From NCBI GenBank assembly GCA_004558805.1, contig SFDE01000015.1, positions 1 through 64,000 on the forward strand: DNA of 64,000 nucleotides, in the 5' to 3' direction. Position 1 is the first letter of the stretch. Each line of letters opens with the position of its first letter. Below are positions 1 through 64,000 of this stretch, piece by piece. The notes under the pieces were generated by a model, which ran no database searches, was not told where the DNA came from, and saw only the letters and a list, made by a program, of their open reading frames with translations. The position numbers and the translations under genes are program-made. The DNA comes from Faecalibacterium prausnitzii. GTDB taxonomy: Bacteria; Bacillota; Clostridia; Oscillospirales; Ruminococcaceae.

Positions 1-207
1 CAGGCATTGTATGATAAAGCTCATATTTCTCGTGATATAAAAAATCAGTGTTTTACATGGGCTGGCATAATGTTAGTAGGAGCAGTGTTGTCTTATTTTC
101 TAACACCATATATGGCTATTCCGGCTTTTATTATTTGGCTCGTTTTATTTTTCAAAGAGGTTCACTTTGACACGCACAAAGCATTTGAAAAATATTTATT
201 AAAATAA
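1..207 (+). CDS. C-terminal part of a small membrane protein (truncated by window edge)
   Basis: The frame is open from base 1 to a TAA at 205-207, so the true start lies outside the window or is a weak TTG at 7. The visible part has hydrophobic segments (AGIMLVGAVLSYFL and AIPAFIIWLVLFF) followed by a charged tail ending KYLLK, which suggests one or two membrane helices near the C terminus. I do not recognise the family. The stretch is clearly AT-rich and uses A/T-ending codons, unlike the GC-rich genes that follow, which hints at a different origin. No function is assigned. Confidence 0.5.
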   Translation, partial: QALYDKAHISRDIKNQCFTWAGIMLVGAVLSYFLTPYMAIPAFIIWLVLFFKEVHFDTHKAFEKYLLK

Positions 208-226
208 ATTCCAGTTTACACAGCAA

Positions 227-269
227 GACCCCCGCCTTATGTTCCGGGAAGGAACACAGGGCGGGGGTC
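227..269. terminator. Intrinsic terminator between convergent genes
   Basis: A 10-bp perfect inverted repeat (GACCCCCGCC / GGCGGGGGTC) with an inner GTTCC/GGAAC stem lies between the stop at 207 and the convergent radical SAM stop at 297. The downstream T-run is short on both sides, so it probably serves both genes. Confidence 0.75.
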
Positions 270-296
270 GTTTATTGCTTTGATTCAGATTTCAGC

Positions 297-1727
297 TCAG
301 TCCAGCGGCTGAGAGGGCTTCCAATCCTTATAGTTCTCGTACCGACTCTCGCGGACCTTGTGGTGGGACCACACTTCGTCTGCGGTGGGCTGCCAGTCGG
401 CAGCGTATGCCTTACACTTCTCGCACAGGTGCTCGACGCTTTCCGGGGACTGCAGATCGGTGCTGTGAGCACCGGTCTCGTGGACCATCTTTTCCAGCAG
501 CTCCGGGTTTTCCAGCATGGGGCAGGGACGGAGGTGGTTCTTATTGAAGGGCTGCCCATTGTGGTACGCCATGAACAGAGGGCTGTGGAGGATCTCCAGA
601 ATAGACTGGTCGTGGATATTGGCGTTGGAGTAGTGGATGAACACACAGGGCTCGGCATCGCCGGCAGAGTTGATGTGGAAGTAGTTGCGACCGCCGGCGA
701 TGCAGCCGCCCACGAACTCGCCGTCGTTCTGGAAATCCATGGGGTAGAAGGGGATGTCGCACTCAGAGGAGCGCAGATAGCGGATGCGTTCGATCATGTA
801 CTTGCGCTGCTCCGGGGTGGGCATCAGCTCCGGTGCTGCCTCGTTGCCCACCGGCATGTAGTGGAAGTAGAAGCCAAAGTGTGCGCCCTTGTCACAAAGG
901 AACCGCATGAACGCATCGTTGGTGACCGCCTCGATATTCTGGCGAGTGTAGCAGATGGAGGTACCAAAGAGGATGCCGTACTTCTTGAGCAGGTCCATGG
1001 CGTTCATGACGGCGGCATAGTGTCCTTCGCCGCGGCGGGCGTCGTTGGTCTCCGGGGTACCCTCGATGGACAGCATAAAGGCGATGTTGCCCAGACGCTG
1101 CACTTCCTGACAGAAAGGCTCATCGATGAGGGTGGAGTTGGTGTAGATGGCAAACTCCACATCGTTGTGCTTTTCTGCCAGTTTCAGCACGTCCTTCTTG
1201 CGCACCAGAGGCTCGCCGCCGGTGAGCATATACAGGTACACGCCCAGCTCCTTGCCTTGGGTGACGATCTTGTCCATGTCCTCAAAGCTCAGGTTGTTCT
1301 TGTGACCGTACTCGCCGGCCCAGCAGCCCACGCAGTGCATATTGCAGGCAGAGGTGGGGTCAAACAGGATCAGCCAGGGAATGTTGCACTGGTACTTCAC
1401 ACGGTTTTCCCGGATCATCTTGGTACCCCGGAAGAACGCCTCAAAGCCCAGATTCAGGGCGGTGGTCCGTGCCACATGGGGATCGGTCTGATCCAGCACA
1501 CAGTCGATGAGTCTGGACCACTTGCTGTCCGGATCGGTCAGGATCTTCTTTGCGTGCTCATAGGATTCTTCGCTGTAGGCATTGCCATAGAACTGCTTTG
1601 CCACATCCACCAGCTGGCAGAGGGTCTTCTGACGGTCTTTATCTGCATGGGAAAGCACCACGTCTGCCATCTTGCCAACGGCAGCACGCTGCATTTTATG
1701 AGTCAGATTTTCAATAGAAGTATTCAT
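297..1727 (-). CDS. Radical SAM protein with C-terminal SPASM-like Cys region
   Basis: Radical SAM enzyme of unknown substrate, 476 aa from the chosen start. The CxxxCxxC cluster motif is in SACNMHCVGCWAGEYG, the glycine-rich SAM-binding segment is LTGGEPLVRK, and a Cys-rich C-terminal part (GGCIAGGRNYFHI, EPCVF, RPCPM, HLCEKCKAY) resembles a SPASM/auxiliary-cluster region. About 115 N-terminal residues precede the barrel. The start at 1727 was chosen because GGAGG lies 6-8 nt upstream; an in-frame ATG at 1778 with a weaker AAGGTGG site would add 17 residues. A TetR-type regulator lies directly upstream on the same strand, so it may control this gene, but that is inference. The substrate could be a cofactor, lipid or peptide. 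Confidence 0.85.
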   Translation of the reverse strand: MNTSIENLTHKMQRAAVGKMADVVLSHADKDRQKTLCQLVDVAKQFYGNAYSEESYEHAKKILTDPDSKWSRLIDCVLDQTDPHVARTTALNLGFEAFFRGTKMIRENRVKYQCNIPWLILFDPTSACNMHCVGCWAGEYGHKNNLSFEDMDKIVTQGKELGVYLYMLTGGEPLVRKKDVLKLAEKHNDVEFAIYTNSTLIDEPFCQEVQRLGNIAFMLSIEGTPETNDARRGEGHYAAVMNAMDLLKKYGILFGTSICYTRQNIEAVTNDAFMRFLCDKGAHFGFYFHYMPVGNEAAPELMPTPEQRKYMIERIRYLRSSECDIPFYPMDFQNDGEFVGGCIAGGRNYFHINSAGDAEPCVFIHYSNANIHDQSILEILHSPLFMAYHNGQPFNKNHLRPCPMLENPELLEKMVHETGAHSTDLQSPESVEHLCEKCKAYAADWQPTADEVWSHHKVRESRYENYKDWKPSQPLD

Positions 1728-1818
1728 ATCCTTTTCCTCCGAAAGATTCCTTGGATGCGTTCTCTTTTCTTTGTCCATACTTTACCACCTTACCCCTTTT
1801 GCTGCCATAGGCAGAAAA

Positions 1819-1849
1819 TGCGCTGTGATGTTTTTTACATCACAGCGCA
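1819..1849 (-). terminator. Perfect 12-bp palindrome downstream of the TetR gene
   Basis: TGCGCTGTGATG and CATCACAGCGCA flank a 7-nt loop. On the minus strand the stem is followed by TTTTC, so it can act as terminator of the TetR transcript. It also lies between that gene and the radical SAM start, where a palindrome could be an operator; both readings fit. Confidence 0.6.
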
Positions 1850-1902
1850 CCAGATGATAAATTTTGTCTCTCTTTATAGTAAGGAAAAGGCGGATAACCG
1901 GT

Positions 1903-2484
1903 TCAATCATCCAGCCGCAGGGTGCTCCGGTTGCTGCTGAGCCGGCACAGTGCACGGCGCAGGTCCCCGTGGATCATTTTGCCCAGCCGTTCGGTCATCA
2001 CCGCCGGGTCGGTCTTCATGTCCCGGCGGATCCATTCCAGTACCATACCCACCAGGGCATATTTGTAAAAATCAATGATGAACTGCTTGTCTGCATCCTG
2101 TACCGTGATATCCATGGTCTCCCGGTCTGCAAACTCCTTCAGCATGGGATCCAGCAGCCGGTACAGATACTGCTCCACCTGCTCCCGTCCTACGGAGCGG
2201 TAGACGTTCAGCACCAGGGTCCGGTTTGCCTGCACCTGCTGCAGAATATCCTGAAACGCCTCGGTCCATGTATCAAAACTGCGGCGTCCCTCCATCACCT
2301 TTATTGCGTCCTCCGTCAGGATCCAGTCCACCAGATCGTAGATGTCCTTAAAGTGATAGTAAAAGGTCATGCGGTTGACGCCGCAGTCCTCGGTAATATC
2401 GTTGATCGTGATCTTGTTGAGGGGCTTCTGGTTCAGCAGCTTCTTCAGGGAAGCTTCCAGCGCCCGCTTGGTTGTCTGTGACAC
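1903..2484 (-). CDS. TetR/AcrR-family transcriptional regulator (DhaS-like)
   Basis: DNA-binding regulator of about 193 aa. The N-terminal helix-turn-helix covers roughly residues 15-50 (KITINDITEDCGVNRMTFYY) and is followed by HFKDIYDLVDWI, the usual TetR pattern. The C-terminal half resembles the TetR_C domain of dihydroxyacetone-kinase regulators (DhaS/YvdT type), where it senses ligands or partner proteins. A GTG start at 2484 is preferred because AAAGGA sits about 8 nt upstream; the ATG at 2493 leaves no spacing to that site. The most likely targets are its own gene and the radical SAM gene downstream. No dihydroxyacetone kinase gene is in the window, so the ligand is unknown. Confidence 0.85.
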   Translation of the reverse strand: MSQTTKRALEASLKKLLNQKPLNKITINDITEDCGVNRMTFYYHFKDIYDLVDWILTEDAIKVMEGRRSFDTWTEAFQDILQQVQANRTLVLNVYRSVGREQVEQYLYRLLDPMLKEFADRETMDITVQDADKQFIIDFYKYALVGMVLEWIRRDMKTDPAVMTERLGKMIHGDLRRALCRLSSNRSTLRLDD

Positions 2485-2560
2485 AAAAACCATCCTTTCC
2501 CGGCGGTGCTCCCACCTGCCGTCTGCAGTGATGTCCGTGAGAAGATCCCTCCATGTTCCT

Positions 2561-2590
2561 ATTTTACCGCAGATCCACGAACTTTTTCAA
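2561..2590 (-). promoter_or_regulatory. Predicted promoter of the TetR gene
   Basis: Minus strand TTGAAA, 18-bp spacer, TAAAAT, about 75 nt before the regulator start. Confidence 0.5.
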
Positions 2591-2762
2591 GGCTTAATTT
2601 TGGACAGTTTCTGAATTTTTCATGCACTTTCTCCGGCGGCTGCCGCAAAGCATCCCTGTTTTTTTGTAGAAGTCGCCATACATTTTTTGTCTTTTTATCA
2701 TTTCTGCCCCGCCCCGTGGTTCCCTTTTCCCCGGTCTCCGGGACAAAAAAGCTGCAAGGCAC

Positions 2763-2791
2763 TTGATTTTATCCCCGCCGATGCTTAGAAT
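2763..2791 (+). promoter_or_regulatory. Predicted promoter of the proline cluster
   Basis: TTGATT, 17-bp spacer, TAGAAT, about 75 nt before the proC start. The rest of 2494-2864 is non-coding and T-rich, with no other element I can name. Confidence 0.5.
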
Positions 2792-2864
2792 GGATGGAGA
2801 CAGAGCAGCGATACCGGCATCCGTCCGGTGCCGGAAGGTTGCCGCTGCAAGGGAGGGTATTATT

Positions 2865-3621
2865 ATGATGGAAACCATCGGATTTCTGGGCTGCGGCAAC
2901 ATGGGCGGAGCCATTGCCCGCGCCGTGTGCAAAACAGCAGACCCTGAAAAGGTATATCTCGCCAACCGTACCGCTGCCAAGGCAGAGGCACTTGCCGCCG
3001 AGCTGGGCTGCAAGACTGCCACCAATGCTCAGGTAGGCACTGCTGGAGCCGCTCAAATTCATCTTTGACGAGCGGAGCGACCGCTTTGTGCTGTGCAGCA
3101 TGGCAGCCGGACTGTCCATCGCCCGCATTCAGGAAATGGCAGGCGAGGACTTCCCGGTGATCCGCATCATGCCCAACACCCCTGCCTCGGTGGGAGAGGG
3201 CATGATCCAGTACTGCTCCAGCAACGTCACCGCCGAGGAAGAGCAGGAGTTCTGCCGCCTGATGGCAAAGGCAGGACGTCTGGACCCGGTGCCGGAGTCC
3301 TTGATGGACGCCGCCAGCTGCGTGTCCGGCTGCGGTCCTGCCTGGGTCTACCAGTTCATCGAGGCGCTTGCCGACGGCGGTGTGGCATGCGGTCTGCCCC
3401 GTGCCAAGGCACAGGAATATGCTGCCCAGACCCTGCTGGGCAGCGCCCGGCTGGTGCTGGAAAGCGGTATGCACCCCGGTGCCCTGAAGGACGCCGTGTG
3501 CAGCCCCGGCGGCAGCACCATCCAGGGCGTCCGTGTGCTGGAAGAAAAGGGTCTGCGGGGAGCTGTGATGGACGCTGTCATCGCCGCCTACAATAAAACA
3601 AAGGAAATGGGAAAGGGTTAA
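2865..3621 (+). pseudogene. proC: Pyrroline-5-carboxylate reductase, disrupted by internal deletion and frameshift
   Basis: ProC makes the last step of proline synthesis, reducing pyrroline-5-carboxylate with NAD(P)H. The first 56 codons encode the Rossmann start (TIGFLGCGNMGGAIARAV) and are in one frame; they then run into a TGA at 3066-3068. From about 3040 the match continues in another frame (LLEPLKFIFDERSD, then the conserved SMAAGLSI, IMPNTPASVGEG and CSPGGSTI) to the stop at 3621. Compared with the family's usual 265-270 aa, roughly 16-18 residues around 3033-3040 are missing, including the strand with the conserved VKPQ segment. GGGAGGG precedes the start. The downstream part could only be made by re-initiation. 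An assembly error is the main alternative. Confidence 0.85.
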
Positions 3622-3628
3622 TATTACT

Positions 3629-4414
3629 ATGCGCATCGTTGTGAAAGTGGGTACTTCCACCCTCGCCTACCCCACGGGGCGGCTGAACATCCGCCATGCG
3701 GAGGAGCTGGTGAAGGTGCTGAGCGATTTGAAAAACGAGGGGCATCAGGTGATCCTGGTGTCCTCCGGTGCCATCGGCATGGGTGTGGGTAAGCTGTCGC
3801 TGCCGGCACGCCCCAAGGACACCACCACCAAGCAGGCGTGCGCCGCTGTGGGACAGTGTGAGCTGATGTACACCTACGACCGCCTGTTTGCCGAATACAA
3901 TCACACGGTTGCGCAGATCCTGCTTACCGGCGTGGATGTGGAGCACACCGAGCGGCGGGTAAACTTCCAGAACACCCTTTCCCGGCTGCTGGAGATGGGG
4001 GCGCTGCCCATCATCAACGAAAACGACACGGTGGCAACGGATGAGATCACCTCCATCGGTGACAACGACACCCTTGCCGCCATCGTTGCCTGCTGCGCCA
4101 AGGCAGACCTGCTGGTGCTGCTCAGCGACATTGACGGTCTGTACACCGCCAACCCCCACACCCACACGGATGCCCGGCTGATCCCTCTGGTGGAGGAGAT
4201 CACCCCGGAGGTGATGGCGCTTGCTGACGGCGCCGGTTCTGCCCTTGGCACCGGCGGCATGACCACCAAGCTCCGTGCCGCCCGCATGGTCACCGGCAGC
4301 GGGGCGGATATGGTCATCGCCAACGGTTCCCATCCCCATCTGCTCTACGACATCGCCGCCGGTGTCCCCGTGGGCACCCGCTTTAAAGCACAGAAACAGC
4401 CCAAGGAGGTTTGA
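3629..4414 (+). CDS. proB: Glutamate 5-kinase, short form
   Basis: Phosphorylates glutamate to glutamyl 5-phosphate, the first committed step of proline synthesis. The 261-aa protein is one amino-acid-kinase domain: KVGTSTL at the N terminus (phosphate/ATP contact), [11 protein letters not shown] near residue 50, [13 protein letters not shown] (substrate loop) near 130, and [14 protein letters not shown] near 210. The C-terminal PUA domain of the E. coli enzyme is absent, as in several Firmicutes. It starts 7 nt after the proC reading frame, and proA follows immediately, so the three were one operon. Feedback inhibition by proline is usual in the family but not visible here. Confidence 0.95.
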
Positions 4415-4416
4415 CC

Positions 4417-5679
4417 ATGACCACACAACAGATTCTGGAAGCGGCACGCACCGCTAAAAGCGCCCTCGCCCTTGCCTCCGGTGAGACCCGGCAGCAGGCG
4501 CTGCTGGGCATGGCAGACGCCCTGTGTGACCCGGAGCAGATCCGGGAGATCCTTGCCGCCAACGCTCAGGACATGGAAGCGGCAAAGGGGCATATCACTA
4601 ATGTGATGCTGGACCGCCTTGCCCTGACCCCGGAGCGGATCCATGCCATGGCGCAGGGCATCCGGGAAGTAGCCGCCCTGCCGGACCCGGTGGGCAGAGT
4701 GCTGGACCGGGTGGAGCGTCCCAACGGACTGGTGATCGAAAAGACCGCCGTGCCCATGGGCGTCATTGCCATCATCTATGAGAGCCGCCCCAACGTCACC
4801 AGTGACGCCGCCGCCCTTGCCCTGAAAAGCGGCAACGCCTGCATCCTGCGCTGCGGCAAAGAGGCGTGGCGCAGTGCCAACGCCATCGTTGCCGCCCTGC
4901 GGCAGGGCATCCGCACCAGCGGTCTGCCGGAGACGGCGGTCTGCCTCATCGAGGACACCACCCACGCCTCTGCCAACGCCCTGATGACCGCCGTGGGCTA
5001 CGTGGACCTGCTGATCCCCCGGGGCGGTGCGGGACTGATCCGTGCCTGCGTGGAAAACGCCAAGGTGCCCTGCATCCAGACCGGCACCGGCATCTGCCAC
5101 ATCTTTGTGGATGACACCGCCGATCAGGATAAGGCGCTGAATATCATCGAAAACGCCAAGGCAAGCCGCCCCAGCGTCTGCAACGCCGAGGAGGTCTGCC
5201 TTGTCCACGCCGCCATTGCCCCGGAGTTTCTGCCCAGGCTGGCGCAGCGTCTGGGCGCAGACCGTGCCGCCCGGGGACTGCAGCCGGTGGAGCTGCGGCT
5301 GGACCCGGCTGCTGCAACCCTGATCCCCGGCACCCCCGCCGGACCCCGGGACTTTGACACCGAGTTTCTGGATTACATCCTGGCGGTCCGGGTGGTGGAC
5401 AGCGTAGAAGAGGCGGTCCGCCACATTGCCGCCCACTCCACCGGTCACAGCGAGGCGATCCTGACCCAGACCCCCGCCCACGCCGACCTGTTTACCGCAG
5501 CGGTGGACAGCGCCGCCGTGTACGTCAACTGCTCCACCCGCTTTACGGACGGCGGCGAGTTCGGTCTGGGCTGCGAGATGGGCATTTCTACCCAGAAGCT
5601 CCACGCTCGGGGTCCCATGGGTCTTGCGGAACTGTGCAGCTATAAGTACATCATCCAGGGCAGCGGACAGATCCGCTGA
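4417..5679 (+). CDS. proA: Glutamate-5-semialdehyde dehydrogenase (gamma-glutamyl phosphate reductase)
   Basis: NADPH-dependent reduction of glutamyl 5-phosphate to glutamate semialdehyde, the second proline step. The 420-aa product has the family signature: [17 protein letters not shown] near residue 110, [15 protein letters not shown] near 140, and the catalytic cysteine region [14 protein letters not shown] near 255. The ATG at 4417 has AAGGAGG 7 nt upstream; a TTG at 4411 is in frame but too close to it. The start lies 2 nt after the proB stop, consistent with translational coupling. A strong terminator closes the operon. Confidence 0.95.
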
Positions 5680-5718
5680 TCATCACCCTACGGAGTTTAT
5701 CTGAAAAGTTTTTCCTCT

Positions 5719-5754
5719 GCAGGTCGGCATTCTGTACGCCGACCTGCATTTTTT
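5719..5754 (+). terminator. Intrinsic terminator of the proBA operon
   Basis: GCAGGTCGGC / GCCGACCTGC perfect 10-bp stem, 9-nt loop, then ATTTTTT. Confidence 0.9.
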
Positions 5755-5927
5755 GTTCACGTTGGATGGACGGTTTTTTCATTGTATACAATTCCTGAGC
5801 ATTGTTTTCACTTTTTGGCTGTAAAATTCCGAATTGTGTGGATGTTTGTATCCCAATCCTAGACATTTGCCACAAATAAATAGTCGTACTTTCCCCATTT
5901 TTTCTTGCAAATTTTGCAAAATAACCC

Positions 5928-5956
5928 TTGACATCCTGTTTTTCACGTTGTAAAAC
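5928..5956 (+). promoter_or_regulatory. Predicted promoter upstream of the MGS-like gene
   Basis: TTGACA at 5928, 17-bp spacer, TAAAAC; a TATAGT lies 6 nt further on. The surrounding 5755-6057 stretch is AT-rich and otherwise empty. Confidence 0.5.
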
Positions 5957-6057
5957 TATAGTGGAAGCTATGATATCGATTTCACTTCGTTTCACTTAGA
6001 ATTTTCATTCTTGTCCGCCTCCCACAACACTATATTGAGGACAAAGGAGAGAGCGTT

Positions 6058-6504
6058 ATGACCATTGCCATTCTTGCACACGATTCCCGCAAAGAACTTG
6101 CGCTGCAGTTCTGTACTGCTTACAGTGCCATTTTGTCCAAAAACACTGTCATTGCCACCGGTACCACCGGACGGCTGCTGGCGCAGACCACCGGTCTGCC
6201 CGTGCATTGCTATCTCTCCGGTCGTCTGGGCGGTATCCAGCAGATCACTTCCCGGGTCGCCTGCGATGAGGTGGATCTGGTGCTTTTCTTCCGGGATCCT
6301 CTCAAGGCAGACTCTGCCAGCATCACCGAACAGAACCTGCTGCGTCTGTGCGATATGCACAGTGTCCCCATCGCCACCAACATTGCCACCGCCGAGGTGC
6401 TGCTGCGGGGCATGGATCAGGGGGATCTGGATTACCGGGAAGGGATGCGTCCTGCTATTGTGGAACCGGTACCTCCCGTGGAGCGCCTTGCCGTTGTTTG
6501 CTGA
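6058..6504 (+). CDS. Methylglyoxal-synthase-like protein, catalytic residues not conserved
   Basis: The 148-aa length and sequence match methylglyoxal synthase, which turns dihydroxyacetone phosphate into methylglyoxal: AILAHDSRK near residue 4, ATGTTG at 33-38 (phosphate site), SGRLGG at 54-59, FFRDPL at 78-82 and IATNIATAEVL at 105-115. Aligned by eye to E. coli MgsA, the catalytic base Asp71 (GGDQQ) is Ile60, His98 is Ala87 and Asp101 is Thr90; His19, Asp20, Lys23 and Asp91 equivalents remain. The phosphate-binding fold is therefore kept but the classic active site is not. It may be inactive, a phosphometabolite sensor, or have another activity. GGAGAG precedes the ATG. It stands alone between a promoter and a terminator. 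Confidence 0.85.
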   Translation: MTIAILAHDSRKELALQFCTAYSAILSKNTVIATGTTGRLLAQTTGLPVHCYLSGRLGGIQQITSRVACDEVDLVLFFRDPLKADSASITEQNLLRLCDMHSVPIATNIATAEVLLRGMDQGDLDYREGMRPAIVEPVPPVERLAVVC

Positions 6505-6524
6505 GTTTTTGTGTATAGAGGGAA

Positions 6525-6563
6525 AATGGACCGCTGCAAATTGGATGCAACGGTCCATTCTGT
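6525..6563 (+). terminator. Intrinsic terminator after the MGS-like gene
   Basis: AATGGACCG / CGGTCCATT stem with TGCA/TGCA inside, then CTGTTTGTC. Its core resembles the terminator at 56872-56908. Confidence 0.7.
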
Positions 6564-6590
6564 TTGTCGGAGCATCTTGCAGCAAAGATG

Positions 6591-6618
6591 CCGGTTTTAT
6601 TCTTAAAACCGGGTTGTT
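6591..6618 (+). terminator. Second hairpin downstream of the MGS-like gene
   Basis: CCGGTTTT / AAAACCGG palindrome followed by GTTGTTTTG; possible back-up terminator. Confidence 0.45.
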
Positions 6619-6722
6619 TTGTCCTATTTATTCCGCCCCGACTGTGATATTCTTATAGAACAGTCCCCATAGGCTGTGCAGGGGACCCTTTGTCCCCCAT
6701 CATCTCCACAGGAGGATCCTTC

Positions 6723-7901
6723 ATGTTCCAGCTTTTGCTTCCCATCATTTACCTTGCCTTTATCAGCCTTGGTCTGCCGGACTCCCTGCTGGGTTCCGCC
6801 TGGCCTTCCATGTATCTTCAGCTGTCAGTGCCGGTATCCTATGCCGGGGTACTCTCCATGATCATCTCTCTGGGCACCATCGTTTCCAGCCTGAACAGCG
6901 ACCGCCTCACCCGGCGTCTGGGCACCGGCAGGGTCACTGCCCTCAGCGTGGGACTTACCGCCGCCGCCCTGCTGGGCTTTTCGGTGTCCCCCAGTTTCGG
7001 TGCCCTCTGCCTGTGGGCGGTGCCCTACGGTCTGGGTGCCGGCAGCGTGGATGCCGCCCTCAACAACTATGTGGCGCTGCACTACAAGAGCTGCCACATG
7101 AGCTGGCTCCACTGCATGTGGGGTGTGGGCACCACGGTAGGTCCCGTAGTGATGGGCGCAGCGCTGTCCGGCGGCATGAGCTGGCATGCTGGCTACCGCT
7201 TTATTGCCCTGTTCCAGATAGCACTGAGCGCCGTGCTGTTTTGCAGCCTGCCCCTGTGGGGGAGCCGCCCCGGCAGCAGCCCGGACACCGACCCGGAACC
7301 TCGACCGCTGCGCCTGCCGCAGGTGGTCGCCCTGCCCGGCGCAAAGGAGGTCATGCTCTGCTTTTTCTGCTACTGCGGGCTGGAGACCACCGCCGGGCTT
7401 TGGGCAAGCAGCTATCTCACCCTGAGCCGGGGAGTGTCCCCCCACACCGCCGCCGGTTTTGCCAGCCTGTTCTACATCGGCATCACCGCCGGGCGGGCAG
7501 CAAGCGGCTTTCTGACCTTGAAATTCAACGATACCCAGATGATCCGGCTGGGGCAGTGGATCCTGGGGGCAGGCATTCTTGCCCTGCTGCTGCCCGGTCC
7601 CCCGGTCCTTGCTCTTGCAGGGCTGATCCTTGCCGGGCTGGGCTGTGCTCCCATCTATCCCAGCATCGTCCACTCCACCCCGGACCACTTTGGGGCGGAA
7701 CGTTCTCAGGCAGTCATTGGCATCCAGATGGCGACCGCCTATGTGGGCAATCTGGCTATGCCGCCTTTGTTCGGGCTGCTGGCAGACCGGGTCTCTCCCG
7801 CCCTGTACCCCCTTTTCCTGCTGGCGCTGCTGGTACCTATGGCGGTGATGCACCGGCAGCTGGTGCACAAGACCGCCCGGGACCGGGTCCCGACGGTCTG
7901 A
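6723..7901 (+). CDS. MFS transporter
   Basis: Integral membrane permease of 392 aa with about twelve hydrophobic segments and a more polar central stretch around residues 178-195 (GSRPGSSPDTDPEPRP). The N-terminal LPDSLLGSAWPSMY and the loop SDRLTRRLGTGRV are typical of the major facilitator superfamily and closest in feel to the FucP/sugar-permease-like branch of Firmicutes. The ATG at 6723 has AGGAGG 7 nt upstream. The gene is monocistronic, closed by a terminator shared with the convergent PH-domain gene. The substrate cannot be told from sequence. Confidence 0.85.
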   Translation: MFQLLLPIIYLAFISLGLPDSLLGSAWPSMYLQLSVPVSYAGVLSMIISLGTIVSSLNSDRLTRRLGTGRVTALSVGLTAAALLGFSVSPSFGALCLWAVPYGLGAGSVDAALNNYVALHYKSCHMSWLHCMWGVGTTVGPVVMGAALSGGMSWHAGYRFIALFQIALSAVLFCSLPLWGSRPGSSPDTDPEPRPLRLPQVVALPGAKEVMLCFFCYCGLETTAGLWASSYLTLSRGVSPHTAAGFASLFYIGITAGRAASGFLTLKFNDTQMIRLGQWILGAGILALLLPGPPVLALAGLILAGLGCAPIYPSIVHSTPDHFGAERSQAVIGIQMATAYVGNLAMPPLFGLLADRVSPALYPLFLLALLVPMAVMHRQLVHKTARDRVPTV

Positions 7902-7912
7902 TTTCCGGACGA

Positions 7913-7958
7913 AAAACACCCCCTGCCCCGGTCTTTGCCCCGGAGCAGGGGGTGTTTT
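7913..7958. terminator. Bidirectional intrinsic terminator
   Basis: 14-bp perfect stem AAAACACCCCCTGC / GCAGGGGGTGTTTT between convergent genes, with an inner CCCGG/CCGGG pair. Confidence 0.9.
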
Positions 7959-7964
7959 ATGCGG

Positions 7965-8342
7965 TCACAGGATGCAGCGGCTGATGGCGTTGGCGACCCG
8001 GAACAGATCCTCCTGCCCGATAAAGCCAAACTTTGTCTCATGTCCGTCCGCAAAGCAGATGGTCATCTCCGAAGTCTGCAGCGGGTCCCCGAAGCCTGCC
8101 GTCTTGATGCCAAAGTGCTGCACCTTGCGGTAGGGCAGCACAAAGATCTCCTGCTTTGTGCCGGTGACCCCCTGCATATCCACGGCGATGATCCGATGGG
8201 AGGTGAACACCACCTGATCCCGCACGGTTTTGTATGCCCCCACCACCTGCTCGCCGTCCAAAAGCAGCATGCGGGCGTTTTTGCAGACGTCCTTTTCCTG
8301 TATGCGCATAAGGTTCTGCATGGGCTTATCCCGGAAATCCAT
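7965..8342 (-). CDS. PH-domain (bacterial pleckstrin-homology-like) protein
   Basis: A 125-aa soluble protein. The central part, LLLDGEQVVGAYKTVRDQVVFTSHRIIAVD, then KQEIFVLPYRKVQHFGIKTAG, is the pattern of the bacterial PH domain (bPH_1, YvbH-like), a beta-barrel fold that usually forms oligomers. These proteins are of unknown role and are often stress- or membrane-linked. AAGGAG lies 8 nt before the ATG, and a good promoter is upstream. No functional partner is visible nearby. Confidence 0.8.
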   Translation of the reverse strand: MDFRDKPMQNLMRIQEKDVCKNARMLLLDGEQVVGAYKTVRDQVVFTSHRIIAVDMQGVTGTKQEIFVLPYRKVQHFGIKTAGFGDPLQTSEMTICFADGHETKFGFIGQEDLFRVANAISRCIL

Positions 8343-8376
8343 CCATCTGTTCTCCTTTCTGTAGTAAGCTGCCTTT

Positions 8377-8405
8377 ATTGTAGCATTCCCCCGGGGTTTT
8401 TACAA
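8377..8405 (-). promoter_or_regulatory. Predicted promoter of the PH-domain gene
   Basis: Minus strand TTGTAA, 17-bp spacer, TACAAT, about 30 nt before the start codon. Confidence 0.6.
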
Positions 8406-8486
8406 GGGTCTGCACTCTCGCCTTTTGCCGCCGGATGTGCTATACTATCGCTCAGACAGACCATCATTGGGAAACGAGGTTAAACC

Positions 8487-9476
8487 ATGGAGATCATTAT
8501 TCATCAGGCGGTGCTGCATGTGCTGGACACCGCACTGGACGCTCCGGTGCTCAGCGGCAGCTGCATGGAGCTGACTGCCGAAAAGACCGCCTACCTGCAA
8601 TACCACATCGAAAAACTGCTGGCAAGTGACGAGATCCGGCAGTGCCGTCCCCTGCCGGACTCCGCCTTCAAAAATGAGCTGGAGCACAACGGCGATTTCA
8701 TCGACCTGTCCTGCCGCATTGCCGGAGTGCTCTTTGACTACATGCACGCCCACACCACCATTCCCGGCGCCGACCTGGCGGTAGTGGATTTTACCCGGGA
8801 CGGTGCTCCCTGGCTGGGCATCCTGAAGCTGAACTACAAAAACGGCTACACCCACTACACCGAGACGGTGGAGGGTGCCCCGGTAAACTCCATCATCCAG
8901 CAGCGCGCCTGCCTGCCCACCCAGAGCGGCAAGGTGGAAGAAGGAGCACTGGTGGACCTGTCCGATTACTCCATGCGGCTGCTGGAAAAGAAGTTTGACA
9001 TCGACGGGCACAAGGAGTTCTACCTGTCCACAGTGGTGTTCCAGTACACCACCGCCCAGCCGGAAAAGAAAAAGCTGCAGGCGATCCAGGAAGCCGCCGT
9101 GCAGGCGGTGCAGGAAAACTACACCGACCAGCCCCACGTAGAGGCACAGGTCGCCATGCTCATTGCCAATCAGGCGGCAGACAACGACAATCAGGTGTCG
9201 GTGGAACAGGTGCGCCGCCAGCTGCAGGAGGAGTATCCCCTTGCCGCCGTGCCCTTTGACGACTATGTGGAAAAGAGCGATGTGCCGGATCTTGCCCAGC
9301 AGCCGGTGACCGTGACCCCTGCCCGGATCCGCCGCATGGAGAGCCGCAGCATCCACACCGCCAACGGCATCGAGGTAAAGATCCCCACCGAGCTGCTGGG
9401 GTCCGAGTCGGAGGTGGAGTTTCTCCACGATGCAGACGGCAGCGTCTCCCTGTTGATCAAAAATGTGATCCTGTGA
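8487..9476 (+). CDS. Nucleoid-associated protein, NdpA/YejK family
   Basis: A 329-aa protein matching the 37-kDa nucleoid-associated family (PF04245). It opens IIIHQAVLHVLD, the family's usual N terminus, and contains FIDLSCRIAGVLFDYMH and the strand ADLAVVDFTRDGAPWLGILKLNYKNGYTHY cut by short loops, then NSIIQQRACLP. The C-terminal third carries a glutamine-rich helix region (VEQVRRQLQEEY). Members bind DNA; in Gram-positive species they are sometimes in defence or phage loci, but no such context is seen here. The gene is followed by its own terminator. Confidence 0.85.
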   Translation: MEIIIHQAVLHVLDTALDAPVLSGSCMELTAEKTAYLQYHIEKLLASDEIRQCRPLPDSAFKNELEHNGDFIDLSCRIAGVLFDYMHAHTTIPGADLAVVDFTRDGAPWLGILKLNYKNGYTHYTETVEGAPVNSIIQQRACLPTQSGKVEEGALVDLSDYSMRLLEKKFDIDGHKEFYLSTVVFQYTTAQPEKKKLQAIQEAAVQAVQENYTDQPHVEAQVAMLIANQAADNDNQVSVEQVRRQLQEEYPLAAVPFDDYVEKSDVPDLAQQPVTVTPARIRRMESRSIHTANGIEVKIPTELLGSESEVEFLHDADGSVSLLIKNVIL

Positions 9477-9502
9477 TCCAGAGCTGAAATCTTTTGACCC
9501 AT

Positions 9503-9539
9503 CCTGCATCCAGCCTTGCCAGATGCAGGGCTTTGTGTT
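9503..9539 (+). terminator. Intrinsic terminator after the NdpA-like gene
   Basis: CCTGCATC / GATGCAGG stem, 11-nt loop, then GCTTTGTGTT. Confidence 0.7.
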
Positions 9540-9586
9540 ATAGTCATGTTGTATTTTTTATAAGATACAAAAAAGGAGGATCATTT

Positions 9587-10513
9587 ATGGAACTCGCCCT
9601 TATTACTGCCCAACAGGTAGCGGTGCTGTTTTTGCTCATCGGCACCGGTGCGGTGGCGGCAAAGACCGGTGTTCTCAAGCCGGAAAGTAAGCAGGCACTG
9701 TCCAATCTGCTGGTGTACATCATCGTCCCCGCCATGATCATCAACTCCTACCGGATGGACTTCAGCATGGAGATCCTGCGCAACCTCCTTGCCGCCTTCG
9801 GCATGAGCATTCTGGCGATCTGCGCCGGCATGGTCATCACCCTGCTGCTCACCGCCCGACACAAGGACAGCCGCACCCCCATCTTTCGGTTTGCCTGCAT
9901 CTTTTCCAATGCGGCATACATGGGCTTTCCCCTGATCTCGGCACTGTTCGGCTCCGAGGGGCTGCTGTACGCCAGCGCCTATGTCACCGTGTTCAACCTT
10001 CTGCTGTGGACCGTAGGCTACGGCATTGTCAGCGGCAGCCCGGACCCCAGGGCGGTGGTCCACAGTCTGGTGCGCACCCCCATCCTGTACGCCATTCTGG
10101 TGGGACTTTGCATCTACCTGCTGCAGATCCCCCTGCCGGAGCTGGTGGTACAGCCGCTGCAGTTCCTTGCCAACGTCAACACTCCTCTTTCCATGCTCAT
10201 TTCCGGTATGCTCCTTGCCGCCGGAAATATGCGCAGCGTGGTGTGCAGAGGACACATCTGGAAGCTTTCTGCCGTCCGCATGGTGCTGATCCCGGCGGTG
10301 TGCATCCTTTTGTTTGCCCTGCTGGGCTTCCGGGGCACCGCCGCACAGGTGGTGCTGCTGCTGGAGTGCTGCCCTGCCGCCGCCATCACCTCCGTGTTTG
10401 CGGTACAGTTTGGGCACGATGAGGGCTTTGCCGCCGGCAGCGTGGTGCTCACCACCCTGCTGAGCATTGTGGTCCTGCCCTTGTGCGCACTGGTGATCAC
10501 CCTGGTGATGTGA
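9587..10513 (+). CDS. AEC-family (auxin efflux carrier) permease
   Basis: A 308-aa membrane protein with about ten hydrophobic segments, the size and layout of AEC transporters (PF03547), which in bacteria export or exchange small organic acids such as malate or malonate. Diagnostic pieces are VLKPESKQALSNLLVYIIVPAMIINS split across the first helices, the helix-break FSNAAYMGFPLI near residue 107, and SMLISGMLLA near 203. AAAAGGAGG lies 8 nt before the ATG. The transcript ends at a strong hairpin. The substrate is unknown. Confidence 0.88.
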   Translation: MELALITAQQVAVLFLLIGTGAVAAKTGVLKPESKQALSNLLVYIIVPAMIINSYRMDFSMEILRNLLAAFGMSILAICAGMVITLLLTARHKDSRTPIFRFACIFSNAAYMGFPLISALFGSEGLLYASAYVTVFNLLLWTVGYGIVSGSPDPRAVVHSLVRTPILYAILVGLCIYLLQIPLPELVVQPLQFLANVNTPLSMLISGMLLAAGNMRSVVCRGHIWKLSAVRMVLIPAVCILLFALLGFRGTAAQVVLLLECCPAAAITSVFAVQFGHDEGFAAGSVVLTTLLSIVVLPLCALVITLVM

Positions 10514-10540
10514 TTTCCTCTGCCTCTATACAGAAAACCG

Positions 10541-10582
10541 GAGCTGTCCTGCATAATTGTGCAGGACAGCTCCTTTGTTTTT
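10541..10582 (+). terminator. Intrinsic terminator of the AEC permease gene
   Basis: 13-bp perfect stem GAGCTGTCCTGCA / TGCAGGACAGCTC, then CTTTGTTTTT. Confidence 0.92.
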
Positions 10583-10603
10583 GCCCGGAAACATCCGGAC
10601 AGC

Positions 10604-10642
10604 AAAAAAACCATCGTTTTTGCATTTCTGCATCAACGATGG
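10604..10642 (-). terminator. Intrinsic terminator of the tRNA operon
   Basis: On the minus strand CCATCG / CGATGG with an inner TGCA pair is followed by TTTTTTTGC, right after the last tRNA. Confidence 0.85.
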
Positions 10643-10650
10643 CTTTGTGT

Positions 10651-10726
10651 TGGAGCGGCCGACGAGGCTCGAACTCGCTACCTCCACCTTGGCAAGGTGG
10701 CGCTCTACCAGATGAGCTACGGCCGC
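10651..10726 (-). tRNA. tRNA-Gly (anticodon GCC)
   Basis: 76 nt with encoded CCA. Acceptor GCGGCCG pairs with CGGCCGC; the anticodon loop TTGCCAA reads GGC; the T-loop TTCGAGC is canonical. It is identical to the copy at 11083-11158. Confidence 0.97.
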
Positions 10727-10756
10727 ATACACGGCATAGCAGCTGCTACGCCGATT

Positions 10757-10832
10757 TGGTGCCTCCGATCGGAATCGAACCAATGACACGGGGATTTTCA
10801 GTCCCCTGCTCTACCGACTGAGCTACAGAGGC
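10757..10832 (-). tRNA. tRNA-Phe (anticodon GAA)
   Basis: 76 nt with encoded CCA. Acceptor GCCTCTG pairs with CGGAGGC (one G-T wobble); anticodon loop CTGAAAA reads UUC. Confidence 0.97.
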
Positions 10833-10918
10833 ATACTTGGTGCATTTACCCCTGCACCCGTCATTTCTGACGCCCTGAAAACAAGTTTCAAAGTAGGTGA
10901 AAGCTCTCGCTTTCCTGA

Positions 10919-10995
10919 TGGCGACCCGGATCGGGCTCGAACCGACGACCCCCAGCGTGACAGGCTGGTGCTCTAACCAACTGAGCTACCGGGCC
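10919..10995 (-). tRNA. tRNA-Asp (anticodon GTC)
   Basis: 77 nt with encoded CCA and G73, as usual for tRNA-Asp. Acceptor GGCCCGG pairs with CCGGGTC (one G-T); anticodon loop CTGTCAC. Confidence 0.97.
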
Positions 10996-10999
10996 AAAA

Positions 11000-11075
11000 T
11001 GGTGGAAGTTAACGGGCTCGAACCGCTGACCCTCTGCTTGTAAGGCAGATGCTCTCCCAGCTGAGCTAAACTTCC
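11000..11075 (-). tRNA. tRNA-Val (anticodon TAC)
   Basis: 76 nt with encoded CCA. Acceptor GGAAGTT pairs with AACTTCC; anticodon loop CTTACAA. Only 4 nt separate it from tRNA-Asp, so both come from one precursor. Confidence 0.97.
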
Positions 11076-11082
11076 ACACAAA

Positions 11083-11158
11083 TGGAGCGGCCGACGAGGC
11101 TCGAACTCGCTACCTCCACCTTGGCAAGGTGGCGCTCTACCAGATGAGCTACGGCCGC
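11083..11158 (-). tRNA. tRNA-Gly (anticodon GCC), promoter-proximal copy
   Basis: First tRNA of the operon, 76 nt, encoded CCA, identical in sequence to the distal copy at 10651-10726. Confidence 0.97.
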
Positions 11159-11202
11159 ATATCCTTTGTGTCCGTGCCGGTTGTTTACCGGCGACGCTGA
11201 TT

Positions 11203-11231
11203 ATTATACCGCAGCAAAGGGCAGTTGTCAA
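11203..11231 (-). promoter_or_regulatory. Consensus promoter of the five-tRNA operon
   Basis: Minus strand TTGACA, 17-bp spacer, TATAAT; fully consensus, 45 nt before the first tRNA. Confidence 0.9.
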
Positions 11232-11433
11232 CCACAAATTTGCATTTTTCTGGATTTTCTGTTTTTTTGCCCTCCGGCGGCGCAAAATCACCGGATATCG
11301 CTTCTATTTTGCATCTGTTCCTCCCGGTCTGCCCCGGCCGCCCCTGTGCGCTGCGGCTGTGCACCCCATCTCCCGCCGCCGGGGTGAGTCCGGAGAACGG
11401 TCCCCGCTCCGGAAGCAAGGGTCGGTGCAGTGC

Positions 11434-11462
11434 TTGTTTCCCGCACACTTTTATGGTATAGT
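11434..11462 (+). promoter_or_regulatory. Predicted promoter of the Mrp gene
   Basis: TTGTTT, 17-bp spacer, TATAGT. The leader (about 11469-11559) has an AAGGAGG at about 11510 with no start codon behind it. 11232-11433 shows nothing else recognisable. Confidence 0.6.
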
Positions 11463-11559
11463 AAAAGACGGTCAGGGCGGCTGTGCAAACCGCCTTTTAT
11501 TTTAAGCAAGGAGGAAGCACACGGCGGAAATCGACCCTTATGCTGTGTGCGTAAAGAGA

Positions 11560-12390
11560 ATGAGCGAAGAATGCACCCATGACTGCTCCAATTGCAGTGC
11601 AGCCTGTTCTTCCCGCGACGCCGCGCCTCAGCACGACGCCCCCAATCCCAACAGCAGTGTAAAAAAGGTCATCGGCGTCGTTTCCGGTAAGGGCGGCGTG
11701 GGCAAGAGCATGACCAGTGCCCTGCTTGCCTGCGCCATGGCACGCCGCGGCTACCACTGCGGCATTCTGGACGCAGACATTACCGGTCCGTCCATCCCCA
11801 AGCTCTTTGGCATCCATGGTCGTGCCATGGCAGACGACAAGGGCTGCTGGCCCATCCAGAGCCGCATGGGCATTGATGTCATGAGCATCAACCTGCTGGT
11901 GGAAAACGAAGAGGACCCCGTTGTGTGGCGTGGTCCGGTGATCGCCGGTGCCGTCAAGCAGTTCTGGACCGATGTGGTCTGGAAGGACGTGGACTTCCTG
12001 TTCGTGGATATGCCCCCGGGCACCGGTGACGTGCCCCTAACCGTGTTCCAGAGCCTGCCGGTGGACGGCATCGTGGTGGTGGCAAGCCCCCAGGAGCTGG
12101 TGAGCATGATCGTGGCAAAGGCCGTGAATATGGCAGAGATGATGAAGGTGCCCATGCTGGGCATCGTGGAGAACATGAGCTACATCGTCTGCCCCGACTG
12201 CGGCAAGCACATCAATGTGTTTGGCAACAGCCACGTGGACGAGGTGGCAGCAAAGCATCACCTGCCGGTGCTTGCCAAGTGCCCCATCGACCCCAAGCTG
12301 GCGGAGCTTTCGGATGCCGGCATGATCGAGACCTACGGCGGCGAATTCCTGGAAGGTGCTGCCGACGCCTGCGAGAAGCTGCTGAAATAA
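11560..12390 (+). CDS. Mrp/NBP35-family Fe-S cluster carrier ATPase
   Basis: P-loop ATPase (276 aa) that binds and hands over iron-sulfur clusters in the cytoplasm. The deviant Walker A is VVSGKGGVGKSMTSALL near residue 46, the switch/Walker B DADITGPS and LFVDMPPGTGD near 155, and a CPDC pair near 212 bridges the cluster at the dimer interface. The N terminus adds a cysteine cluster (CTHDCSNCSAAC), common in clostridial Mrp proteins and reminiscent of the NBP35 ferredoxin-like site. The ATG at 11560 keeps this cluster; an upstream GTG at 11545 is possible. It likely feeds apo-proteins in general, since no single client is adjacent. Confidence 0.92.
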   Translation: MSEECTHDCSNCSAACSSRDAAPQHDAPNPNSSVKKVIGVVSGKGGVGKSMTSALLACAMARRGYHCGILDADITGPSIPKLFGIHGRAMADDKGCWPIQSRMGIDVMSINLLVENEEDPVVWRGPVIAGAVKQFWTDVVWKDVDFLFVDMPPGTGDVPLTVFQSLPVDGIVVVASPQELVSMIVAKAVNMAEMMKVPMLGIVENMSYIVCPDCGKHINVFGNSHVDEVAAKHHLPVLAKCPIDPKLAELSDAGMIETYGGEFLEGAADACEKLLK

Positions 12391-12398
12391 TTTTACGG

Positions 12399-12430
12399 GA
12401 CTGCTGCACGGCTGTGCGGCAGTCTTTTTA
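12399..12430 (+). terminator. Intrinsic terminator of the Mrp gene
   Basis: GACTGCTGCAC / TGTGCGGCAGTC stem (one mismatch/wobble) followed by TTTTTATT. Its core is nearly the same as the gdhA terminator. Confidence 0.88.
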
Positions 12431-12598
12431 TTATGCCCGGGACGGAGGATACCGCCGGGGCGGGTTTTGCCCGATAAAGATAGTCTTTTCTGCTTTAAAA
12501 AACAAGGTTCCGGGCAATATTTTGCTTGTATTTTTCGTTTTGTGAAGCTGCTTCAACTTTTCTTCTGTTTTTTTGAAACATTTTCTGCTTTTCTGCTA

Positions 12599-12627
12599 TT
12601 GTCAAACCTGCCGGAAACCTTTATAAT
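12599..12627 (+). promoter_or_regulatory. Strong promoter of gdhA
   Basis: TTGTCA, 17-bp spacer, TATAAT, preceded by T/A-rich DNA. Confidence 0.85.
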
Positions 12628-12633
12628 AATAAA

Positions 12634-14139
<1,506 letters not shown>

Positions 14140-14157
14140 AAATAAACCGGTTCCTTC

Positions 14158-14196
14158 TGGGGCTGCTGCACGGACTGTGCGGCAGCCCCTTTTTTG
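14158..14196 (+). terminator. Intrinsic terminator of gdhA
   Basis: GGGGCTGCTGCAC / TGTGCGGCAGCCCC stem, then TTTTTTG. Confidence 0.93.
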
Positions 14197-14513
14197 CTGC
14201 GCCGCCATCCTTTGTATTGACAGAAAAGTGGTCTGTATGGCAAAGCTGACGGTTTCCACTGAAGCCTTCCCCATTGCGCAGGTAAAACCGGCACAGGAAC
14301 TGGTGATCCGGCTGCTGAAGCACTGCGTTCCAAGCCCACCGGCATATTTTTAAATGTTCCCTGCCGCCCCTGACACCCGCTGTCCTTCAAGGCAGCCGGA
14401 TGCGGCGGTTTTGTGTTTCTCCATCGCACACAGAGACCACTTTGGGGCATACTTCAAGACGTTTCGCACAGAATGGGGTGCAAAGGTCCTTTTATATTTG
14501 GTGCAGCTGTCAC
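14197..14513. other. Intergenic stretch between gdhA and gltB promoter
   Basis: No convincing gene. A 38-codon frame (ATG 14237 to TAA 14353) starting MAKLTVSTEAFPIAQ has a weak AAGTGG site; it could be a decayed gene start but is too short to name. Confidence 0.4.
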
Positions 14514-14541
14514 TTGAAGATTTTTCAGCGTCCGGTATAAT
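14514..14541 (+). promoter_or_regulatory. Predicted promoter of gltBD
   Basis: TTGAAG, 16-bp spacer, TATAAT; transcription would begin near 14548. Confidence 0.7.
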
Positions 14542-14563
14542 AATGCTATGGAACAAAGGCGTT

Positions 14564-14609
14564 CCGCAAAGGGTTATTTCTGCCCTTTGCGGGGCGTCTT
14601 TTTGTTTTT
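14564..14609 (+). terminator. Leader terminator (possible attenuator) upstream of gltB
   Basis: Perfect 10-bp stem CCGCAAAGGG / CCCTTTGCGG with a 9-nt loop, followed by GGCGTCTTTTTGTTTTT. It lies between the -10 box and the gltB start, so it would stop most transcripts at about 60 nt unless prevented. Confidence 0.75.
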
Positions 14610-14667
14610 CCCGGCTGCGGAGGGTGCCGCACCGGCAAGGAATACTGTCAAAAGGATGGGAAAGTCT

Positions 14668-17600
14668 ATGGAAAACTTTACACAGCAAGAGAACACCCTT
14701 GGTCTGTACGATCCACAGTTTGAGCACGACGCCTGCGGCATCGGCGCTGTGGTGGACATCAAGGGACGCAAGAGCCACCGCACCGTGGACGATGCACTGT
14801 CCATTGTGGAGCGGCTGGAACACCGTGCCGGCAAGGACGCCGAGGGCAAGACCGGTGACGGCGTGGGCATCATGCTCCAGATCAGCCACAAGTTCTTTTC
14901 CAAGGTCGCCGATGCCCTGAACATCCGTCTGGGCAACGAGCGGGAGTACGGCGTGGGCATGTTCTTCTTCCCCCAGAACGAGCACATGCGGGCGCAGGCA
15001 ATGAAGCTCTTTGAGGTGGTCACCCGCAAAGAGGGGCTGGAGTTCCTTGCATGGAGGGAAGTGCCGGTGGACCCGGATGCCGTGGGGCAGAAAGCGCGGG
15101 ACTGTATGCCTGCCATCTGGCAGTGCTTTATCAAGAAGCCCGCCAAGGTCAGCAAGGGCATCGACTTTGACCGCAAGCTCTACATCGTCCGCCGGGTCTT
15201 TGAGCATGCCAGCACCGGCACCTATGTGCCCAGCCTGTCCAGCCGCACCATCGTGTACAAGGGCATGTTTCTGGTCCACGACCTGCGCCGGTTCTATGCA
15301 GACCTGCAGGATGAGGACTATGAATCCGCCATCGGTATGGTCCACAGCCGGTTCTCCACCAACACCAATCCCAGCTGGATGCGTGCTCACCCCAATCGGT
15401 TCATCCTCCACAACGGCGAGATCAACACCATCAAGGGCAACACCGATGCTATGCTGGCACGGGAAGAGAGCATTGCCAGTCCTCTGATGCAGGAGGACAT
15501 GAACAAGATCCTGCCCATCATCAACACCTCCGGCTCTGACTCTGCCATGCTGGACAACGCGCTGGAATTCATGGTGATGAACGGCATGGACCTGCCTCTT
15601 GCCGTGATGATCACCATCCCGGAGCCTTGGGAGAACAACCGGAACATCAGCCAGAAAAAGCGGGACTTCTACCAGTACTACGCCACCATGCTGGAGCCTT
15701 GGGACGGTCCCGCCGCCATCCTGTTCTCGGACGGCGATGTGATGGGTGCAGTGCTGGACCGCAACGGTCTGCGCCCCAGCCGCTACTACATCACCCGGGA
15801 CGGACGAATGATCCTTTCCTCTGAGGTAGGCGTGCTGGACTGCGACCCGGAGAATGTTCTGGTAAAGGACCGCCTGCGACCCGGCAAGATGCTGCTGGTG
15901 GATACCGTCAAGGGCGAAGTAGTGGATGACGAAAAGCTGAAGGAGTTCTACGCCAGCCGGGAACCCTACGGCGAGTGGATCGACCGGAATCTGGTGGAGC
16001 TGTCCAAGCTGAAGATCCCCAATGTGAAGGTAGAAAACTACACCGGGGACCGGCTCACCCGGCTGCAGAAGGTGTTCGGCTACAAGTACGAGGAAGTAAA
16101 CACCATGATCCTCGCCATGGCACGGGCAGGGGCAGAGCCTTCCGGTGCCATGGGTACCGACACCCCCCTTGCGGTACTGAGCAACCAGCACCCGCCCCTG
16201 TTCAACTACTTCAAGCAGCGGTTTGCGCAGGTCACCAACCCTCCTATTGACGCCATCCGGGAAAAGGTAGTCACCTCCACCAGCGTCTACATTGGCGCCC
16301 ACGGCAACCTGCTGGAGGACAAGCCGGAAAACTGCAAGGTGCTGAAGGTCCACAACCCCATTCTCACCTCCACCGACCTGCTGAAGATCCGGTACATGAA
16401 TGTGCCGGGCTTCAAGGTTGCCACCGTGTCCATCAACTACTACAAGAATACCAGTCTGGAAGAGGCGATCGACCGGGTCTTTCTGGAAGTGGATCGTGCC
16501 TACAAAGAAGGGGCGAACATCATTATTTTGTCCGATCGGGATGTAGACGAGTACCATGTGACCATCCCCAGCCTGCTGGCGGTGTCCGCCGTGTCCCAGT
16601 ATCTGATCCGCACCAAAAAGAGCACCGCTCTGGCGCTGATCCTGGAAAGTGCCGAGCCCCGGGAGGTCCATCATTTTGCCACCCTGCTGGGCTATGGTGC
16701 CTGCGCCGTGAACCCCTATCTGGCACACGAGACCATCGGGCAGCTCATTGACGAAGGGCTGCTGGATAAGGACTACTACGCCGCCGTGGAGGACTACAAC
16801 AACGCCATCCTCAACGGTATCGTAAAGATCGCCTCCAAGATGGGTATTTCCACCATCCAGAGCTACCAGAGCAGCCAGATCTTTGAGGCAGTGGGTATTT
16901 CCAAGGAGGTCATCGACAAGTATTTTACCGGCACCGTCAGCCGGGTGGGCGGTATCCGCCTTGCGGACATTCAGGCAGACGTGGAGGCGCTCCACAACGC
17001 CGCCTTTGACCCGCTGGGGCTGGACATCAACATGGAGCTTGCCGACGGCGGCGACCACAAGTTCCGCAGCGGAAAGGAAGAGCATCTGTTCAATCCCCAG
17101 ACCATCCATCTGTTCCAGAAGGCGTGCCGTACCGGGGACTACGATACCTTTAAGCAGTTCACCGCCGCCGTGGACAACATGGGCACCGACGGCGTCCATC
17201 TGCGGAGCCTGCTGGACTTCCGCTTTGACCCGGAGGGAGGCATCCCGCTGGAAGAGGTGGAGCCGGTAAGCTCCATCGTCAAGCGGTTCAAGGGTGCTGC
17301 CATGAGCTATGGTGCCCTCAGCAGCGAGGCGCACGAGACCATTGCCATTGCCCTGAACCGTCTGGGCGGTCGCAGCAACACCGGCGAGGGCGGCGAGCCG
17401 GAAGAGCGTTACCACAGCGAAAGCAACTCCAAGATCAAGCAGGTGGCGTCTGCCCGGTTTGGCGTCACCAGCAAGTATCTGGTGTCCGCCGAGGAGATCC
17501 AGATCAAGCTGGCGCAGGGCGCAAAGCCCGGCGAGGGCGGCAACCTGCCGGGTGCAAAAGTGTACCCGTGGATCGCCAAGACTCGCCACAGCACCACCGG

Positions 17601-19203
17601 CGTGGGGCTTATCTCTCCCCCGCCTCACCACGACATCTACTCCATTGAGGATCTGGCAGAGCTGATCTACGACCTGAAGAACGCCAACCGCAACGCCAAC
17701 ATCAACGTGAAGCTGGTAAGCGAGGCAGGCGTAGGCACCATTGCCGCCGGCGTGGCAAAGGGCGGTGCGCAGGTGATCCTGGTGTCCGGCTATGACGGCG
17801 GCACCGGCGCTGCCCCCCGCACCTCCATCAAGAACGCCGGTCTACCTTGGGAGCTGGGCATTGCGGAGACCCACCAGACCCTGATCCTCAACGGTCTGCG
17901 GACCCGGGTGCGGATCGAAAGCGACTCCAAGCTGCTGTCCGGTCGGGACGTGGCGATCAGTTGTATGCTGGGCGCAGAGGAATTCGGCTTTGGCACCACC
18001 CTGCTGATGGCAGAGGGCTGCGTCATGATGCGGGTCTGCAATCTGGACACCTGCCCCATGGGCATCTGCACCCAGAACCCGGAGCTGCGCAAAAACTTTA
18101 AGGGCAAGCCGGAGTACATTATCAACTACCTTACCTTCGTGGCACAGGAGCTGCGGGAGTACATGGCAAAGCTGGGCGTCCGCACCATGGACGAGCTGGT
18201 AGGTCGCACCGACCTGCTGCAGGTAAAGGCAGCCGCCCCCGGCAGCCGTGCCTCCAAAATGGATCTGGACTGCATCCTCCACAACCCTGCCATTGCCAAC
18301 AGCAATGTCCACTTTGTCAAGGAGGACACCTACGACTTCCATCTGGAAAACACACTGGACATGAAGGTGCTGATGAAGAAGTTCAAGCTCAACAGCAAGG
18401 CTCCCCAGAGCGTCAGTCTGAAGGTCTCCAACGTGGACCGTGCCTTTGGTGCCATCTTTGGCAGCGAGATCACCCGGAAATACGGCAACACCCTGCCGGA
18501 TGATGTGTACACCGCCCACTGCGTCGGTGCCGGCGGACAAAGCTTTGGAGCCTTTATCCCCAAGGGGCTTACGCTGGATCTTGTGGGCGACTGCAACGAC
18601 TACATGGGCAAGGGACTTTCCGGCGGTAAGATCGTAGTGCGTCCTCCACAGGGCATCGCTTTCAAGCCGGAAGAGAATATCATCACCGGCAATGTGGCGT
18701 TGTACGGTGCCACCAGCGGCAAGGCGTTCATCTCCGGCGTGGCAGGCGAACGATTCTGCGTCCGCAACAGCGGTGCCACCGCTGTGGTGGAAGGCGTAGG
18801 CGACCACGGCTGTGAGTACATGACCGGCGGCACCGTGGTGGTGCTGGGACAGACCGGCAAAAACTTTGCAGCAGGCATGACTGGCGGCATTGCCTATGTG
18901 CTGGATGAGAACTGGGATTTTTACCAGCGGGTGAACAAGGAAACGGTCAGTCTGGAGCCGGTGGAGCACAAATACGACGTTGCCACTCTGAAAGAACTGA
19001 TCCGGGAGCACGTGGAGCTTACCGGCTCCCCCCGGGGCAAGGAGATCCTGGACAACTTCAGCCAGTTCCTGCCCAAGTTCAAAAAGGTGCTGCCTTACGA
19101 TTACGACCGGATGCTGCGGGTCATCGCCTCGGTAGAAGAGCGGGGTCTGGACGGCGAACAGGCGCAGATCGAAGCATTCTACATGGTGCAGAAGAAGAAG
19201 TAA
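14668..19203 (+). CDS. gltB: Glutamate synthase, large subunit
   Basis: Large subunit (1511 aa) of NADPH-GOGAT, which makes two glutamates from glutamine and 2-oxoglutarate. Order: class II glutaminase domain with the N-terminal nucleophile Cys in FEHDACGIGAV (about 22 residues in, so a propeptide is removed), central domain, FMN/synthase domain (SRSNTGEGGEPEERY-type segment, here GGRSNTGEGGEPE), the 3Fe-4S cysteines in CNLDTCPMGICTQ, and the C-terminal beta-helix glycine repeats (GGQSFGAFIPKG, GGTVVVLGQTGKNF). The ATG at 14668 was preferred: it leaves the usual short propeptide and GGATGGGAAAG upstream; the frame is open further 5'. gltD follows after 13 nt. Confidence 0.97.
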   Translation: MENFTQQENTLGLYDPQFEHDACGIGAVVDIKGRKSHRTVDDALSIVERLEHRAGKDAEGKTGDGVGIMLQISHKFFSKVADALNIRLGNEREYGVGMFFFPQNEHMRAQAMKLFEVVTRKEGLEFLAWREVPVDPDAVGQKARDCMPAIWQCFIKKPAKVSKGIDFDRKLYIVRRVFEHASTGTYVPSLSSRTIVYKGMFLVHDLRRFYADLQDEDYESAIGMVHSRFSTNTNPSWMRAHPNRFILHNGEINTIKGNTDAMLAREESIASPLMQEDMNKILPIINTSGSDSAMLDNALEFMVMNGMDLPLAVMITIPEPWENNRNISQKKRDFYQYYATMLEPWDGPAAILFSDGDVMGAVLDRNGLRPSRYYITRDGRMILSSEVGVLDCDPENVLVKDRLRPGKMLLVDTVKGEVVDDEKLKEFYASREPYGEWIDRNLVELSKLKIPNVKVENYTGDRLTRLQKVFGYKYEEVNTMILAMARAGAEPSGAMGTDTPLAVLSNQHPPLFNYFKQRFAQVTNPPIDAIREKVVTSTSVYIGAHGNLLEDKPENCKVLKVHNPILTSTDLLKIRYMNVPGFKVATVSINYYKNTSLEEAIDRVFLEVDRAYKEGANIIILSDRDVDEYHVTIPSLLAVSAVSQYLIRTKKSTALALILESAEPREVHHFATLLGYGACAVNPYLAHETIGQLIDEGLLDKDYYAAVEDYNNAILNGIVKIASKMGISTIQSYQSSQIFEAVGISKEVIDKYFTGTVSRVGGIRLADIQADVEALHNAAFDPLGLDINMELADGGDHKFRSGKEEHLFNPQTIHLFQKACRTGDYDTFKQFTAAVDNMGTDGVHLRSLLDFRFDPEGGIPLEEVEPVSSIVKRFKGAAMSYGALSSEAHETIAIALNRLGGRSNTGEGGEPEERYHSESNSKIKQVASARFGVTSKYLVSAEEIQIKLAQGAKPGEGGNLPGAKVYPWIAKTRHSTTGVGLISPPPHHDIYSIEDLAELIYDLKNANRNANINVKLVSEAGVGTIAAGVAKGGAQVILVSGYDGGTGAAPRTSIKNAGLPWELGIAETHQTLILNGLRTRVRIESDSKLLSGRDVAISCMLGAEEFGFGTTLLMAEGCVMMRVCNLDTCPMGICTQNPELRKNFKGKPEYIINYLTFVAQELREYMAKLGVRTMDELVGRTDLLQVKAAAPGSRASKMDLDCILHNPAIANSNVHFVKEDTYDFHLENTLDMKVLMKKFKLNSKAPQSVSLKVSNVDRAFGAIFGSEITRKYGNTLPDDVYTAHCVGAGGQSFGAFIPKGLTLDLVGDCNDYMGKGLSGGKIVVRPPQGIAFKPEENIITGNVALYGATSGKAFISGVAGERFCVRNSGATAVVEGVGDHGCEYMTGGTVVVLGQTGKNFAAGMTGGIAYVLDENWDFYQRVNKETVSLEPVEHKYDVATLKELIREHVELTGSPRGKEILDNFSQFLPKFKKVLPYDYDRMLRVIASVEERGLDGEQAQIEAFYMVQKKK

Positions 19204-19216
19204 GGAGGGCAGCGTC

Positions 19217-20698
19217 ATGGGCAAGATCACTGGATTTATGGATTATGCGCGCAAGACCAGCACGGACATTCCGCCGCTGGAGCGCATGGAGAATTTTAAC
19301 GAATTTCACGTCTGGCTCTCCCGGGAGGAGCAGCAGACGCAGGCGGCACGGTGCATGGACTGCGGTGTGCCTTTCTGTCAGGCAGGCGGCATGATGATTG
19401 GCGGAATGGCATCCGGCTGCCCGCTGAACAACCTGATCCCGGAGTGGAACGAGCTGGTGTATCAGGGCAAGTGGGAGCTGGCGCTCCACCGACTCATGAG
19501 CACCAACCGCTTCCCGGAATTCACCAGCCGGGTGTGCCCCGCTCTGTGTGAGGCGGCGTGCACCTGCGGAGATGTGACCGGCAGCAGCGTCACGGTCCGG
19601 GAGAACGAACATGCCATCGTGGAGACCGCCTACAGCAAGGGCTGGCTCCAGCCCTGTCCGCCGCCGGCACGCACCGGCAAGGCAGTTGCCGTGGTGGGCA
19701 GCGGTCCTTCCGGCTTGGCGGTGGCGGAATACCTGAACAAGCGTGGACACTCGGTGACCGTGTTTGAGCGTGCCGACCGGGTAGGCGGACTGCTGATGTA
19801 CGGCATCCCCAATATGAAGCTGGACAAAGCGGTGATCCAGCGCCGCATCCGGATCATGGAGGCAGAAGGCGTGGTGTTCCGCACCAACATGGACATCGGC
19901 GGGGCGGTTGCCGCACAGGAGCTGCTGGATGGCTTTGACGCCGTGGTGCTGTGCTGCGGTGCCAAAAAGCCCCGGGACCTGAACGTGCCCGGACGGGACG
20001 CTGCAGGCGTCCACTTTGCGGTGGACTACCTTACCAGCGTCACCAAGAGCCTGCTGGATTCCGGCTTTAGCGACGGCAGGGCGATCAACGCCAACGGCAA
20101 GAATGTGCTGGTCATTGGCGGCGGCGACACCGGCAACGACTGTCAGGGCACCGCCCTGCGGCAGGGCTGCACCGACCTGATGGCATTGGAAATGATGCCG
20201 CAGCCTCCCAAGGAGCGTGCCGCCTCCAACCCCTGGCCGGAGTGGCCCCGGGTGCAGAAGGTGGACTACGGGCAGACCGAGTGCCTGGCACGGTTTGGCA
20301 AGGACCCCCGGGTGTACCAGACCACCGTGAAGGAATTTTTGAAGGACGATGCCGGCAACCTGACCGGTGCGGTCATCGCCTACCTGAAACCGGAGCGGGA
20401 TCCCGACACCGGACGCACCAACATGGTGCCCACCGGGGAAGAATTTACCTATAACTGCCAGCTGGCGTTGATCGCCGCAGGCTTTACCGGCTGCGAGAGC
20501 TACGTCGCCGATGCCTTTGGCGTCGGGCTGACCCCCCGCGGCAATGTGGCAGACCACCACTTCCGGACCGATCTGGACAAGGTATTCGTCTGCGGCGATA
20601 TGCGCCGTGGACAGAGCCTTGTGGTGTGGGGTCTGCGGGAGGGGCGCGACTGCGCCGCTGAGGTAGACCGCTATCTGATGGGTTACACCAACCTCTGA
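19217..20698 (+). CDS. gltD: Glutamate synthase, small subunit (NADPH)
   Basis: 493-aa electron-input subunit: takes electrons from NADPH through FAD and two Fe-S clusters to GltB. The N-terminal ferredoxin-like part has CMDCGVPFCQ, GCPLNNLIPEWN and CPALCEAACTCGD. The FAD site is AVVGSGPSGLAVAEYL near residue 158 and the NADPH site VLVIGGGDTGNDCQGTA near 299; a late GDMRRGQSLVVWGLREGR is the usual C-terminal flavin contact. TAAGGAGGGCAG precedes the ATG, overlapping the gltB stop, so the two are co-translated in near 1:1 ratio. Confidence 0.97.
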   Translation: MGKITGFMDYARKTSTDIPPLERMENFNEFHVWLSREEQQTQAARCMDCGVPFCQAGGMMIGGMASGCPLNNLIPEWNELVYQGKWELALHRLMSTNRFPEFTSRVCPALCEAACTCGDVTGSSVTVRENEHAIVETAYSKGWLQPCPPPARTGKAVAVVGSGPSGLAVAEYLNKRGHSVTVFERADRVGGLLMYGIPNMKLDKAVIQRRIRIMEAEGVVFRTNMDIGGAVAAQELLDGFDAVVLCCGAKKPRDLNVPGRDAAGVHFAVDYLTSVTKSLLDSGFSDGRAINANGKNVLVIGGGDTGNDCQGTALRQGCTDLMALEMMPQPPKERAASNPWPEWPRVQKVDYGQTECLARFGKDPRVYQTTVKEFLKDDAGNLTGAVIAYLKPERDPDTGRTNMVPTGEEFTYNCQLALIAAGFTGCESYVADAFGVGLTPRGNVADHHFRTDLDKVFVCGDMRRGQSLVVWGLREGRDCAAEVDRYLMGYTNL

Positions 20699-20743
20699 AG
20701 CGGCACCTCACCTATCAAGCCATTCTCTTTCCTATCCTAAACA

Positions 20744-20783
20744 AGCAGAAGCGGGAGCCTTTTTCAGGGCTCCCGCTTCTGCT
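20744..20783. terminator. Bidirectional terminator between gltD and the pseudokinase gene
   Basis: 16-bp perfect stem AGCAGAAGCGGGAGCC / GGCTCCCGCTTCTGCT followed by TTTATGTTT; convergent genes on both sides. Confidence 0.95.
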
Positions 20784-20790
20784 TTTATGT

Positions 20791-22488
20791 TTATTCGTTT
20801 GTAGTCTGTTCCGGCTCTGCAGCGCCCTCTGCAGGCACCTCCGGCGGGGCAGTCTCCTCGGAGGAGGAAGAGCCTTCCGGCGTGGTGGTGATCTGCACAC
20901 TGGGGTCTGCGGCGATATACACCGTGACCACCGTGCCTACCTCCACCGAATCCCCGGCGTTTTCGCTGGTGGACACCACACAGCCTGCGGCGTAGGAGCC
21001 ATCGTTTACCATCATGAAGCAGCTGGCAATAAGCCCCCGGCTTTCCAGCTCCTTGATGGCAGAATCCTGGGTAAAGCCGATGATATCCGGCATCTCGGTC
21101 ATCTGGGGACCCTTGCTCACCACAAGGCGGATGGTCTCCCCCGCCTTGAGCACCGTGCCCTCCTCCGGCTCCTGCTGCATGATCTGCCCTGCAGGCACCG
21201 TGTCGCTGTATTCCTGGGTGACATAGAACAGGTACATCCCCATATACTCCCGGTTGTTCTGTACCTGTGCATATTGCAGCCCCATAAAGTTGGGCACAAG
21301 ATTCTCGGGCTCCATCACTTCACTGCTGGCAGGCTGGGATTCCACCGAGGCAGGCGGTTCCTCTCCCCTCTTTTGAAGGATGCCCCACAGGGTCATGAGG
21401 ATCAAGATGCTCAGCAGGATCAGAATGGCTGCCAGCAAGCCCTTGACGCTGAACAGATGCCGCCGGACCTCCTGCTCCCCGGGATGTGCCGGGTTCTCCG
21501 GCTTCATGGTCCGGTTCAGCTCGGCAGTGTATTCTTTGGAAGAAAGTGCCTGATACAGCTGGGGCACCGTCTGGATCCGCTCCATGGGTCGCAGCCGCAA
21601 TCCCAGCTGCAGCACGTCCGACACATAGGCGGGGACCCCGGGGTTCAGGGTCCGGGCACGGGGGTTGGCGTCCGATACGGTGCGCTGTGCCGCCGGCACC
21701 GGTGCCTGCCCGCACACCATGCGGTAGACCACCGCTGCAAGGCTGTACTCATCGGTATAGCGCCCTTCAAACTCGGCGGTGGTGTACTGTTCCGGGGCGG
21801 AATACCCCTCGTACAGCTGCTCGTGCAAGCCGCTGCCAGCGGTGCGCAGCCCCACCGTACCATAGCCTGCAAGGCGGCAGCGCCCGTCAGCCATGACCCG
21901 GATATTCTCCGGGCAGATGCCCCGGTGCACCAAGCCGATCTTGTGCATTGCCGCCACGCCCTCAAACACCGGGCGCAGCATGGCGCACGCCTCCTCGGCA
22001 CGGAGGGTGGCAGAACGTGCATCCAGCCACTCATCCAGCGGGGTGCCTCCCAGATCCTCCAGCACTGCGTACACCGTGTTGTTTGCCTCCACTACGTCCA
22101 GCACTGCCTCCAGCCCGGTAGCAGGGGTAATGCGCTGGATGGCGTGGTACAGGTCCGCAAAGTCCATGCGGGTGGTCTTGAACAGCACCTCGCTGCCCTT
22201 TTTGGGGTGGAGGATGCAGTCCTCCCCCCGCTCTGCCGCAAGGGTGAAGGGCAGGTATTCCTTGATGGTGACCCGGAAGCCCCCCAGATCCTCCACACCG
22301 CTGTACAGGATGCCCTCCCCGTCCATGGTCAGCATCTCGCCTACGGTATACCGTCCTCCCAGCATGCTGCCCACCGGCAGGCTGCCTGCCGGGTTCCGCC
22401 CCACAAACACCTTGCCGCAATGGGGGCAGCTGGTGACTTGTGCAGGCAGCACCTTCATGCAGTAAGGACACAGGCGTTCTTGCACCAT
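20791..22488 (-). CDS. Zinc-ribbon / pseudokinase / PASTA membrane protein
   Basis: 565 aa. Residues 7-24 form a zinc ribbon (CPYC, CPHC). Residues 47-320 have the Ser/Thr kinase fold: VTIKEY with Lys76, LVHRGICPENI at 186-196, and APEQY at 231-235. The catalytic Asp of HRD is Gly190 and the Asp of DFG is Gly208 (LAGYG), so phosphotransfer is unlikely. A membrane helix spans 349-371, followed by two PASTA domains (about 397-459, 464-526) and an acidic/Ser tail. PASTA kinases such as PrkC sense muropeptides; this one probably relays by binding. GGGGAGAAGA precedes the ATG. Monocistronic. Only an upstream in-frame extension was rejected (no site). Confidence 0.88.
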   Translation of the reverse strand: MVQERLCPYCMKVLPAQVTSCPHCGKVFVGRNPAGSLPVGSMLGGRYTVGEMLTMDGEGILYSGVEDLGGFRVTIKEYLPFTLAAERGEDCILHPKKGSEVLFKTTRMDFADLYHAIQRITPATGLEAVLDVVEANNTVYAVLEDLGGTPLDEWLDARSATLRAEEACAMLRPVFEGVAAMHKIGLVHRGICPENIRVMADGRCRLAGYGTVGLRTAGSGLHEQLYEGYSAPEQYTTAEFEGRYTDEYSLAAVVYRMVCGQAPVPAAQRTVSDANPRARTLNPGVPAYVSDVLQLGLRLRPMERIQTVPQLYQALSSKEYTAELNRTMKPENPAHPGEQEVRRHLFSVKGLLAAILILLSILILMTLWGILQKRGEEPPASVESQPASSEVMEPENLVPNFMGLQYAQVQNNREYMGMYLFYVTQEYSDTVPAGQIMQQEPEEGTVLKAGETIRLVVSKGPQMTEMPDIIGFTQDSAIKELESRGLIASCFMMVNDGSYAAGCVVSTSENAGDSVEVGTVVTVYIAADPSVQITTTPEGSSSSEETAPPEVPAEGAAEPEQTTNE

Positions 22489-22582
22489 TCTCTTCTCCCC
22501 TTTTTTGTCTTGTTGCTCTTTCATTTTATCATAGTGTGCCCCGGGGCGCAAGTTGTCCGGTGTTAACCGCAGGCAAACAAAA

Positions 22583-22618
22583 AGCACCCCGCCAGCCGTT
22601 TCCGGTCAGCGGGGTGCT
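22583..22618 (-). terminator. Intrinsic terminator of the oppA transcript
   Basis: AGCACCCCGC / GCGGGGTGCT 10-bp stem; minus strand continues TTTTTGTTTG. Confidence 0.9.
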
Positions 22619-22669
22619 CAGTGCTCAATGGTTACGGTTCAGCTTACGCTGCACGGCACAGGGAGGAGA

Positions 22670-24364
22670 TCACTCCTCGATGTAGCCGTACTGGAGGTAC
22701 CAGTAGCCGTAGGGGCTGTGCCAGATGCCCTTCAGAGAAGAGCTCTGCAGCCAGAAGTCGTTGTAGTAAGCAACGGGGATGCAGCCCATATCCTCCATCA
22801 GGATGTCCTCAGCCTTGTGCAGCTGTGCAAAGTGCTCGGCGGTATCAGCGACCTTGGAAGCCTCAACAGCAGCATCAAAATCAGCGCTGGAGTACTTACC
22901 ATCGTTGTTGCCGTTGCCGGTGCAGAACAGCTCGACCATGTTGGAAGGATCGTTGTAGTCCATGACCCAGCCGTTACGGGCAACATCGTACTCGCCTGCA
23001 CGACGAGCGGGGGTGAAGGAGGACCACTCCATCTTGTTGATGGTCAGGGTGATGCCCAGATCGCCCCAAGTCTGCTGCAGGTACTCTGCCAGAGGCACAT
23101 GGTAGCCGGCATCGTTGGTGCTGTACTCGATGGTGGGGTAGCCCTCGCCATTGGGGTAGCCAGCCTCTTCCAGCAGCTTCTTAGCCTCGGCCATATTTGC
23201 CTCGTAGTCATCAGCAATGTAGGGAGAGCCGCCGTTTGCGTTGTCGTAGAAGTAGCCCTGCTCGTCCACGATGCCGGGGCCGACCATATTGGAAGCAGCG
23301 GAGTAGGTGCCCTGCATGATGGTGTTTGCCACGTAGTCGCGGTCGATAGCCAGAGCCAGAGCCTTGCGGACCTTGGCATCCTTGAAGGCATCGCGCTGCA
23401 GATTCATGCTGACGTAATAGGTGCCCAGAATGGTGTCAACATAGAAGTCGCCGCCGTCCTCTGCCTTGGTCAGGCTGGGGATCTCGTCGGTGGGCACGTC
23501 CTTGATCAGGACAGCCTCGCCGCTGTTGTAAGCAGCGAAGGCAGCGGAAGAGTCCTCCAGCAACAGCAGGGTGATGCTGTCAGAAACGATCTTGGAGTTA
23601 TCCCAGCCGCCAACATAGTTGGGGTTCTTGGTCAGGACGATACGCTCGGAGGGGGTCCACTCGGTGATCATGTAGGGACCGTTGGAGACGAAGGTCTCAG
23701 CGGAGGTGCACCATGCATCGCCGTTTGCCTCAACGGTAGCCTGCTGCACAGGGCTCATGGATGCAAAAGCAGCCATCTTGTCGAAGTAGGAGCAGGGGTA
23801 GGACAGCACGACGGTCAGGGTCTTGCCATCGTCGCTTGCCTTGACGTTCAGAGCATCGGTATCACCGGCCTGTGCTGCGTCAAAACCATCGATCATGCCC
23901 AGGCAGGTCGATGCATAAGGAGCAGCGGTAGCAGGATCAGCCATACGCTTAAAGCTGTACTCAAAGTCCTTAGCGGTCAAGTCGGTGCCATCGCTCCACT
24001 TCAGACCGTCACGCATGGTGAAGGTCCAGGTCAGACCGTCCTCACTGGTAGTCCAGCTCTCAGCCTGACCGCCAATAACTTCGTTGTTCTCGTTGATGAT
24101 CAGCAGGGGCTCGAAGATGGTGATGATGGTGTTGGCGCCATCAATAGCACTGTTCAAAGAGGGATCCAGAGTCTCGGGGTTGGGGCCGTACTGGACGGTG
24201 AAGCCAGCGGTGTTGACACTGCCGGTAGAAGAGCCAGCAGCGGAAGAAGCAGTGCCGGAGGTTGCGGTAGAACCGGACTTGCTGCCGCCACAGGCTGCCA
24301 GACCCAGAGCAGCGGCACCCACGCCTGCAACCTTGAGGAAATTACGACGAGAAATGCGTTTCAT
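22670..24364 (-). CDS. oppA: Peptide ABC transporter substrate-binding lipoprotein
   Basis: 564-aa extracellular solute-binding protein, family 5 (SBP_bac_5), that captures peptides for the adjacent permease. The N terminus MKRISRRNFLKVAGVGAAALGLAACGG combines a twin-arginine motif (SRRNFLK) with a lipobox ending at Cys26, so it is a lipoprotein and may use the Tat route. Then a Ser/Thr/Gly linker, and family features such as LDPSLNSAIDGANTI, GLTWTFTMRDGLKWSDG (split by a turn) and FEYSFKRMADP. It has a separate promoter (24465-24493) behind oppF, giving higher expression than the membrane parts, as is common for binding proteins. Confidence 0.93.
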   Translation of the reverse strand: MKRISRRNFLKVAGVGAAALGLAACGGSKSGSTATSGTASSAAGSSTGSVNTAGFTVQYGPNPETLDPSLNSAIDGANTIITIFEPLLIINENNEVIGGQAESWTTSEDGLTWTFTMRDGLKWSDGTDLTAKDFEYSFKRMADPATAAPYASTCLGMIDGFDAAQAGDTDALNVKASDDGKTLTVVLSYPCSYFDKMAAFASMSPVQQATVEANGDAWCTSAETFVSNGPYMITEWTPSERIVLTKNPNYVGGWDNSKIVSDSITLLLLEDSSAAFAAYNSGEAVLIKDVPTDEIPSLTKAEDGGDFYVDTILGTYYVSMNLQRDAFKDAKVRKALALAIDRDYVANTIMQGTYSAASNMVGPGIVDEQGYFYDNANGGSPYIADDYEANMAEAKKLLEEAGYPNGEGYPTIEYSTNDAGYHVPLAEYLQQTWGDLGITLTINKMEWSSFTPARRAGEYDVARNGWVMDYNDPSNMVELFCTGNGNNDGKYSSADFDAAVEASKVADTAEHFAQLHKAEDILMEDMGCIPVAYYNDFWLQSSSLKGIWHSPYGYWYLQYGYIEE

Positions 24365-24464
24365 AATAATATCCTTCCCTTATATCAAATTTTGAGTGTG
24401 CCAGGTTCCCCCAGCCGCCTCTATATTCGATCCGGTGCAAATGTACGCCGGAGGAACACGAATG

Positions 24465-24493
24465 ATTATAATACGTTTCCATGCCGATGACAA
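24465..24493 (-). promoter_or_regulatory. Strong internal promoter of oppA
   Basis: Minus strand TTGTCA, 17-bp spacer, TATAAT, 100 nt upstream of the oppA start. Confidence 0.87.
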
Positions 24494-24579
24494 GTCACAA
24501 AACAGGACTGTAACCATTTTGTGACAACATTTCAGTGGTAAGGTGAAAGCCTTTCATCTTTTATTAAAGTGAAGTGTTA

Positions 24580-25575
24580 TTACTTCACCCGGTCCAGATG
24601 ATGGCAGGCTGCCCAGTGACCGGAGGAGACCTCCTTGAACTCGGGCACCTCGTTGGCGCACTGCTCATCTGCATAGGGGCAACGGGTGCGGAAACGGCAG
24701 CCAGAGGGGGGGTTCAGGGGGCTGGGCACGTCGCCCTGCAGCACGATGCGCTTGGACTGACGGGCGGTGATGGGGTCTGCCACCGGGATGGCAGAGATCA
24801 GGCTCCGGGTGTAGGGGTGGATGCTGTGGGCGATCAGCTCGTAGCTGTCGGCCAGCTCCACCAGCTTGCCCAGGTACATGACGCCGATGCGGTTGGAAAT
24901 GTGCTTCACAACGCTCAGGTCATGGGCGATGAACAGGTAGGTCAGACCCATCTCCTGCTGCAGGTCCTCAAACATGTTGACCACCTGTGCCTGAATGGAC
25001 ACGTCCAGTGCAGACACCGGCTCGTCACAGACGATGAACTCGGGGTTCACGGCAAGTGCACGGGCAATGCCCACGCGCTGACGCTGACCGCCGGAGAACT
25101 CGTGGCAGTAACGGTTGGCGTGCTCGCTGTTCAGACCCACACGCTCCAGCAGAGCGATGATCTTGTCGTGGCGATCCTTTTCGTTCTCGGCAAGGTGATG
25201 GATGTCGATACCCTCGCCCACGATATCACCGATGGTCATGCGGGGATCCAGACTTGCGTAGGGATCCTGGAACACGATCTGCATACGACGACGGTAGGGC
25301 AGCATATCCACAGCGATCTTGTTTTCTTTATCGAACAGCAGGTTGCCGTCGTAGTAGATCTTGCCGCCGGTGGGCTCGTAAAGCCGCAGCAGGGTACGAC
25401 CGGTGGTGGTCTTGCCACAGCCGGACTCGCCTACCAGACCCAGGGTCTCACCCTTGCGGATGGCAAAGCTCACATCGTCCACAGCCTGAACGTACTTGCG
25501 GTTCTTGCCCACGCCGCCGGCGGGGAAATACTGCTGCAGGTGCTGGACTTCGACCAGCGTCTTGTTTTCACTCAT
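24580..25575 (-). CDS. oppF: Oligopeptide ABC transporter ATP-binding protein
   Basis: 331-aa cytoplasmic ATPase. Walker [16 protein letters not shown] near residue 54, Q-loop [14 protein letters not shown], signature [14 protein letters not shown] near 165, Walker [13 protein letters not shown] near 186, H-switch FIAHDLS. The C-terminal oligopeptide/dipeptide extension carries the cysteines [14 protein letters not shown], which in DppD-type proteins hold an Fe-S cluster. Its ATG overlaps the oppD stop by 4 nt (ATGA), so the two ATPases are coupled and act as a heterodimer. Gene symbol by position and family. Confidence 0.92.
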
Positions 25576-26573
25576 TCTGCCTTTTCCCCTTTCTCGAATT
25601 CAGCCTTCTGCTGCAGCCAGCAGTAGGTATAATGGGTATCGCTCAGCTCGGTGCGCGGGGGCATCTTGCTCAGACAGATCTTCATGCAGTTCTTGCAGCG
25701 GGGTGCAAAGGGGCAGCCAGCCGGAGGATTCAGCAGGTCCACAGGGGTGCCCTCAATGGGAACCAGACGCTCGTGCTCGGTGGTGTTCAGCTTGGGGATG
25801 GAGTTGATCAGACCCTTGGTGTACTCGTGACCCGGCTGGTAGAAGATCTCGTCGGTGGTGCCGTATTCCACGATGTGGCCGGCGTACATGACGGCGATCT
25901 TCTCGCACATGGAAGCAACCACGCCCAGATCGTGGGTGATCATAATGATGCTCATGCCCAGCTTCTTGCGCAGGTCCTGCATCAATTCCAGGATCTGTGC
26001 CTGAATGGTCACGTCCAGAGCGGTGGTGGGCTCGTCTGCGATCAGCAGCTTGGGCTCACATGCCAGCGCAATGGCGATCATGACACGCTGACGCATACCG
26101 CCGGACAGCTCGTGGGGGTACTGCTTCAGACGCTTTTCGGGCTCGTTGATGCCCACCAGCTCCAGCAGCTCCTTGGCACGTGCCCACGCATCGGTCTTGT
26201 TCTTATCGGTGTGCAGGCGGATGACCTCCACGATCTGGTTGCCGATGGTGTACACCGGGTTCAGGCTGGTCATGGGGTCCTGGAAGATGATGGAGACCTC
26301 GCTGCCGCGGATCTTGCGGAAGTCCTTCTCCTTCATGTTCTCGATCTCGTGACCATTGAACCACACATTACCGCCCACCAGCTTGCCGGGGTAAGCGGTC
26401 AGACCCATAACAGAGTAGGCAGTGACCGACTTACCGGAGCCGGACTCACCCACAATGCCCAGAACATCGCCCTGATTCATGGTAAAGGAAACGCCGTTCA
26501 GTGCCTTTACTTCGCCCGCAGGGGTGAAGAAAGAAAGGCGCTCTTCTTTGATATCAAGAATTTTTTCGCTCAT
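25572..26573 (-). CDS. oppD: Oligopeptide ABC transporter ATP-binding protein
   Basis: 333-aa partner ATPase. Walker [18 protein letters not shown]-loop [15 protein letters not shown], signature [15 protein letters not shown], Walker [14 protein letters not shown]-switch MITHDLG, then the C-terminal peptide-transporter extension with [14 protein letters not shown]. It follows oppC after 14 nt and overlaps oppF by 4 nt. The pair OppD/OppF drives peptide uptake through OppB/OppC. Confidence 0.93.
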
Positions 26574-26587
26574 CTTCGTTCACCTCA

Positions 26588-27637
26588 TCAATTCTTCAGT
26601 TTGGGGTCAAAAGCATCGCGGAGACCGTCACCAAACAGGTTGAACACCAGGATCATCACGCTGATCATCAGTGCGGGAGCGATCAGCAGGTGGGGATAGG
26701 TATTCATGCCCTTGACGGCGTCGGTAGCCAGAGAACCCAGAGAGGGCAGCGGTGCTGCAACACCCAGACCGATGAAGCTCAGGTAGCTCTCGGTAAAGAT
26801 GGAGGCAGGGATCTGCAGGGTGGTGGTAACGATCAGGGTACCGATGCAGTTGGTCAGCAGATGCTTCTTGATGATACGACCGCTGGATGCGCCCAGAGCG
26901 CGTGCTGCGGTGACGTACTCGCTCTCTTTCAGGATCAGGATCTGGCTGCGGACGATACGCGCCATGCCTACCCAGTACAGCAGAGCAAAGATGATAAAGA
27001 TGGAGATCATGTTGGGTCCCAGCGTCTGCATCCACTTGAAGCCGGGCTGGGCAGACAGCTTGTCCAGCGGGTCCTTCAGTGCCATGCCCAGCAGGATGAT
27101 CAGCAGGATGTCCGGGATGGTATACAGAATATCGGTGATACGCATCATGATGTTGTCCACCCAGCCGCCAGCAAAGGCGGAGATGGCACCATAGGTAGCG
27201 CCGATGATCAGCACCAGCACAGAAGCGATAAGACCGACAGACAGACTGACACGGGTGCCCATCATGATACGCACCGCAAAGTCACGACCCATACGGTCGG
27301 TGCCCAGGATGTGAGGGAACACCTTTTCGCCGGCGTCGATCCGTGCCTGCTCGGAAGCAGAGTACTCGAAAGGCTTCAGGTTGTTGCTGCCCTTCATCTG
27401 CTCGGAATAGCTGTAAGGCCAGACGGCGGGCAGCAGGTAGGCAAAGATGGCAATGGCAACGATGAACACAAAGCTGACCATAGCGATCTTGTTCTTCTTC
27501 AGGCGGCGCAGACCGTCCTTCCAGAAGTTGACGCTCTCCCGCATGACCACCAGACTCTGCTTTTCTTCATTGCTGGCGGGCAGAAAGTCTTCGGCGTTCA
27601 GCTGCATGCTGAGCGGATTCTTTTTGATATTTTCCAT
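26588..27637 (-). CDS. oppC: Oligopeptide ABC transporter permease
   Basis: 349-aa inner membrane permease of the OppC/DppC class. A cytoplasmic N-terminal 50 residues (FWKDGLRRLKKNKIAMVSF) lead into the first helix, then an extracellular domain with HILGTDRMGRDFAVRIMMGTR cut by a turn, typical of OppC. The EAA loop that docks the ATPase is AARALGASSGRIIKKHLL near residue 250. Five to six membrane helices. It lies 18 nt downstream of oppB. Confidence 0.93.
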   Translation of the reverse strand: MENIKKNPLSMQLNAEDFLPASNEEKQSLVVMRESVNFWKDGLRRLKKNKIAMVSFVFIVAIAIFAYLLPAVWPYSYSEQMKGSNNLKPFEYSASEQARIDAGEKVFPHILGTDRMGRDFAVRIMMGTRVSLSVGLIASVLVLIIGATYGAISAFAGGWVDNIMMRITDILYTIPDILLIILLGMALKDPLDKLSAQPGFKWMQTLGPNMISIFIIFALLYWVGMARIVRSQILILKESEYVTAARALGASSGRIIKKHLLTNCIGTLIVTTTLQIPASIFTESYLSFIGLGVAAPLPSLGSLATDAVKGMNTYPHLLIAPALMISVMILVFNLFGDGLRDAFDPKLKN

Positions 27638-27655
27638 GAAAATCGCTCCTCTCTC

Positions 27656-28573
27656 TTACTGCAGCTTGATGCGGGGATCGATGATCTTGTACAGGATATC
27701 AACGATCACGTTTGCAATGATGACCATGCTGGACAGCAGGATGGTGGTGCCCATGATCATGGTGTAGTCACGGTTGGTGATGGCGGAAACAAAGTCACGA
27801 CCCAGACCGGGCACGGAGAAGATCTTTTCCACCACGAAGGAACCGGTCATCAGGCTTGCCAGCATGGGTCCCACGTAGGTGATGACCGGCAGGATGGCGT
27901 TGCGCAGAGCGTGCTTGAACAGGATCATGAACTGGGACACGCCCTTGGCACGGGCGGTGCGCATGTAGTCCTGACCCATAACATCCAGCAGGCTGGAACG
28001 CATCAGACGGGTGATATATGCAGAAGGGTAGATCGCCAGTGCGGTCACCGGCATGATATAGGAAGCCGCACTGTTCAGACCCACCGTAGGCAGGATCTTC
28101 AGGTTCATGCCGAACTGATACAGCAACAGCACACTGGAGATAAAGCTGGGGATTGCAATGCCGCAGGTAGCGAACACGATGATCAGGTTATCCAGCCACT
28201 TACCCCGGTTGTATGCAGAGATACAACCCAGAGGGATGCCCACGCACAGAGCCACCAGAACTGCGACGCCAGCCAGACGGCAGGACACCGGCAGCTTGCT
28301 TGCGATGATCTGGTTGACGGTACGACCCCGCTGACGCAGGCTCAGACCCAGATCGCCGTGTAACAGGCTCTTCATGTAGTTGACGTACTGCACACTCAGA
28401 GGCTTGTCCAGACCATACTTTTCTGCCAGTGCCTGCTGTGCCGCAGCGCTGATCGACTTTTCTGCCACGAACGGACCGCCGGGGACCAGATTCATGACAA
28501 AAAAGGTAACAGTTGCCACAATAAAGATACTGAAAATACCCATTGCGACGCGCTTGATGATGTACTTTGCCAT
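27656..28573 (-). CDS. oppB: Oligopeptide ABC transporter permease
   Basis: 305-aa permease, first gene of the operon. The N-terminal MAKYIIKRVAMGIFSIFIVATVTFFVMNLVPGGPF (here shown as separate segments IIKRVAMGIFSI and FFVMNLVPGGPF) is the standard OppB start. The EAA loop is RTARAKGVSQFMILFKHALRNA around residues 205-226, given in part. Six helices expected. It is transcribed from a fully consensus promoter with a 190-nt leader. With OppC it forms the channel for peptide import, fitting an asaccharolytic supply of amino acids. Confidence 0.93.
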   Translation of the reverse strand: MAKYIIKRVAMGIFSIFIVATVTFFVMNLVPGGPFVAEKSISAAAQQALAEKYGLDKPLSVQYVNYMKSLLHGDLGLSLRQRGRTVNQIIASKLPVSCRLAGVAVLVALCVGIPLGCISAYNRGKWLDNLIIVFATCGIAIPSFISSVLLLYQFGMNLKILPTVGLNSAASYIMPVTALAIYPSAYITRLMRSSLLDVMGQDYMRTARAKGVSQFMILFKHALRNAILPVITYVGPMLASLMTGSFVVEKIFSVPGLGRDFVSAITNRDYTMIMGTTILLSSMVIIANVIVDILYKIIDPRIKLQ

Positions 28574-28711
28574 CGTTTTACTGCCACTCCATTCCTATCA
28601 ATAGAAGTCTTTTTTCATGTTCCCGATCTTGAGCCACGACCCTCCGCATCCGCATCTCACACTTTGCAGACGTCTGTCCTTGGCACGCGGACAGATTGAG
28701 TCAATAATAAA

Positions 28712-28746
28712 ACGATGGTATCTTGCGGCTGCATAAACACCATCGT
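28712..28746 (-). promoter_or_regulatory. Leader hairpin upstream of oppB
   Basis: ACGATGGT / ACCATCGT 8-bp stem with 19-nt loop near the 5' end of the opp transcript, followed on the minus strand by TTTATTATT; possible attenuator or stabiliser. Confidence 0.45.
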
Positions 28747-28770
28747 CCATAACCGAGAAACACTTTTTTT

Positions 28771-28799
28771 ATTATAGTTTAAGGTGTGTATTTTGTCAA
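28771..28799 (-). promoter_or_regulatory. Consensus promoter of the opp operon
   Basis: Minus strand TTGACA, 17-bp spacer, TATAAT, about 200 nt before oppB. The stretch 28800-28901 is AT-rich with nothing further seen. Confidence 0.93.
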
Positions 28800-28901
28800 T
28801 TCAGTTGAAAAATATTCACTTTATGTAAGTAAAACACGAACAAAATCTGTCACATTTTTGTGGAATTGCACGAATAATTCATGCCATGCAACCACATGCA
28901 G

Positions 28902-30578
28902 TCATTCGTTTCCCCGGTTTATTCCGTAATATTGTTTCTTTTCCCGGTACATCTGTTCGTCTGCTTCCCGCAAAAGCTGTTCCAGGTCTGCTGCATACTG
29001 CCGCCAGACCGCTCCGATGGATGCATCCACCCCGCATTGCTTCAGCTTCTGATGAAGCTGTTCTGTTTTTTGTACAAACGCCTGCTGTTCTGTATCCAGT
29101 ACAAGGACAACAAACTCATCGCCCCCTACCCGATAGGCGTTTTCGCCGAACATTTCCTCCAGGACCCGTGCCGCCCGGATGATCAGCTCATCCCCCGCAC
29201 GGTGTCCCTGACGGTCGTTGACCTTTTTCAGTCCGTTCAGGTCCACATACATGGCTCCCACCCACTCCGGGCTGACCTGCCGAGTCATTTCCAGCACCTC
29301 AATGTACCGGTTGCGGTTGTAAAGCCCTGTAAGAGTATCGTGGTAGCTGAGCCTGCGCAGATACTGCTGCTGTTTGCGGCGCTCCAGACTGTTGGTGACA
29401 AAGAACTGGATGGAGGCAAGGAGGGTGGCGTCCTCGTAATGACAGGTGGGGTTGTCCACCCCCAGAAAGCCGATGACCTCATCTTCCCGCAGCAGGGGCA
29501 CCGCCAGCAGACGCCACACCTGCTGCTGCTTCAGCATCTCGTAGCTGGGGCGACCTTTTTCCTGTTCCAGATCCGGCATGTAGTAGACTCTTGCCTTGCG
29601 GAAGCTTTCCATCCACACTGCAATGACCTCCAGCGGCACCTCCTGCAGATTATCCTTTTGGGCGCTGACTTCCCCGCCCCGGACCCACTCGTAGGTGTTC
29701 ACCAGCACATTCCGGGCAAAGTCGATCTCAAACAGATAGGTACGGTCTGCGCAGAAATAGCCGTTGACAGTCTCCAGCAGGTTTTTCAGCCCCTCATCCA
29801 CCGTGTTGCCGGCAGAAAGCTTCTCCACACAGCGATTCAGGATGGTGGCGATCTCCAGACGTTCCCGGATCTGGTTTTTGGTCCGTTCCGCCTGTGCCAG
29901 TTCCCGGTTCTGGGTGGTGGTGGCAACCACGAACAGCAGGATCATCATAACTCCAATGGACAGATCTATAAGAGAGATCTCGCTGCCGATGATCTGGCTT
30001 GCAGATGCCGCCACCGGCAGGATCACGCAGGCACAGATGACGATAAACCGTCCCCGGGTCAGGTTTTTCCGCCGGGAAAGAATAAAACAGAACTCCAGCA
30101 TCATTCCCGCCGCCAGCAGCACCATTGCCACCGGAAAGGTGTCGCTGCGGTGGTAGATGTTCTGGTCGTCTATGTAGTAGAAGAGGTCGCTGAACTGAGC
30201 GATGATCACCAGCACTACGCCGCAGGTACAGATCCCCTCCACCATCCGGGCGCATAGGGGCACCTTTCCCGTTCCGGAGTCCAGAAGGTAGCAGCAGATA
30301 TACCGATGGAACATCAGCAGCACCAGAAACAGCCCCGCATACACAATAAAATTAGTAATGTACATCACATTCCGGCTTAAGACGCCCGGCGTTCCCTGGG
30401 TATACCAGCCCAGACCATCGCTGAGCAGCAGCACCCCTGCCGCAAGCTGGGCGCACATGAGCCATCGGCGCTTTGTGCGGTTGTATCCCTCGCCCAGCGA
30501 AAGACAGAATGCTGCCATAAGACAGAACAACCCGCCCCACAAAAGCAGGGCAACATTGACGAACTGTCGGTTGATCAT
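28902..30578 (-). CDS. Membrane-bound GAF-GGDEF diguanylate cyclase
   Basis: 558 aa. The N-terminal half (residues 1-215) has about seven hydrophobic segments forming a membrane sensor; a short coiled linker (QNRELAQAERTKNQIRERLE) joins a GAF-like domain (about 240-385, with FLGVDNPTCHYED) to a GGDEF domain at the C terminus. DTLTGLYNRNRYIEVLE and YRVGGDEFVVLVLD are intact, so it should make cyclic di-GMP from GTP. The RxxD product-inhibition site is not present at the usual place just before GGDEF. No c-di-GMP receptor or EAL/HD-GYP gene is in the window. Its signal is unknown. Confidence 0.9.
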   Translation of the reverse strand: MINRQFVNVALLLWGGLFCLMAAFCLSLGEGYNRTKRRWLMCAQLAAGVLLLSDGLGWYTQGTPGVLSRNVMYITNFIVYAGLFLVLLMFHRYICCYLLDSGTGKVPLCARMVEGICTCGVVLVIIAQFSDLFYYIDDQNIYHRSDTFPVAMVLLAAGMMLEFCFILSRRKNLTRGRFIVICACVILPVAASASQIIGSEISLIDLSIGVMMILLFVVATTTQNRELAQAERTKNQIRERLEIATILNRCVEKLSAGNTVDEGLKNLLETVNGYFCADRTYLFEIDFARNVLVNTYEWVRGGEVSAQKDNLQEVPLEVIAVWMESFRKARVYYMPDLEQEKGRPSYEMLKQQQVWRLLAVPLLREDEVIGFLGVDNPTCHYEDATLLASIQFFVTNSLERRKQQQYLRRLSYHDTLTGLYNRNRYIEVLEMTRQVSPEWVGAMYVDLNGLKKVNDRQGHRAGDELIIRAARVLEEMFGENAYRVGGDEFVVLVLDTEQQAFVQKTEQLHQKLKQCGVDASIGAVWRQYAADLEQLLREADEQMYREKKQYYGINRGNE

Positions 30579-30697
30579 CCGTCATTCCTCCCTATTCCCT
30601 ATATTCCCATATTCCCCGGAGCCTTTCCTGCCTTTCTGCAGGCGCTCCTTGTACACAGTATACCATAAGTCCGCCACACTGTGTTACACTTGTGCAA

Positions 30698-30739
30698 CAA
30701 AAAAGCGCCGTTTCCCGCCTTTTTGGCAAAAAACGACGC
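30698..30739 (-). terminator. Intrinsic terminator of yebC
   Basis: GCGCCGTTT / AAACGACGC stem (one non-Watson-Crick pair) with inner GCC/GGC; minus strand ends in TTTTTTG. Confidence 0.8.
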
Positions 30740-30779
30740 CCTTTCTTTTTATATGACCGGCTTACCGCCGCAGACCGCC

Positions 30780-31517
30780 TTATTCCGGCAGGTCCTCCTC
30801 GTTCTCCAGGCTGTGCCAGACGTTCTGCACGTCATCGTTGTCCTCCAGAGAATCCAGCAGCTTGCCCATGAGCTTGAGCTGATCGGGATCGGTGAGGCGG
30901 GTGGTGGTCATAGGCACCATGGCGAGGTCATCGGACAGGATCTCGTAGCCCTTCTCTTCCATTGCCTTCAGCACGGCAGAGTAGTTCTCGGGATCGGTGG
31001 TGATCTCTGCAGCCTCTTCGCCTGCATCAAAGTCCTCAGCACCGGCATCCAGAGCATCCATCATTGCCTCATCGGCGTCCTTGTCTTCCAGAGAGATGTC
31101 GATGACGCCCTTCTGGTTGAACAGGAATGCCACGCAGCCCATAGCGCCCAGATTGCCGCCGTTCTTGTCGAAGTAGTGGCGCAGGTCTGCAGCGGTACGG
31201 TTGCGGTTGTCGGTGAGGGTCTCCACCATGACAGCAACGCCGCCGGGACCGTAGCCCTCGTAGGTAATCGCCTCAAACTCGGTCTTATCGCCGCCCTCAG
31301 CCTTCTTGATGATACGCTGGATGTTATCGTTGGGCACGCTCATGCGCTTTGCCTTGGCGATCAGGTCAGCCAGCTTGCTGTTGGAAGCGGGGTTGGGACC
31401 GCCATCACGAACGGCAACGCTGATCTCGCGACCGATCTTGGTAAAGACCTTGGCGCGGGCGCCGTCAGTCTTTTCCTTCTTGCGCTTAATGTTGTTCCAT
31501 TTGCTATGTCCGGACAT
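30780..31517 (-). CDS. yebC: YebC/PmpR-family protein (TACO1-like)
   Basis: 245-aa cytosolic protein of the YebC family, described as DNA-binding regulator (PmpR) and, for relatives, as a translation factor relieving ribosome stalling. The start MSGHSKWNNIKRKK is the family hallmark, with AGGAGG 6-7 nt upstream of the ATG at 31517; a longer in-frame extension is open but not conserved. Later motifs: TKIGREISVAVRDGG, YEGYGPGGVAVMVE, LTDNRNRTAADLRHYF (in part), GAMGCVAFLF. It has its own promoter and terminator. It may help translate proline-rich or other stalling sequences; target not visible. Confidence 0.95.
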   Translation of the reverse strand: MSGHSKWNNIKRKKEKTDGARAKVFTKIGREISVAVRDGGPNPASNSKLADLIAKAKRMSVPNDNIQRIIKKAEGGDKTEFEAITYEGYGPGGVAVMVETLTDNRNRTAADLRHYFDKNGGNLGAMGCVAFLFNQKGVIDISLEDKDADEAMMDALDAGAEDFDAGEEAAEITTDPENYSAVLKAMEEKGYEILSDDLAMVPMTTTRLTDPDQLKLMGKLLDSLEDNDDVQNVWHSLENEEDLPE

Positions 31518-31610
31518 GGAAAGAGCCTCCTGTATTTTATCGAATCTCCGCCTGCGGGCAGACGGGCTGTGGTCGCCCGCATGTGGCAGCACACAAAATC
31601 TAACTCTATC

Positions 31611-31639
31611 ATTTTAACACAACCGCGGTGCCGGTTCAA
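31611..31639 (-). promoter_or_regulatory. Predicted promoter of yebC
   Basis: Minus strand TTGAAC, 17-bp spacer, TAAAAT. Confidence 0.65.
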
Positions 31640-31695
31640 GCCTTATCCGGGCAGTTTTCCGCCGGATACGAGGCAAAATCCCCGGTCGCAGCCTT

Positions 31696-33243
31696 TTACA
31701 GCAGCCGCAGCGCCTTGGGATAGTGGTTTTTCACCCGTCCCCCGGACGCCTTGCCGCCGCCCAGCGCCCAGCCGTCCACGGTGACGCAGCACCAGCCGTC
31801 TGCAGCGGTGCGTGCCTCTATCTCCCTGCCGGACAGGTACTCGGTGACCCGGGGGTCCGCAAGGGTCAGCTGCTCCTGATTTGCGCACAGGCTGCCAAAG
31901 GCGGTAAACAGGTGGTGTTCCGGCACAAAACGTCCTTTCTGGACGCTGCCCACGAACACTCCTGCCCGCAGCATATGAAGGTTGGTGTGGGGGAAGGGCA
32001 CCGGCAGCAGCACTCCGCCGCCATGGACCACCGCCGGGCGGTGTGCCAGAACAGGAAAGTACTTTTCCGCAAACGCCTGCCATGCTTCCAGGCTCTGCGC
32101 CGGGGTGCTCTCCCCTGCCGCCGCCTCCCGGCTGCGCCTGCCGCCCTGCACCGCCTCCCGGCAGACCCGGCTGTTTTCCCGCCGTGCAGTCCGCCCCTCC
32201 GGTGCTTTTGCCGCCTTTGTGCCCTTGCCCTTTGCCTTTTTGCTGCTTTCTGCCGCTGCGGCAAGCCAGAGCTGCTCCTCCTGGGTGTACTCTTCTCCCG
32301 CAGGCAGCGGGCGGGGGGTGCCTGCTTTTACTAACCGTGCCATAAAGTGCCCCTCGCCGCCCTGACAGGGCCAGATGCGCCGCACCATGGTCACGTCCAG
32401 CGGCAGACCGCCGGTGCGGTTTGCCTCTCCTTCGCTGCCAAAGGTGTAGTCCACATTGCCCAGCACGTCAGCAAGTTCAAACTCCGGGTGACGCTGCAGG
32501 AACGCCGCCACCTGTCCTTCGTCCTCCTCCGGGGCAAAGGTGCAGGTGGAGTACACCAGCTGTCCGCCGGGGGCAAGGGCGGCGGCGGCGCAGTCCAGGA
32601 TCTGTGCACCCAGCTCTGCGCACTGCTGCACCAGCGTTTCGCAGTGCTGCTGCCGTGCCACCGGCTCCTTGCGGAACATGCCCTCCCCGGAGCAGGGGGC
32701 GTCCACCAGGATCCTGTCAAAGAATTCCGGCAGCGCCTCGGCAATGCGGGCGGGAGTCTCGTTGAGGATCACTGCATTGGAGACCCCCATCCGCTCCAGA
32801 TTGCTTTTAAGGATCTCGGCACGGGCGGCAACATACTCGTTGCTCACCAGCACCCCCCGCCCCTGCAGGGCGGCGGCAAGCTGACTGCTCTTGCCGCCGG
32901 GGGCAGCGCAGAGGTCCAGCACCCGCATCCCGGGCTTTACCCCCAGCAGAGGTGCCGCCGAGGACGCCGAGGGTTCCTGAGAATAGAACACACCTGCGTG
33001 ATAATAGGGATGTCGCCCGGGGCGGAACTCCGCTTCCGGACCGTTCTGCACCACAAACGCCTGTCGGCAGAAAGGGGACGCTTCCAGCGGCAGGTCCGCC
33101 TTTGCGGCAAACTGTTCCGGTGTGGCGCGCAGCGCTGACACCGTCACGCCCCGTGCCGCCTCTTCCCGGGGGGCTGTATAGAGCGTATCGTACCGGTCTC
33201 CCAGCAGCTGCCGCTCCCGGCGCTCAAAATATTCAGTAGGCAT
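31696..33243 (-). CDS. rRNA m5C methyltransferase, RsmB/RsmF (NOL1/NOP2/Sun) family
   Basis: 515-aa SAM-dependent RNA cytosine-C5 methyltransferase. SAM site VLDLCAAPGGKSSQLAA near residue 110; motif IV ILVDAPCSGEGMFRK near 178 with its cysteine; motif VI LVYSTCTFAPEED near 233 with the catalytic cysteine. The C-terminal part after a lysine/alanine/arginine-rich linker (about 330-375) looks like the RsmF PUA-like RNA-binding domain (LHMLRAGVFVGSVQKGRFVPEHHL split). The layout fits RsmF/YebU-type enzymes that modify 16S rRNA; the exact site is unknown. GAGG lies 9 nt before the ATG. Confidence 0.9.
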   Translation of the reverse strand: MPTEYFERRERQLLGDRYDTLYTAPREEAARGVTVSALRATPEQFAAKADLPLEASPFCRQAFVVQNGPEAEFRPGRHPYYHAGVFYSQEPSASSAAPLLGVKPGMRVLDLCAAPGGKSSQLAAALQGRGVLVSNEYVAARAEILKSNLERMGVSNAVILNETPARIAEALPEFFDRILVDAPCSGEGMFRKEPVARQQHCETLVQQCAELGAQILDCAAAALAPGGQLVYSTCTFAPEEDEGQVAAFLQRHPEFELADVLGNVDYTFGSEGEANRTGGLPLDVTMVRRIWPCQGGEGHFMARLVKAGTPRPLPAGEEYTQEEQLWLAAAAESSKKAKGKGTKAAKAPEGRTARRENSRVCREAVQGGRRSREAAAGESTPAQSLEAWQAFAEKYFPVLAHRPAVVHGGGVLLPVPFPHTNLHMLRAGVFVGSVQKGRFVPEHHLFTAFGSLCANQEQLTLADPRVTEYLSGREIEARTAADGWCCVTVDGWALGGGKASGGRVKNHYPKALRLL

Positions 33244-33348
33244 TCAGCATTTCCTCCTGTGGGATGTATAAAGCCGCCCTGTGGGGCAACACTATCTGCT
33301 GTGAGGGCAGCCGCCCCCGCGTTTTGAAACCGAAAGGAGAACTACACC

Positions 33349-33525
33349 ATGGAAAACCGCAGTGACAACCGCACCAACAATTGCAAGAACCAGACCACCA
33401 GCCGCAGCAGCAATTCCGCCCGGAACAGCGCCACCAACGAGCACAAACACCCCAACCAGTACACCAAGGGTGCCGACGACGAAAGCGCCAAGAACTCCAC
33501 CGGCGGCAAGAGCGCCAAAAACTGA
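33349..33525 (+). CDS. 58-aa Asn/Ser/Lys-rich disordered small protein
   Basis: A short gene with a good ribosome site (AAAGGAG, 8 nt spacing) and a following terminator shared with mrnC. The product starts MENRSDNRTNNCKNQ and ends GGKSAKN. It is almost only polar: about ten Asn, ten Ser, many Lys, Arg and Thr, one Cys, no hydrophobic core, so it should be disordered and basic. I do not recognise a family. Small basic proteins of this style may bind nucleic acids, and a spore-type role cannot be excluded, but nothing proves it. It is divergent from the methyltransferase gene (105 nt apart). Confidence 0.65.
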   Translation: MENRSDNRTNNCKNQTTSRSSNSARNSATNEHKHPNQYTKGADDESAKNSTGGKSAKN

Positions 33526-33586
33526 CCCTGACGGGCTGACGGTCCTCTGAGAGACCCCAGCCGGTCCGGCATTTCTCCTTACAGCA

Positions 33587-33636
33587 AAGCCCGCTGCCCT
33601 CCGGCACTGTTTTCCAGTGCGGAAAGCAGCGGGCTT
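33587..33636. terminator. Bidirectional terminator between small gene and mrnC
   Basis: AAGCCCGCTGC / GCAGCGGGCTT 11-bp stem with an inner CCGGCACTG / CAGTGCGG pair. Confidence 0.85.
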
Positions 33637-33644
33637 CCGGCGTT

Positions 33645-34055
33645 TTACAGTTGTTTTTCGTTGGGGTCGAACTGCTGCCACAGGGTCTCAAAAAGCTCCT
33701 GCACCCTGCCCAGCTGACCGTTGAGATACAGCCAGCCCAGCAGGCACTCAAAGCCGGTGGAAGCACGGTACTCCTCCGGAGAGGCGTGCTTTGCCACGCT
33801 TGCCTTGCTGGCATTGCGTCCCCGCTTGAATACCGCCAGTTCGTCCTCGGTGAACAGCGGCTCCAGCAGCTGCTCTTCCCGGAACTGTGCCCGTGCCGAG
33901 ACGTACTTGACCTTTTCTGCGTTCAGCCTGCCGGCAGACAGCCGGTGGTGCTCCACCAGCCGCTGACGCACCAGCAGTTCCAGCACGCTGTCCCCCACAA
34001 AGGCAAGCGCCAGCGGGCTCAGCTCCCGGGGGTCGATCTTTTCGGGTTCGTTCAT
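33645..34055 (-). CDS. mrnC: Mini-ribonuclease III
   Basis: 136-aa dimeric RNase III-like nuclease without a dsRNA-binding domain, which matures 23S rRNA ends in Gram-positives. The catalytic core shows LALAFVGDSVLELLVRQRL near residue 15, with the acidic residue of the first helix, FKRGRNAS near 77, and EYRASTGFECLLGWLYLNG near 95 carrying the second acidic pair. The ATG at 34055 or the adjoining one at 34058 may be used; both follow AAGAGG. It sits 13 nt behind obgE, in one transcript. Confidence 0.92.
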   Translation of the reverse strand: MNEPEKIDPRELSPLALAFVGDSVLELLVRQRLVEHHRLSAGRLNAEKVKYVSARAQFREEQLLEPLFTEDELAVFKRGRNASKASVAKHASPEEYRASTGFECLLGWLYLNGQLGRVQELFETLWQQFDPNEKQL

Positions 34056-34068
34056 CATGACCTCTTAC

Positions 34069-35352
34069 TTAGAAGATATAATCGAACTGATACTCGCCGA
34101 TGAGGATGGTATCGTTCTCTTCCACGCCCTTGGCGACCAGAGCATCCAGAATGCCGCTCTCGCCCAGCTGACGCTGGAAGAACTGCAGGCTCTCGTAGTC
34201 GTCCACGTTGCTGCCTGCCAGAATATACTCCAGCCAGGGAGCTTCCACGCTCCACACGTGTGCTTCCATCCGCTTGATGGTAAAGTCCCGGCTGCCCGCC
34301 TTCTTCTCGGTCTTTTTGTACTCCGGAGCAAACACCGGCACAGCGGGAATGTCCTTCAGGCGGTTGTACACCAGACCCGGCAGCTCCCGCACACCCTGCA
34401 TGGTGGCAGCGGAGATGGGGAGGAAGGTGAGACCTTTCTGCTCCACATACTTGCGGAACTCCTGGATCTGCTCCGGGGTGGCAAGGTCGCACTTGTTGCC
34501 GACGATGATCTGAGGACGCTGTGCCAGCTCCGGGCTGAACCGTGCCAGCTCGGTGTTGATCTTCTCAAGGTCCTCCTTGGGGTCCCGGCACTCGCTGCCG
34601 GAAACGTCCACCACATGCAGCAGCAGGCGGCAGCGCTCCACATGGCGCAGGAAGTCATGTCCCAGACCGATGCCCTCGCTGGCACCCTCAATGAGACCGG
34701 GGATATCGGCGCAGACAAAGCTGGCGCCCTCCCCCACCGACACGACGCCCAAGGTGGGCACCAGAGTGGTGAAGTGATAGTTGGCGATCTTGGGCTTTGC
34801 GGCACTGATGGTGGAAATGAGGGTGGACTTGCCCACATTGGGGAAACCGATGAGACCCACGTCTGCAATGAGCTTCAGCTCCAGAGTTACCCGAATGTCC
34901 TCACCGGGCATACCGGGCTTTGCAAACTTGGGGATCTGACGGGTGGGGGTGGCAAAGTGGGCATTGCCGTAGCCGCCTCTGCCGCCCTTTGCCACAGTGA
35001 CCGGGTCGTGGTCCGACAGGTCTGCGATTACCAGACCGCTTTCGGCGTCCTTGATGACGGTGCCCAGCGGCACCTTGATCACCAGATCCTCGGCGTTCTT
35101 GCCGTGGCACAGGCTTGCGCCGCCCTTGCCACCTTCCGGTGCCACATACTTGCGCTTGTAGCGGAAATCCATCAGGGTGGACAGGTGATCGTCCGCCACA
35201 AAGATGATGTCGCCGCCTCTGCCGCCGTCGCCGCCGTCCGGACCGCCTGCCGCCACGAACTTCTCCCGGTGGAAGCTCACTGCACCATCGCCGCCCTTGC
35301 CCGCATGGAGCCATATCGTGGCGATGTCGATAAAGTTAGTCTGTGCTGCCAT
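34069..35352 (-). CDS. obgE: Ribosome-assembly GTPase Obg
   Basis: 427-aa GTPase for 50S assembly and stress control. The glycine-rich Obg fold occupies the first 160 residues (HAGKGGDGAVSFHREKF, GGDGGRGGDIIFVAD, GGKGGASLCHGKNAEDL). The G domain has P-loop GFPNVGKSTLIS near 167, ADIPGLIEGAS switch II, NKCDL (NKxD) near 283 and the SAAT G5 loop. The C-terminal OCT domain follows (residues 345-427). The start at 35352 has GGAGGGG upstream and gives the usual N terminus; longer reading is not conserved. Downstream of L21/L27 as in most bacteria, though separated here by a terminator and a repeat. Confidence 0.95.
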   Translation of the reverse strand: MAAQTNFIDIATIWLHAGKGGDGAVSFHREKFVAAGGPDGGDGGRGGDIIFVADDHLSTLMDFRYKRKYVAPEGGKGGASLCHGKNAEDLVIKVPLGTVIKDAESGLVIADLSDHDPVTVAKGGRGGYGNAHFATPTRQIPKFAKPGMPGEDIRVTLELKLIADVGLIGFPNVGKSTLISTISAAKPKIANYHFTTLVPTLGVVSVGEGASFVCADIPGLIEGASEGIGLGHDFLRHVERCRLLLHVVDVSGSECRDPKEDLEKINTELARFSPELAQRPQIIVGNKCDLATPEQIQEFRKYVEQKGLTFLPISAATMQGVRELPGLVYNRLKDIPAVPVFAPEYKKTEKKAGSRDFTIKRMEAHVWSVEAPWLEYILAGSNVDDYESLQFFQRQLGESGILDALVAKGVEENDTILIGEYQFDYIF

Positions 35353-35399
35353 ACAGCCCCTCCTTGGTTTTATACGTTGGTTTATCTCTCCCCTGCCGG

Positions 35400-35505
35400 G
35401 AGCTCCTTCCGTCATCGCTTGTGCGATGCCACCTCCCTCAAGGAGGGAGGCTTTAAGGCTCCCTCTTTGAGGGGGCTGGCGCCGTAGGCGACTGGAGGAG
35501 TTTCT
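35400..35505. repeat. Palindrome-rich interspersed repeat (MITE-like) between obgE and rpmA
   Basis: Four adjacent short palindromes: CATCGC/GCGATG at 35413-35428, CCTCCCTC/GAGGGAGG at 35432-35450, CCCTC/GAGGG at 35461-35473, and CGCC/GGCG near 35480-35490. The pattern resembles the short palindromic repeats scattered in Clostridia genomes. It is non-coding. Confidence 0.6.
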
Positions 35506-35539
35506 GTCAGGCAATCAAAAAGAGAGTTCTTCATCAAAA

Positions 35540-35567
35540 AGAGCCGAACCACAAAGGGTCCGGCTCT
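35540..35567 (-). terminator. Intrinsic terminator of rplU-rpmA
   Basis: AGAGCCG / CGGCTCT stem with 14-nt loop; minus strand continues TTTTTGATG. Confidence 0.87.
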
Positions 35568-35591
35568 ACGGTTGCAGATTTTAGAAAGAAG

Positions 35592-35843
35592 TTACTGCTT
35601 GACGCTGCACTTCTTGCCGTTCTTGCCCACGCGCTCGAAACGGACGGTACCGTCCACCAGAGCAAACAGGGTATCATCGCTGCCCTTGCCAACATTCTCA
35701 CCCGGCATGATGTGGGTGCCACGCTGACGGACCAGGATGTTGCCGGCCAGAACGAACTGACCGTCTGCACGCTTGGTGCCCAGACGCTGTGCTGCGGAAT
35801 CGCGGCCGTTCTTGGTGCTGCCTACGCCCTTTTTATGTGCCAT
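35592..35843 (-). CDS. rpmA: 50S ribosomal protein L27
   Basis: 83-aa ribosomal protein near the peptidyl-transferase centre. It begins [16 protein letters not shown], so it lacks the hydrophobic N-terminal extension that Prp protease removes in many Firmicutes; no prp gene lies between rplU and rpmA here (14-nt gap). Conserved [19 protein letters not shown] follows. AAGGAGG precedes the ATG. Confidence 0.97.
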
Positions 35844-35857
35844 TGTAATTTACCTCC

Positions 35858-36169
35858 TTAGCCGTTGATCGCAGTGATCTCAACCTTGGTGTAGGGCTGA
35901 CGATGACCCATACGGCGAGCACTGTGCTTCTTTGCGCGATAGGTGATGATGTTCAGCTTCTTGCCCTTGCCATTCTTGATGACCTTGGCAGAAACGGTGG
36001 CACCCTCAACAACGGGAGCGCCAACCTTCACAGAACCCTCCTCGCCAATAGCGAGAACCTGATCAAACTTCACTTCGGAGTCGGCCTCAACGTCCAGCTT
36101 TTCGATGTAGACGATGTCGCCCTGCTCCACGCGGTACTGCTTACCGCCGGTAACAATGATTGCGTACAT
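35858..36169 (-). CDS. rplU: 50S ribosomal protein L21
   Basis: 103-aa 23S rRNA-binding protein. [18 protein letters not shown] is the standard start; the ATG at 36169 leaves 9 nt to AAAAGGA, whereas the ATG at 36178 leaves none. The C-terminal [15 protein letters not shown]-like stretch (here [17 protein letters not shown]) contacts rRNA. First gene of the L21-L27 operon, with promoter at 36258-36286 and a GACCCC/GGGGTC leader hairpin at 36212-36226. Confidence 0.97.
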
Positions 36170-36257
36170 TTTGTTCATTCCTTTTCGTTGTACTCGCTGG
36201 TCGTAAAGGCAGACCCCTGCGGGGTCATTTTGGGCGCCCACACCATGCGGCTAAAAC

Positions 36258-36286
36258 AGTATAGCAAAAAAATGCCGGGAATGCAA
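36258..36286 (-). promoter_or_regulatory. Predicted promoter of rplU-rpmA
   Basis: Minus strand TTGCAT, 17-bp spacer, TATACT. Confidence 0.75.
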
Positions 36287-36315
36287 GAGGAAATTTCCGC
36301 TTTGCGCATGTTTTT

Positions 36316-37356
36316 TTACTTTTCCGTCCTGCCGGTCTCCTCAATGCGCTGTTTTACCCGGGCGTTATAGCTTTCGGTGCGCTCCACAAACAGCTGCCGG
36401 GGGCTGGAGGCGGTCAGCTGGGTGTCCGCCCCGGCAAAGGAGAGGGGACCATCCAGCTTTTTCATAGCCGCCCGGTTTTCCGGGTTTAGCGCCAGCGGCA
36501 CCATCAGGGGCTTGCCCTTATATTTGCGGGTAAAGTAGATCTCCGCTGCGATACCCGCCACCACGGCGATGCCTGCCACCAGCTGGGAGACCCGGAGCCC
36601 GATGGAGGGCACCAGCATCAGGCTGTCGGTGCGCAGCGCTTCGATCCAGAACCGTCCTGCCCCGTACCACACCATATACCGCAGGGCAATGTCGCCGTTG
36701 AACTTGCGCTTTTTGATGTAGCGGAACAGCATGATAAAGCCTGCCAGACACCACAGGCTCTCGTACAAAAAGGTGGGGTGCACCGGCAGATTGGGGTCGA
36801 TGACCATGCCGCTCTGGGCGGTGACGGTGCTGCCCATCAGATAGGTGCGGGTCGCCTCGCTGTACATGCCCCAGGGCAGGGTGGTGTTGCAGCCGAACGC
36901 CTCCTGATTGAAAAAGTTGCCCCAGCGTCCGCAGCACTGTCCGATGAGAAAGCCCATGGCGGTCAGGTCGAACATGGGCAGCACCGGCACGCCCCGCCAC
37001 TTGCACGCCAGACCGCCGAACAGAAAGCCGCCGATGATGCCGCCGTAGATGGCAAGTCCGCCGTCCCGGATGGCGATCATATCCCAGATGCTCTCATATT
37101 TAAAGGGTGCCATTGCCACATAGTAGGCACGGGCGCTGATGATGCCCAGCACCACGCCGATGAGGATCACATCCACCATGCTGTCCGGGTCCACCCCGAA
37201 CTCGATGCTGTGGCGGAAGGCAAAGATCAGCGCAAGGCACAGACCCACTGCGATGCACACGCCATACCAGTAAATGCTGATGCCGCCGATGTGGAACGCC
37301 ACACGGTTCAGCTCAAATTCCAGACCCAGACCGGGAAACTGTACCAGATTTGTCAT
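36316..37356 (-). CDS. lgt: Prolipoprotein diacylglyceryl transferase
   Basis: 346-aa membrane enzyme that adds diacylglycerol to the lipobox cysteine of prelipoproteins such as the OppA here. About seven helices. The signature GRWGNFFNQEAFG near residue 143 and HPTFLYESLW near 193 match, as does RFWIEALRTDSL near 238 with the conserved Arg/Glu. A polar tail of about 60 residues after the last helix (GADTQLTASSPRQL) is longer than usual. The ATG overlaps the stop of the upstream M16 gene by 4 nt, so they are coupled. Confidence 0.95.
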   Translation of the reverse strand: MTNLVQFPGLGLEFELNRVAFHIGGISIYWYGVCIAVGLCLALIFAFRHSIEFGVDPDSMVDVILIGVVLGIISARAYYVAMAPFKYESIWDMIAIRDGGLAIYGGIIGGFLFGGLACKWRGVPVLPMFDLTAMGFLIGQCCGRWGNFFNQEAFGCNTTLPWGMYSEATRTYLMGSTVTAQSGMVIDPNLPVHPTFLYESLWCLAGFIMLFRYIKKRKFNGDIALRYMVWYGAGRFWIEALRTDSLMLVPSIGLRVSQLVAGIAVVAGIAAEIYFTRKYKGKPLMVPLALNPENRAAMKKLDGPLSFAGADTQLTASSPRQLFVERTESYNARVKQRIEETGRTEK

Positions 37357-38663
37357 TCTTCTTCCTCCTCATCCTCTGCGGCAGGCGCTGTGCCGTCCGG
37401 CAGGATATACATGGTCGCCATACGGTCGGTGGACAGGATCCGCTGCAGGGCGGCATCGGCATCCTCCGCCGTCAAGCCTGCCAGCATGGTGATCTGCTGC
37501 GCTACCGTCTGTCCGGAAAGGGCAAAATCTGCCATCTGACTGGCGGAGTCCTCCACATTTTCCAGATTTTCAATGAGCTGACCGTATTTTTCGTTCTTGC
37601 AGAGGGTAAAGATCTCCCGGTCCACCCCCTGCGTGCGGACCCGAGTGATCTCCTCCAGCAGCAGCTGTTTTACCCGGTCCGGCTCATCGCTTTCGCCGGT
37701 GAACAGGATGCAGCAGCAGCCGTCCACCCGCAGCACCTCGCCTCCAAAGTCCGGGTTCACCAATCCCTCATCGTAGAGGCGGCGGTACAAAGGCGACATG
37801 CCTCCCACGATGCAGCTGCAGATCAGGTCGTACAGCGCCTCTCCCCGCAGATCGCCGGATGCCAGCGGCTCCTCTTTAAAGCCCACCCCGAAGCAGGGCT
37901 TGGACACCGGCATGGTCAGCGTTTTTTCGGTGGCGGCAAGGGTCATAGGCTCCGGTGCCCACAGCCGCTGCACCCGCCCCTCCGGGCGGGGTTCCATAAG
38001 CCCATGGCGGGCACAGGCAGCAAGGATCTGCTCCATGGTGGTGTTGCCGGCGGCAGCAAGCACCATGTTGCCCGGGGCGTAGAACGCCCGGCAGCTGTCG
38101 TAAAGCATCTCCGGGGTGATCCGAGCAATGCTCTCCACCGTGCCTGCAATGTCGCTGCGGATGGGGTGGCTGTGGTACAGACATTCAAACAGCCCGGTGA
38201 TGAGCCGCCATTCCGGGTTGTCGTCGTACATCTTGATTTCCTGCCCGATGATGCCCTGTTCCTTGGCAATGGTCTGCTCCGTAAAGTAAGGGTGGGTCAC
38301 CATGCCCAGCAGCACATCCAGACTTTCGTCCAGCTGCTGGGTAGCAGTAAACAGGTAGCAGGTGCGGTCAAAACTGGTAAAGGCATTGGCGTTGGCGCCG
38401 GTCTTGGCATACTTGGCAAAGGCGTCCCCGTCCTGATCCTCAAACATCTTGTGTTCCAAAAAATGTGCCACACCGGCAGGCAGATGCACCTCCCGGTCCT
38501 CCAGCCGGAAATCCCGGTCGATGGAGCCAAAGCGGGTGGCAAAGATCACATGGGTGCCGGAATACCCCGGCATGGGGCGGACGATGACCGTAAGCCCGGA
38601 GGGCAGCACCTTCCACTGGTCCGCCACTGCCTGTTCCAGCACAGTCTGCTTATTCTCCAACAT
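37353..38663 (-). CDS. M16-family zinc metallopeptidase (YmfH-like, active subunit)
   Basis: 436-aa peptidase of the pitrilysin/insulinase family. The inverted zinc motif HFLEHKMFE near residue 68 supplies the two His and catalytic Glu; the distal Glu is expected about 70 residues later (EQGIIGQEIKMYDDNP). Together with the neighbouring protein it should build the closed chamber that degrades short peptides. The C-terminal tail is a run of Glu/Asp. It overlaps the upstream gene by 14 nt and lgt by 4 nt, so translation is coupled along the row. Function in the cell is not defined; relatives lie near peptide-modifying loci. Confidence 0.9.
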   Translation of the reverse strand: MLENKQTVLEQAVADQWKVLPSGLTVIVRPMPGYSGTHVIFATRFGSIDRDFRLEDREVHLPAGVAHFLEHKMFEDQDGDAFAKYAKTGANANAFTSFDRTCYLFTATQQLDESLDVLLGMVTHPYFTEQTIAKEQGIIGQEIKMYDDNPEWRLITGLFECLYHSHPIRSDIAGTVESIARITPEMLYDSCRAFYAPGNMVLAAAGNTTMEQILAACARHGLMEPRPEGRVQRLWAPEPMTLAATEKTLTMPVSKPCFGVGFKEEPLASGDLRGEALYDLICSCIVGGMSPLYRRLYDEGLVNPDFGGEVLRVDGCCCILFTGESDEPDRVKQLLLEEITRVRTQGVDREIFTLCKNEKYGQLIENLENVEDSASQMADFALSGQTVAQQITMLAGLTAEDADAALQRILSTDRMATMYILPDGTAPAAEDEEEEE

Positions 38664-39933
38664 GGTCGTCCTCCTTTGTCAGCAGGTAGCTTACCGACAG
38701 GCTCAGCCGCCGCAGGATGCTGCGGACTTCCTCTTTGGTCACGGCACGGAGGGCGTCCCGTGCCTGGTCCGGGGTCTGCACCCTGCCGCCCCGCAGCACT
38801 TCGATGTAGTACCAGCTCTCGATGCCTCCAAGGCTGTCCTCTACCCCGCTCATGCCGCTGAGCAGTCCCCGGCGGCAGTCCTCCAGCTCCTCGTCGGTGA
38901 TTTCCCCGGTGCACAGATCCTCCAGCTCCTTCAGGATCGCCTGCCGGGCACGGGCGGCATCGGCGTGCTCCACGCCGCTGTTCACCGCCATGCTGCCGGT
39001 AAAGCTCTGGAAGGAGGAGGAGCAGTAGTAGCACAGATGGTCCCGCTCCCGGACGTTCAAAAACAGCCGGCTGGTGACGCTGCCGCCGTACAGTGCCATG
39101 GCAAGCCGCACCGCTGCCAGCTCCTCGGGCTTCATAGGCTCACCCAGAGTAAACAGCATGCACAGCTTTGCCTGCACCATGTCGTAGGTCTCGGTCTTGT
39201 ACAAGGGCTGCTGCCGGGGCATGGCGATGTTCTCTGCCAGCGGCACCGGGACACGGTCCACAGCGGCAAGCTCTGCCAGCAGTGCCTCCCGCACCGCCGC
39301 TGTCTGCTGTGCATCGCAGCCCAGCACCATCAGTTCAATGTTGGCGGTGCGCAGCATCTCCCGGTATGCTTCGGTGAGCTGGCGGGAGGTCAGCCCCTCC
39401 ACCTCTTCCAGATAGCCTTCCTGCCGCACCCCCGCCGGGCTGTCCCCAAAGAACTCCCGGTTTGCCTGCCGCATACAGTAGATGCGCTTTTCGTTGATCT
39501 CATCTTCCAGTGCCTTTTTCAGCATCTGCTTTTCGATCTCCACTGCCTGAGGGTCAAAGACCCCCTCCACCAGATAAGGATGGAAGGCAGCTCCCAGAGC
39601 AATGGCGGCATATTCCCGGGTAAGGGGTTCCCCTTCCAGGGCAAACTTGTCCTTGATGCCGGTGACGCTGACGCAGAGATTGTGGCTGCAGCCCATGGGA
39701 CGGGCGTCCACGGTCAGGTCTGCTCCGTAGAGCTTAGCCAGCTTTTTGGTGAGCTGGGTCATATCCGGGCAGTCCGCATAGCCCCGCTCCAGCACCAGCG
39801 GCAGCAGAGCGTGTGCCGTCGCCGTCTCCCGCTTTGTCGGGAAGGCAAAGTGGATGCTAATGCGGCAGCGGTTGAACTTTTCTGCCGGGTCACAGGAAAG
39901 ATGGACGCCCGGCGCAATAAGAGTACGTTCCAA
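38650..39933 (-). CDS. M16-family peptidase partner (YmfF-like, no zinc motif)
   Basis: 427-aa M16 domain protein without HxxEH: at the matching place it reads HALLPLVLERG. The C-terminal half keeps the substrate-binding pattern (GGSVTSRLFLNVRERDHLCYYCS in parts, with the Arg/Tyr pair). Such inactive members pair with an active one, as in mitochondrial processing peptidase or YmfF/YmfH, and this one directly precedes and overlaps the active gene. AGGAG-like sequence precedes the ATG. It starts 45 nt after the carboxypeptidase gene. Confidence 0.88.
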   Translation of the reverse strand: MERTLIAPGVHLSCDPAEKFNRCRISIHFAFPTKRETATAHALLPLVLERGYADCPDMTQLTKKLAKLYGADLTVDARPMGCSHNLCVSVTGIKDKFALEGEPLTREYAAIALGAAFHPYLVEGVFDPQAVEIEKQMLKKALEDEINEKRIYCMRQANREFFGDSPAGVRQEGYLEEVEGLTSRQLTEAYREMLRTANIELMVLGCDAQQTAAVREALLAELAAVDRVPVPLAENIAMPRQQPLYKTETYDMVQAKLCMLFTLGEPMKPEELAAVRLAMALYGGSVTSRLFLNVRERDHLCYYCSSSFQSFTGSMAVNSGVEHADAARARQAILKELEDLCTGEITDEELEDCRRGLLSGMSGVEDSLGGIESWYYIEVLRGGRVQTPDQARDALRAVTKEEVRSILRRLSLSVSYLLTKEDDHVGE

Positions 39934-39978
39934 TTGATGCTCCTTCGCCTCCCGGGGGAGGCTGTTGTATTCTCTATG

Positions 39979-40797
39979 TTATCCTGCATCCTGCAGGGTG
40001 AGGAACTCTTCCAGACACAGCCCGCTGGCACGGATCGCCAAGGCGTTTTCCACCCCCACATACCGCCAGTGCCACGGCTCATACACCACACCGGTGACCG
40101 CCTGCCGGTCCTCCGGATACCGCAGGATGAAGCCGTACTCGGCGGCGTAGGCGGTAAGCCACTCAAAGGCACGGGTCTCCCCAAAACCGGTGTCCGGGGT
40201 GGTGTAGTCGGCGCTGAGGATGTCCGCTGCATAGCCGGTACCGTGCTCGTTTGCCTCTGCCTGCGGCTGAATGGATGCCGCAAGGGAGGCGGCTTCCTCC
40301 TCCGACCTGTGCCTTGCAAGGTAGTGCTGCCGCTGCTGCTCATAGGCGGCGGTGCGCGCCTCCGGGTCCTGATACCCGGTGACAAGGGTCAGGAGGATGC
40401 CGTCTGCCTCTGCAGCGGCAGCAAGGCAGCGGTACTGCATTGCCGCTTCTGCCTCCAGCAGAGTGCCTGCCTCGTCTGCGGCGTCCAGCCGGGGGGACGG
40501 CTCCTGATCGTAGGGCAGATTTGCGTTTACCAGCACCAGCCGCCCGTCCAGCGGGTCCATGGCGTAGTCGGTGCCGTCGTAGACGCTGGCGGCAAACATC
40601 TTGGGACCTGCGATCATCCGGTGGACCTTTGGCAGCAGCCACAGGATACCGTTGGTCAGCAGGGCGATCACCGCACCGCAGCCCGCCAGAAAGATCACCC
40701 AGTTGCGGGCAAGGCGCAGCATCTTGCGGCGCTTCCACTCCCGGTAGGTCAGGGGCTGTTTTTTTGCCGTTTCTGCGGCGGCGGGTCGTTTGTCCAT
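39979..40797 (-). CDS. Membrane-anchored D,D-carboxypeptidase (VanY/M15B family)
   Basis: 272 aa. Cytoplasmic tail, one membrane helix (about residues 33-55), then an extracellular M15 domain that trims the terminal D-Ala of cell-wall stems. Zinc and catalytic motifs are EHGTGYAADI (His185, Asp192) and EPWHWRYVG (Glu240, His243). The start at 40797 gives a normal anchor; AAAAGGAG is 13 nt upstream, somewhat far. It has its own promoter at 40859-40887. No vanA-type resistance genes are nearby, so a housekeeping role is more likely than vancomycin resistance. Confidence 0.9.
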   Translation of the reverse strand: MDKRPAAAETAKKQPLTYREWKRRKMLRLARNWVIFLAGCGAVIALLTNGILWLLPKVHRMIAGPKMFAASVYDGTDYAMDPLDGRLVLVNANLPYDQEPSPRLDAADEAGTLLEAEAAMQYRCLAAAAEADGILLTLVTGYQDPEARTAAYEQQRQHYLARHRSEEEAASLAASIQPQAEANEHGTGYAADILSADYTTPDTGFGETRAFEWLTAYAAEYGFILRYPEDRQAVTGVVYEPWHWRYVGVENALAIRASGLCLEEFLTLQDAG

Positions 40798-40858
40798 AGT
40801 GCAGCGTGTGCTCCTTTTACAGATTTGCAGCGCACTGCGCCGCACAGATACAGCCCTT

Positions 40859-40887
40859 ATTATACACCCCTTTGCATTTTGTGTAAA
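40859..40887 (-). promoter_or_regulatory. Promoter of the D,D-carboxypeptidase gene
   Basis: Minus strand TTTACA, 17-bp spacer, TATAAT. Confidence 0.82.
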
Positions 40888-40900
40888 CGCCGCCGGGTGT

Positions 40901-40937
40901 AAAAAAATTATGACCGGCAGTCCCCTGCCGGTCATAA
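40901..40937 (-). terminator. Intrinsic terminator of the threonine operon
   Basis: Perfect 13-bp stem TTATGACCGGCAG / CTGCCGGTCATAA; minus strand ends ATTTTTTTA, just after lysC. Confidence 0.95.
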
Positions 40938-40951
40938 CCTTTTCCGATCTC

Positions 40952-42151
40952 TTAGTCGAACAGCATATCGTGGATGGCGTTCACAGCCTTGTCGGCATCG
41001 TCCCGATCAATGATGCAGGAGATCTTGATCTCGCTGGTGGAGATCATCTTGATGTTGATGTTGTTGTTGGACAGAGCCTCAAACATCTTGGAAGCAACAC
41101 CACTGTGGCTCTGCATACCGGCACCCACGATGGATACCTTGGCACAGGTGGTGTCCACGCTGACATTGCTGAAGTGTGCGCTGTCCTTCAGCACACGCAT
41201 GGCAAGGTCTGCCTCTCCTGCAGAGCAGGTAAAGCTGATGTCCTTTTTGCCGTCACGACCGGTGGACTGCAGGATGATATCCACGTTGATGTTCTTCTGT
41301 GCCAGCAGACCGAAGATCCGGAAGCTCATGCCCGGCTCATCGGGAACGTTGAGAATCGTGATAACAGCAACATCGGTGTCCTTTGCGACGCCCTTGATCA
41401 GCATACCTTCCATATCCTTTGTAACCTCCTTAACCAGCGTACCCGGGACAGGGTTCAGGCTGGAGAGCACCTCCAGCTCCACGTTATACTTCTTTGCAAG
41501 TTCCACACTGCGGTTGTTCAGCACCTGTGCGCCCAGAGAGGCAAGCTCCAGCATCTCGTCAAAGGTGATCTCTTCCAGCTTGCGGGTGTTCCGCACCTTG
41601 CGGGGATCGGCGGTGTAGACGCCCTCCACGTCAGTGTAGATCTGGCAGCGGTCTGCGTGCAGCGCCGCTGCGATTGCCACAGCGCTGGTGTCGGAGCCGC
41701 CGCGACCCAGAGTGGTGATGTCGTCCAGCTTGTTCAGACCCTGAAAGCCTGCCACCACCACCACACGGTTGCGCTCCAGCTCCGAAGAGATGCGCTCGGT
41801 CTCCAGACGGGTGATCCGTGCCTTGGTATAGGCGCGGTCGGTGCGGAAGCCTGCCTGCCAGCCGGTAAGGCTGATGGCATGGCAGCCCAGCTCGTTCAGA
41901 GCCATTGCCAGCAGCGAGATGCTGATCTGCTCGCCGGTGGCAAGCAGCATATCCATCTCACGTGCCGAAGGGTTGTGGGTGATCTCGGCTGCTTTTTCGA
42001 TCAGGTCATCGGTGGTGTCGCCCTGGGCGGAAACCACCACCACTACGTCATTGCCTGCATTGTGGGTGTTTGCCACGATGCGTGCCACGTTGAAGATACG
42101 GTCACGGTCCTTCACGGAAGAACCGCCGAACTTCTGTACGATCAACGCCAT
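40952..42151 (-). CDS. lysC: Aspartate kinase
   Basis: 399-aa kinase for the first step from aspartate to Lys, Thr and Met. Kinase domain: IVQKFGGSSVKD at the start, VVVVVSAQGDTTDDL near 40, GRGGSDTSAVAIAAAL near 150, YTDVEGVYTADPR near 174. Two ACT domains at the C terminus (from about 265; ITILNVPDEPGMSFRIF and VSIVGAGMQSHSGVASKMF in parts) hold the feedback site. The position behind hom and thrB suggests threonine control, but the inhibitor cannot be read from sequence. GAGGAG precedes the ATG. Confidence 0.96.
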   Translation of the reverse strand: MALIVQKFGGSSVKDRDRIFNVARIVANTHNAGNDVVVVVSAQGDTTDDLIEKAAEITHNPSAREMDMLLATGEQISISLLAMALNELGCHAISLTGWQAGFRTDRAYTKARITRLETERISSELERNRVVVVAGFQGLNKLDDITTLGRGGSDTSAVAIAAALHADRCQIYTDVEGVYTADPRKVRNTRKLEEITFDEMLELASLGAQVLNNRSVELAKKYNVELEVLSSLNPVPGTLVKEVTKDMEGMLIKGVAKDTDVAVITILNVPDEPGMSFRIFGLLAQKNINVDIILQSTGRDGKKDISFTCSAGEADLAMRVLKDSAHFSNVSVDTTCAKVSIVGAGMQSHSGVASKMFEALSNNNINIKMISTSEIKISCIIDRDDADKAVNAIHDMLFD

Positions 42152-42248
42152 ATCTTGTCACTCTCCTCTTTTTCTCCCCCCGATCCTTCCCAGGGGGTCC
42201 ACCGGGTGGAAGCGGTCGGCTGCGCCTTGCACTTCCCTGTCCCGTTTA

Positions 42249-43154
42249 TCATTCCACTGTTGCGCCGGTGTTATCGGCATCCAGTCGCAGCAGTGTAAAT
42301 GCTTCACATCCGTCCAGACCTTCTAACAGCTCCAGACCCTTTTCCAGCTTGGTGTAGAATTTTTCGGCGTCCGCCTTTTCTGCCACCGCCATCACCGTGC
42401 TGCCTGCGCCGGAGACGTACACCGCCTTTGCGCCGCAGAGCCGTGCCATGTCAAACACCTCTTTGGAGCCGGGCATCAGGGGCATCCGGTAGGGCTGGTG
42501 CAGCTTATCCTCGGTGGCGATTGCCAGCAGGTCGTGTCTGCCCTCGCAGAACGCCGCCGGGATCAACGCCGCCCGGGACAGGTTGTACACCGCATCCTTG
42601 TGAGACACCTCTTTGGGCAGTGCCGCCCGCGCCGCCTCGGTGAGCAGCTTGTAGTCCGGCACGATGGCAGCAAAGCACAGACTCTTATCCACGTCCCGCT
42701 TTACCGAGTAGACCGCCCCGTTCTCGTAGACGCTGCTGGTAAGTCCTCCCAGCAGGGCAGGTGCCACGTTGTCCGGGTGCCCCTCGATGGAGGTGGCAAG
42801 GGTCAGCAGCTCCTGGGTGTTCAGCACATCCCCCAGCATCCGGTTTGCTCCCAGCAGCCCGGCAATGATGCACGCCGAGGAGGAGCCCAGCCCCCGTGCC
42901 ATGGGGATGGGGTTGGTCTGGGTGATCTTGAGCGGAGGGATCTGCTTGCCCACCTTGTCGAACAGCCCCTTGGCGGAGCGGTACACAAGGTTGCTTTCGC
43001 CCCGGGGGATCCGGGTGCCGTCTGCAGCGGAGATGTTCAGCACCTCGCTGTCCTCAAAGGTGACCGTGTTGTACAGTGTCACCGCCAGACCCAGCGCATC
43101 GAAGCCGGAGCCTACGTTTGCGCTGGTGGCAGGGACCGAAACCTTGATCTTCAC
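42249..43154 (-). CDS. thrB: Homoserine kinase
   Basis: 301-aa GHMP kinase that phosphorylates homoserine. Start KVSVPATSANVGSGFDALGLA is typical; the ATP loop is PMARGLGSSSACIIAGLLGAN near residue 87 (quoted in part), and the C-terminal AVYVSGAGSTVMAV is the third GHMP motif. GGAAGGGCGG precedes the ATG; hom ends 24 nt upstream. Threonine synthase is not in this window. Confidence 0.95.
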   Translation of the reverse strand: MKIKVSVPATSANVGSGFDALGLAVTLYNTVTFEDSEVLNISAADGTRIPRGESNLVYRSAKGLFDKVGKQIPPLKITQTNPIPMARGLGSSSACIIAGLLGANRMLGDVLNTQELLTLATSIEGHPDNVAPALLGGLTSSVYENGAVYSVKRDVDKSLCFAAIVPDYKLLTEAARAALPKEVSHKDAVYNLSRAALIPAAFCEGRHDLLAIATEDKLHQPYRMPLMPGSKEVFDMARLCGAKAVYVSGAGSTVMAVAEKADAEKFYTKLEKGLELLEGLDGCEAFTLLRLDADNTGATVE

Positions 43155-43178
43155 TGCCGCCCTTCCTTTCCTGCCGCC

Positions 43179-44408
43179 TTAGTCCGGCAGACGGCGGAGC
43201 ACCAGCTTTACGCTGCCGCCTACTGCCTCTACCTTCCGTGCTGCTTCGTTCAGCGCCTTTTCGTCGGCGCGCTCCACATAGTAGGCGCAGCCGTCGTAGC
43301 GCTCCGCCACCACCTTGCCGTAGCCGTAGATGGCTTCCACCACCGCAGGAGCAATGCCTGCTACACGCACATAGTATGCGGCAGGAGTGGGGTCGGTGAG
43401 CATCCCCTCCACCGGCTGTGCCGGCTGCCAGAACAGGCTGTCGTGGACCTTGGCGCCGTTCTTGAGGGCGTCCACCACGTCTGCCACCACAGCACTGGCG
43501 GTGGGCAGCTTGCCGGCGCCCTTGCCGTAGAACACTACGTCACCCAGCATATCGCCCTTGACCAGCACAGCGTTGAACACATCGTCCACGCTGGCAAGCT
43601 GGTTTGCCTTGGGCACCAGACAGGGCTCCACACCGGCGGCAACGCTGCCGTCCTTGCCCCGCTTCATCCATGCGATGAGCTTGATAACACAGCCCAGTTT
43701 TTCTGCTGCGTCCACATCCGCTGCGGTAATGGCACGGATGCCCCGGGTGGGGATGTTCTGGGGATAGATCTGGTGTCCGCAGACCATGGAGGACAGAATG
43801 GCGATCTTGCGGCAGGCGTCCCGTCCGTCCACGTCATCACTGGGATCCTTGGTCTCGGCGTAGCCCAGCTCCTGAGCGATCCGCAGGGCGTCCTCAAAGC
43901 CCAGATTCTCCCGCACCATCTTGGTGAGCATAAAGTTGGTAGTGCCGTTGACGATGCCCTCCACCTCGCTGATGACGTTGGCAGCCAGGCACTGGTGCAT
44001 GGGGGTGATGATGGGGGTGCCGCCGCCCACAGATGCCTCAAACAGGAATGCGCAGCCGTGCTCCTTGGCAAGCGCCAGCAGCTCTGCGCCGTAGGTGGCG
44101 ACCATCTCCTTGTTGGAGGTGCAGACGCTGCGTCCGCTCTCCAGACATGCCTTCACGTAAGGGTAGGCAAAGCGGGTGCCGCCGATGGTCTCCACCACCA
44201 CCCGGATCTCCGGGTCCTGCAGGATCACATCAATGCTCTTGACAAAGAGCTGTGCGGCGGGATGTCCAGAAAAATCCTTGGGATCCAGAATATACTTGAC
44301 CTCCACCGGCTCACCGGCACGGCGGGAGACCCCTGCAGCGTTGCGGCACAGCACCTCGTACACACCGCTGCCCACGGTGCCAAAACCCAGAATTGCAATT
44401 TTAGCCAT
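43179..44408 (-). CDS. hom: Homoserine dehydrogenase
   Basis: 409-aa NAD(P)-dependent enzyme turning aspartate semialdehyde into homoserine. Dinucleotide site KIAILGFGTVGSGVYEVL at the N terminus; catalytic region IVNGTTNFMLTKM near residue 160 and LGYAETKDPSDDVDGRDACRK near 190 (in parts). A C-terminal ACT domain (from about 330, YYVRVAGIAPAVVEAI) allows threonine inhibition in relatives. The ATG at 44408 is 7 nt from AGGAG; the ATG at 44414 is too close. It follows the ACT protein gene after 34 nt. Confidence 0.96.
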   Translation of the reverse strand: MAKIAILGFGTVGSGVYEVLCRNAAGVSRRAGEPVEVKYILDPKDFSGHPAAQLFVKSIDVILQDPEIRVVVETIGGTRFAYPYVKACLESGRSVCTSNKEMVATYGAELLALAKEHGCAFLFEASVGGGTPIITPMHQCLAANVISEVEGIVNGTTNFMLTKMVRENLGFEDALRIAQELGYAETKDPSDDVDGRDACRKIAILSSMVCGHQIYPQNIPTRGIRAITAADVDAAEKLGCVIKLIAWMKRGKDGSVAAGVEPCLVPKANQLASVDDVFNAVLVKGDMLGDVVFYGKGAGKLPTASAVVADVVDALKNGAKVHDSLFWQPAQPVEGMLTDPTPAAYYVRVAGIAPAVVEAIYGYGKVVAERYDGCAYYVERADEKALNEAARKVEAVGGSVKLVLRRLPD

Positions 44409-44442
44409 TGTCATTCTCCTCGTTTCCTGTTTTGGTCTGCAG

Positions 44443-44874
44443 TCACAGATTGTAACCGCAGTGCACACCCACCACCATCTGCTGCCGGGCAAGTTTCTCG
44501 GTCAGCTCCTCCGGGGTCATCTGCATGGTATCGGTGCGGATGGTCACCGCCACCAGTGCCGCCCCGTTTTCCGGCGTGGACTGGTTGATGGTCACGATGC
44601 TGGCACCGGCTGCGCTGATGCCTGCCAGCAGGCTTTGCAGGGCGCCGGTCTCGTCTCGCAGGGTCGCCATGACGGTGACCACTTCCCGGCTGTTCTCGGA
44701 ATCAAAGATACAATCCTTATACTTATAAAACGCACTGCGGGACAGGTCCACTGCCCGGGTCGCCGCAGAGATGCTGCGCGCCTCCCCGCTTGCCAGAATC
44801 TCCTTGGCGCGTACCACCTTGAGAAAGACTTCCGGCAGCACCTGCGCGTCTACCAGATAAAAACGGCGTTCCAA
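44443..44874 (-). CDS. ACT-domain protein, UPF0735/PheB family
   Basis: 143-aa likely amino-acid-sensing regulator, first gene of the operon before hom. The N-terminal half (RRFYLVDAQVLPEVFLKVV, then DLSRSAFYKYKDCIFD) looks like a small helix-turn-helix; the C-terminal half (VTVMATLRDETGALQSLLAGI in part, TINQSTPENG) is an ACT domain. A TTG start at 44874 is preferred since GAGGTG lies 6 nt upstream and it gives the usual family N terminus; a GTG at 44883 overlaps that site. It probably tunes the threonine operon, but a DNA or enzyme target is not shown. Confidence 0.85.
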   Translation of the reverse strand: MERRFYLVDAQVLPEVFLKVVRAKEILASGEARSISAATRAVDLSRSAFYKYKDCIFDSENSREVVTVMATLRDETGALQSLLAGISAAGASIVTINQSTPENGAALVAVTIRTDTMQMTPEELTEKLARQQMVVGVHCGYNL

Positions 44875-44913
44875 CTTGTTCACCTCACAAACACAAGTGT
44901 TCTTGCAGAAGAT

Positions 44914-44942
44914 ATAATAACATCCGACCCCCTGCAATGCAA
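44914..44942 (-). promoter_or_regulatory. Promoter of the ACT-hom-thrB-lysC operon
   Basis: Minus strand TTGCAT, 17-bp spacer, TATTAT. It overlaps the terminator stem at 44921-44953. Confidence 0.65.
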
Positions 44943-44953
44943 GAGGTCGGATG
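44921..44953 (-). terminator. Terminator of the PBP gene overlapping the next promoter
   Basis: CATCCGACC / GGTCGGATG 9-bp stem; minus strand continues TTATTATAT. Confidence 0.7.
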
Positions 44954-45075
44954 CGATTTTGTCAGATTATCCAGTTTTGTCTTGTAAAGTGCGGTCACTC
45001 CTTGCGGGACTTGCTTGCCCGCAGAGAGGGAAAGTCGTTCTTTTCTGTCGTTTTGTTCGTGTCAAGGATACAGGA

Positions 45076-47595
45076 TCACTCGGTATCCAGATTACTTGTA
45101 TCCGCAGGAATGACAGGCTGCTCCGGAGCCGGAGCCGTCTGTTCAGTGCTCTGGGGGGCAACGCTGTGGGAGTAGTTGCAGGTGGCAGGCAGGTCGTCTG
45201 CACGGTAATAGCCCACGGCGGTGCTGGGGCAGGAACCACCGGCAAGCAGACCGCTCTGGGTGCAGTAGCGCCGCTCCACCACACCGGCGGAGGTGGGGAA
45301 TGCTTTGTAGGGCAGGTCCGCCTGCACCTGTTCCATCAGCGCCTTCCACGCCTGGACACAGGTGCGGGTCTTTGCCTGCTGCTTGGACAGGGTCTTGGTC
45401 ATATCGTAGGGTGCATCGTAGCCCCACCACACCGCAGTGACGTAGTAGGGGGTGCCGCCCACGAACCACAGGTCCTTTTCATCGCTGGCGGTACCGGTCT
45501 TACCAAAGGATTCCATGCCCTTGGAGTTGGGGTAGCGCCCGCCTGCGGTACCCACGCTGGAGTACAGCACATTTTTCAGCAGACGGTTCATGACATAGGC
45601 TGTATCCGGGGTCAGTGCCTGATAGCTGGTGGCATTGTTTTCCAGATAGATGTTGCCGTCACGGTCCAGCACCCGGGTATACAAATGGGGGGTGGTGTAC
45701 TCGCCGTCGTAGAAGATCTGGAATGCCGCTGCCAGTGCCATAGGGGTGACGCCATGGGTCTGGCTGCCCATGACCAGCTGTGCCAGACCCACATCGCTGG
45801 CGGGGTCCAGCGTATCCAGCTGCAGGGTGTTATAGACAAAGTTAAAGATGTTGTCCGCACCCACAAGGTCGCCTACCCGCACCGCAATGGTGTTCAGGGA
45901 CCGTGCCAGACCGTTCCACAGAGGCACATCGCTGCTGTCGCCGTAGCCGCCGCCGTAGTTCCGGGGCCAGCTGCGCCATGCGTTGGGGTACTTTTTGAGC
46001 TGGCTGTTGGACAGACCCATCAAGCCGTTGCGGCGGCAGTAGTCTTCGTCCCGGATCACCATGTCCTGTTTCTGGTACAGGGGGGAGTTGTTCAGCATGG
46101 TGGACCAGTTTACCAGACCATACTCCACACCCAGAGCATAAGCGCCGATGGGCTTGATGGTGGAGCCGGTCTGCCGGGTCACACCGTAGGCACGGTTCAA
46201 AGAAAGACTCTTGGTCTTTTCGCCCAGTCCGCCCACCAGTGCCACCACGTTGCCGTCGTAGTCCAGCGTGACCATTGCCGCCTGAGTCCGCACGTTGCGG
46301 TAGTAGTAGACGGTGCCGTCCTCTCCGGTACGGGTCTTGGGAGTGCCGTCGGCGTTCATCACCTGCACATCGTCGTCGGAGAGAGAGGTGACCTCCTCCT
46401 CATGCCAGCCTGCCGGGAAGTAAGCATCCCCGGTGTTCAGCATCAGGTTCTCCATGGCGGACTGCACCTTGGTGTTGACGGTCGCCTCGATGGTAAAGCC
46501 GCCGGTGTACAGCAGCTTCTGGGCGGCAGCCTCGTCGATGCCCTCTTTTTCCATGATGTCCTGCACCAGCTCGCTGAACAGGGCATCGGTGAAGTAAGAG
46601 GTAGTAGAGGTGGTCTTTTTGCCGCTGTTGTCCGCCAGCACCAGAGGCTGTGCCGCAGCGTTGCGGTACTCCTCCTCGCTGATGACCCCCTGCTGCCACA
46701 TGTTGTACATCAGGAAGTTGCGGCGGTTGATGAGGTTTTCGGGGTTGGTGTAGGGGTTGTAATTGGTGGGATTTTTGGTAATGGAAGCAATGCTGGCGCA
46801 CTCCCACAGGGTCAGCTGGCTGACATCCTTGTCGAAATACTCGTTTGCCGCCGTCTGCACACCCTGAATGGTGCCGGTAAAGCTGATGGTATTCAGGTAT
46901 GCTTCCAGAATGGTCTGCTTGGAGTAGCTGCGGCTCAGGCAGAGGGCGCGGTAGATCTCCCGTAGCTTCCGCAGTGCGCCCTCAACGCCGCTGGCGCTGT
47001 CGTCATCGGTGAGGTTCTTGATGAGCTGCTGCTCCAGGGTGGACGCACCCTGCTTGGAGCTGTAGATAGGCAGCACATACTCGTTGATCATGGCACCGAT
47101 GGTGCGCTTGAAGTTGACGCCCGGCTCGTTGTAAAAGTCCTTATCCTCGGTGCAGATAAAGGCATACTGGAGATATTCCGGGATCTGCTCCAGATCCGCC
47201 CACACCCGGTGGCTGCTGGAAGAGCGCAGGGTGGCATACTCCACCTGTGCCCCGGTGTCCGGGTCCGTTGCCACCACCACGCTGGACTGGCTCAGCTGGA
47301 TGTTGTCCAGATCCAGCAGGTCGCCATCGTTTGCGGTCGCCTGCACCACGTACACCACTGCCAGCACGCTCAGCAGGCTGCCAGCCATGATGCCCAGACA
47401 GAGCAGGGTGGCAATGGTGCGCCCGATGAACCGCAGGATGGGATGCCGGCTTTTTTCTCTGGGCTGCCTTTGGTTCCGGGGCTCCCCGGGCTCCCGGGGG
47501 GACTGCTCACGGCGGCTCTGGCTCACATTTACTCTACGTCCCGCCGCAGACCGGGAAGAACCACTTCCCTCGGCGCTGCGATGGATCTTTCTCAT
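45076..47595 (-). CDS. Class A penicillin-binding protein (bifunctional)
   Basis: 839 aa. A basic cytoplasmic tail (1-52), one membrane helix (about 56-85), then a GT51 glycosyltransferase domain with TEDKDFYNEPG (Glu150) at 149-159, GASTLEQQLIKNL at 183-195 and RKLREIYRAL at 209-218, and a transpeptidase domain with STIK (Ser478, Lys481), SLN (566-568) and KTGT (699-702). It polymerises and cross-links peptidoglycan. The usual His of EDxxFxxHxG is Glu here (FYNEPG), a visible variation. The C-terminal tail is Pro/Ser-rich and may be disordered. Preceded by a promoter at 47691-47719. Confidence 0.95.
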   Translation of the reverse strand: MRKIHRSAEGSGSSRSAAGRRVNVSQSRREQSPREPGEPRNQRQPREKSRHPILRFIGRTIATLLCLGIMAGSLLSVLAVVYVVQATANDGDLLDLDNIQLSQSSVVVATDPDTGAQVEYATLRSSSSHRVWADLEQIPEYLQYAFICTEDKDFYNEPGVNFKRTIGAMINEYVLPIYSSKQGASTLEQQLIKNLTDDDSASGVEGALRKLREIYRALCLSRSYSKQTILEAYLNTISFTGTIQGVQTAANEYFDKDVSQLTLWECASIASITKNPTNYNPYTNPENLINRRNFLMYNMWQQGVISEEEYRNAAAQPLVLADNSGKKTTSTTSYFTDALFSELVQDIMEKEGIDEAAAQKLLYTGGFTIEATVNTKVQSAMENLMLNTGDAYFPAGWHEEEVTSLSDDDVQVMNADGTPKTRTGEDGTVYYYRNVRTQAAMVTLDYDGNVVALVGGLGEKTKSLSLNRAYGVTRQTGSTIKPIGAYALGVEYGLVNWSTMLNNSPLYQKQDMVIRDEDYCRRNGLMGLSNSQLKKYPNAWRSWPRNYGGGYGDSSDVPLWNGLARSLNTIAVRVGDLVGADNIFNFVYNTLQLDTLDPASDVGLAQLVMGSQTHGVTPMALAAAFQIFYDGEYTTPHLYTRVLDRDGNIYLENNATSYQALTPDTAYVMNRLLKNVLYSSVGTAGGRYPNSKGMESFGKTGTASDEKDLWFVGGTPYYVTAVWWGYDAPYDMTKTLSKQQAKTRTCVQAWKALMEQVQADLPYKAFPTSAGVVERRYCTQSGLLAGGSCPSTAVGYYRADDLPATCNYSHSVAPQSTEQTAPAPEQPVIPADTSNLDTE

Positions 47596-47690
47596 CTCAT
47601 TGTTGGAGATAGGGATCGCCTCCTAACCCATAACGATCATACTCAGCGGGAGCAGCTGCCCCCCGCCGGGATCTCTCGATACGATACCAT

Positions 47691-47719
47691 ATTATAGCAC
47701 GGGCACACACAGCGGGCAA
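47691..47719 (-). promoter_or_regulatory. Predicted promoter of the PBP gene
   Basis: Minus strand TTGCCC, 17-bp spacer, TATAAT. The remainder of 47720-47893 shows no gene. Confidence 0.72.
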
Positions 47720-47893
47720 GAACCAATCTTCCGCCGCCTGTACCCTCAGGTACTGTCAGTATACCACATTCTGCCCTGCAAAGTACAGCATCCATCCGTA
47801 AAAAATGTTTATCCAAAGCTCAAACCGGCAATACTGCCGGACAGACGCCCCTGCCCTTGCCGGAACGGGGCGCATCGGAAAGGAGACCCCGCC

Positions 47894-48262
47894 ATGCGCA
47901 AACTGTGGACCTGCCTGTTTTACGGGCTCTGCGTTTTTACCGTCCTGTTCAGCCTGTACTGGATGGCACTGCCCCGCCTGCCCCTGCCCTCCTCCTCCGG
48001 GTCCGAGACCCCGGTGTCGGAGGCAGACCTTGCGGCGCAGGCGGTGCCGGACCTTGCCGCCCGGCATTACCTGCTGTGCGACAAAGGCGGACAGGTGGCG
48101 GTATACCTCTGCGATGAGGAGGGCAAGCCGGAGACCCTGCAGCAGCTCACCGGCATCTACGTGAACCTTCTGCCGGAAAGCGACGCCCTGCGCATCAAGC
48201 GGGGCGTCCCGGTCTATAGCCGGCGAGAGCTGGACCTGCTGCTGGAAGATCTGGGCGGGTAA
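47894..48262 (+). CDS. Membrane-anchored protein with BofC C-terminal-like domain
   Basis: 122 aa: one N-terminal helix or signal anchor (LWTCLFYGLCVFTVLFSLYW, residues 4-23), a short Pro/Ser linker, then an extracellular domain reading HYLLCDKGGQVAVYL, LTGIYVNLLPESDALRIKRG, VYSRRELDLLLEDLGG. This matches the pattern of the BofC C-terminal domain (checkpoint protein of sporulation in Bacillus) and of many short clostridial proteins of unknown role. AAAGGAG lies 9 nt before the ATG. It is alone between a PBP and a secreted protein. Whether it has any link to sporulation here is doubtful. Confidence 0.7.
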   Translation: MRKLWTCLFYGLCVFTVLFSLYWMALPRLPLPSSSGSETPVSEADLAAQAVPDLAARHYLLCDKGGQVAVYLCDEEGKPETLQQLTGIYVNLLPESDALRIKRGVPVYSRRELDLLLEDLGG

Positions 48263-48304
48263 CGCAAAAACAGAGCGTAAAATTTCTTCGAAATTGAAAA
48301 CGAA

Positions 48305-48342
48305 AAAGCTGAGCACCTGCTTTTTCACAGATGCTCAGCTTT
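48305..48342. terminator. Bidirectional terminator
   Basis: AAAGCTGAGCA / TGCTCAGCTTT 11-bp stem between convergent genes. Confidence 0.9.
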
Positions 48343-48468
48343 GCTGTTCTCATTTTTGCAGATTTGCCTTTGTGCTTTCGGCATTCTGCCCGATCTGCAC
48401 GGTGAATGCGGCTGTTTTCAACCGTTTGAGCGTGAGCTGTTTTGCAACAGCCCCCTTCTTTTTGTATT

Positions 48469-49506
48469 TTACCAGTTAAACAGGCTCTCAAACCAGTTTT
48501 TAGTCTTTTCTGCCGCACCGGATACACTGGATGCCGCCTGCTGTACTTCCTGGGTCAGCTTTTCTCCGGCGGTATCCTGCACCGACCAGTAGGTAGCGGT
48601 ACTTGCCGCCCCGCCGGAAACCGTAAAGTCGCTGGCAAAGCACAGGCTCTCGCCCTTGGAATCAGTGACCATCACCATATAGGTGTAGACTCCCTCCGGC
48701 AGCTCCCCAAACCGGATCTGGCTGTCCAGCTCTTTAAAGGACCAACTGGTGCCGTTGACCTGCATTTCTGCACTCTGGACAGTCTGGTCCGCCTGGTCCA
48801 TAATGGCGATCTGCACCCCCGTAAGGGTGGTACCGTTGGAGCTTGCTGCCGTGCCGGTAAGTCCCATACCGCTGCCGGTGCGGATGTTCACCGGGTAGCG
48901 CATCCCCTCCAGCCGCAGGTCATCGATCTGTGCCACCGCCGAATTGTGGTCCGAGGTAACGTACCAGTAGCAGGAGGCACGGGACAAAGACACACTGGAG
49001 CTGGTCAGCGGGATGCGCCCGGAGGAAATGTTCCCCGCCGGGTCCGAGCAATAGAAAACACCATCGGTGTAGTCGGTCAACAGCACAGCGTGGGGCTGAG
49101 TGCGGTCGTACAACACGATACCCTCCGGATGCTCTGCCAAAAGCTGGATCAGCACCCCGGTCTTTGCCACCGTGCCGGAAGGCAGGGTGGCATAGCCCAC
49201 CTGCATCTCCTTGTATGTAAAGCTGTGGGAAAGCCCGTTGGACCACGCCTTGGTCCGGACGCTGTTCTCGGTAACATCGGTCCAGTCGTTGAGACCATCC
49301 AGATACGCCCTGCGGCGCAGCATCATGGCTGCGGAGGCAAGGGTGCAGGTACCGCCCCGGCTCTGCTTGAAATAGAAGCCTGCGTCAATGCTCAGGTCCA
49401 CCGCAAACGCCGCCGGCAGACAGGTGAACAGCACCATCAGGGTGAGCAGAAAACTCAGCAGTCGTTTGCGGAAAAAGGTATGGGCGGTCTGCGCATCGGT
49501 GTTCAC
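48469..49506 (-). CDS. Secreted C39-like (papain-fold) protein
   Basis: 345 aa. The GTG start at 49506 follows AAGGAGG (11 nt) and gives a signal peptide cut near AFA-VD at residue 35; ATG codons further 5' lack a site. The first domain fits a C39-like cysteine peptidase: Cys54 in GGTCTLASAAMML, His139 in QPHAVLLTDY and an Asp after it. The middle (about 200-300) resembles an immunoglobulin-like wall domain (MVMVTDSKGES). The C terminus is amphipathic and Trp-rich (TKNWFESLFNW). It may process peptides outside the cell or be a non-peptidase relative. No ABC or bacteriocin gene is beside it. Confidence 0.72.
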   Translation of the reverse strand: MNTDAQTAHTFFRKRLLSFLLTLMVLFTCLPAAFAVDLSIDAGFYFKQSRGGTCTLASAAMMLRRRAYLDGLNDWTDVTENSVRTKAWSNGLSHSFTYKEMQVGYATLPSGTVAKTGVLIQLLAEHPEGIVLYDRTQPHAVLLTDYTDGVFYCSDPAGNISSGRIPLTSSSVSLSRASCYWYVTSDHNSAVAQIDDLRLEGMRYPVNIRTGSGMGLTGTAASSNGTTLTGVQIAIMDQADQTVQSAEMQVNGTSWSFKELDSQIRFGELPEGVYTYMVMVTDSKGESLCFASDFTVSGGAASTATYWSVQDTAGEKLTQEVQQAASSVSGAAEKTKNWFESLFNW

Positions 49507-49559
49507 GGTTTGGTGTGCCTCCTTACTGGAATATTTTTTCACGTCTTTACTTCGTAAAA

Positions 49560-49587
49560 AGTATACCAGCCTGTAACCAATTTGTAA
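49560..49587 (-). promoter_or_regulatory. Predicted promoter of the C39-like gene
   Basis: Minus strand TTACAA, 16-bp spacer, TATACT, about 50 nt before the GTG. Confidence 0.5.
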
Positions 49588-49825
49588 ACAAGCCAAGGCA
49601 ATTTTTCTCAATATCTACACGTTCTCCCCTATCGCCTTGGTAACCGTGCACAATTCCGGCAGCGATATTCTACACATCTCACAAAAAGGCGGCAGTTTCC
49701 TTTTCTATTTTGCGTTTTTTCTCCTGCACCGGGGCAGGTTTCGCCCCGTTTTTAGGGCAATTTTTTCACATTTCTTCCCTTCCGGCAGGGTACAGAGTCT
49801 CTCCACGAAGGTTCCGCCGAATAAC

Positions 49826-49860
49826 AAAAAATCCAGCGATCTCTCTTCAGAGATCACTGG
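49826..49860 (-). terminator. Intrinsic terminator of tRNA-Pro
   Basis: CCAGCGATCTCT / AGAGATCACTGG stem (one wobble); minus strand ends TTTTTTG. Confidence 0.87.
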
Positions 49861-49867
49861 ATCAGAA

Positions 49868-49945
49868 TGGTCCGAGTGGCGAGAATCGAACTCACGGCCT
49901 CTTGAACCCCATTCAAGCGCGCTACCAAAACTGCGCTACACCCGG
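49868..49945 (-). tRNA. tRNA-Pro (anticodon GGG)
   Basis: 78 nt with encoded CCA. Acceptor CCGGGTG pairs with CACTCGG (one G-T); anticodon stem CTTGA/TCAAG with loop ATGGGGT; T-loop TTCGATT. It lies 18 nt downstream of comF. Confidence 0.95.
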
Positions 49946-49963
49946 ATATCGACCGCCGCTTCC

Positions 49964-50698
49964 CTAGGGGTTTTCTTCCACCGTAGCCACTGCCACCGCA
50001 AAGACACTTTCTGCCCCGGCAGCAAGCAGCGCCTGGGTGCATGCCGCTGCAGTGGCACCTGTGGTGATCACATCGTCCACCAGCAGCACCCGCCTGCCTT
50101 CCACAAGGTCCGGGTCTGCAGCACGGAACGCTCCTGCCACGTTTGCCAGACGCTCTTCCAGCGGCAGCCCTGCCTGACGGCGTTTGGCGTGGACCCGGCA
50201 AAGCCCCTGAGGGTACAAAGGGATATCCAGTGCCCGTTCCAAAGGCAATGCCAGCAGAGCGGGCACGTTGTAGCCTCGCTTGTTGCCGGAGGCAGGCACC
50301 GGCACGATGCAGTCGTAGCCCAGTTTTGCGGTCTGCACCAGCTGAGGCTGAGGCTCTGTGCCCCGCATCCGGATCTCGCTGCCAAAGACAAGCTCTGCCA
50401 GCAGGACCCCCAGTTCCACCGCCGTCCAGGGGGCACCCTGATACTTGGCACGGAGGATGCCGCGGCGCACGCAGCCCTCGTACCGGAAGGGTGCCGCAGC
50501 ACCGATAAGCTCTCCCAGATAGTGCTGGGACGCATCCAGCCGGATGCCCGGTTTCCGGCGCAGGGCACCCACCTCTCCGGCGCAGTCCGGGCACCGGGGC
50601 ACGCTGCCCAGCACCCGGTTGCAGAAGGGGCAGCGCCGGGGGTAAAGCAATCCCCTTGCCTGCCGCAGCGCCCAGCGAGGGGTGCTGTAGTAGTGCAT
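49964..50698 (-). CDS. comFC: ComF-family phosphoribosyltransferase-like protein
   Basis: 244 aa. N-terminal zinc-binding cysteines CPFCNRV and CPDCAGE (residues 23-39), then a phosphoribosyltransferase fold with the PRPP loop VLLVDDVITTGATAAACTQ near residue 205 and the upstream PVPASGNKRGYN. In Bacillus the gene is part of the DNA-uptake comF operon; here no comFA helicase is adjacent, so a competence role is not supported by context. Its ATG shares one base with the stop of the SLH gene (TGATG), so it is translationally coupled to it. Confidence 0.88.
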   Translation of the reverse strand: MHYYSTPRWALRQARGLLYPRRCPFCNRVLGSVPRCPDCAGEVGALRRKPGIRLDASQHYLGELIGAAAPFRYEGCVRRGILRAKYQGAPWTAVELGVLLAELVFGSEIRMRGTEPQPQLVQTAKLGYDCIVPVPASGNKRGYNVPALLALPLERALDIPLYPQGLCRVHAKRRQAGLPLEERLANVAGAFRAADPDLVEGRRVLLVDDVITTGATAAACTQALLAAGAESVFAVAVATVEENP

Positions 50699-52854
50699 CA
50701 GTCTTTCTTGACCGCCACGATGACCCGGACCCGCTTGCCTGCAGCGCAGCCAAAGTTATCGTACCAGCCGGTGAGATAGTAGCCCTCGGAGTTCACCTCC
50801 GACAGCTTGGTGGCATAATACTGCCCCTTGTACCACAGGTAGACCTGTGCGTTATCCGCCACCTCGTAGCGGGTGGAGCCGGACAGCACCGAGGCAGCGC
50901 CTACCTTGTCGATCTTTACGGGCATCAGCTGCACCATCGCCTTTACGGAGCCGTTTACCTCCTGCCGCACCGCAAGACCGCCTGCGATCACCGGGTACTT
51001 GATGGAGGTGGAGTAGCTGGTGGGAGAGCCGTTGACGTAACAGATGTAGGTGGCGCCGCCGCCCACAAAGTTCAGGATGGTACGGAAAGGCTCACCGGTG
51101 ATCTGTGCCACCTGCCGGAAGCCCAGACTCAGCAGGGAGCCGGTGCTGCTGGTGAGCTTGTTCCACACGGTGGTAAGGATATCGCCGTTGATGACGCCCC
51201 ACAGGATCTCGCTGGTGGTGGGGACCAGAATGCTGCGCAGCTCGCTGGCAGCGGTGGTGCTGGTGGTATCTCCGGAGGAAGAGTCCCCGGAACCGGAGGA
51301 ATCCCCGGAGCCGGAGGACCCACCGGAGGAGGACCCACCGGAAGAGGACCCACCGGAAGAGGTAGACTTGTTGGGCAGGTTTGCTGCCAGATTCTTGATA
51401 TCGTCCAGTACTCCGTAGCTCCACAGATCGCCGGTGACGTCATTGAGGATCAGCCGGTCGATCTCCCCTGCCTCATTCTGGGTATAGTAGCGGACATTCA
51501 GCGCTGTCAGCTTTGTCCCCGATAGGCGGCTGGGACGAACCGTCCCAGCCACACCCTCCGATGTTGTATCCAGTATCTGTACATCGTCTGCCAGCGCATA
51601 GTCTCCCAGCCGGGTGCCATCCTCGCTGAAGGTGCCGCTGACGCTTTTGACCGTGATCGCATGGACGTTTTCCCCTTCCGGGGTCACGTCGATCTCCACC
51701 AGCCAGCCGGCGGGATAGTTCAGGCTTTTGTCCACGTTCACCGTGCGGGTGATGCCATCGGTGCACAGCACCGACACCTTTTGCAGCACATCCGCCCCGT
51801 TGTCCTCAACGAGAGACCTGGATGAGGACTGCACCACCCCGTAGAACACGCTGTCTGCCTCTTCGCCGGTGACGATATCCGCCACTTCATTGTCCATGCC
51901 CAGCAGCAGGGTGACTACCTCGCCTACGCCGCCGCCGTTGAGAGAGGAGACCTTGGAGGCAACGGCAGAGCTGCCCAGCTGGTAGCTGCTGCCTGCCACG
52001 GTCACCGCCGTGGGAGCGCTGGCACTGGGGGAAACTGCGGTGATGCGTCCTGCAGCACGGCGGGTGTAGATCCATACGGTCTGCAGGCTCTCGCTGTAAT
52101 AGTACACATCGTATTTGTTCAGTTCCCCGGAAGAGGAGACTTTATCGTTGCGGTAGACATTGACCGGGGCAAAGGGCAGCTGGGTGCCCTCCTGTGCCAC
52201 AAAGGGTCCCTTCAGGCTGCTGAGGAGGACAGTGGAGGTATCCACCTGCCCGTTTGCCACCGTAAAGCCCAGTGTGGAGCCGTAGGCACCGCCGCCGGCG
52301 GTGTTGGCAGTGAGGGCGTTGTACAGCAGCAGAGCGCAGTCCTCGTAAGTCATGGTCTCGCCCTGTTTCCGGGTCAGCTGGTTCCGCAGACCGATCTCCT
52401 GTGCCTTATTCAGCTGTGCCGCCGGGAAAGCGCCGGTAAGCTCGGTCATCTTATAACCCAGCATCTTCAGCACCGCCGTGGCTGCTTCTTCCAGAGTGAC
52501 AGGGTTATTCGGCTGGAAGGAGCCGTTGGTGTAGCCGTTCATCCAGCCATTCTGCACCGCAATGCGGATGTAGGGTGCATAGGGCGAGGTGGAGGGCACA
52601 TCGGTAAACAGGGTGCCCACAGTGCCCTGTGCCAGAGCACTTTCCCGGTAGGCAGAAAAGCCCACCAGCATCCGGGCAAAGGCGCCCCGGGTGACCACTG
52701 CTTCCAGACTGCCTGTCTGCCCGGGGTCCATTGCCCCCAGAGTGATGGCCGTCTGGACTGCCGTGTTATTGATGCCGGCTGCCGATGCCGGCACTGCCAG
52801 CATGGACACCACCATGGTCACGGCAAGGAAAAATGCGAGAAGACGTTTTTTCAT
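50698..52854 (-). CDS. Secreted SLH-domain surface protein
   Basis: 718 aa with a signal peptide (MKKRLLAFFLAVTMVVSM, cut after AXA near residue 25). Residues about 40-190 hold S-layer-homology repeats (RGAFARMLVGFSAYRES, FTDVPSTSPYAPYIRIAVQNGWMNGY in parts, NGSFQPNNPVTLEEAATAVLKMLGY in part), which bind secondary wall polymer. A Ser/Gly/Asp linker of tandem repeats (about 485-525) splits the long C-terminal beta-rich region. Function is probably cell-wall attachment plus an unknown exposed domain. AGGAGG precedes the ATG. It lies 72 nt after the MacB-type permease. Confidence 0.85.
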   Translation of the reverse strand: MKKRLLAFFLAVTMVVSMLAVPASAAGINNTAVQTAITLGAMDPGQTGSLEAVVTRGAFARMLVGFSAYRESALAQGTVGTLFTDVPSTSPYAPYIRIAVQNGWMNGYTNGSFQPNNPVTLEEAATAVLKMLGYKMTELTGAFPAAQLNKAQEIGLRNQLTRKQGETMTYEDCALLLYNALTANTAGGGAYGSTLGFTVANGQVDTSTVLLSSLKGPFVAQEGTQLPFAPVNVYRNDKVSSSGELNKYDVYYYSESLQTVWIYTRRAAGRITAVSPSASAPTAVTVAGSSYQLGSSAVASKVSSLNGGGVGEVVTLLLGMDNEVADIVTGEEADSVFYGVVQSSSRSLVEDNGADVLQKVSVLCTDGITRTVNVDKSLNYPAGWLVEIDVTPEGENVHAITVKSVSGTFSEDGTRLGDYALADDVQILDTTSEGVAGTVRPSRLSGTKLTALNVRYYTQNEAGEIDRLILNDVTGDLWSYGVLDDIKNLAANLPNKSTSSGGSSSGGSSSGGSSGSGDSSGSGDSSSGDTTSTTAASELRSILVPTTSEILWGVINGDILTTVWNKLTSSTGSLLSLGFRQVAQITGEPFRTILNFVGGGATYICYVNGSPTSYSTSIKYPVIAGGLAVRQEVNGSVKAMVQLMPVKIDKVGAASVLSGSTRYEVADNAQVYLWYKGQYYATKLSEVNSEGYYLTGWYDNFGCAAGKRVRVIVAVKKD

Positions 52855-52926
52855 ACAGAACAGAACCTCCTTGATCCCTGATTCCCCAAGGGGAAGCGAT
52901 GCCGCCGTGGCACCGAGAGGGTTATT

Positions 52927-54135
52927 TTAATCGTACCGCAGAGCCTCGATGGGGTTCAGCCGCGCCGCCCGTCTTGCGGGCAGATAGCCAAACAGCACGC
53001 CGATGCCTGCCGAAATACCAAATGCCACCACGATGGAGTTCAGTGAGGGGCTTACGGTAATATTGGTGCCCTCGGTAAACATGGGCAGCACCCGGTTTGC
53101 CGCCATGCTGACAGCATAGCCCAGAGCAATGCCCAGTGCGCCGCCCAGCGCCGAGGTAGTGGCAGCTTCCACCACGAACTGCGCCAGAATGGTGCGTTCC
53201 TTTGCACCCAGCGCCTTGCGGATACCGATCTCCCGGGTCCGCTCGGTCACCGACACCAGCATAATGTTCATGATGCCGATGCCGCCCACCAGCAGGGAAA
53301 TACTGGCAATACCGGTGAGGATCACGATGACCATGTTGATCATCTTGTTCATCTCTTCCAGCCACTCGCTGGCGCTGTAGATGTAATAGCCGTTCTCGGA
53401 CCGCAGCAGCTGCTGCAGCTGGCTTTCCAGCAGGCTTTTTGCCTCGTTGGCACGGCTCTCGTCCCGCATCACCACGTTGAAGCTGCCGGGAGAGCTGAGT
53501 CTGGACAGCCGCATGGCGGTGGTGTAGGGCAGGTAGACGCAGTCGTCATCGGAACCCTGCTGCATCTCGGTGTTGCTGACCTTGGGAGCAAGAACTCCCA
53601 CGATCCGGAACTTGTCGGTGCCGATCTTTAAGGTCTGCCCCAGCCCGTTGCCGCCAAAGGCGACCCGGTTCAGGTAGTCACCGATGATGCAGACCTGCTT
53701 GTTGTCCTCAATGTCCATGTACTGCAGCCCGCGCCCCTGCGCCAGCTGATAGTTTTTTATCGTCTCGGTGTAGTTTTCGTCCACGCCGTAGATGGTGCTC
53801 CAGCGGAAAGTGGCAGTGCCGATCTTCAGGGTACCCATGCTGCTGAAATCGATCTGGGGGGACACGGTGGCGTAGAGATCCGGGTTTTGGTCCACGATCT
53901 CGTACATATCCTCTTCCGAGACATTGCGGTTGCCTTCCCCCCATACCTGCACCGACAGGGTGTTGGTGCCCAGAGCAGAAAAGCTGTCCCGCATGCTTTT
54001 GGTCATGCCGTTGCCCAGACCCACAATGACGATGACTGCCATAACGCCGATGATGATACCCAGCATGGTCAGAAAGGTGCGCAGCTTATTGCTCCACACA
54101 TTCTGGATCGCCTGCCGGAAGGTTTCAAAGATCAT
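52927..54135 (-). CDS. MacB-type ABC transporter permease
   Basis: 402-aa membrane protein with the FtsX/MacB plan: a helix near residue 17-43 (RTFLTMLGIIIGVMAVIVIV), a large extracellular domain (about 50-270), then three helices at the C terminus (MNKMINMVIVILTGIASISLLVGGIGIMNIM in parts; ALGGALGIALGYAVS; VVAFGISAGIGVLFGYLPARRAARLNPIEALRY in parts). ERTREIGIRKALGAK is the conserved coupling loop. It overlaps the ATPase gene by 4 nt. With the adaptor it should export peptides, lipids or drugs. Confidence 0.92.
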   Translation of the reverse strand: MIFETFRQAIQNVWSNKLRTFLTMLGIIIGVMAVIVIVGLGNGMTKSMRDSFSALGTNTLSVQVWGEGNRNVSEEDMYEIVDQNPDLYATVSPQIDFSSMGTLKIGTATFRWSTIYGVDENYTETIKNYQLAQGRGLQYMDIEDNKQVCIIGDYLNRVAFGGNGLGQTLKIGTDKFRIVGVLAPKVSNTEMQQGSDDDCVYLPYTTAMRLSRLSSPGSFNVVMRDESRANEAKSLLESQLQQLLRSENGYYIYSASEWLEEMNKMINMVIVILTGIASISLLVGGIGIMNIMLVSVTERTREIGIRKALGAKERTILAQFVVEAATTSALGGALGIALGYAVSMAANRVLPMFTEGTNITVSPSLNSIVVAFGISAGIGVLFGYLPARRAARLNPIEALRYD

Positions 54136-54881
54136 GCCTGTTCCTCCTTTTCCGGCGTTTCGGGCTGCATGGTGGGCTGCACCATCGCCTCCGGTGCACG
54201 GGAATCCCCGTCATAGACCACCCTGCCGTCCTCCAGACGGATGATGCGGTCTGCCTGCACCGCAATGGAGTTGTCATGGGTGATGAGCACCACCGTGTGC
54301 CCCTGTTTGTGGAGCTGCTGCAGCATCCCCAGCACCTCTCTGCCGGTGTGGGAGTCCAGTGCGCCGGTGGGTTCGTCTGCCAGGATCACCGGCGGGTTCC
54401 GCACCAGTGCCCGGGCAATGGACACACGCTGCTGCTGACCGCCGGACAACTGGTTGGGACGGTTTTTCAGCTTGTCCCCCAGCCCCACCTGTTCCAGCAC
54501 TTCCTTTGCACGGACGTGACGGTCGGCACGGGAGATGCCTGCGTACACCAGCGGCACCTCCACGTTTTCCATCAGATTCAGCCGGGGCAGAAGGTTGTAC
54601 TGCTGAAAAATAAATCCCAGCATCTCGTTGCGGATGGAGGCAAGCTCGTTGCGGTTCATCTTGCCCACATCCCTGCCGTTGAGGCGGTAGGTGCCATAGG
54701 TGGGTACGTCCAGACAGCCGATGATGTTCATACAGGTGGACTTGCCGGAACCGGACTGTCCCACGATCGCCACAAACTCGCCTTTGTCTATTTGCATGGT
54801 GATGTGGTCTGCAGCCTTTACCGTGGTGTCACCCATCTGGTAATACTTGCACACCTCATCAAACTCGATCAGAGCGCTCAT
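54132..54881 (-). CDS. MacB/LolD-type ABC transporter ATP-binding protein
   Basis: 249-aa ATPase. Walker A IVGQSGSGKSTCMNIIG near residue 38, Q-loop FIFQQYNLLPRL, signature LSGGQQQRVSIARAL near 145, Walker B VILADEPTGALD near 164, H-switch LITHDNS. It belongs to the LolD/FtsE/MacB subgroup. The C-terminal 20 residues are acidic. It starts 14 nt after the adaptor gene and overlaps the permease gene by 4 nt. Confidence 0.93.
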   Translation of the reverse strand: MSALIEFDEVCKYYQMGDTTVKAADHITMQIDKGEFVAIVGQSGSGKSTCMNIIGCLDVPTYGTYRLNGRDVGKMNRNELASIRNEMLGFIFQQYNLLPRLNLMENVEVPLVYAGISRADRHVRAKEVLEQVGLGDKLKNRPNQLSGGQQQRVSIARALVRNPPVILADEPTGALDSHTGREVLGMLQQLHKQGHTVVLITHDNSIAVQADRIIRLEDGRVVYDGDSRAPEAMVQPTMQPETPEKEEQA

Positions 54882-54895
54882 TCCTTCCTCCTGTG

Positions 54896-56686
54896 TCAGC
54901 CTGCCGCACCTTCCAGTTCTCCTACTTCCGCCTCAGCCTCATCGACTGCCCCGGAGAGCTCCTCTCCGCCTTCCTCCGGCAGAGTCTCTTCCGGCTCTGC
55001 TGCGGCGACGGTATCCCCATTGCCTGCGTCGGACACCACCACAGCGGAACCGCTGCCTACATAAGCGGAACCGTCATCGTAGTAGCTGTCGCTGACCACC
55101 GAGCTGGGATCGTATGCCACCACATCACTTTCGCTGAGTCCGCTGACGATCTGGGTGTAGTTGTCATCGCTGACACCGGTCTTGACCTGCACGTAGACGT
55201 AGCCCTCCGGTGCGATCATGGTGGTGTCTGCCATGGCAGCGCTGGGCGAGGACTTGCTCACCAGTACATAACCGCCCCGCACCACGGCGGCGTTGGGCAC
55301 CGCAAGGGCGTTCTTTGCCTGTGCCACCACGATCTCTGCGTTGGCATTCATGCCCGGGCGCAGACCCTCGGTGTTGTCGATGCGCACCGTCACCGGGTAG
55401 GTAGTGGTGCCGCCGTTGACGTTGCCCTTCATGGACACGCGGGTCACCACGCCCTCATAGGTCTTGTCCGGCACAGCGTCTGCAGTCACCTGCACGCTCT
55501 GCCCCACCGACAGGCTGCTGACCTGCAGCTCGTCCACATTGATGGTCATTTCCAGATAGCTCAGATCATAGATGGTACACAGGTCGCTGCCTGCGCTGAG
55601 AGCGTCTCCCACCTTGGCGGACTTTTCAATGATGGTGCCGCTGATGGGAGAAGTGATGGTGTAGTTGTTCATGGTATCCTGCATATTCTCCATAGACAGC
55701 TCCGCACCCCGCAGAGTCTCAGAGGCAGACTGGATCACTTCGGTCAGGTCCTCACCGCTGAGCTGGATCAGGATATCATCCTTGTTGACAGTACTGCCCT
55801 CCTGCACATTGATCGCTGTTACGGTACCGGCAGAAAGGGCAGTAAGGGTCCGCTCTGCCTGATACTGGAAGGTCGCTGCGCCGATGGAGTTGACCCCGTT
55901 GATGGTGGCGGTCGCCGCCTGTGCGGTAGTAAGACCACCGGCGTTCTTCACCGAGATGGTGACGGTGCGGGTCAGCAGGTTGCCGGTGCTCAGGGCATCG
56001 GTGCCGGTGACGGCGGTGACAGTGCCGGTAAGGACCTCAAAGGTGCCGTCCAGAGTAACCTGTGCGCTCTGCCCTACCGAGAAGGCAGCGGCGTCTGCTG
56101 CCGGGAATTCCACCACAAGCAGCATCCTGGAGCTGTCCCGGATGACTGCCACTTCCTGCCCGCTGGTGACTTCGTCGCCCTTTGCCACCTTCAGACTGCT
56201 GACGGTGCCTGCCACCTCGGCACGGACATACTGCCGGTCTACGGTCTTGTCGTAGTTCCGCTGTGCCTGCTGCAGGGTGATCGCCGCCTGCTCCACTTTA
56301 GTGGAGGCATCGGAAGAGTCCACGGTGTACAGCACCGTGCCTTCCTCCACCACGTCACCTTCTTCAATGCTGCCGGTAAGGATCTTGCCGCTTACCAGAG
56401 ACTTGACACTGTAGGTGTTGGCGGGGTTCAGGGTGCCCGTGCCGCTCATGGTGTTGGAAATGTCCATCTTCTGGGGAGTGGTCTCCACATAACTGGTGTC
56501 CGCATTCACCGTCTGGTCCTTGGGACGTACCAGCCACCAGCCGCCTGCCAGAACCACGCAGAGCACCGGCACCAGCCATTTCCAGTTCTTTTTTACGAAT
56601 GCCGCCGGCTTGCCTCCTTTGGGTGCGGCAGACGCCGCACCCTCCTGCCGGGGAGCTTTGTCTTCCCTGTTCTTTTTCCAGATCAT
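54896..56686 (-). CDS. HlyD/MacA-type efflux adaptor, duplicated
   Basis: 596 aa, longer than the usual 350-450. One N-terminal anchor helix (about 36-53, WLVPVLCVVLAGGWWLV), then lipoyl-like half-motifs: VSGKILTGSIEEGDVVEEG, VAGTVSSLKVAKGDEVTSG, SAGTVTAINVQEGSTVNKD and ISGTIIEKSAKVGDALSAG. Four such halves suggest two adaptor cores in tandem instead of one, with a beta-barrel part and a Ser/Asp/Glu-rich C-terminal tail. It is first in the operon before the ATPase and permease. In a Gram-positive cell it probably extends the extracellular side of the MacB-type pump. AGGAGG is 11 nt from the ATG. Confidence 0.88.
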   Translation of the reverse strand: MIWKKNREDKAPRQEGAASAAPKGGKPAAFVKKNWKWLVPVLCVVLAGGWWLVRPKDQTVNADTSYVETTPQKMDISNTMSGTGTLNPANTYSVKSLVSGKILTGSIEEGDVVEEGTVLYTVDSSDASTKVEQAAITLQQAQRNYDKTVDRQYVRAEVAGTVSSLKVAKGDEVTSGQEVAVIRDSSRMLLVVEFPAADAAAFSVGQSAQVTLDGTFEVLTGTVTAVTGTDALSTGNLLTRTVTISVKNAGGLTTAQAATATINGVNSIGAATFQYQAERTLTALSAGTVTAINVQEGSTVNKDDILIQLSGEDLTEVIQSASETLRGAELSMENMQDTMNNYTITSPISGTIIEKSAKVGDALSAGSDLCTIYDLSYLEMTINVDELQVSSLSVGQSVQVTADAVPDKTYEGVVTRVSMKGNVNGGTTTYPVTVRIDNTEGLRPGMNANAEIVVAQAKNALAVPNAAVVRGGYVLVSKSSPSAAMADTTMIAPEGYVYVQVKTGVSDDNYTQIVSGLSESDVVAYDPSSVVSDSYYDDGSAYVGSGSAVVVSDAGNGDTVAAAEPEETLPEEGGEELSGAVDEAEAEVGELEGAAG

Positions 56687-56757
56687 GCTTGCAGTTTCCT
56701 CCTAGGTTCATTCTATGACAGGGTCCCGGCAAGGACCCATCAAAGTCTCGTAGTTGT

Positions 56758-56786
56758 AGTGTAACGCATTTCCCCCGGTTGCACAA
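56758..56786 (-). promoter_or_regulatory. Predicted promoter of the efflux operon
   Basis: Minus strand TTGTGC, 17-bp spacer, TACACT, about 70 nt before the adaptor gene. Confidence 0.55.
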
Positions 56787-56871
56787 GCGTCCAAATTTTA
56801 TTTCCCGTGATTTTACGGCATCTTTCATCAAACTTTCGCACTGTACTCCCCAAAAGCACCCCCAAATGCAA

Positions 56872-56908
56872 AAAGGACCGCTGCACAGAGGATGTGCAAC
56901 GGTCCTTT
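56872..56908 (-). terminator. Intrinsic terminator of the flavoprotein-NusG-II transcript
   Basis: AAAGGACCG / CGGTCCTTT stem with TGCAC/GTGCA inside; minus strand ends TTTTTGCATTT. Confidence 0.88.
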
Positions 56909-56930
56909 GGAGCCTTATTCCGGTGTCCGG

Positions 56931-57332
56931 TCAGGAAGCGTCGCTTGCTGACTGCACCTCCACGTATACCCCTGCGGGCACACATGCCGCCCATGCTCCC
57001 TCCTGGGACAGCCAGCCGAATTGCTCGCACACATGGTCCGGGCACAGGCTGTCCCGAAAGGAAATGGCGCCGTCCTTTACCTGCAGGTGGACGACGTAGT
57101 CCCCCACCTCGTAAAGGTAATCGTGGTCCTGCTCCAGCGGCAGGGTCTCGGTGATGCCATCACCAAAATCCACCACGGCTTCCAGCCGGGTGCCGCTGCC
57201 CTTCTGCCGGGTGCCCAGTACCAGCAGCAGTACTGCCGCCGCCCCAAGCACCAACAGGGCAAACAGAGCATTTTTCTGCCACGGCTTCCAGCCTGTTCTG
57301 CTGTCTGCCTGCGGCTTCTGATTCATGCTCAT
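56931..57332 (-). CDS. NusG domain II membrane protein
   Basis: 133 aa: a short cytoplasmic N terminus, one helix (about residues 20-43, ALFALLVLGAAAVLLLVLG), then an extracellular NusG-II-type beta-domain with HDYLYEVGDYVVHLQVKDG, FRDSLCPDHVCEQFGWL (two Cys) and the end VYVEV. Such small proteins are widely found beside FMN-binding lipoproteins and Rnf-like electron-transfer genes in Firmicutes. The ATG at 57332 overlaps the flavoprotein stop (ATGA), so they are co-translated. Function unknown; a role with the flavoprotein is inferred. Confidence 0.82.
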   Translation of the reverse strand: MSMNQKPQADSRTGWKPWQKNALFALLVLGAAAVLLLVLGTRQKGSGTRLEAVVDFGDGITETLPLEQDHDYLYEVGDYVVHLQVKDGAISFRDSLCPDHVCEQFGWLSQEGAWAACVPAGVYVEVQSASDAS

Positions 57333-59239
57333 GCAGCGTACTTGCTTGCTGCTGCACCTGCAATGCGACCAAAGACGGTAAAGTCTGCCACAGCGTTGCC
57401 GCCCAGACGGTTTGCACCGTGGACGCCGCCGGTGACCTCACCTGCTGCAAACAGACCGGGGATCACGGAGCCGTCTGCCTTCAGCACTTCGGTGTTGGTG
57501 TTGATCTTCAGACCACCCATGGTGTGGTGGACGCCTGCGGTGACCTTGATGGCATAGTAGGGAGCGGTATCCAGCTTGTTGGCAAAGCTGGTACGACCAA
57601 ACTCGGCGTCGCTCTTTGCCTCCACGCAGCTGTTCCAGTCTGCCATAGTCTGAGCGAAGGCAGCCTCGTCCACGCCCATAGCCTTTGCCAGCTCTTCGTA
57701 GGTAGCACCTTCCACGGTGTAGCCCTTCTTGATGTAGCCCTGGATGACGCTGGAAGCGTCTGCCATTGCCTGATCCACCACCAGCCAGCTGTAGCTGCCG
57801 GTCTGTGCGATCTCGGCGGCGGAGACCACGTCACGGGTGCCCACTTCGTCGATGAAGCGCTTGCCCTCAGCGTTCACAAGGATAGCGCCGTCGCCGCGGA
57901 GACCCTCGGTGATGAGGGCAGCGGTGTTTGCCTCCACGGTGGGGTGGATCTGGATCTGGTCCATGTCCACGGTGTCTGCGCCGATGGCGGTAGCCATCTC
58001 AATGCCCTGACCCTGAATGCCGGAGGCGTTGGTGGTCATAAAGCCCTTCAGCTCGGGCTTGTACTTTACCACCATGTCCAGATTTGCACCAAAGCCGCCG
58101 CTGGTGATCACCACAGCCTTGGCGTTGACAGTAACGGTCTCACCGGAAGCACCGGTTGCCTTGACGCCCACGGCAGCGCCGTTGGCATCGGTGAGGATCT
58201 CGTTGGCGGTGGTGTTCAGCATGATCTGAACGCCAGCCTTCTCGCAGTTTTCCTGCAGCAGGGGGATCATGTAAGAGCCTACAGAGACAGTCTTGCCCTC
58301 TGCATCCACAGGGCGATGGATGCGCTTGACGGATGCGCCGCCAAAGCTGGAAACGCTGTGCAGGGTGATGCCATGCTCATCCAGCCAGTCGATGGCGTCG
58401 GCGCTGTTGGCGCACAGAGTCTGGACCAGAGCGGGGTCGTTGATGCCCTTGCCGCCGATCATGGTGTCCAGCTCCATCAGCTCCACAGAGTCAAAGTAAC
58501 CCACGGGGTTTGCCTGATATGCCGCCCACTGCTCAGAGACGGTCTTTGCCAGCGCAGTGATGGTCTCGTTGTCGGCGTACTTGTCGGCGGCGGTCTTCAG
58601 GGTCTTTTCCACGCCTGCAGACTCGCCAAACTCGTTCTCGTCCTGGTAGACGGTGTCGCCGGCGTTCATGCCGCCGGTGGCACGGACGGAGTTGCCGCCC
58701 ACCATGGGCTGGCTCTCCAGCACCACAACGTTCTTGCCCTCGTTGGCAGCGGTGATGGCAGCAGTCATACCTGCGCCGCCTGCGCCCACGATAACGATGT
58801 CGGCATCGACCACGGCGTCCTCTGCCTTGGTGTCGTCTGCCTTTACCTCAGTCTTGAAGTTCTCGGGGTCGAGACCTGCTGCGGTAAGAGCCGCTGCGGC
58901 TGCCTCCTTGATGGCATTGGAGGTGATGGTAGCGGTGGACACGCCGTCCACAGCAATGCTGCCGCTCTCTGCAATGGCAGTGGGCAGCTGCTCCAGTGCC
59001 ATGGTGCCGATGCCGGGGGTCTCGTCTGCGCCTTCTGCGGTGCAGCCGGTGATCTTGCCATCGGTGAGGGTCAGGGTAACGGTAACATCGCCCATGCCCT
59101 TGGCGGTACCGGTGTATTCACCGGACACGCCGCTGGTGCTGGAGGCGGGCTTGCTGCAGCCGTAGCCCAGCAGGCTGACGGCGAGAATGGCAGACATTGC
59201 CAGCGCTGCCACACTCTTCTTGATTTGGTTCTTTTTCAT
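57329..59239 (-). CDS. FMN-binding, fumarate-reductase-like flavoprotein lipoprotein
   Basis: 636 aa. Signal with lipobox ending at Cys28 (SLLGYGCSK). Residues about 38-120 form an FMN-binding domain with DGVSTATITS at 98-107; Thr104 is the place where ApbE-type enzymes attach FMN covalently. From about 145 it is an FAD-dependent reductase of the fumarate reductase/urocanate reductase type: IVIVGAGGAGMTAAI, VGGNSVRATGGMNAG, VHHTMGGLKIN near 550 and the end GGNAVADFTVFGRIAG. It should reduce an electron acceptor outside the cell with electrons passed via flavins; the substrate is not readable. The ATG at 59239 has AAGGAAG 7 nt upstream. Confidence 0.9.
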   Translation of the reverse strand: MKKNQIKKSVAALAMSAILAVSLLGYGCSKPASSTSGVSGEYTGTAKGMGDVTVTLTLTDGKITGCTAEGADETPGIGTMALEQLPTAIAESGSIAVDGVSTATITSNAIKEAAAAALTAAGLDPENFKTEVKADDTKAEDAVVDADIVIVGAGGAGMTAAITAANEGKNVVVLESQPMVGGNSVRATGGMNAGDTVYQDENEFGESAGVEKTLKTAADKYADNETITALAKTVSEQWAAYQANPVGYFDSVELMELDTMIGGKGINDPALVQTLCANSADAIDWLDEHGITLHSVSSFGGASVKRIHRPVDAEGKTVSVGSYMIPLLQENCEKAGVQIMLNTTANEILTDANGAAVGVKATGASGETVTVNAKAVVITSGGFGANLDMVVKYKPELKGFMTTNASGIQGQGIEMATAIGADTVDMDQIQIHPTVEANTAALITEGLRGDGAILVNAEGKRFIDEVGTRDVVSAAEIAQTGSYSWLVVDQAMADASSVIQGYIKKGYTVEGATYEELAKAMGVDEAAFAQTMADWNSCVEAKSDAEFGRTSFANKLDTAPYYAIKVTAGVHHTMGGLKINTNTEVLKADGSVIPGLFAAGEVTGGVHGANRLGGNAVADFTVFGRIAGAAASKYAA

Positions 59240-59301
59240 GATTTCTTCCTTTTTGATCTTCTTATCCTTGTGGTTTGCTTGAAAAACGTCTATCAGCATA
59301 A

Positions 59302-59340
59302 AAAGGGGGAGCTGCGTATTCGGAACACAGCTCCCCCTTT
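59302..59340 (-). terminator. Intrinsic terminator of the GGGtGRT operon
   Basis: AAAGGGGGAGCTG / CAGCTCCCCCTTT 13-bp stem; minus strand continues TT then ATGCTG. Read-through could feed the flavoprotein gene. Confidence 0.9.
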
Positions 59341-59356
59341 GCCGAGCAAAAGAGAA

Positions 59357-60355
59357 TTAGGCGTTAGCCTGCGCAGCAGCAACTGCACATGCAACGGTAG
59401 CACCGACCATGGGGTTGTTGCCCATGCCGATGAGACCCATCATCTCCACGTGTGCGGGCACGGAGGAAGAGCCAGCGAACTGAGCATCGCCGTGCACACG
59501 ACCCAGAGAGTCGGTCAGACCGTAGCTTGCGGGACCTGCAGCCACGTTATCAGGGTGCAGGGTACGACCGGTGCCGCCGCCGGAAGCAACGGAGAAGTAC
59601 TTCTTGCCGTTCTCGATAGCCCACTTCTTGTAGGTGCCGGCAACCAGGTGCTGGAAGCGGACGGGGTTGGTGGAGTTGCCGGTGATGGAGCACTGGACGT
59701 CCTCCTTCTTCATGATGGCAACGCCTTCCATAACGTCGTTGGCGCCATAGCACTTGACGGCTGCCCGCTCGCCCTCGGAGAAGGGAACTTCCTTCACGAC
59801 GGTCAGGGTCTGAGTGGGGATGTCGTACTCAGTCTGCACGTAGGTGAAGCCGTTGATACGGGAAATGATGTAAGCGGCATCCTTGCCCAGACCGTTCAGG
59901 ATGACACGCAGGGGGGTCTTGCGGACCTTGTTGGCAGTGCGGGCGATGCCGATGGCACCCTCAGCAGCTGCAAAGGACTCGTGACCTGCCAGGAATGCAA
60001 AGCAGGTGGTGTCCTCGCTCAGCAGGCGAGCACCCAGATTGCCGTGACCCAGACCCACCTGACGCTGCTCAGCCACAGAGCCGGGGATGGTGAATGCTTC
60101 CAGACCTTCGCCGATGGCAGCAGCGCACTCGGCTGCATCGGTGAGACCACGCTTCACAGCGATGGCGGTGCCCAGAGTGTATGCCCAGACAGCGTTGTCG
60201 AAGCAGATGGGCTGCACGCCGCGGACGATCTTGTCGCAGTCGATGCCCTTAGCGAGGAGCATCTCGTTGCAGGCGTCCAGAGACTCCAGACCGTTAGCCT
60301 TCAGGCATGCCTCGATCTTCGGCATGCGGCGATCCATAGATTCAAAAGTTGCCAT
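59357..60355 (-). CDS. GGGtGRT protein (unknown function)
   Basis: 332 aa, matching the GGGtGRT family, named after the motif at residues 258-265 (SGGGTGRT, followed by LHPDN). Further conserved-looking pieces: GHGNLGARL at 103-111, CFAFLAGHESFAAAEGAIG at 118-136, KCYGANDVMEGVAIM near 201 and MIGMGNN-like GLIGMGNNPMVGATVACA at 307-324. No signal, no membrane helix. Six cysteines or so are scattered (29, 40, 51, 77, 118, 202, 222, 323). It follows the NifU-like gene after 17 nt in one operon. Known from many gut Firmicutes as a pair with a NifU-like protein; enzymatic role not described to my knowledge. Confidence 0.9.
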   Translation of the reverse strand: MATFESMDRRMPKIEACLKANGLESLDACNEMLLAKGIDCDKIVRGVQPICFDNAVWAYTLGTAIAVKRGLTDAAECAAAIGEGLEAFTIPGSVAEQRQVGLGHGNLGARLLSEDTTCFAFLAGHESFAAAEGAIGIARTANKVRKTPLRVILNGLGKDAAYIISRINGFTYVQTEYDIPTQTLTVVKEVPFSEGERAAVKCYGANDVMEGVAIMKKEDVQCSITGNSTNPVRFQHLVAGTYKKWAIENGKKYFSVASGGGTGRTLHPDNVAAGPASYGLTDSLGRVHGDAQFAGSSSVPAHVEMMGLIGMGNNPMVGATVACAVAAAQANA

Positions 60356-60372
60356 GAGTCGTTCCTCCTCTC

Positions 60373-61074
60373 TTATTCCTCACGCGGGTCGATGTACTTG
60401 ACAGCACCCTGATCAGCGCTGAAGCGACCGTAAGTACCCACGTTCTTCTCGTAAGCCTCGTTGGGGCTCTTGCCGTGACGGATATCCTCCATCATCTTGC
60501 CCAGCTTGACGAACTGATAGCCAATGACCTCGCCGTTTGCGTCCACAGCCAGCTTATTGATGTAGCCCTCGGTGAGCTCCAGATAACGGACGCCCTTCTC
60601 CTTGGTGGAGAAGATGGTGCCGGTCATGGAGCGCAGACCCTTGCCCAGGTCGTCCAGACCTGCGCCGATGGGCAGACCGTCCTCAGAGAAAGCGGTCTGG
60701 CTGCGGCCGTAGACGATCTGCAGGAACAGCTCGCGCATTGCCACGTTGATGGCATCGCACACCAGGTCGGTGTTCAGAGCTTCCAGGATGGTCTTGCCGG
60801 GCAGGATCTCGCCTGCCATTGCAGCAGAGTGGGTCATGCCGGAGCAGCCGATGGTCTCCACCAGAGCTTCCTCGATGACGCCGTTCTTGATGTTCAGGGA
60901 CAGCTTGCAAGTGCCCTGCTGAGGAGCACACCAGCCCACACCATGGGTGTAGCCGCTGATGTCCTTGATCTCATAAGCCTTGACCCATGCGCCCTCTTCG
61001 GGGATGGGAGCCGGACCATGCTTAGGACCTTTGGTGATCGGGCACATATTCTGTACTTGCTGCGAATAGGTCAT
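60373..61074 (-). CDS. NifU/IscU-like scaffold protein partnered with GGGtGRT
   Basis: 233 aa. The middle (about 45-135) has an IscU/NifU-N look: GTCKLSLNIKNGVIEEA and VETIGCSGMTHSAAMAGE, in which Cys56 and Cys77 sit where IscU has its first two ligands. The third IscU Cys has no obvious match (QTAFSED), but Cys11, Cys49 and Cys106 are extra. A unique C-terminal part (150-233) ends DQGAVKYIDPREE. The ATG at 61074 is 9 nt from AAAGGAG; the one at 61080 only 3. First gene of the pair, behind a good promoter. It is not beside SUF or ISC genes, so it may serve its partner. Confidence 0.85.
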   Translation of the reverse strand: MTYSQQVQNMCPITKGPKHGPAPIPEEGAWVKAYEIKDISGYTHGVGWCAPQQGTCKLSLNIKNGVIEEALVETIGCSGMTHSAAMAGEILPGKTILEALNTDLVCDAINVAMRELFLQIVYGRSQTAFSEDGLPIGAGLDDLGKGLRSMTGTIFSTKEKGVRYLELTEGYINKLAVDANGEVIGYQFVKLGKMMEDIRHGKSPNEAYEKNVGTYGRFSADQGAVKYIDPREE

Positions 61075-61191
61075 AATCATACTCTCCTTTTGACAAATCC
61101 CTGCCGGCACGGCAGACCTCCCCTGCCCCGTTTGCATCGTCCGGGCAAGCCCCGTTTTCCGGCGCTGTCCGGTACTACCACGCATAATTTT

Positions 61192-61220
61192 ATTATAGAG
61201 AAAGCAGCAGGATTTTGCAA
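61192..61220 (-). promoter_or_regulatory. Promoter of the NifU-like/GGGtGRT operon
   Basis: Minus strand TTGCAA, 17-bp spacer, TATAAT; leader about 110 nt. Confidence 0.85.
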
Positions 61221-61238
61221 GTCATTTTCGACAAAATC

Positions 61239-61256
61239 CCGCAATTCCTTTTGCGG
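61239..61256 (-). terminator. Possible terminator of the OFA-type MFS gene
   Basis: CCGCAA / TTGCGG 6-bp stem; minus strand continues GATTTTGTC. Confidence 0.5.
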
Positions 61257-61323
61257 TTGCCTGCAGCTAACTGTCAATTCCGACGCTTTTGTCCCCGTAA
61301 TCGTCAAGTTTTTGTCAATTTTG

Positions 61324-62520
61324 TCAGAGAGTCTTTTTTTCATCCCCGCCTCCGGGCTGCACCGGCTTTAGGGCAGCTATGGCGGCAAGCCCCGCCGCTG
61401 CTGCCGCCGCCGCCAGCCAGTGCCGTCCCCGCTCCAGCCCCAGCCAGTCTGCAGCGGCGGGAAATACAAGGCTGCCCACGCTCTGCCCCAGTGCCAGAAA
61501 GCCGTAGTTCACCCCGGCGTGGGGCAGCCCGAACAGGTCGGTGGAAAGGGCGGGCAGCACCGCCGCCAGTCCCGAATAGCAGAAGGTCAGCCCTCCGTAC
61601 ACCGCCACCACCATCCAGCCCCGGGCAAAGGCAAAGCCCACCGACAGCCCCAGCGACCCGGCAAACAGCAGCCCGTCGGCGGCTCTGCGCCCCACCCGGT
61701 CGCTGAACAGGGGCATCAGCAGCCGCCCCGCCGCACTGCCCACGCTGCCCAGCACCACGCTCCACAGCGCCGCCTTTTCGTCCAGACCCCGCTCCACGCC
61801 CAGTTTGAGGATCACGGGACTGAACAGCAGCACCGCCGGGGTGGAAAAGCACACTGCCCCGGTGCACAGCCAGTACTGCCTCGTACCCAGCATCTGCCAG
61901 GGAGAAAGGTCCACCCCGCCGGTGTTCTTCTGCCGGGGTTCGGGCGGGTCCTGCAAAAGCAGGCTGCCTGCCAGACACACCGGCAGGCTCACCGCCCCCA
62001 GACCCAAAAACGCTCCCCGGATGCCCTGCAAAAATCCGATCCCCCGCACCGCTGTCCGGACAAAAAAGGTAAGAAAGGCTCCGGAGAGACCCACCGCCCC
62101 GCCGATGACTCCGGTGGCAAGTCCCTTGCGCCCGGCGTACCATTTCTGAGCACAGGACTGGATGGAGGGGTACAGAAACGCCGTACCCAACCCCGCCGGG
62201 ATGCTGAAACCCAGATAAAATCCCGCCCCGCCCTCCGGCAGCATCGCCGCCGTACACAAGCCGCCGCAAAGCAGCGCCGTGCCCCACAGCCCGGCGCACC
62301 GGGGTCCCCGCCGGTCCTGCAAAAAACCTCCCAGCACGCAGCCCACCCCAAACGCGGCAATGAGGAGGGCAAAGGCGTACTCTGTCCCCTGCTCCGACAT
62401 GCCGTATTCCTCCATCACCGGCTGCTGGAACACCCCCCACGCCGCCGGGATGCCGGTTAGGATCTGCACCGCCGCCCCGGCAGCAAGAATGGTCCAGGGA
62501 TGTTTTGCGGCAAACTTCAT
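61324..62520 (-). CDS. MFS transporter, OFA (oxalate/formate antiporter-like) family
   Basis: 398-aa permease with about twelve helices. AAWGVFQQPVMEEYG near residue 26 and GGFLQDRRGPRCAGL near 64 are typical of OFA-type antiporters, as is YPSIQSCAQKWYAGRKGLATG in parts near 117 and SDRVGRRAADGL near 275. Members exchange oxalate/formate or other carboxylates. Very GC-rich, Ala/Gly-rich. It lies behind a divergent hisS promoter region. Whether it carries formate, lactate or another acid is not visible. Confidence 0.85.
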   Translation of the reverse strand: MKFAAKHPWTILAAGAAVQILTGIPAAWGVFQQPVMEEYGMSEQGTEYAFALLIAAFGVGCVLGGFLQDRRGPRCAGLWGTALLCGGLCTAAMLPEGGAGFYLGFSIPAGLGTAFLYPSIQSCAQKWYAGRKGLATGVIGGAVGLSGAFLTFFVRTAVRGIGFLQGIRGAFLGLGAVSLPVCLAGSLLLQDPPEPRQKNTGGVDLSPWQMLGTRQYWLCTGAVCFSTPAVLLFSPVILKLGVERGLDEKAALWSVVLGSVGSAAGRLLMPLFSDRVGRRAADGLLFAGSLGLSVGFAFARGWMVVAVYGGLTFCYSGLAAVLPALSTDLFGLPHAGVNYGFLALGQSVGSLVFPAAADWLGLERGRHWLAAAAAAAGLAAIAALKPVQPGGGDEKKTL

Positions 62521-62574
62521 GGTCTCACCTCCGGCGCTGCGCTCCCTGCGTTTGAGATAGTATGTCCATTCTGA

Positions 62575-62602
62575 TTGACAAAAACGCAGTTTCCTTTATA
62601 AT
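62575..62602 (+). promoter_or_regulatory. Strong promoter of hisS
   Basis: TTGACA, 16-bp spacer, TATAAT. Confidence 0.88.
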
Positions 62603-62608
62603 GAAAAA

Positions 62609-62741
62609 GGAAAAGACCAAGCATCTTTGCCCTCTCCGGTCCCTTTGCACCGGCTCCCCCATGGACTGCCAAGAGGGGACCGGCGGCATCGCTCCTGCGA
62701 TGACCGGGAGGGCGGGCAATCGATAGAGAGGAATTACGATT
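62609..62741 (+). other. Structured 5' leader of hisS
   Basis: About 130 nt with pairable parts: CCGGTCCC near 62637 with GGGACCGG near 62676, CATCGC/GCGATG at 62687-62702, and TTGCCC near 62629 with GGGCAA near 62713. No T-box hallmark (AGGGTGGNACCGCG) is seen. The CATCGC hairpin resembles part of the repeat at 35400-35505. Confidence 0.5.
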
Positions 62742-63983
62742 ATGAAAACACAGGCTTTAAAAGGTATGCGGGACCTGCTGCCCGCCGAGCAGACCCTGCG
62801 GGACCACATTCAGGGCAAGATCCTGGAGACCTACCGTGCCGCCGGCTTTGAGCGGATCTCCACCCCTATGCTGGAGGATATGGAGAATCTGGACAAGTCC
62901 GAGGGCGGCGACAACCTGAACCTGATCTTCAAGGTGCTGAAGCGGGGCGACAAACTCACCGCCGCCCTTGCCACCGGGGACCCCAAGCAGCTTTCCGACA
63001 TGGGTCTGCGCTACGACCTGACCCTGCCCCTTTCCCGGTACTACGCCGCCAACAAGGATAAGCTGCCCAGCCCCTTTAAGGTGATCCAGACCGACCGGGT
63101 GTTCCGTGCCGAGCGTCCTCAGAAGGGTCGCCTGCGGGAGTTCGTCCAGTGCGACATCGACATTCTGGGAGACTCCTCCCCCAACGCCGAGGTGGAACTC
63201 ATCGACGTCACCACCCGGGCACTGCTGAACATTGGCTTTACCGGCTTTACCGTCAACATCAACGACCGCCGCATCCTCCGGGGGATGCTGGAGAGCATGG
63301 GCTTTGCTCCCGACACTCTGGACTCTGTCTGCATCACCTTTGATAAGATGGACAAGATCGGTGCCGAGGGGGTCAAGGCAGAGCTTACCGAAAAGCAGCT
63401 GCCGGAAGCCGCCGTCAACGCCCTTGCAGACTTCATCGCCGCCGGTGCGGTGACCCTGGATGCCGTTGCCGCCCGCTGTGCCGACCCCGCCATTGCCGAC
63501 GACCTGAAGTACGTCCTTGCCACCGCCAGCGCCATTGCCGGCGGACGGTATCAGGTGGCATACTGCCCCAGTCTGGTGCGGGGTCAGGGCTATTACACCG
63601 GAATGGTGTTCGAGGTCACCTGCCCGCAGTTCAGCGGTGCCGTGGCAGGCGGCGGGCGCTACGACAACATGGTAGGCAAGTTCCTGGGCACCCAGGTGCC
63701 TGCAGTGGGCTTCTCCATCGGTTTTGAGCGGGTCTGCGGCATCCTGCTGGAGCAGGGCTACCAGATCCCCGGTGCAAAGCAGAAGATTGCCCTGCTCTAT
63801 GGCAAGGATGCAGACTTCACCGCCGTCCTCGCTAAGGCAGACGCCCTGCGCAGCAGCTACAACGTCACCGTGCTGCCCATGGGCAAAAAACTGGGCAAGC
63901 AGCTGGGTCAGCTGGAAGCCGCAGGCTTTGCCGGTGCCGCTTTTATGGACAAGGACAAGGTCAAGATCTTTGCTCAGCAGTAA
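62742..63983 (+). CDS. hisS: Histidyl-tRNA synthetase
   Basis: 413-aa class II synthetase charging tRNA-His. LKGMRDLLPAEQ opens it; motif 2 is FKVIQTDRVFRAERPQKGRLREFVQCDID in parts near residue 107-135; the His-specific segment GQGYYTGMVFEV near 280; motif 3 GFSIGFERV near 325. The C-terminal anticodon-binding domain starts about 345 and ends KVKIFAQQ. It is a little shorter than the average 420-430 aa form. GAGAGGAA lies 8 nt before the ATG. The window ends 17 bases after its stop, so its downstream partner (often aspS) cannot be seen. Confidence 0.95.
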   Translation: MKTQALKGMRDLLPAEQTLRDHIQGKILETYRAAGFERISTPMLEDMENLDKSEGGDNLNLIFKVLKRGDKLTAALATGDPKQLSDMGLRYDLTLPLSRYYAANKDKLPSPFKVIQTDRVFRAERPQKGRLREFVQCDIDILGDSSPNAEVELIDVTTRALLNIGFTGFTVNINDRRILRGMLESMGFAPDTLDSVCITFDKMDKIGAEGVKAELTEKQLPEAAVNALADFIAAGAVTLDAVAARCADPAIADDLKYVLATASAIAGGRYQVAYCPSLVRGQGYYTGMVFEVTCPQFSGAVAGGGRYDNMVGKFLGTQVPAVGFSIGFERVCGILLEQGYQIPGAKQKIALLYGKDADFTAVLAKADALRSSYNVTVLPMGKKLGKQLGQLEAAGFAGAAFMDKDKVKIFAQQ

Positions 63984-64000
63984 GATCCGTTGATCCTGTA

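Follow-up and report, generated by a model that had tools for sequence, protein, structure and literature searches.

The 64,000-nucleotide stretch of Faecalibacterium prausnitzii DNA analysed here, referred to below as the window, carries a self-contained two-gene unit that encodes a GGGtGRT protein and a smaller, NifU-like partner with three invariant cysteines on a predicted IscU fold. We tentatively favor the view, held at somewhat less than even confidence, that the pair is a two-subunit iron-sulfur (Fe-S) enzyme of anaerobes built on a re-used scaffold fold. This fits best with a bulk protein that is dropped in iron shortage, has a three-cysteine site and is accompanied by an invariant polar partner. 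If it is such an enzyme, the pair hides a bulk anaerobic reaction under iron control. As a store it would constitute a reserve of iron separate from ferritin. Both readings are directly testable through the three cysteines and an invariant loop.

Organization of the locus

The pair is flanked by genes for an FAD/FMN-binding flavoprotein and an MFS transporter, and its features are collected in Table 1. A gap of 17 nt (60356-60372) separates the NifU-like and GGGtGRT genes, as an earlier note on this DNA had described. The same note credited the pair with a strong terminator, and the hairpin 3′ of the genes bears this out, with a folding energy of -36.8 kcal/mol vs. a shuffle mean of -17.6; it was not among the terminators listed by a pattern scan. 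The strong promoter that had been assigned to the pair stands in part. Faecalibacterium sp. I4-1-79 (L007) has identical hexamers, identically spaced, upstream of its own copy, somewhat farther from the gene, but the single site in the window is no better than chance (1 site of the TTGCAA-17-TATAAT type found vs. 0.8 expected). L007 is the nearest complete genome found, and its two proteins are 99.7% and 98.3% identical to those of the window.

Table 1. Features of the two-gene unit, in window coordinates
Feature	Position	Strand	Basis
GGGtGRT gene, 332 aa	59357..60355	(-)	ORF and Pfam PF14057, E 3e-184
NifU-like gene, 233 aa	60373..61074	(-)	predicted IscU fold, residues 38-125
Terminator-like hairpin with U tail	about 59300-59340	(-)	folding z -6.45; 3′ of the pair
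Promoter-like TTGCAA-17-TATAAT	61192..61220	(-)	10/12 matches; recurs at the L007 copy
Cys49 codon, predicted cluster ligand	60928..60930	(-)	Cys in 123/123 covered loci
Cys77 codon, predicted cluster ligand	60844..60846	(-)	Cys in 125/125 covered loci
Cys106 codon, predicted cluster ligand	60757..60759	(-)	Cys in 126/126 loci
FSVASGGGTGRT codons, residues 254-265	59561..59596	(-)	identical in 126/126 loci; starts in the last predicted strand

Two observations concern the surroundings. The flavoprotein downstream of the pair (57329-59299) has FMN_bind and FAD_binding_2 domains, is fumarate-reductase-like and shows high codon adaptation (0.715). At the end of the window (62742-63983) lies a histidyl-tRNA-synthetase-like ORF of 413 aa, possibly of the HisZ type.

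Linkage and distribution of the two genes

The two genes are adjacent and in the same order in all 86 loci compared (L001-L086), which comprise six plasmid-collection records and the best 80 of 587 places in genome contigs. No conserved third neighbor was found among the three nearest ORFs on each side, chosen by a simple rule; the commonest ORF type occurred in 9 of the 86 loci, at varied places. The description of the pair as a self-contained two-gene system is thus upheld. In a Parabacteroides locus (L003:5800-5991), a 63-aa ORF, possibly encoding a membrane protein, lies between the two genes; most loci have an intergenic gap too short for an ORF of this kind.

Because the best 80 places were chosen by similarity, even draws of genomes were added. 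In the phylum draw, PF14057 was found in 10 of 199 genomes, and the same 10 contained a NifU-like match of at least 378 bits, which lay next to the PF14057 gene in every case, with gaps of 17-69 nt; the next-best NifU-like match scored only 33 bits. The second draw, of 196 genomes from the class of the Faecalibacterium relative, overlaps the first in some genomes, G001 included. Each gene was present in 91 of the 196 and the two were shared by 90, the exceptions, one each way, being fragments (G347 at a contig start and G206 with a partial match). Co-occurrence, proposed earlier as a check, is therefore near-perfect. PF14057 was also present in 47 of 61 genomes of the family draw and, among 14 control genomes, in Bacteroides ihuae only. 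The pair spans several phyla, occurring in records titled Bacteroidota, Actinomycetota, Gammaproteobacteria, Spirochaetes and Gastranaerophilales as well.

The system was found here mostly in anaerobes, in keeping with the link to anaerobic life that had been suspected. Hydrogenase and rubrerythrin are near-ubiquitous in the class genomes (186 and 189 of 196, respectively), yet the pair is absent from 105 of them, so it does not meet a general need of such anaerobes.

Three invariant cysteines on a predicted IscU fold

The earlier note recognized two IscU-type cysteines in the NifU-like protein, considered a third unclear and regarded Cys11, Cys49 and Cys106 as extras. Counts over 126 loci, in which L093 repeats the place of L007, revise this picture. 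A third cysteine is evident. Far from being extras, Cys49 and Cys106 form an invariant triad with Cys77, spaced C-x27-C-x28-C in all 119 loci with a pattern match; the other 7 of the 126 were unmatched by the pattern. Cys56 is a cysteine in 121 of the 123 loci covered, and Cys11 varies (89/122). In the structure model an IscU fold is predicted, the triad occupies IscU-like places, and an extra alpha/beta stretch is predicted at residues 170-216. The protein is likely to be the cluster-carrying subunit of the pair, for which the earlier note had thought a cluster plausible, and is predicted to hold its Fe-S cluster on the three invariant cysteines.

The predicted fold and the places of the cysteines are shared with IscU, the N-terminal part of NifU and SufU (PF01592, TIGR01999, TIGR03419, TIGR01994), but the protein falls below every curated cut-off for these families, scoring 18.5 bits against the PF01592 cut-off of 22 and 24, 19.3 and 17.8 bits against NCBIfam equivalog cut-offs of 187.9, 192.4 and 92.5. 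It differs further in its cysteine spacing, in having Gln in place of the Cys of the scaffold NPxCGD motif (profile alignment), in the stretch at 170-216, and in occurring together with PF14057 in almost every genome examined. LPPVK, the chaperone motif of the IscU type, occurs in 0 of 119 loci. In the L007 genome, the single PF01592 match at E 0.001 or better is a canonical NifU with C-x24-C-x43-C, NPKCGD and LPPVK, encoded directly after a NifS-type desulfurase. In this nearest complete relative, then, the NifU-like protein of the pair is not the ordinary scaffold; the opposite outcome, like rare co-occurrence of the two genes, is what the earlier note had named as fatal to its proposal.

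The claim that no SUF/ISC genes are nearby agrees with tblastn searches of the window, in which NifS, NifU, SufD, SufS and SufU queries (SufB and SufC were not among them) matched the pair's own gene alone. Distance from SUF genes is no rule, since in Collinsella aerofaciens (L002:1-3364) a sufB-sufD-sufS-sufU cluster and a transposase gene are followed by the pair.

The GGGtGRT partner

PF14057 matches the larger protein over its full length (611.9 bits over residues 4-329; gathering score 27), and the protein contains the GGGtGRT motif of that family. The family, called undescribed in the earlier note, is named in Pfam, though without a function. What is added here to the PF14057 entry is the combination of a near-obligate partner, the cysteine triad of that partner and a pattern of iron response and expression. 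The SGGGTGRT loop singled out earlier as conserved lies within the invariant FSVASGGGTGRT segment, and 56 residues of polar kinds are near-invariant in the partner.

An AlphaFold2 model of the partner (pLDDT 81.9, pTM 0.83) predicts a helical N-terminal part (about residues 1-110) and a Rossmann-like domain (about 112-325); over residues 260-283, the conserved loop region, confidence is low (pLDDT < 50). The FSVASGGGTGRT loop may be a phosphate-binding loop. FtsZ and tubulin carry a GGGTG loop motif; their Z scores against the partner are at background level and there is no Pfam or PDB sequence match to them. The best Z of the fold comparison was 8.8, near the background stated by the tool, and no relative was assigned to the Rossmann-like domain. 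Foldseek matched neither the partner nor the NifU-like model at E 0.001 or better. A fused-pair model (pLDDT 70, pTM 0.64) yielded no interface. The fused alignment, A3, comprised all 22 loci with both genes in frame and TAA stops only, supplemented by hand-picked rows, 28 from the remaining 58 for the partner and 28 from 54 for the NifU-like protein; alignments A4 and A5 had 35 rows each, and A6 comprised the window and 72 of 80 loci.

Expression and response to iron

Codon adaptation of both genes is ribosomal-like (partner 0.752, NifU-like 0.742), measured against 19 ORFs from the S10/spc operon region of G001. The background median was 0.483 for 103 ORFs of at least 200 aa from the window and five 20-kb stretches of G001, a figure raised by keeping the best-adapted of overlapping ORFs. 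The partner ranks 5th in this set; its counterpart in the relative comes 2nd.

Published data on relatives link the pair to iron. According to a Bacteroides thetaiotaomicron study (PMC10434189), BT0173-BT0174 were down 12.8 to 11-fold in low iron, alongside changes of -2.7 for ferritin, -2.9 to -3.6 for the hydrogenase locus and -2.5 to -3.4 for fumarate reductase/Rnf. That study also counts the nitrite-reductase operon among the most strongly reduced (PMC10434189), so the response of the pair is not unique. In Clostridium pasteurianum, iron was reported to raise the partner protein 7.1-fold (early) and 2.2-fold (late), and the NifU-like spots up to 3.7-fold (PMC5395762).

The smaller protein is often labelled, misleadingly, as nitrogen-fixing. 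'Nitrogen-fixing protein NifU' ranks among the 25 leading families of three rumen metaproteomes, with shares of 0.28, 1.72 and 1.47%, compared with 0.21, 1.20 and 0.95% for pyruvate:ferredoxin oxidoreductase; the table has no entry under the name GGGtGRT (PMC6043501). We take the label to represent the pair's family because Collinsella and Parabacteroides genes beside GGGtGRT bear it. Other reports describe the partner as poorly characterised, with high in vivo expression across distant taxa (PMC11204068), place one or both proteins in several gut and rumen metaproteomes, and, in two comparisons of colorectal or rectal cancer patients, list both as lowered (PMC13041051, PMC12014591).

A candidate Fe-S enzyme and its alternatives

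In Fe-S hydro-lyases, ligation by three cysteines leaves one iron free for substrate, and class I fumarase and L-serine dehydratase are two-subunit or three-cysteine [4Fe-4S] hydro-lyases. The pair resembles these in presumed manner of working only, with three cysteines on one protein and a polar-invariant second protein; it differs in having a predicted IscU fold and no sequence match, neither protein matching Fe-S hydro-lyase families in Pfam or NCBIfam. By this analogy, the NifU-like protein would hold on its three cysteines a [4Fe-4S] cluster with one iron open to substrate. The GGGtGRT protein, which would touch it, likely contributes the adjacent substrate pocket, a phosphate-binding one, and may bind a phosphorylated or acidic ligand. 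The reaction would be a bulk, iron-costly step that cells abandon in iron shortage, and the IscU fold would probably be a scaffold fold recruited for catalysis. The missing interface in the fused-pair model, the low-confidence partner loop and the lack of a Foldseek match count against the enzyme reading, as does the lack of a conserved pathway neighbor, which leaves no pointer to the substrate. The near-background Z of the partner, the missing hydro-lyase family match, the absence of the pair from 105 of the 196 class genomes and an iron response shared with the nitrite-reductase operon weigh on the same side. The fuller statement, that a scaffold fold now does the catalysis in an abundant, iron-gated gut-anaerobe enzyme while a GGGtGRT partner of no known family binds the substrate, so that a common, unexplained protein of gut and rumen would represent a new kind of Fe-S enzyme, is somewhat more doubtful.

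The pair could instead be an Fe-S store or buffer, filled with iron and sulfur in plenty and drawn on in shortage, which we consider unlikely. Its abundance and its existence as a stand-alone unit without pathway genes would suit this role, and in B. thetaiotaomicron its iron response exceeds those of ferritin, hydrogenase and fumarate reductase. A store that spends about 60 kDa of protein on each cluster would nonetheless be a poor one, and the strong conservation of polar residues seems better suited to an active site. Replacement of ferritin by the pair was considered and rejected. At a loose cut-off, ferritin is rarer in pair-bearing genomes (34/91 vs. 73/105, P 8e-6), but the contrast, which ignores kinship, shrank to 32/91 vs. 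56/105 (P 0.014) and faded to 30/91 vs. 49/105 (P 0.058) at the strict cut-off as weak matches were dropped, several of them sharing places with rubrerythrin matches.

The predicted IscU fold and the position beside SUF genes in Collinsella would also be expected of a dedicated Fe-S scaffold or carrier for one client, with the GGGtGRT protein as a nucleotide-using helper. The absence of LPPVK, a cysteine spacing different from that of the relative's canonical NifU, the lack of a NifS or SufS match in the window and the lack of a conserved client gene make this a rather improbable role, and an abundance near that of pyruvate:ferredoxin oxidoreductase in the rumen seems beyond the needs of a carrier. 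A SufU-like zinc-dependent sulfurtransferase, for which the GGGtGRT protein would likely be client or partner, is very improbable given the strong positive iron dependence described for two phyla, a window without a SufS match and a SufU model score far below its cut-off.

The 3′ end of the GGGtGRT gene as a likely integration site

Repeated copies of the gene's 3′ end, tyrosine recombinases and the starts of phage records lead us to read the end of the GGGtGRT gene (59357-59461 in the window, where the gene is full length) as a likely repeated integration or attachment site. The final 28-36 codons occur twice in 6 of 91 carriers in the class draw and 4 of 47 in the family draw. In six of these 10 cases the second copy lies on the gene's contig, downstream and on the same strand, and in four on another contig. 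In the five loci that were read out (L128-L132), gene and copy are 1.7 to 15 kb apart; 76-95 bases are shared at 95% identity or more in four of them and 42 in L131.

A tyrosine recombinase gene, recognized by Pfam, directly follows the GGGtGRT gene in L128 and L132, and in L133 an ORF similar to a tyrosine recombinase, by a likeness not based on Pfam, follows the 3′-end copy; none was listed in the short stretches of L129-L131. Among the genes in the intervening DNA (L128:4543-9942, L132:2352-3806) are those of a type III restriction-modification pair accompanied by a WYL-domain protein, and one for a TIR/SEFIR protein, likely defence cargo. Seven phage-collection records also match. MT838301 starts mid-gene and is uninformative on attachment, while MT839063, MT836003 and MT835897 start at base 1 within the last 60 GGGtGRT codons; such starts of faecal phage contigs may be element ends or host flanks.
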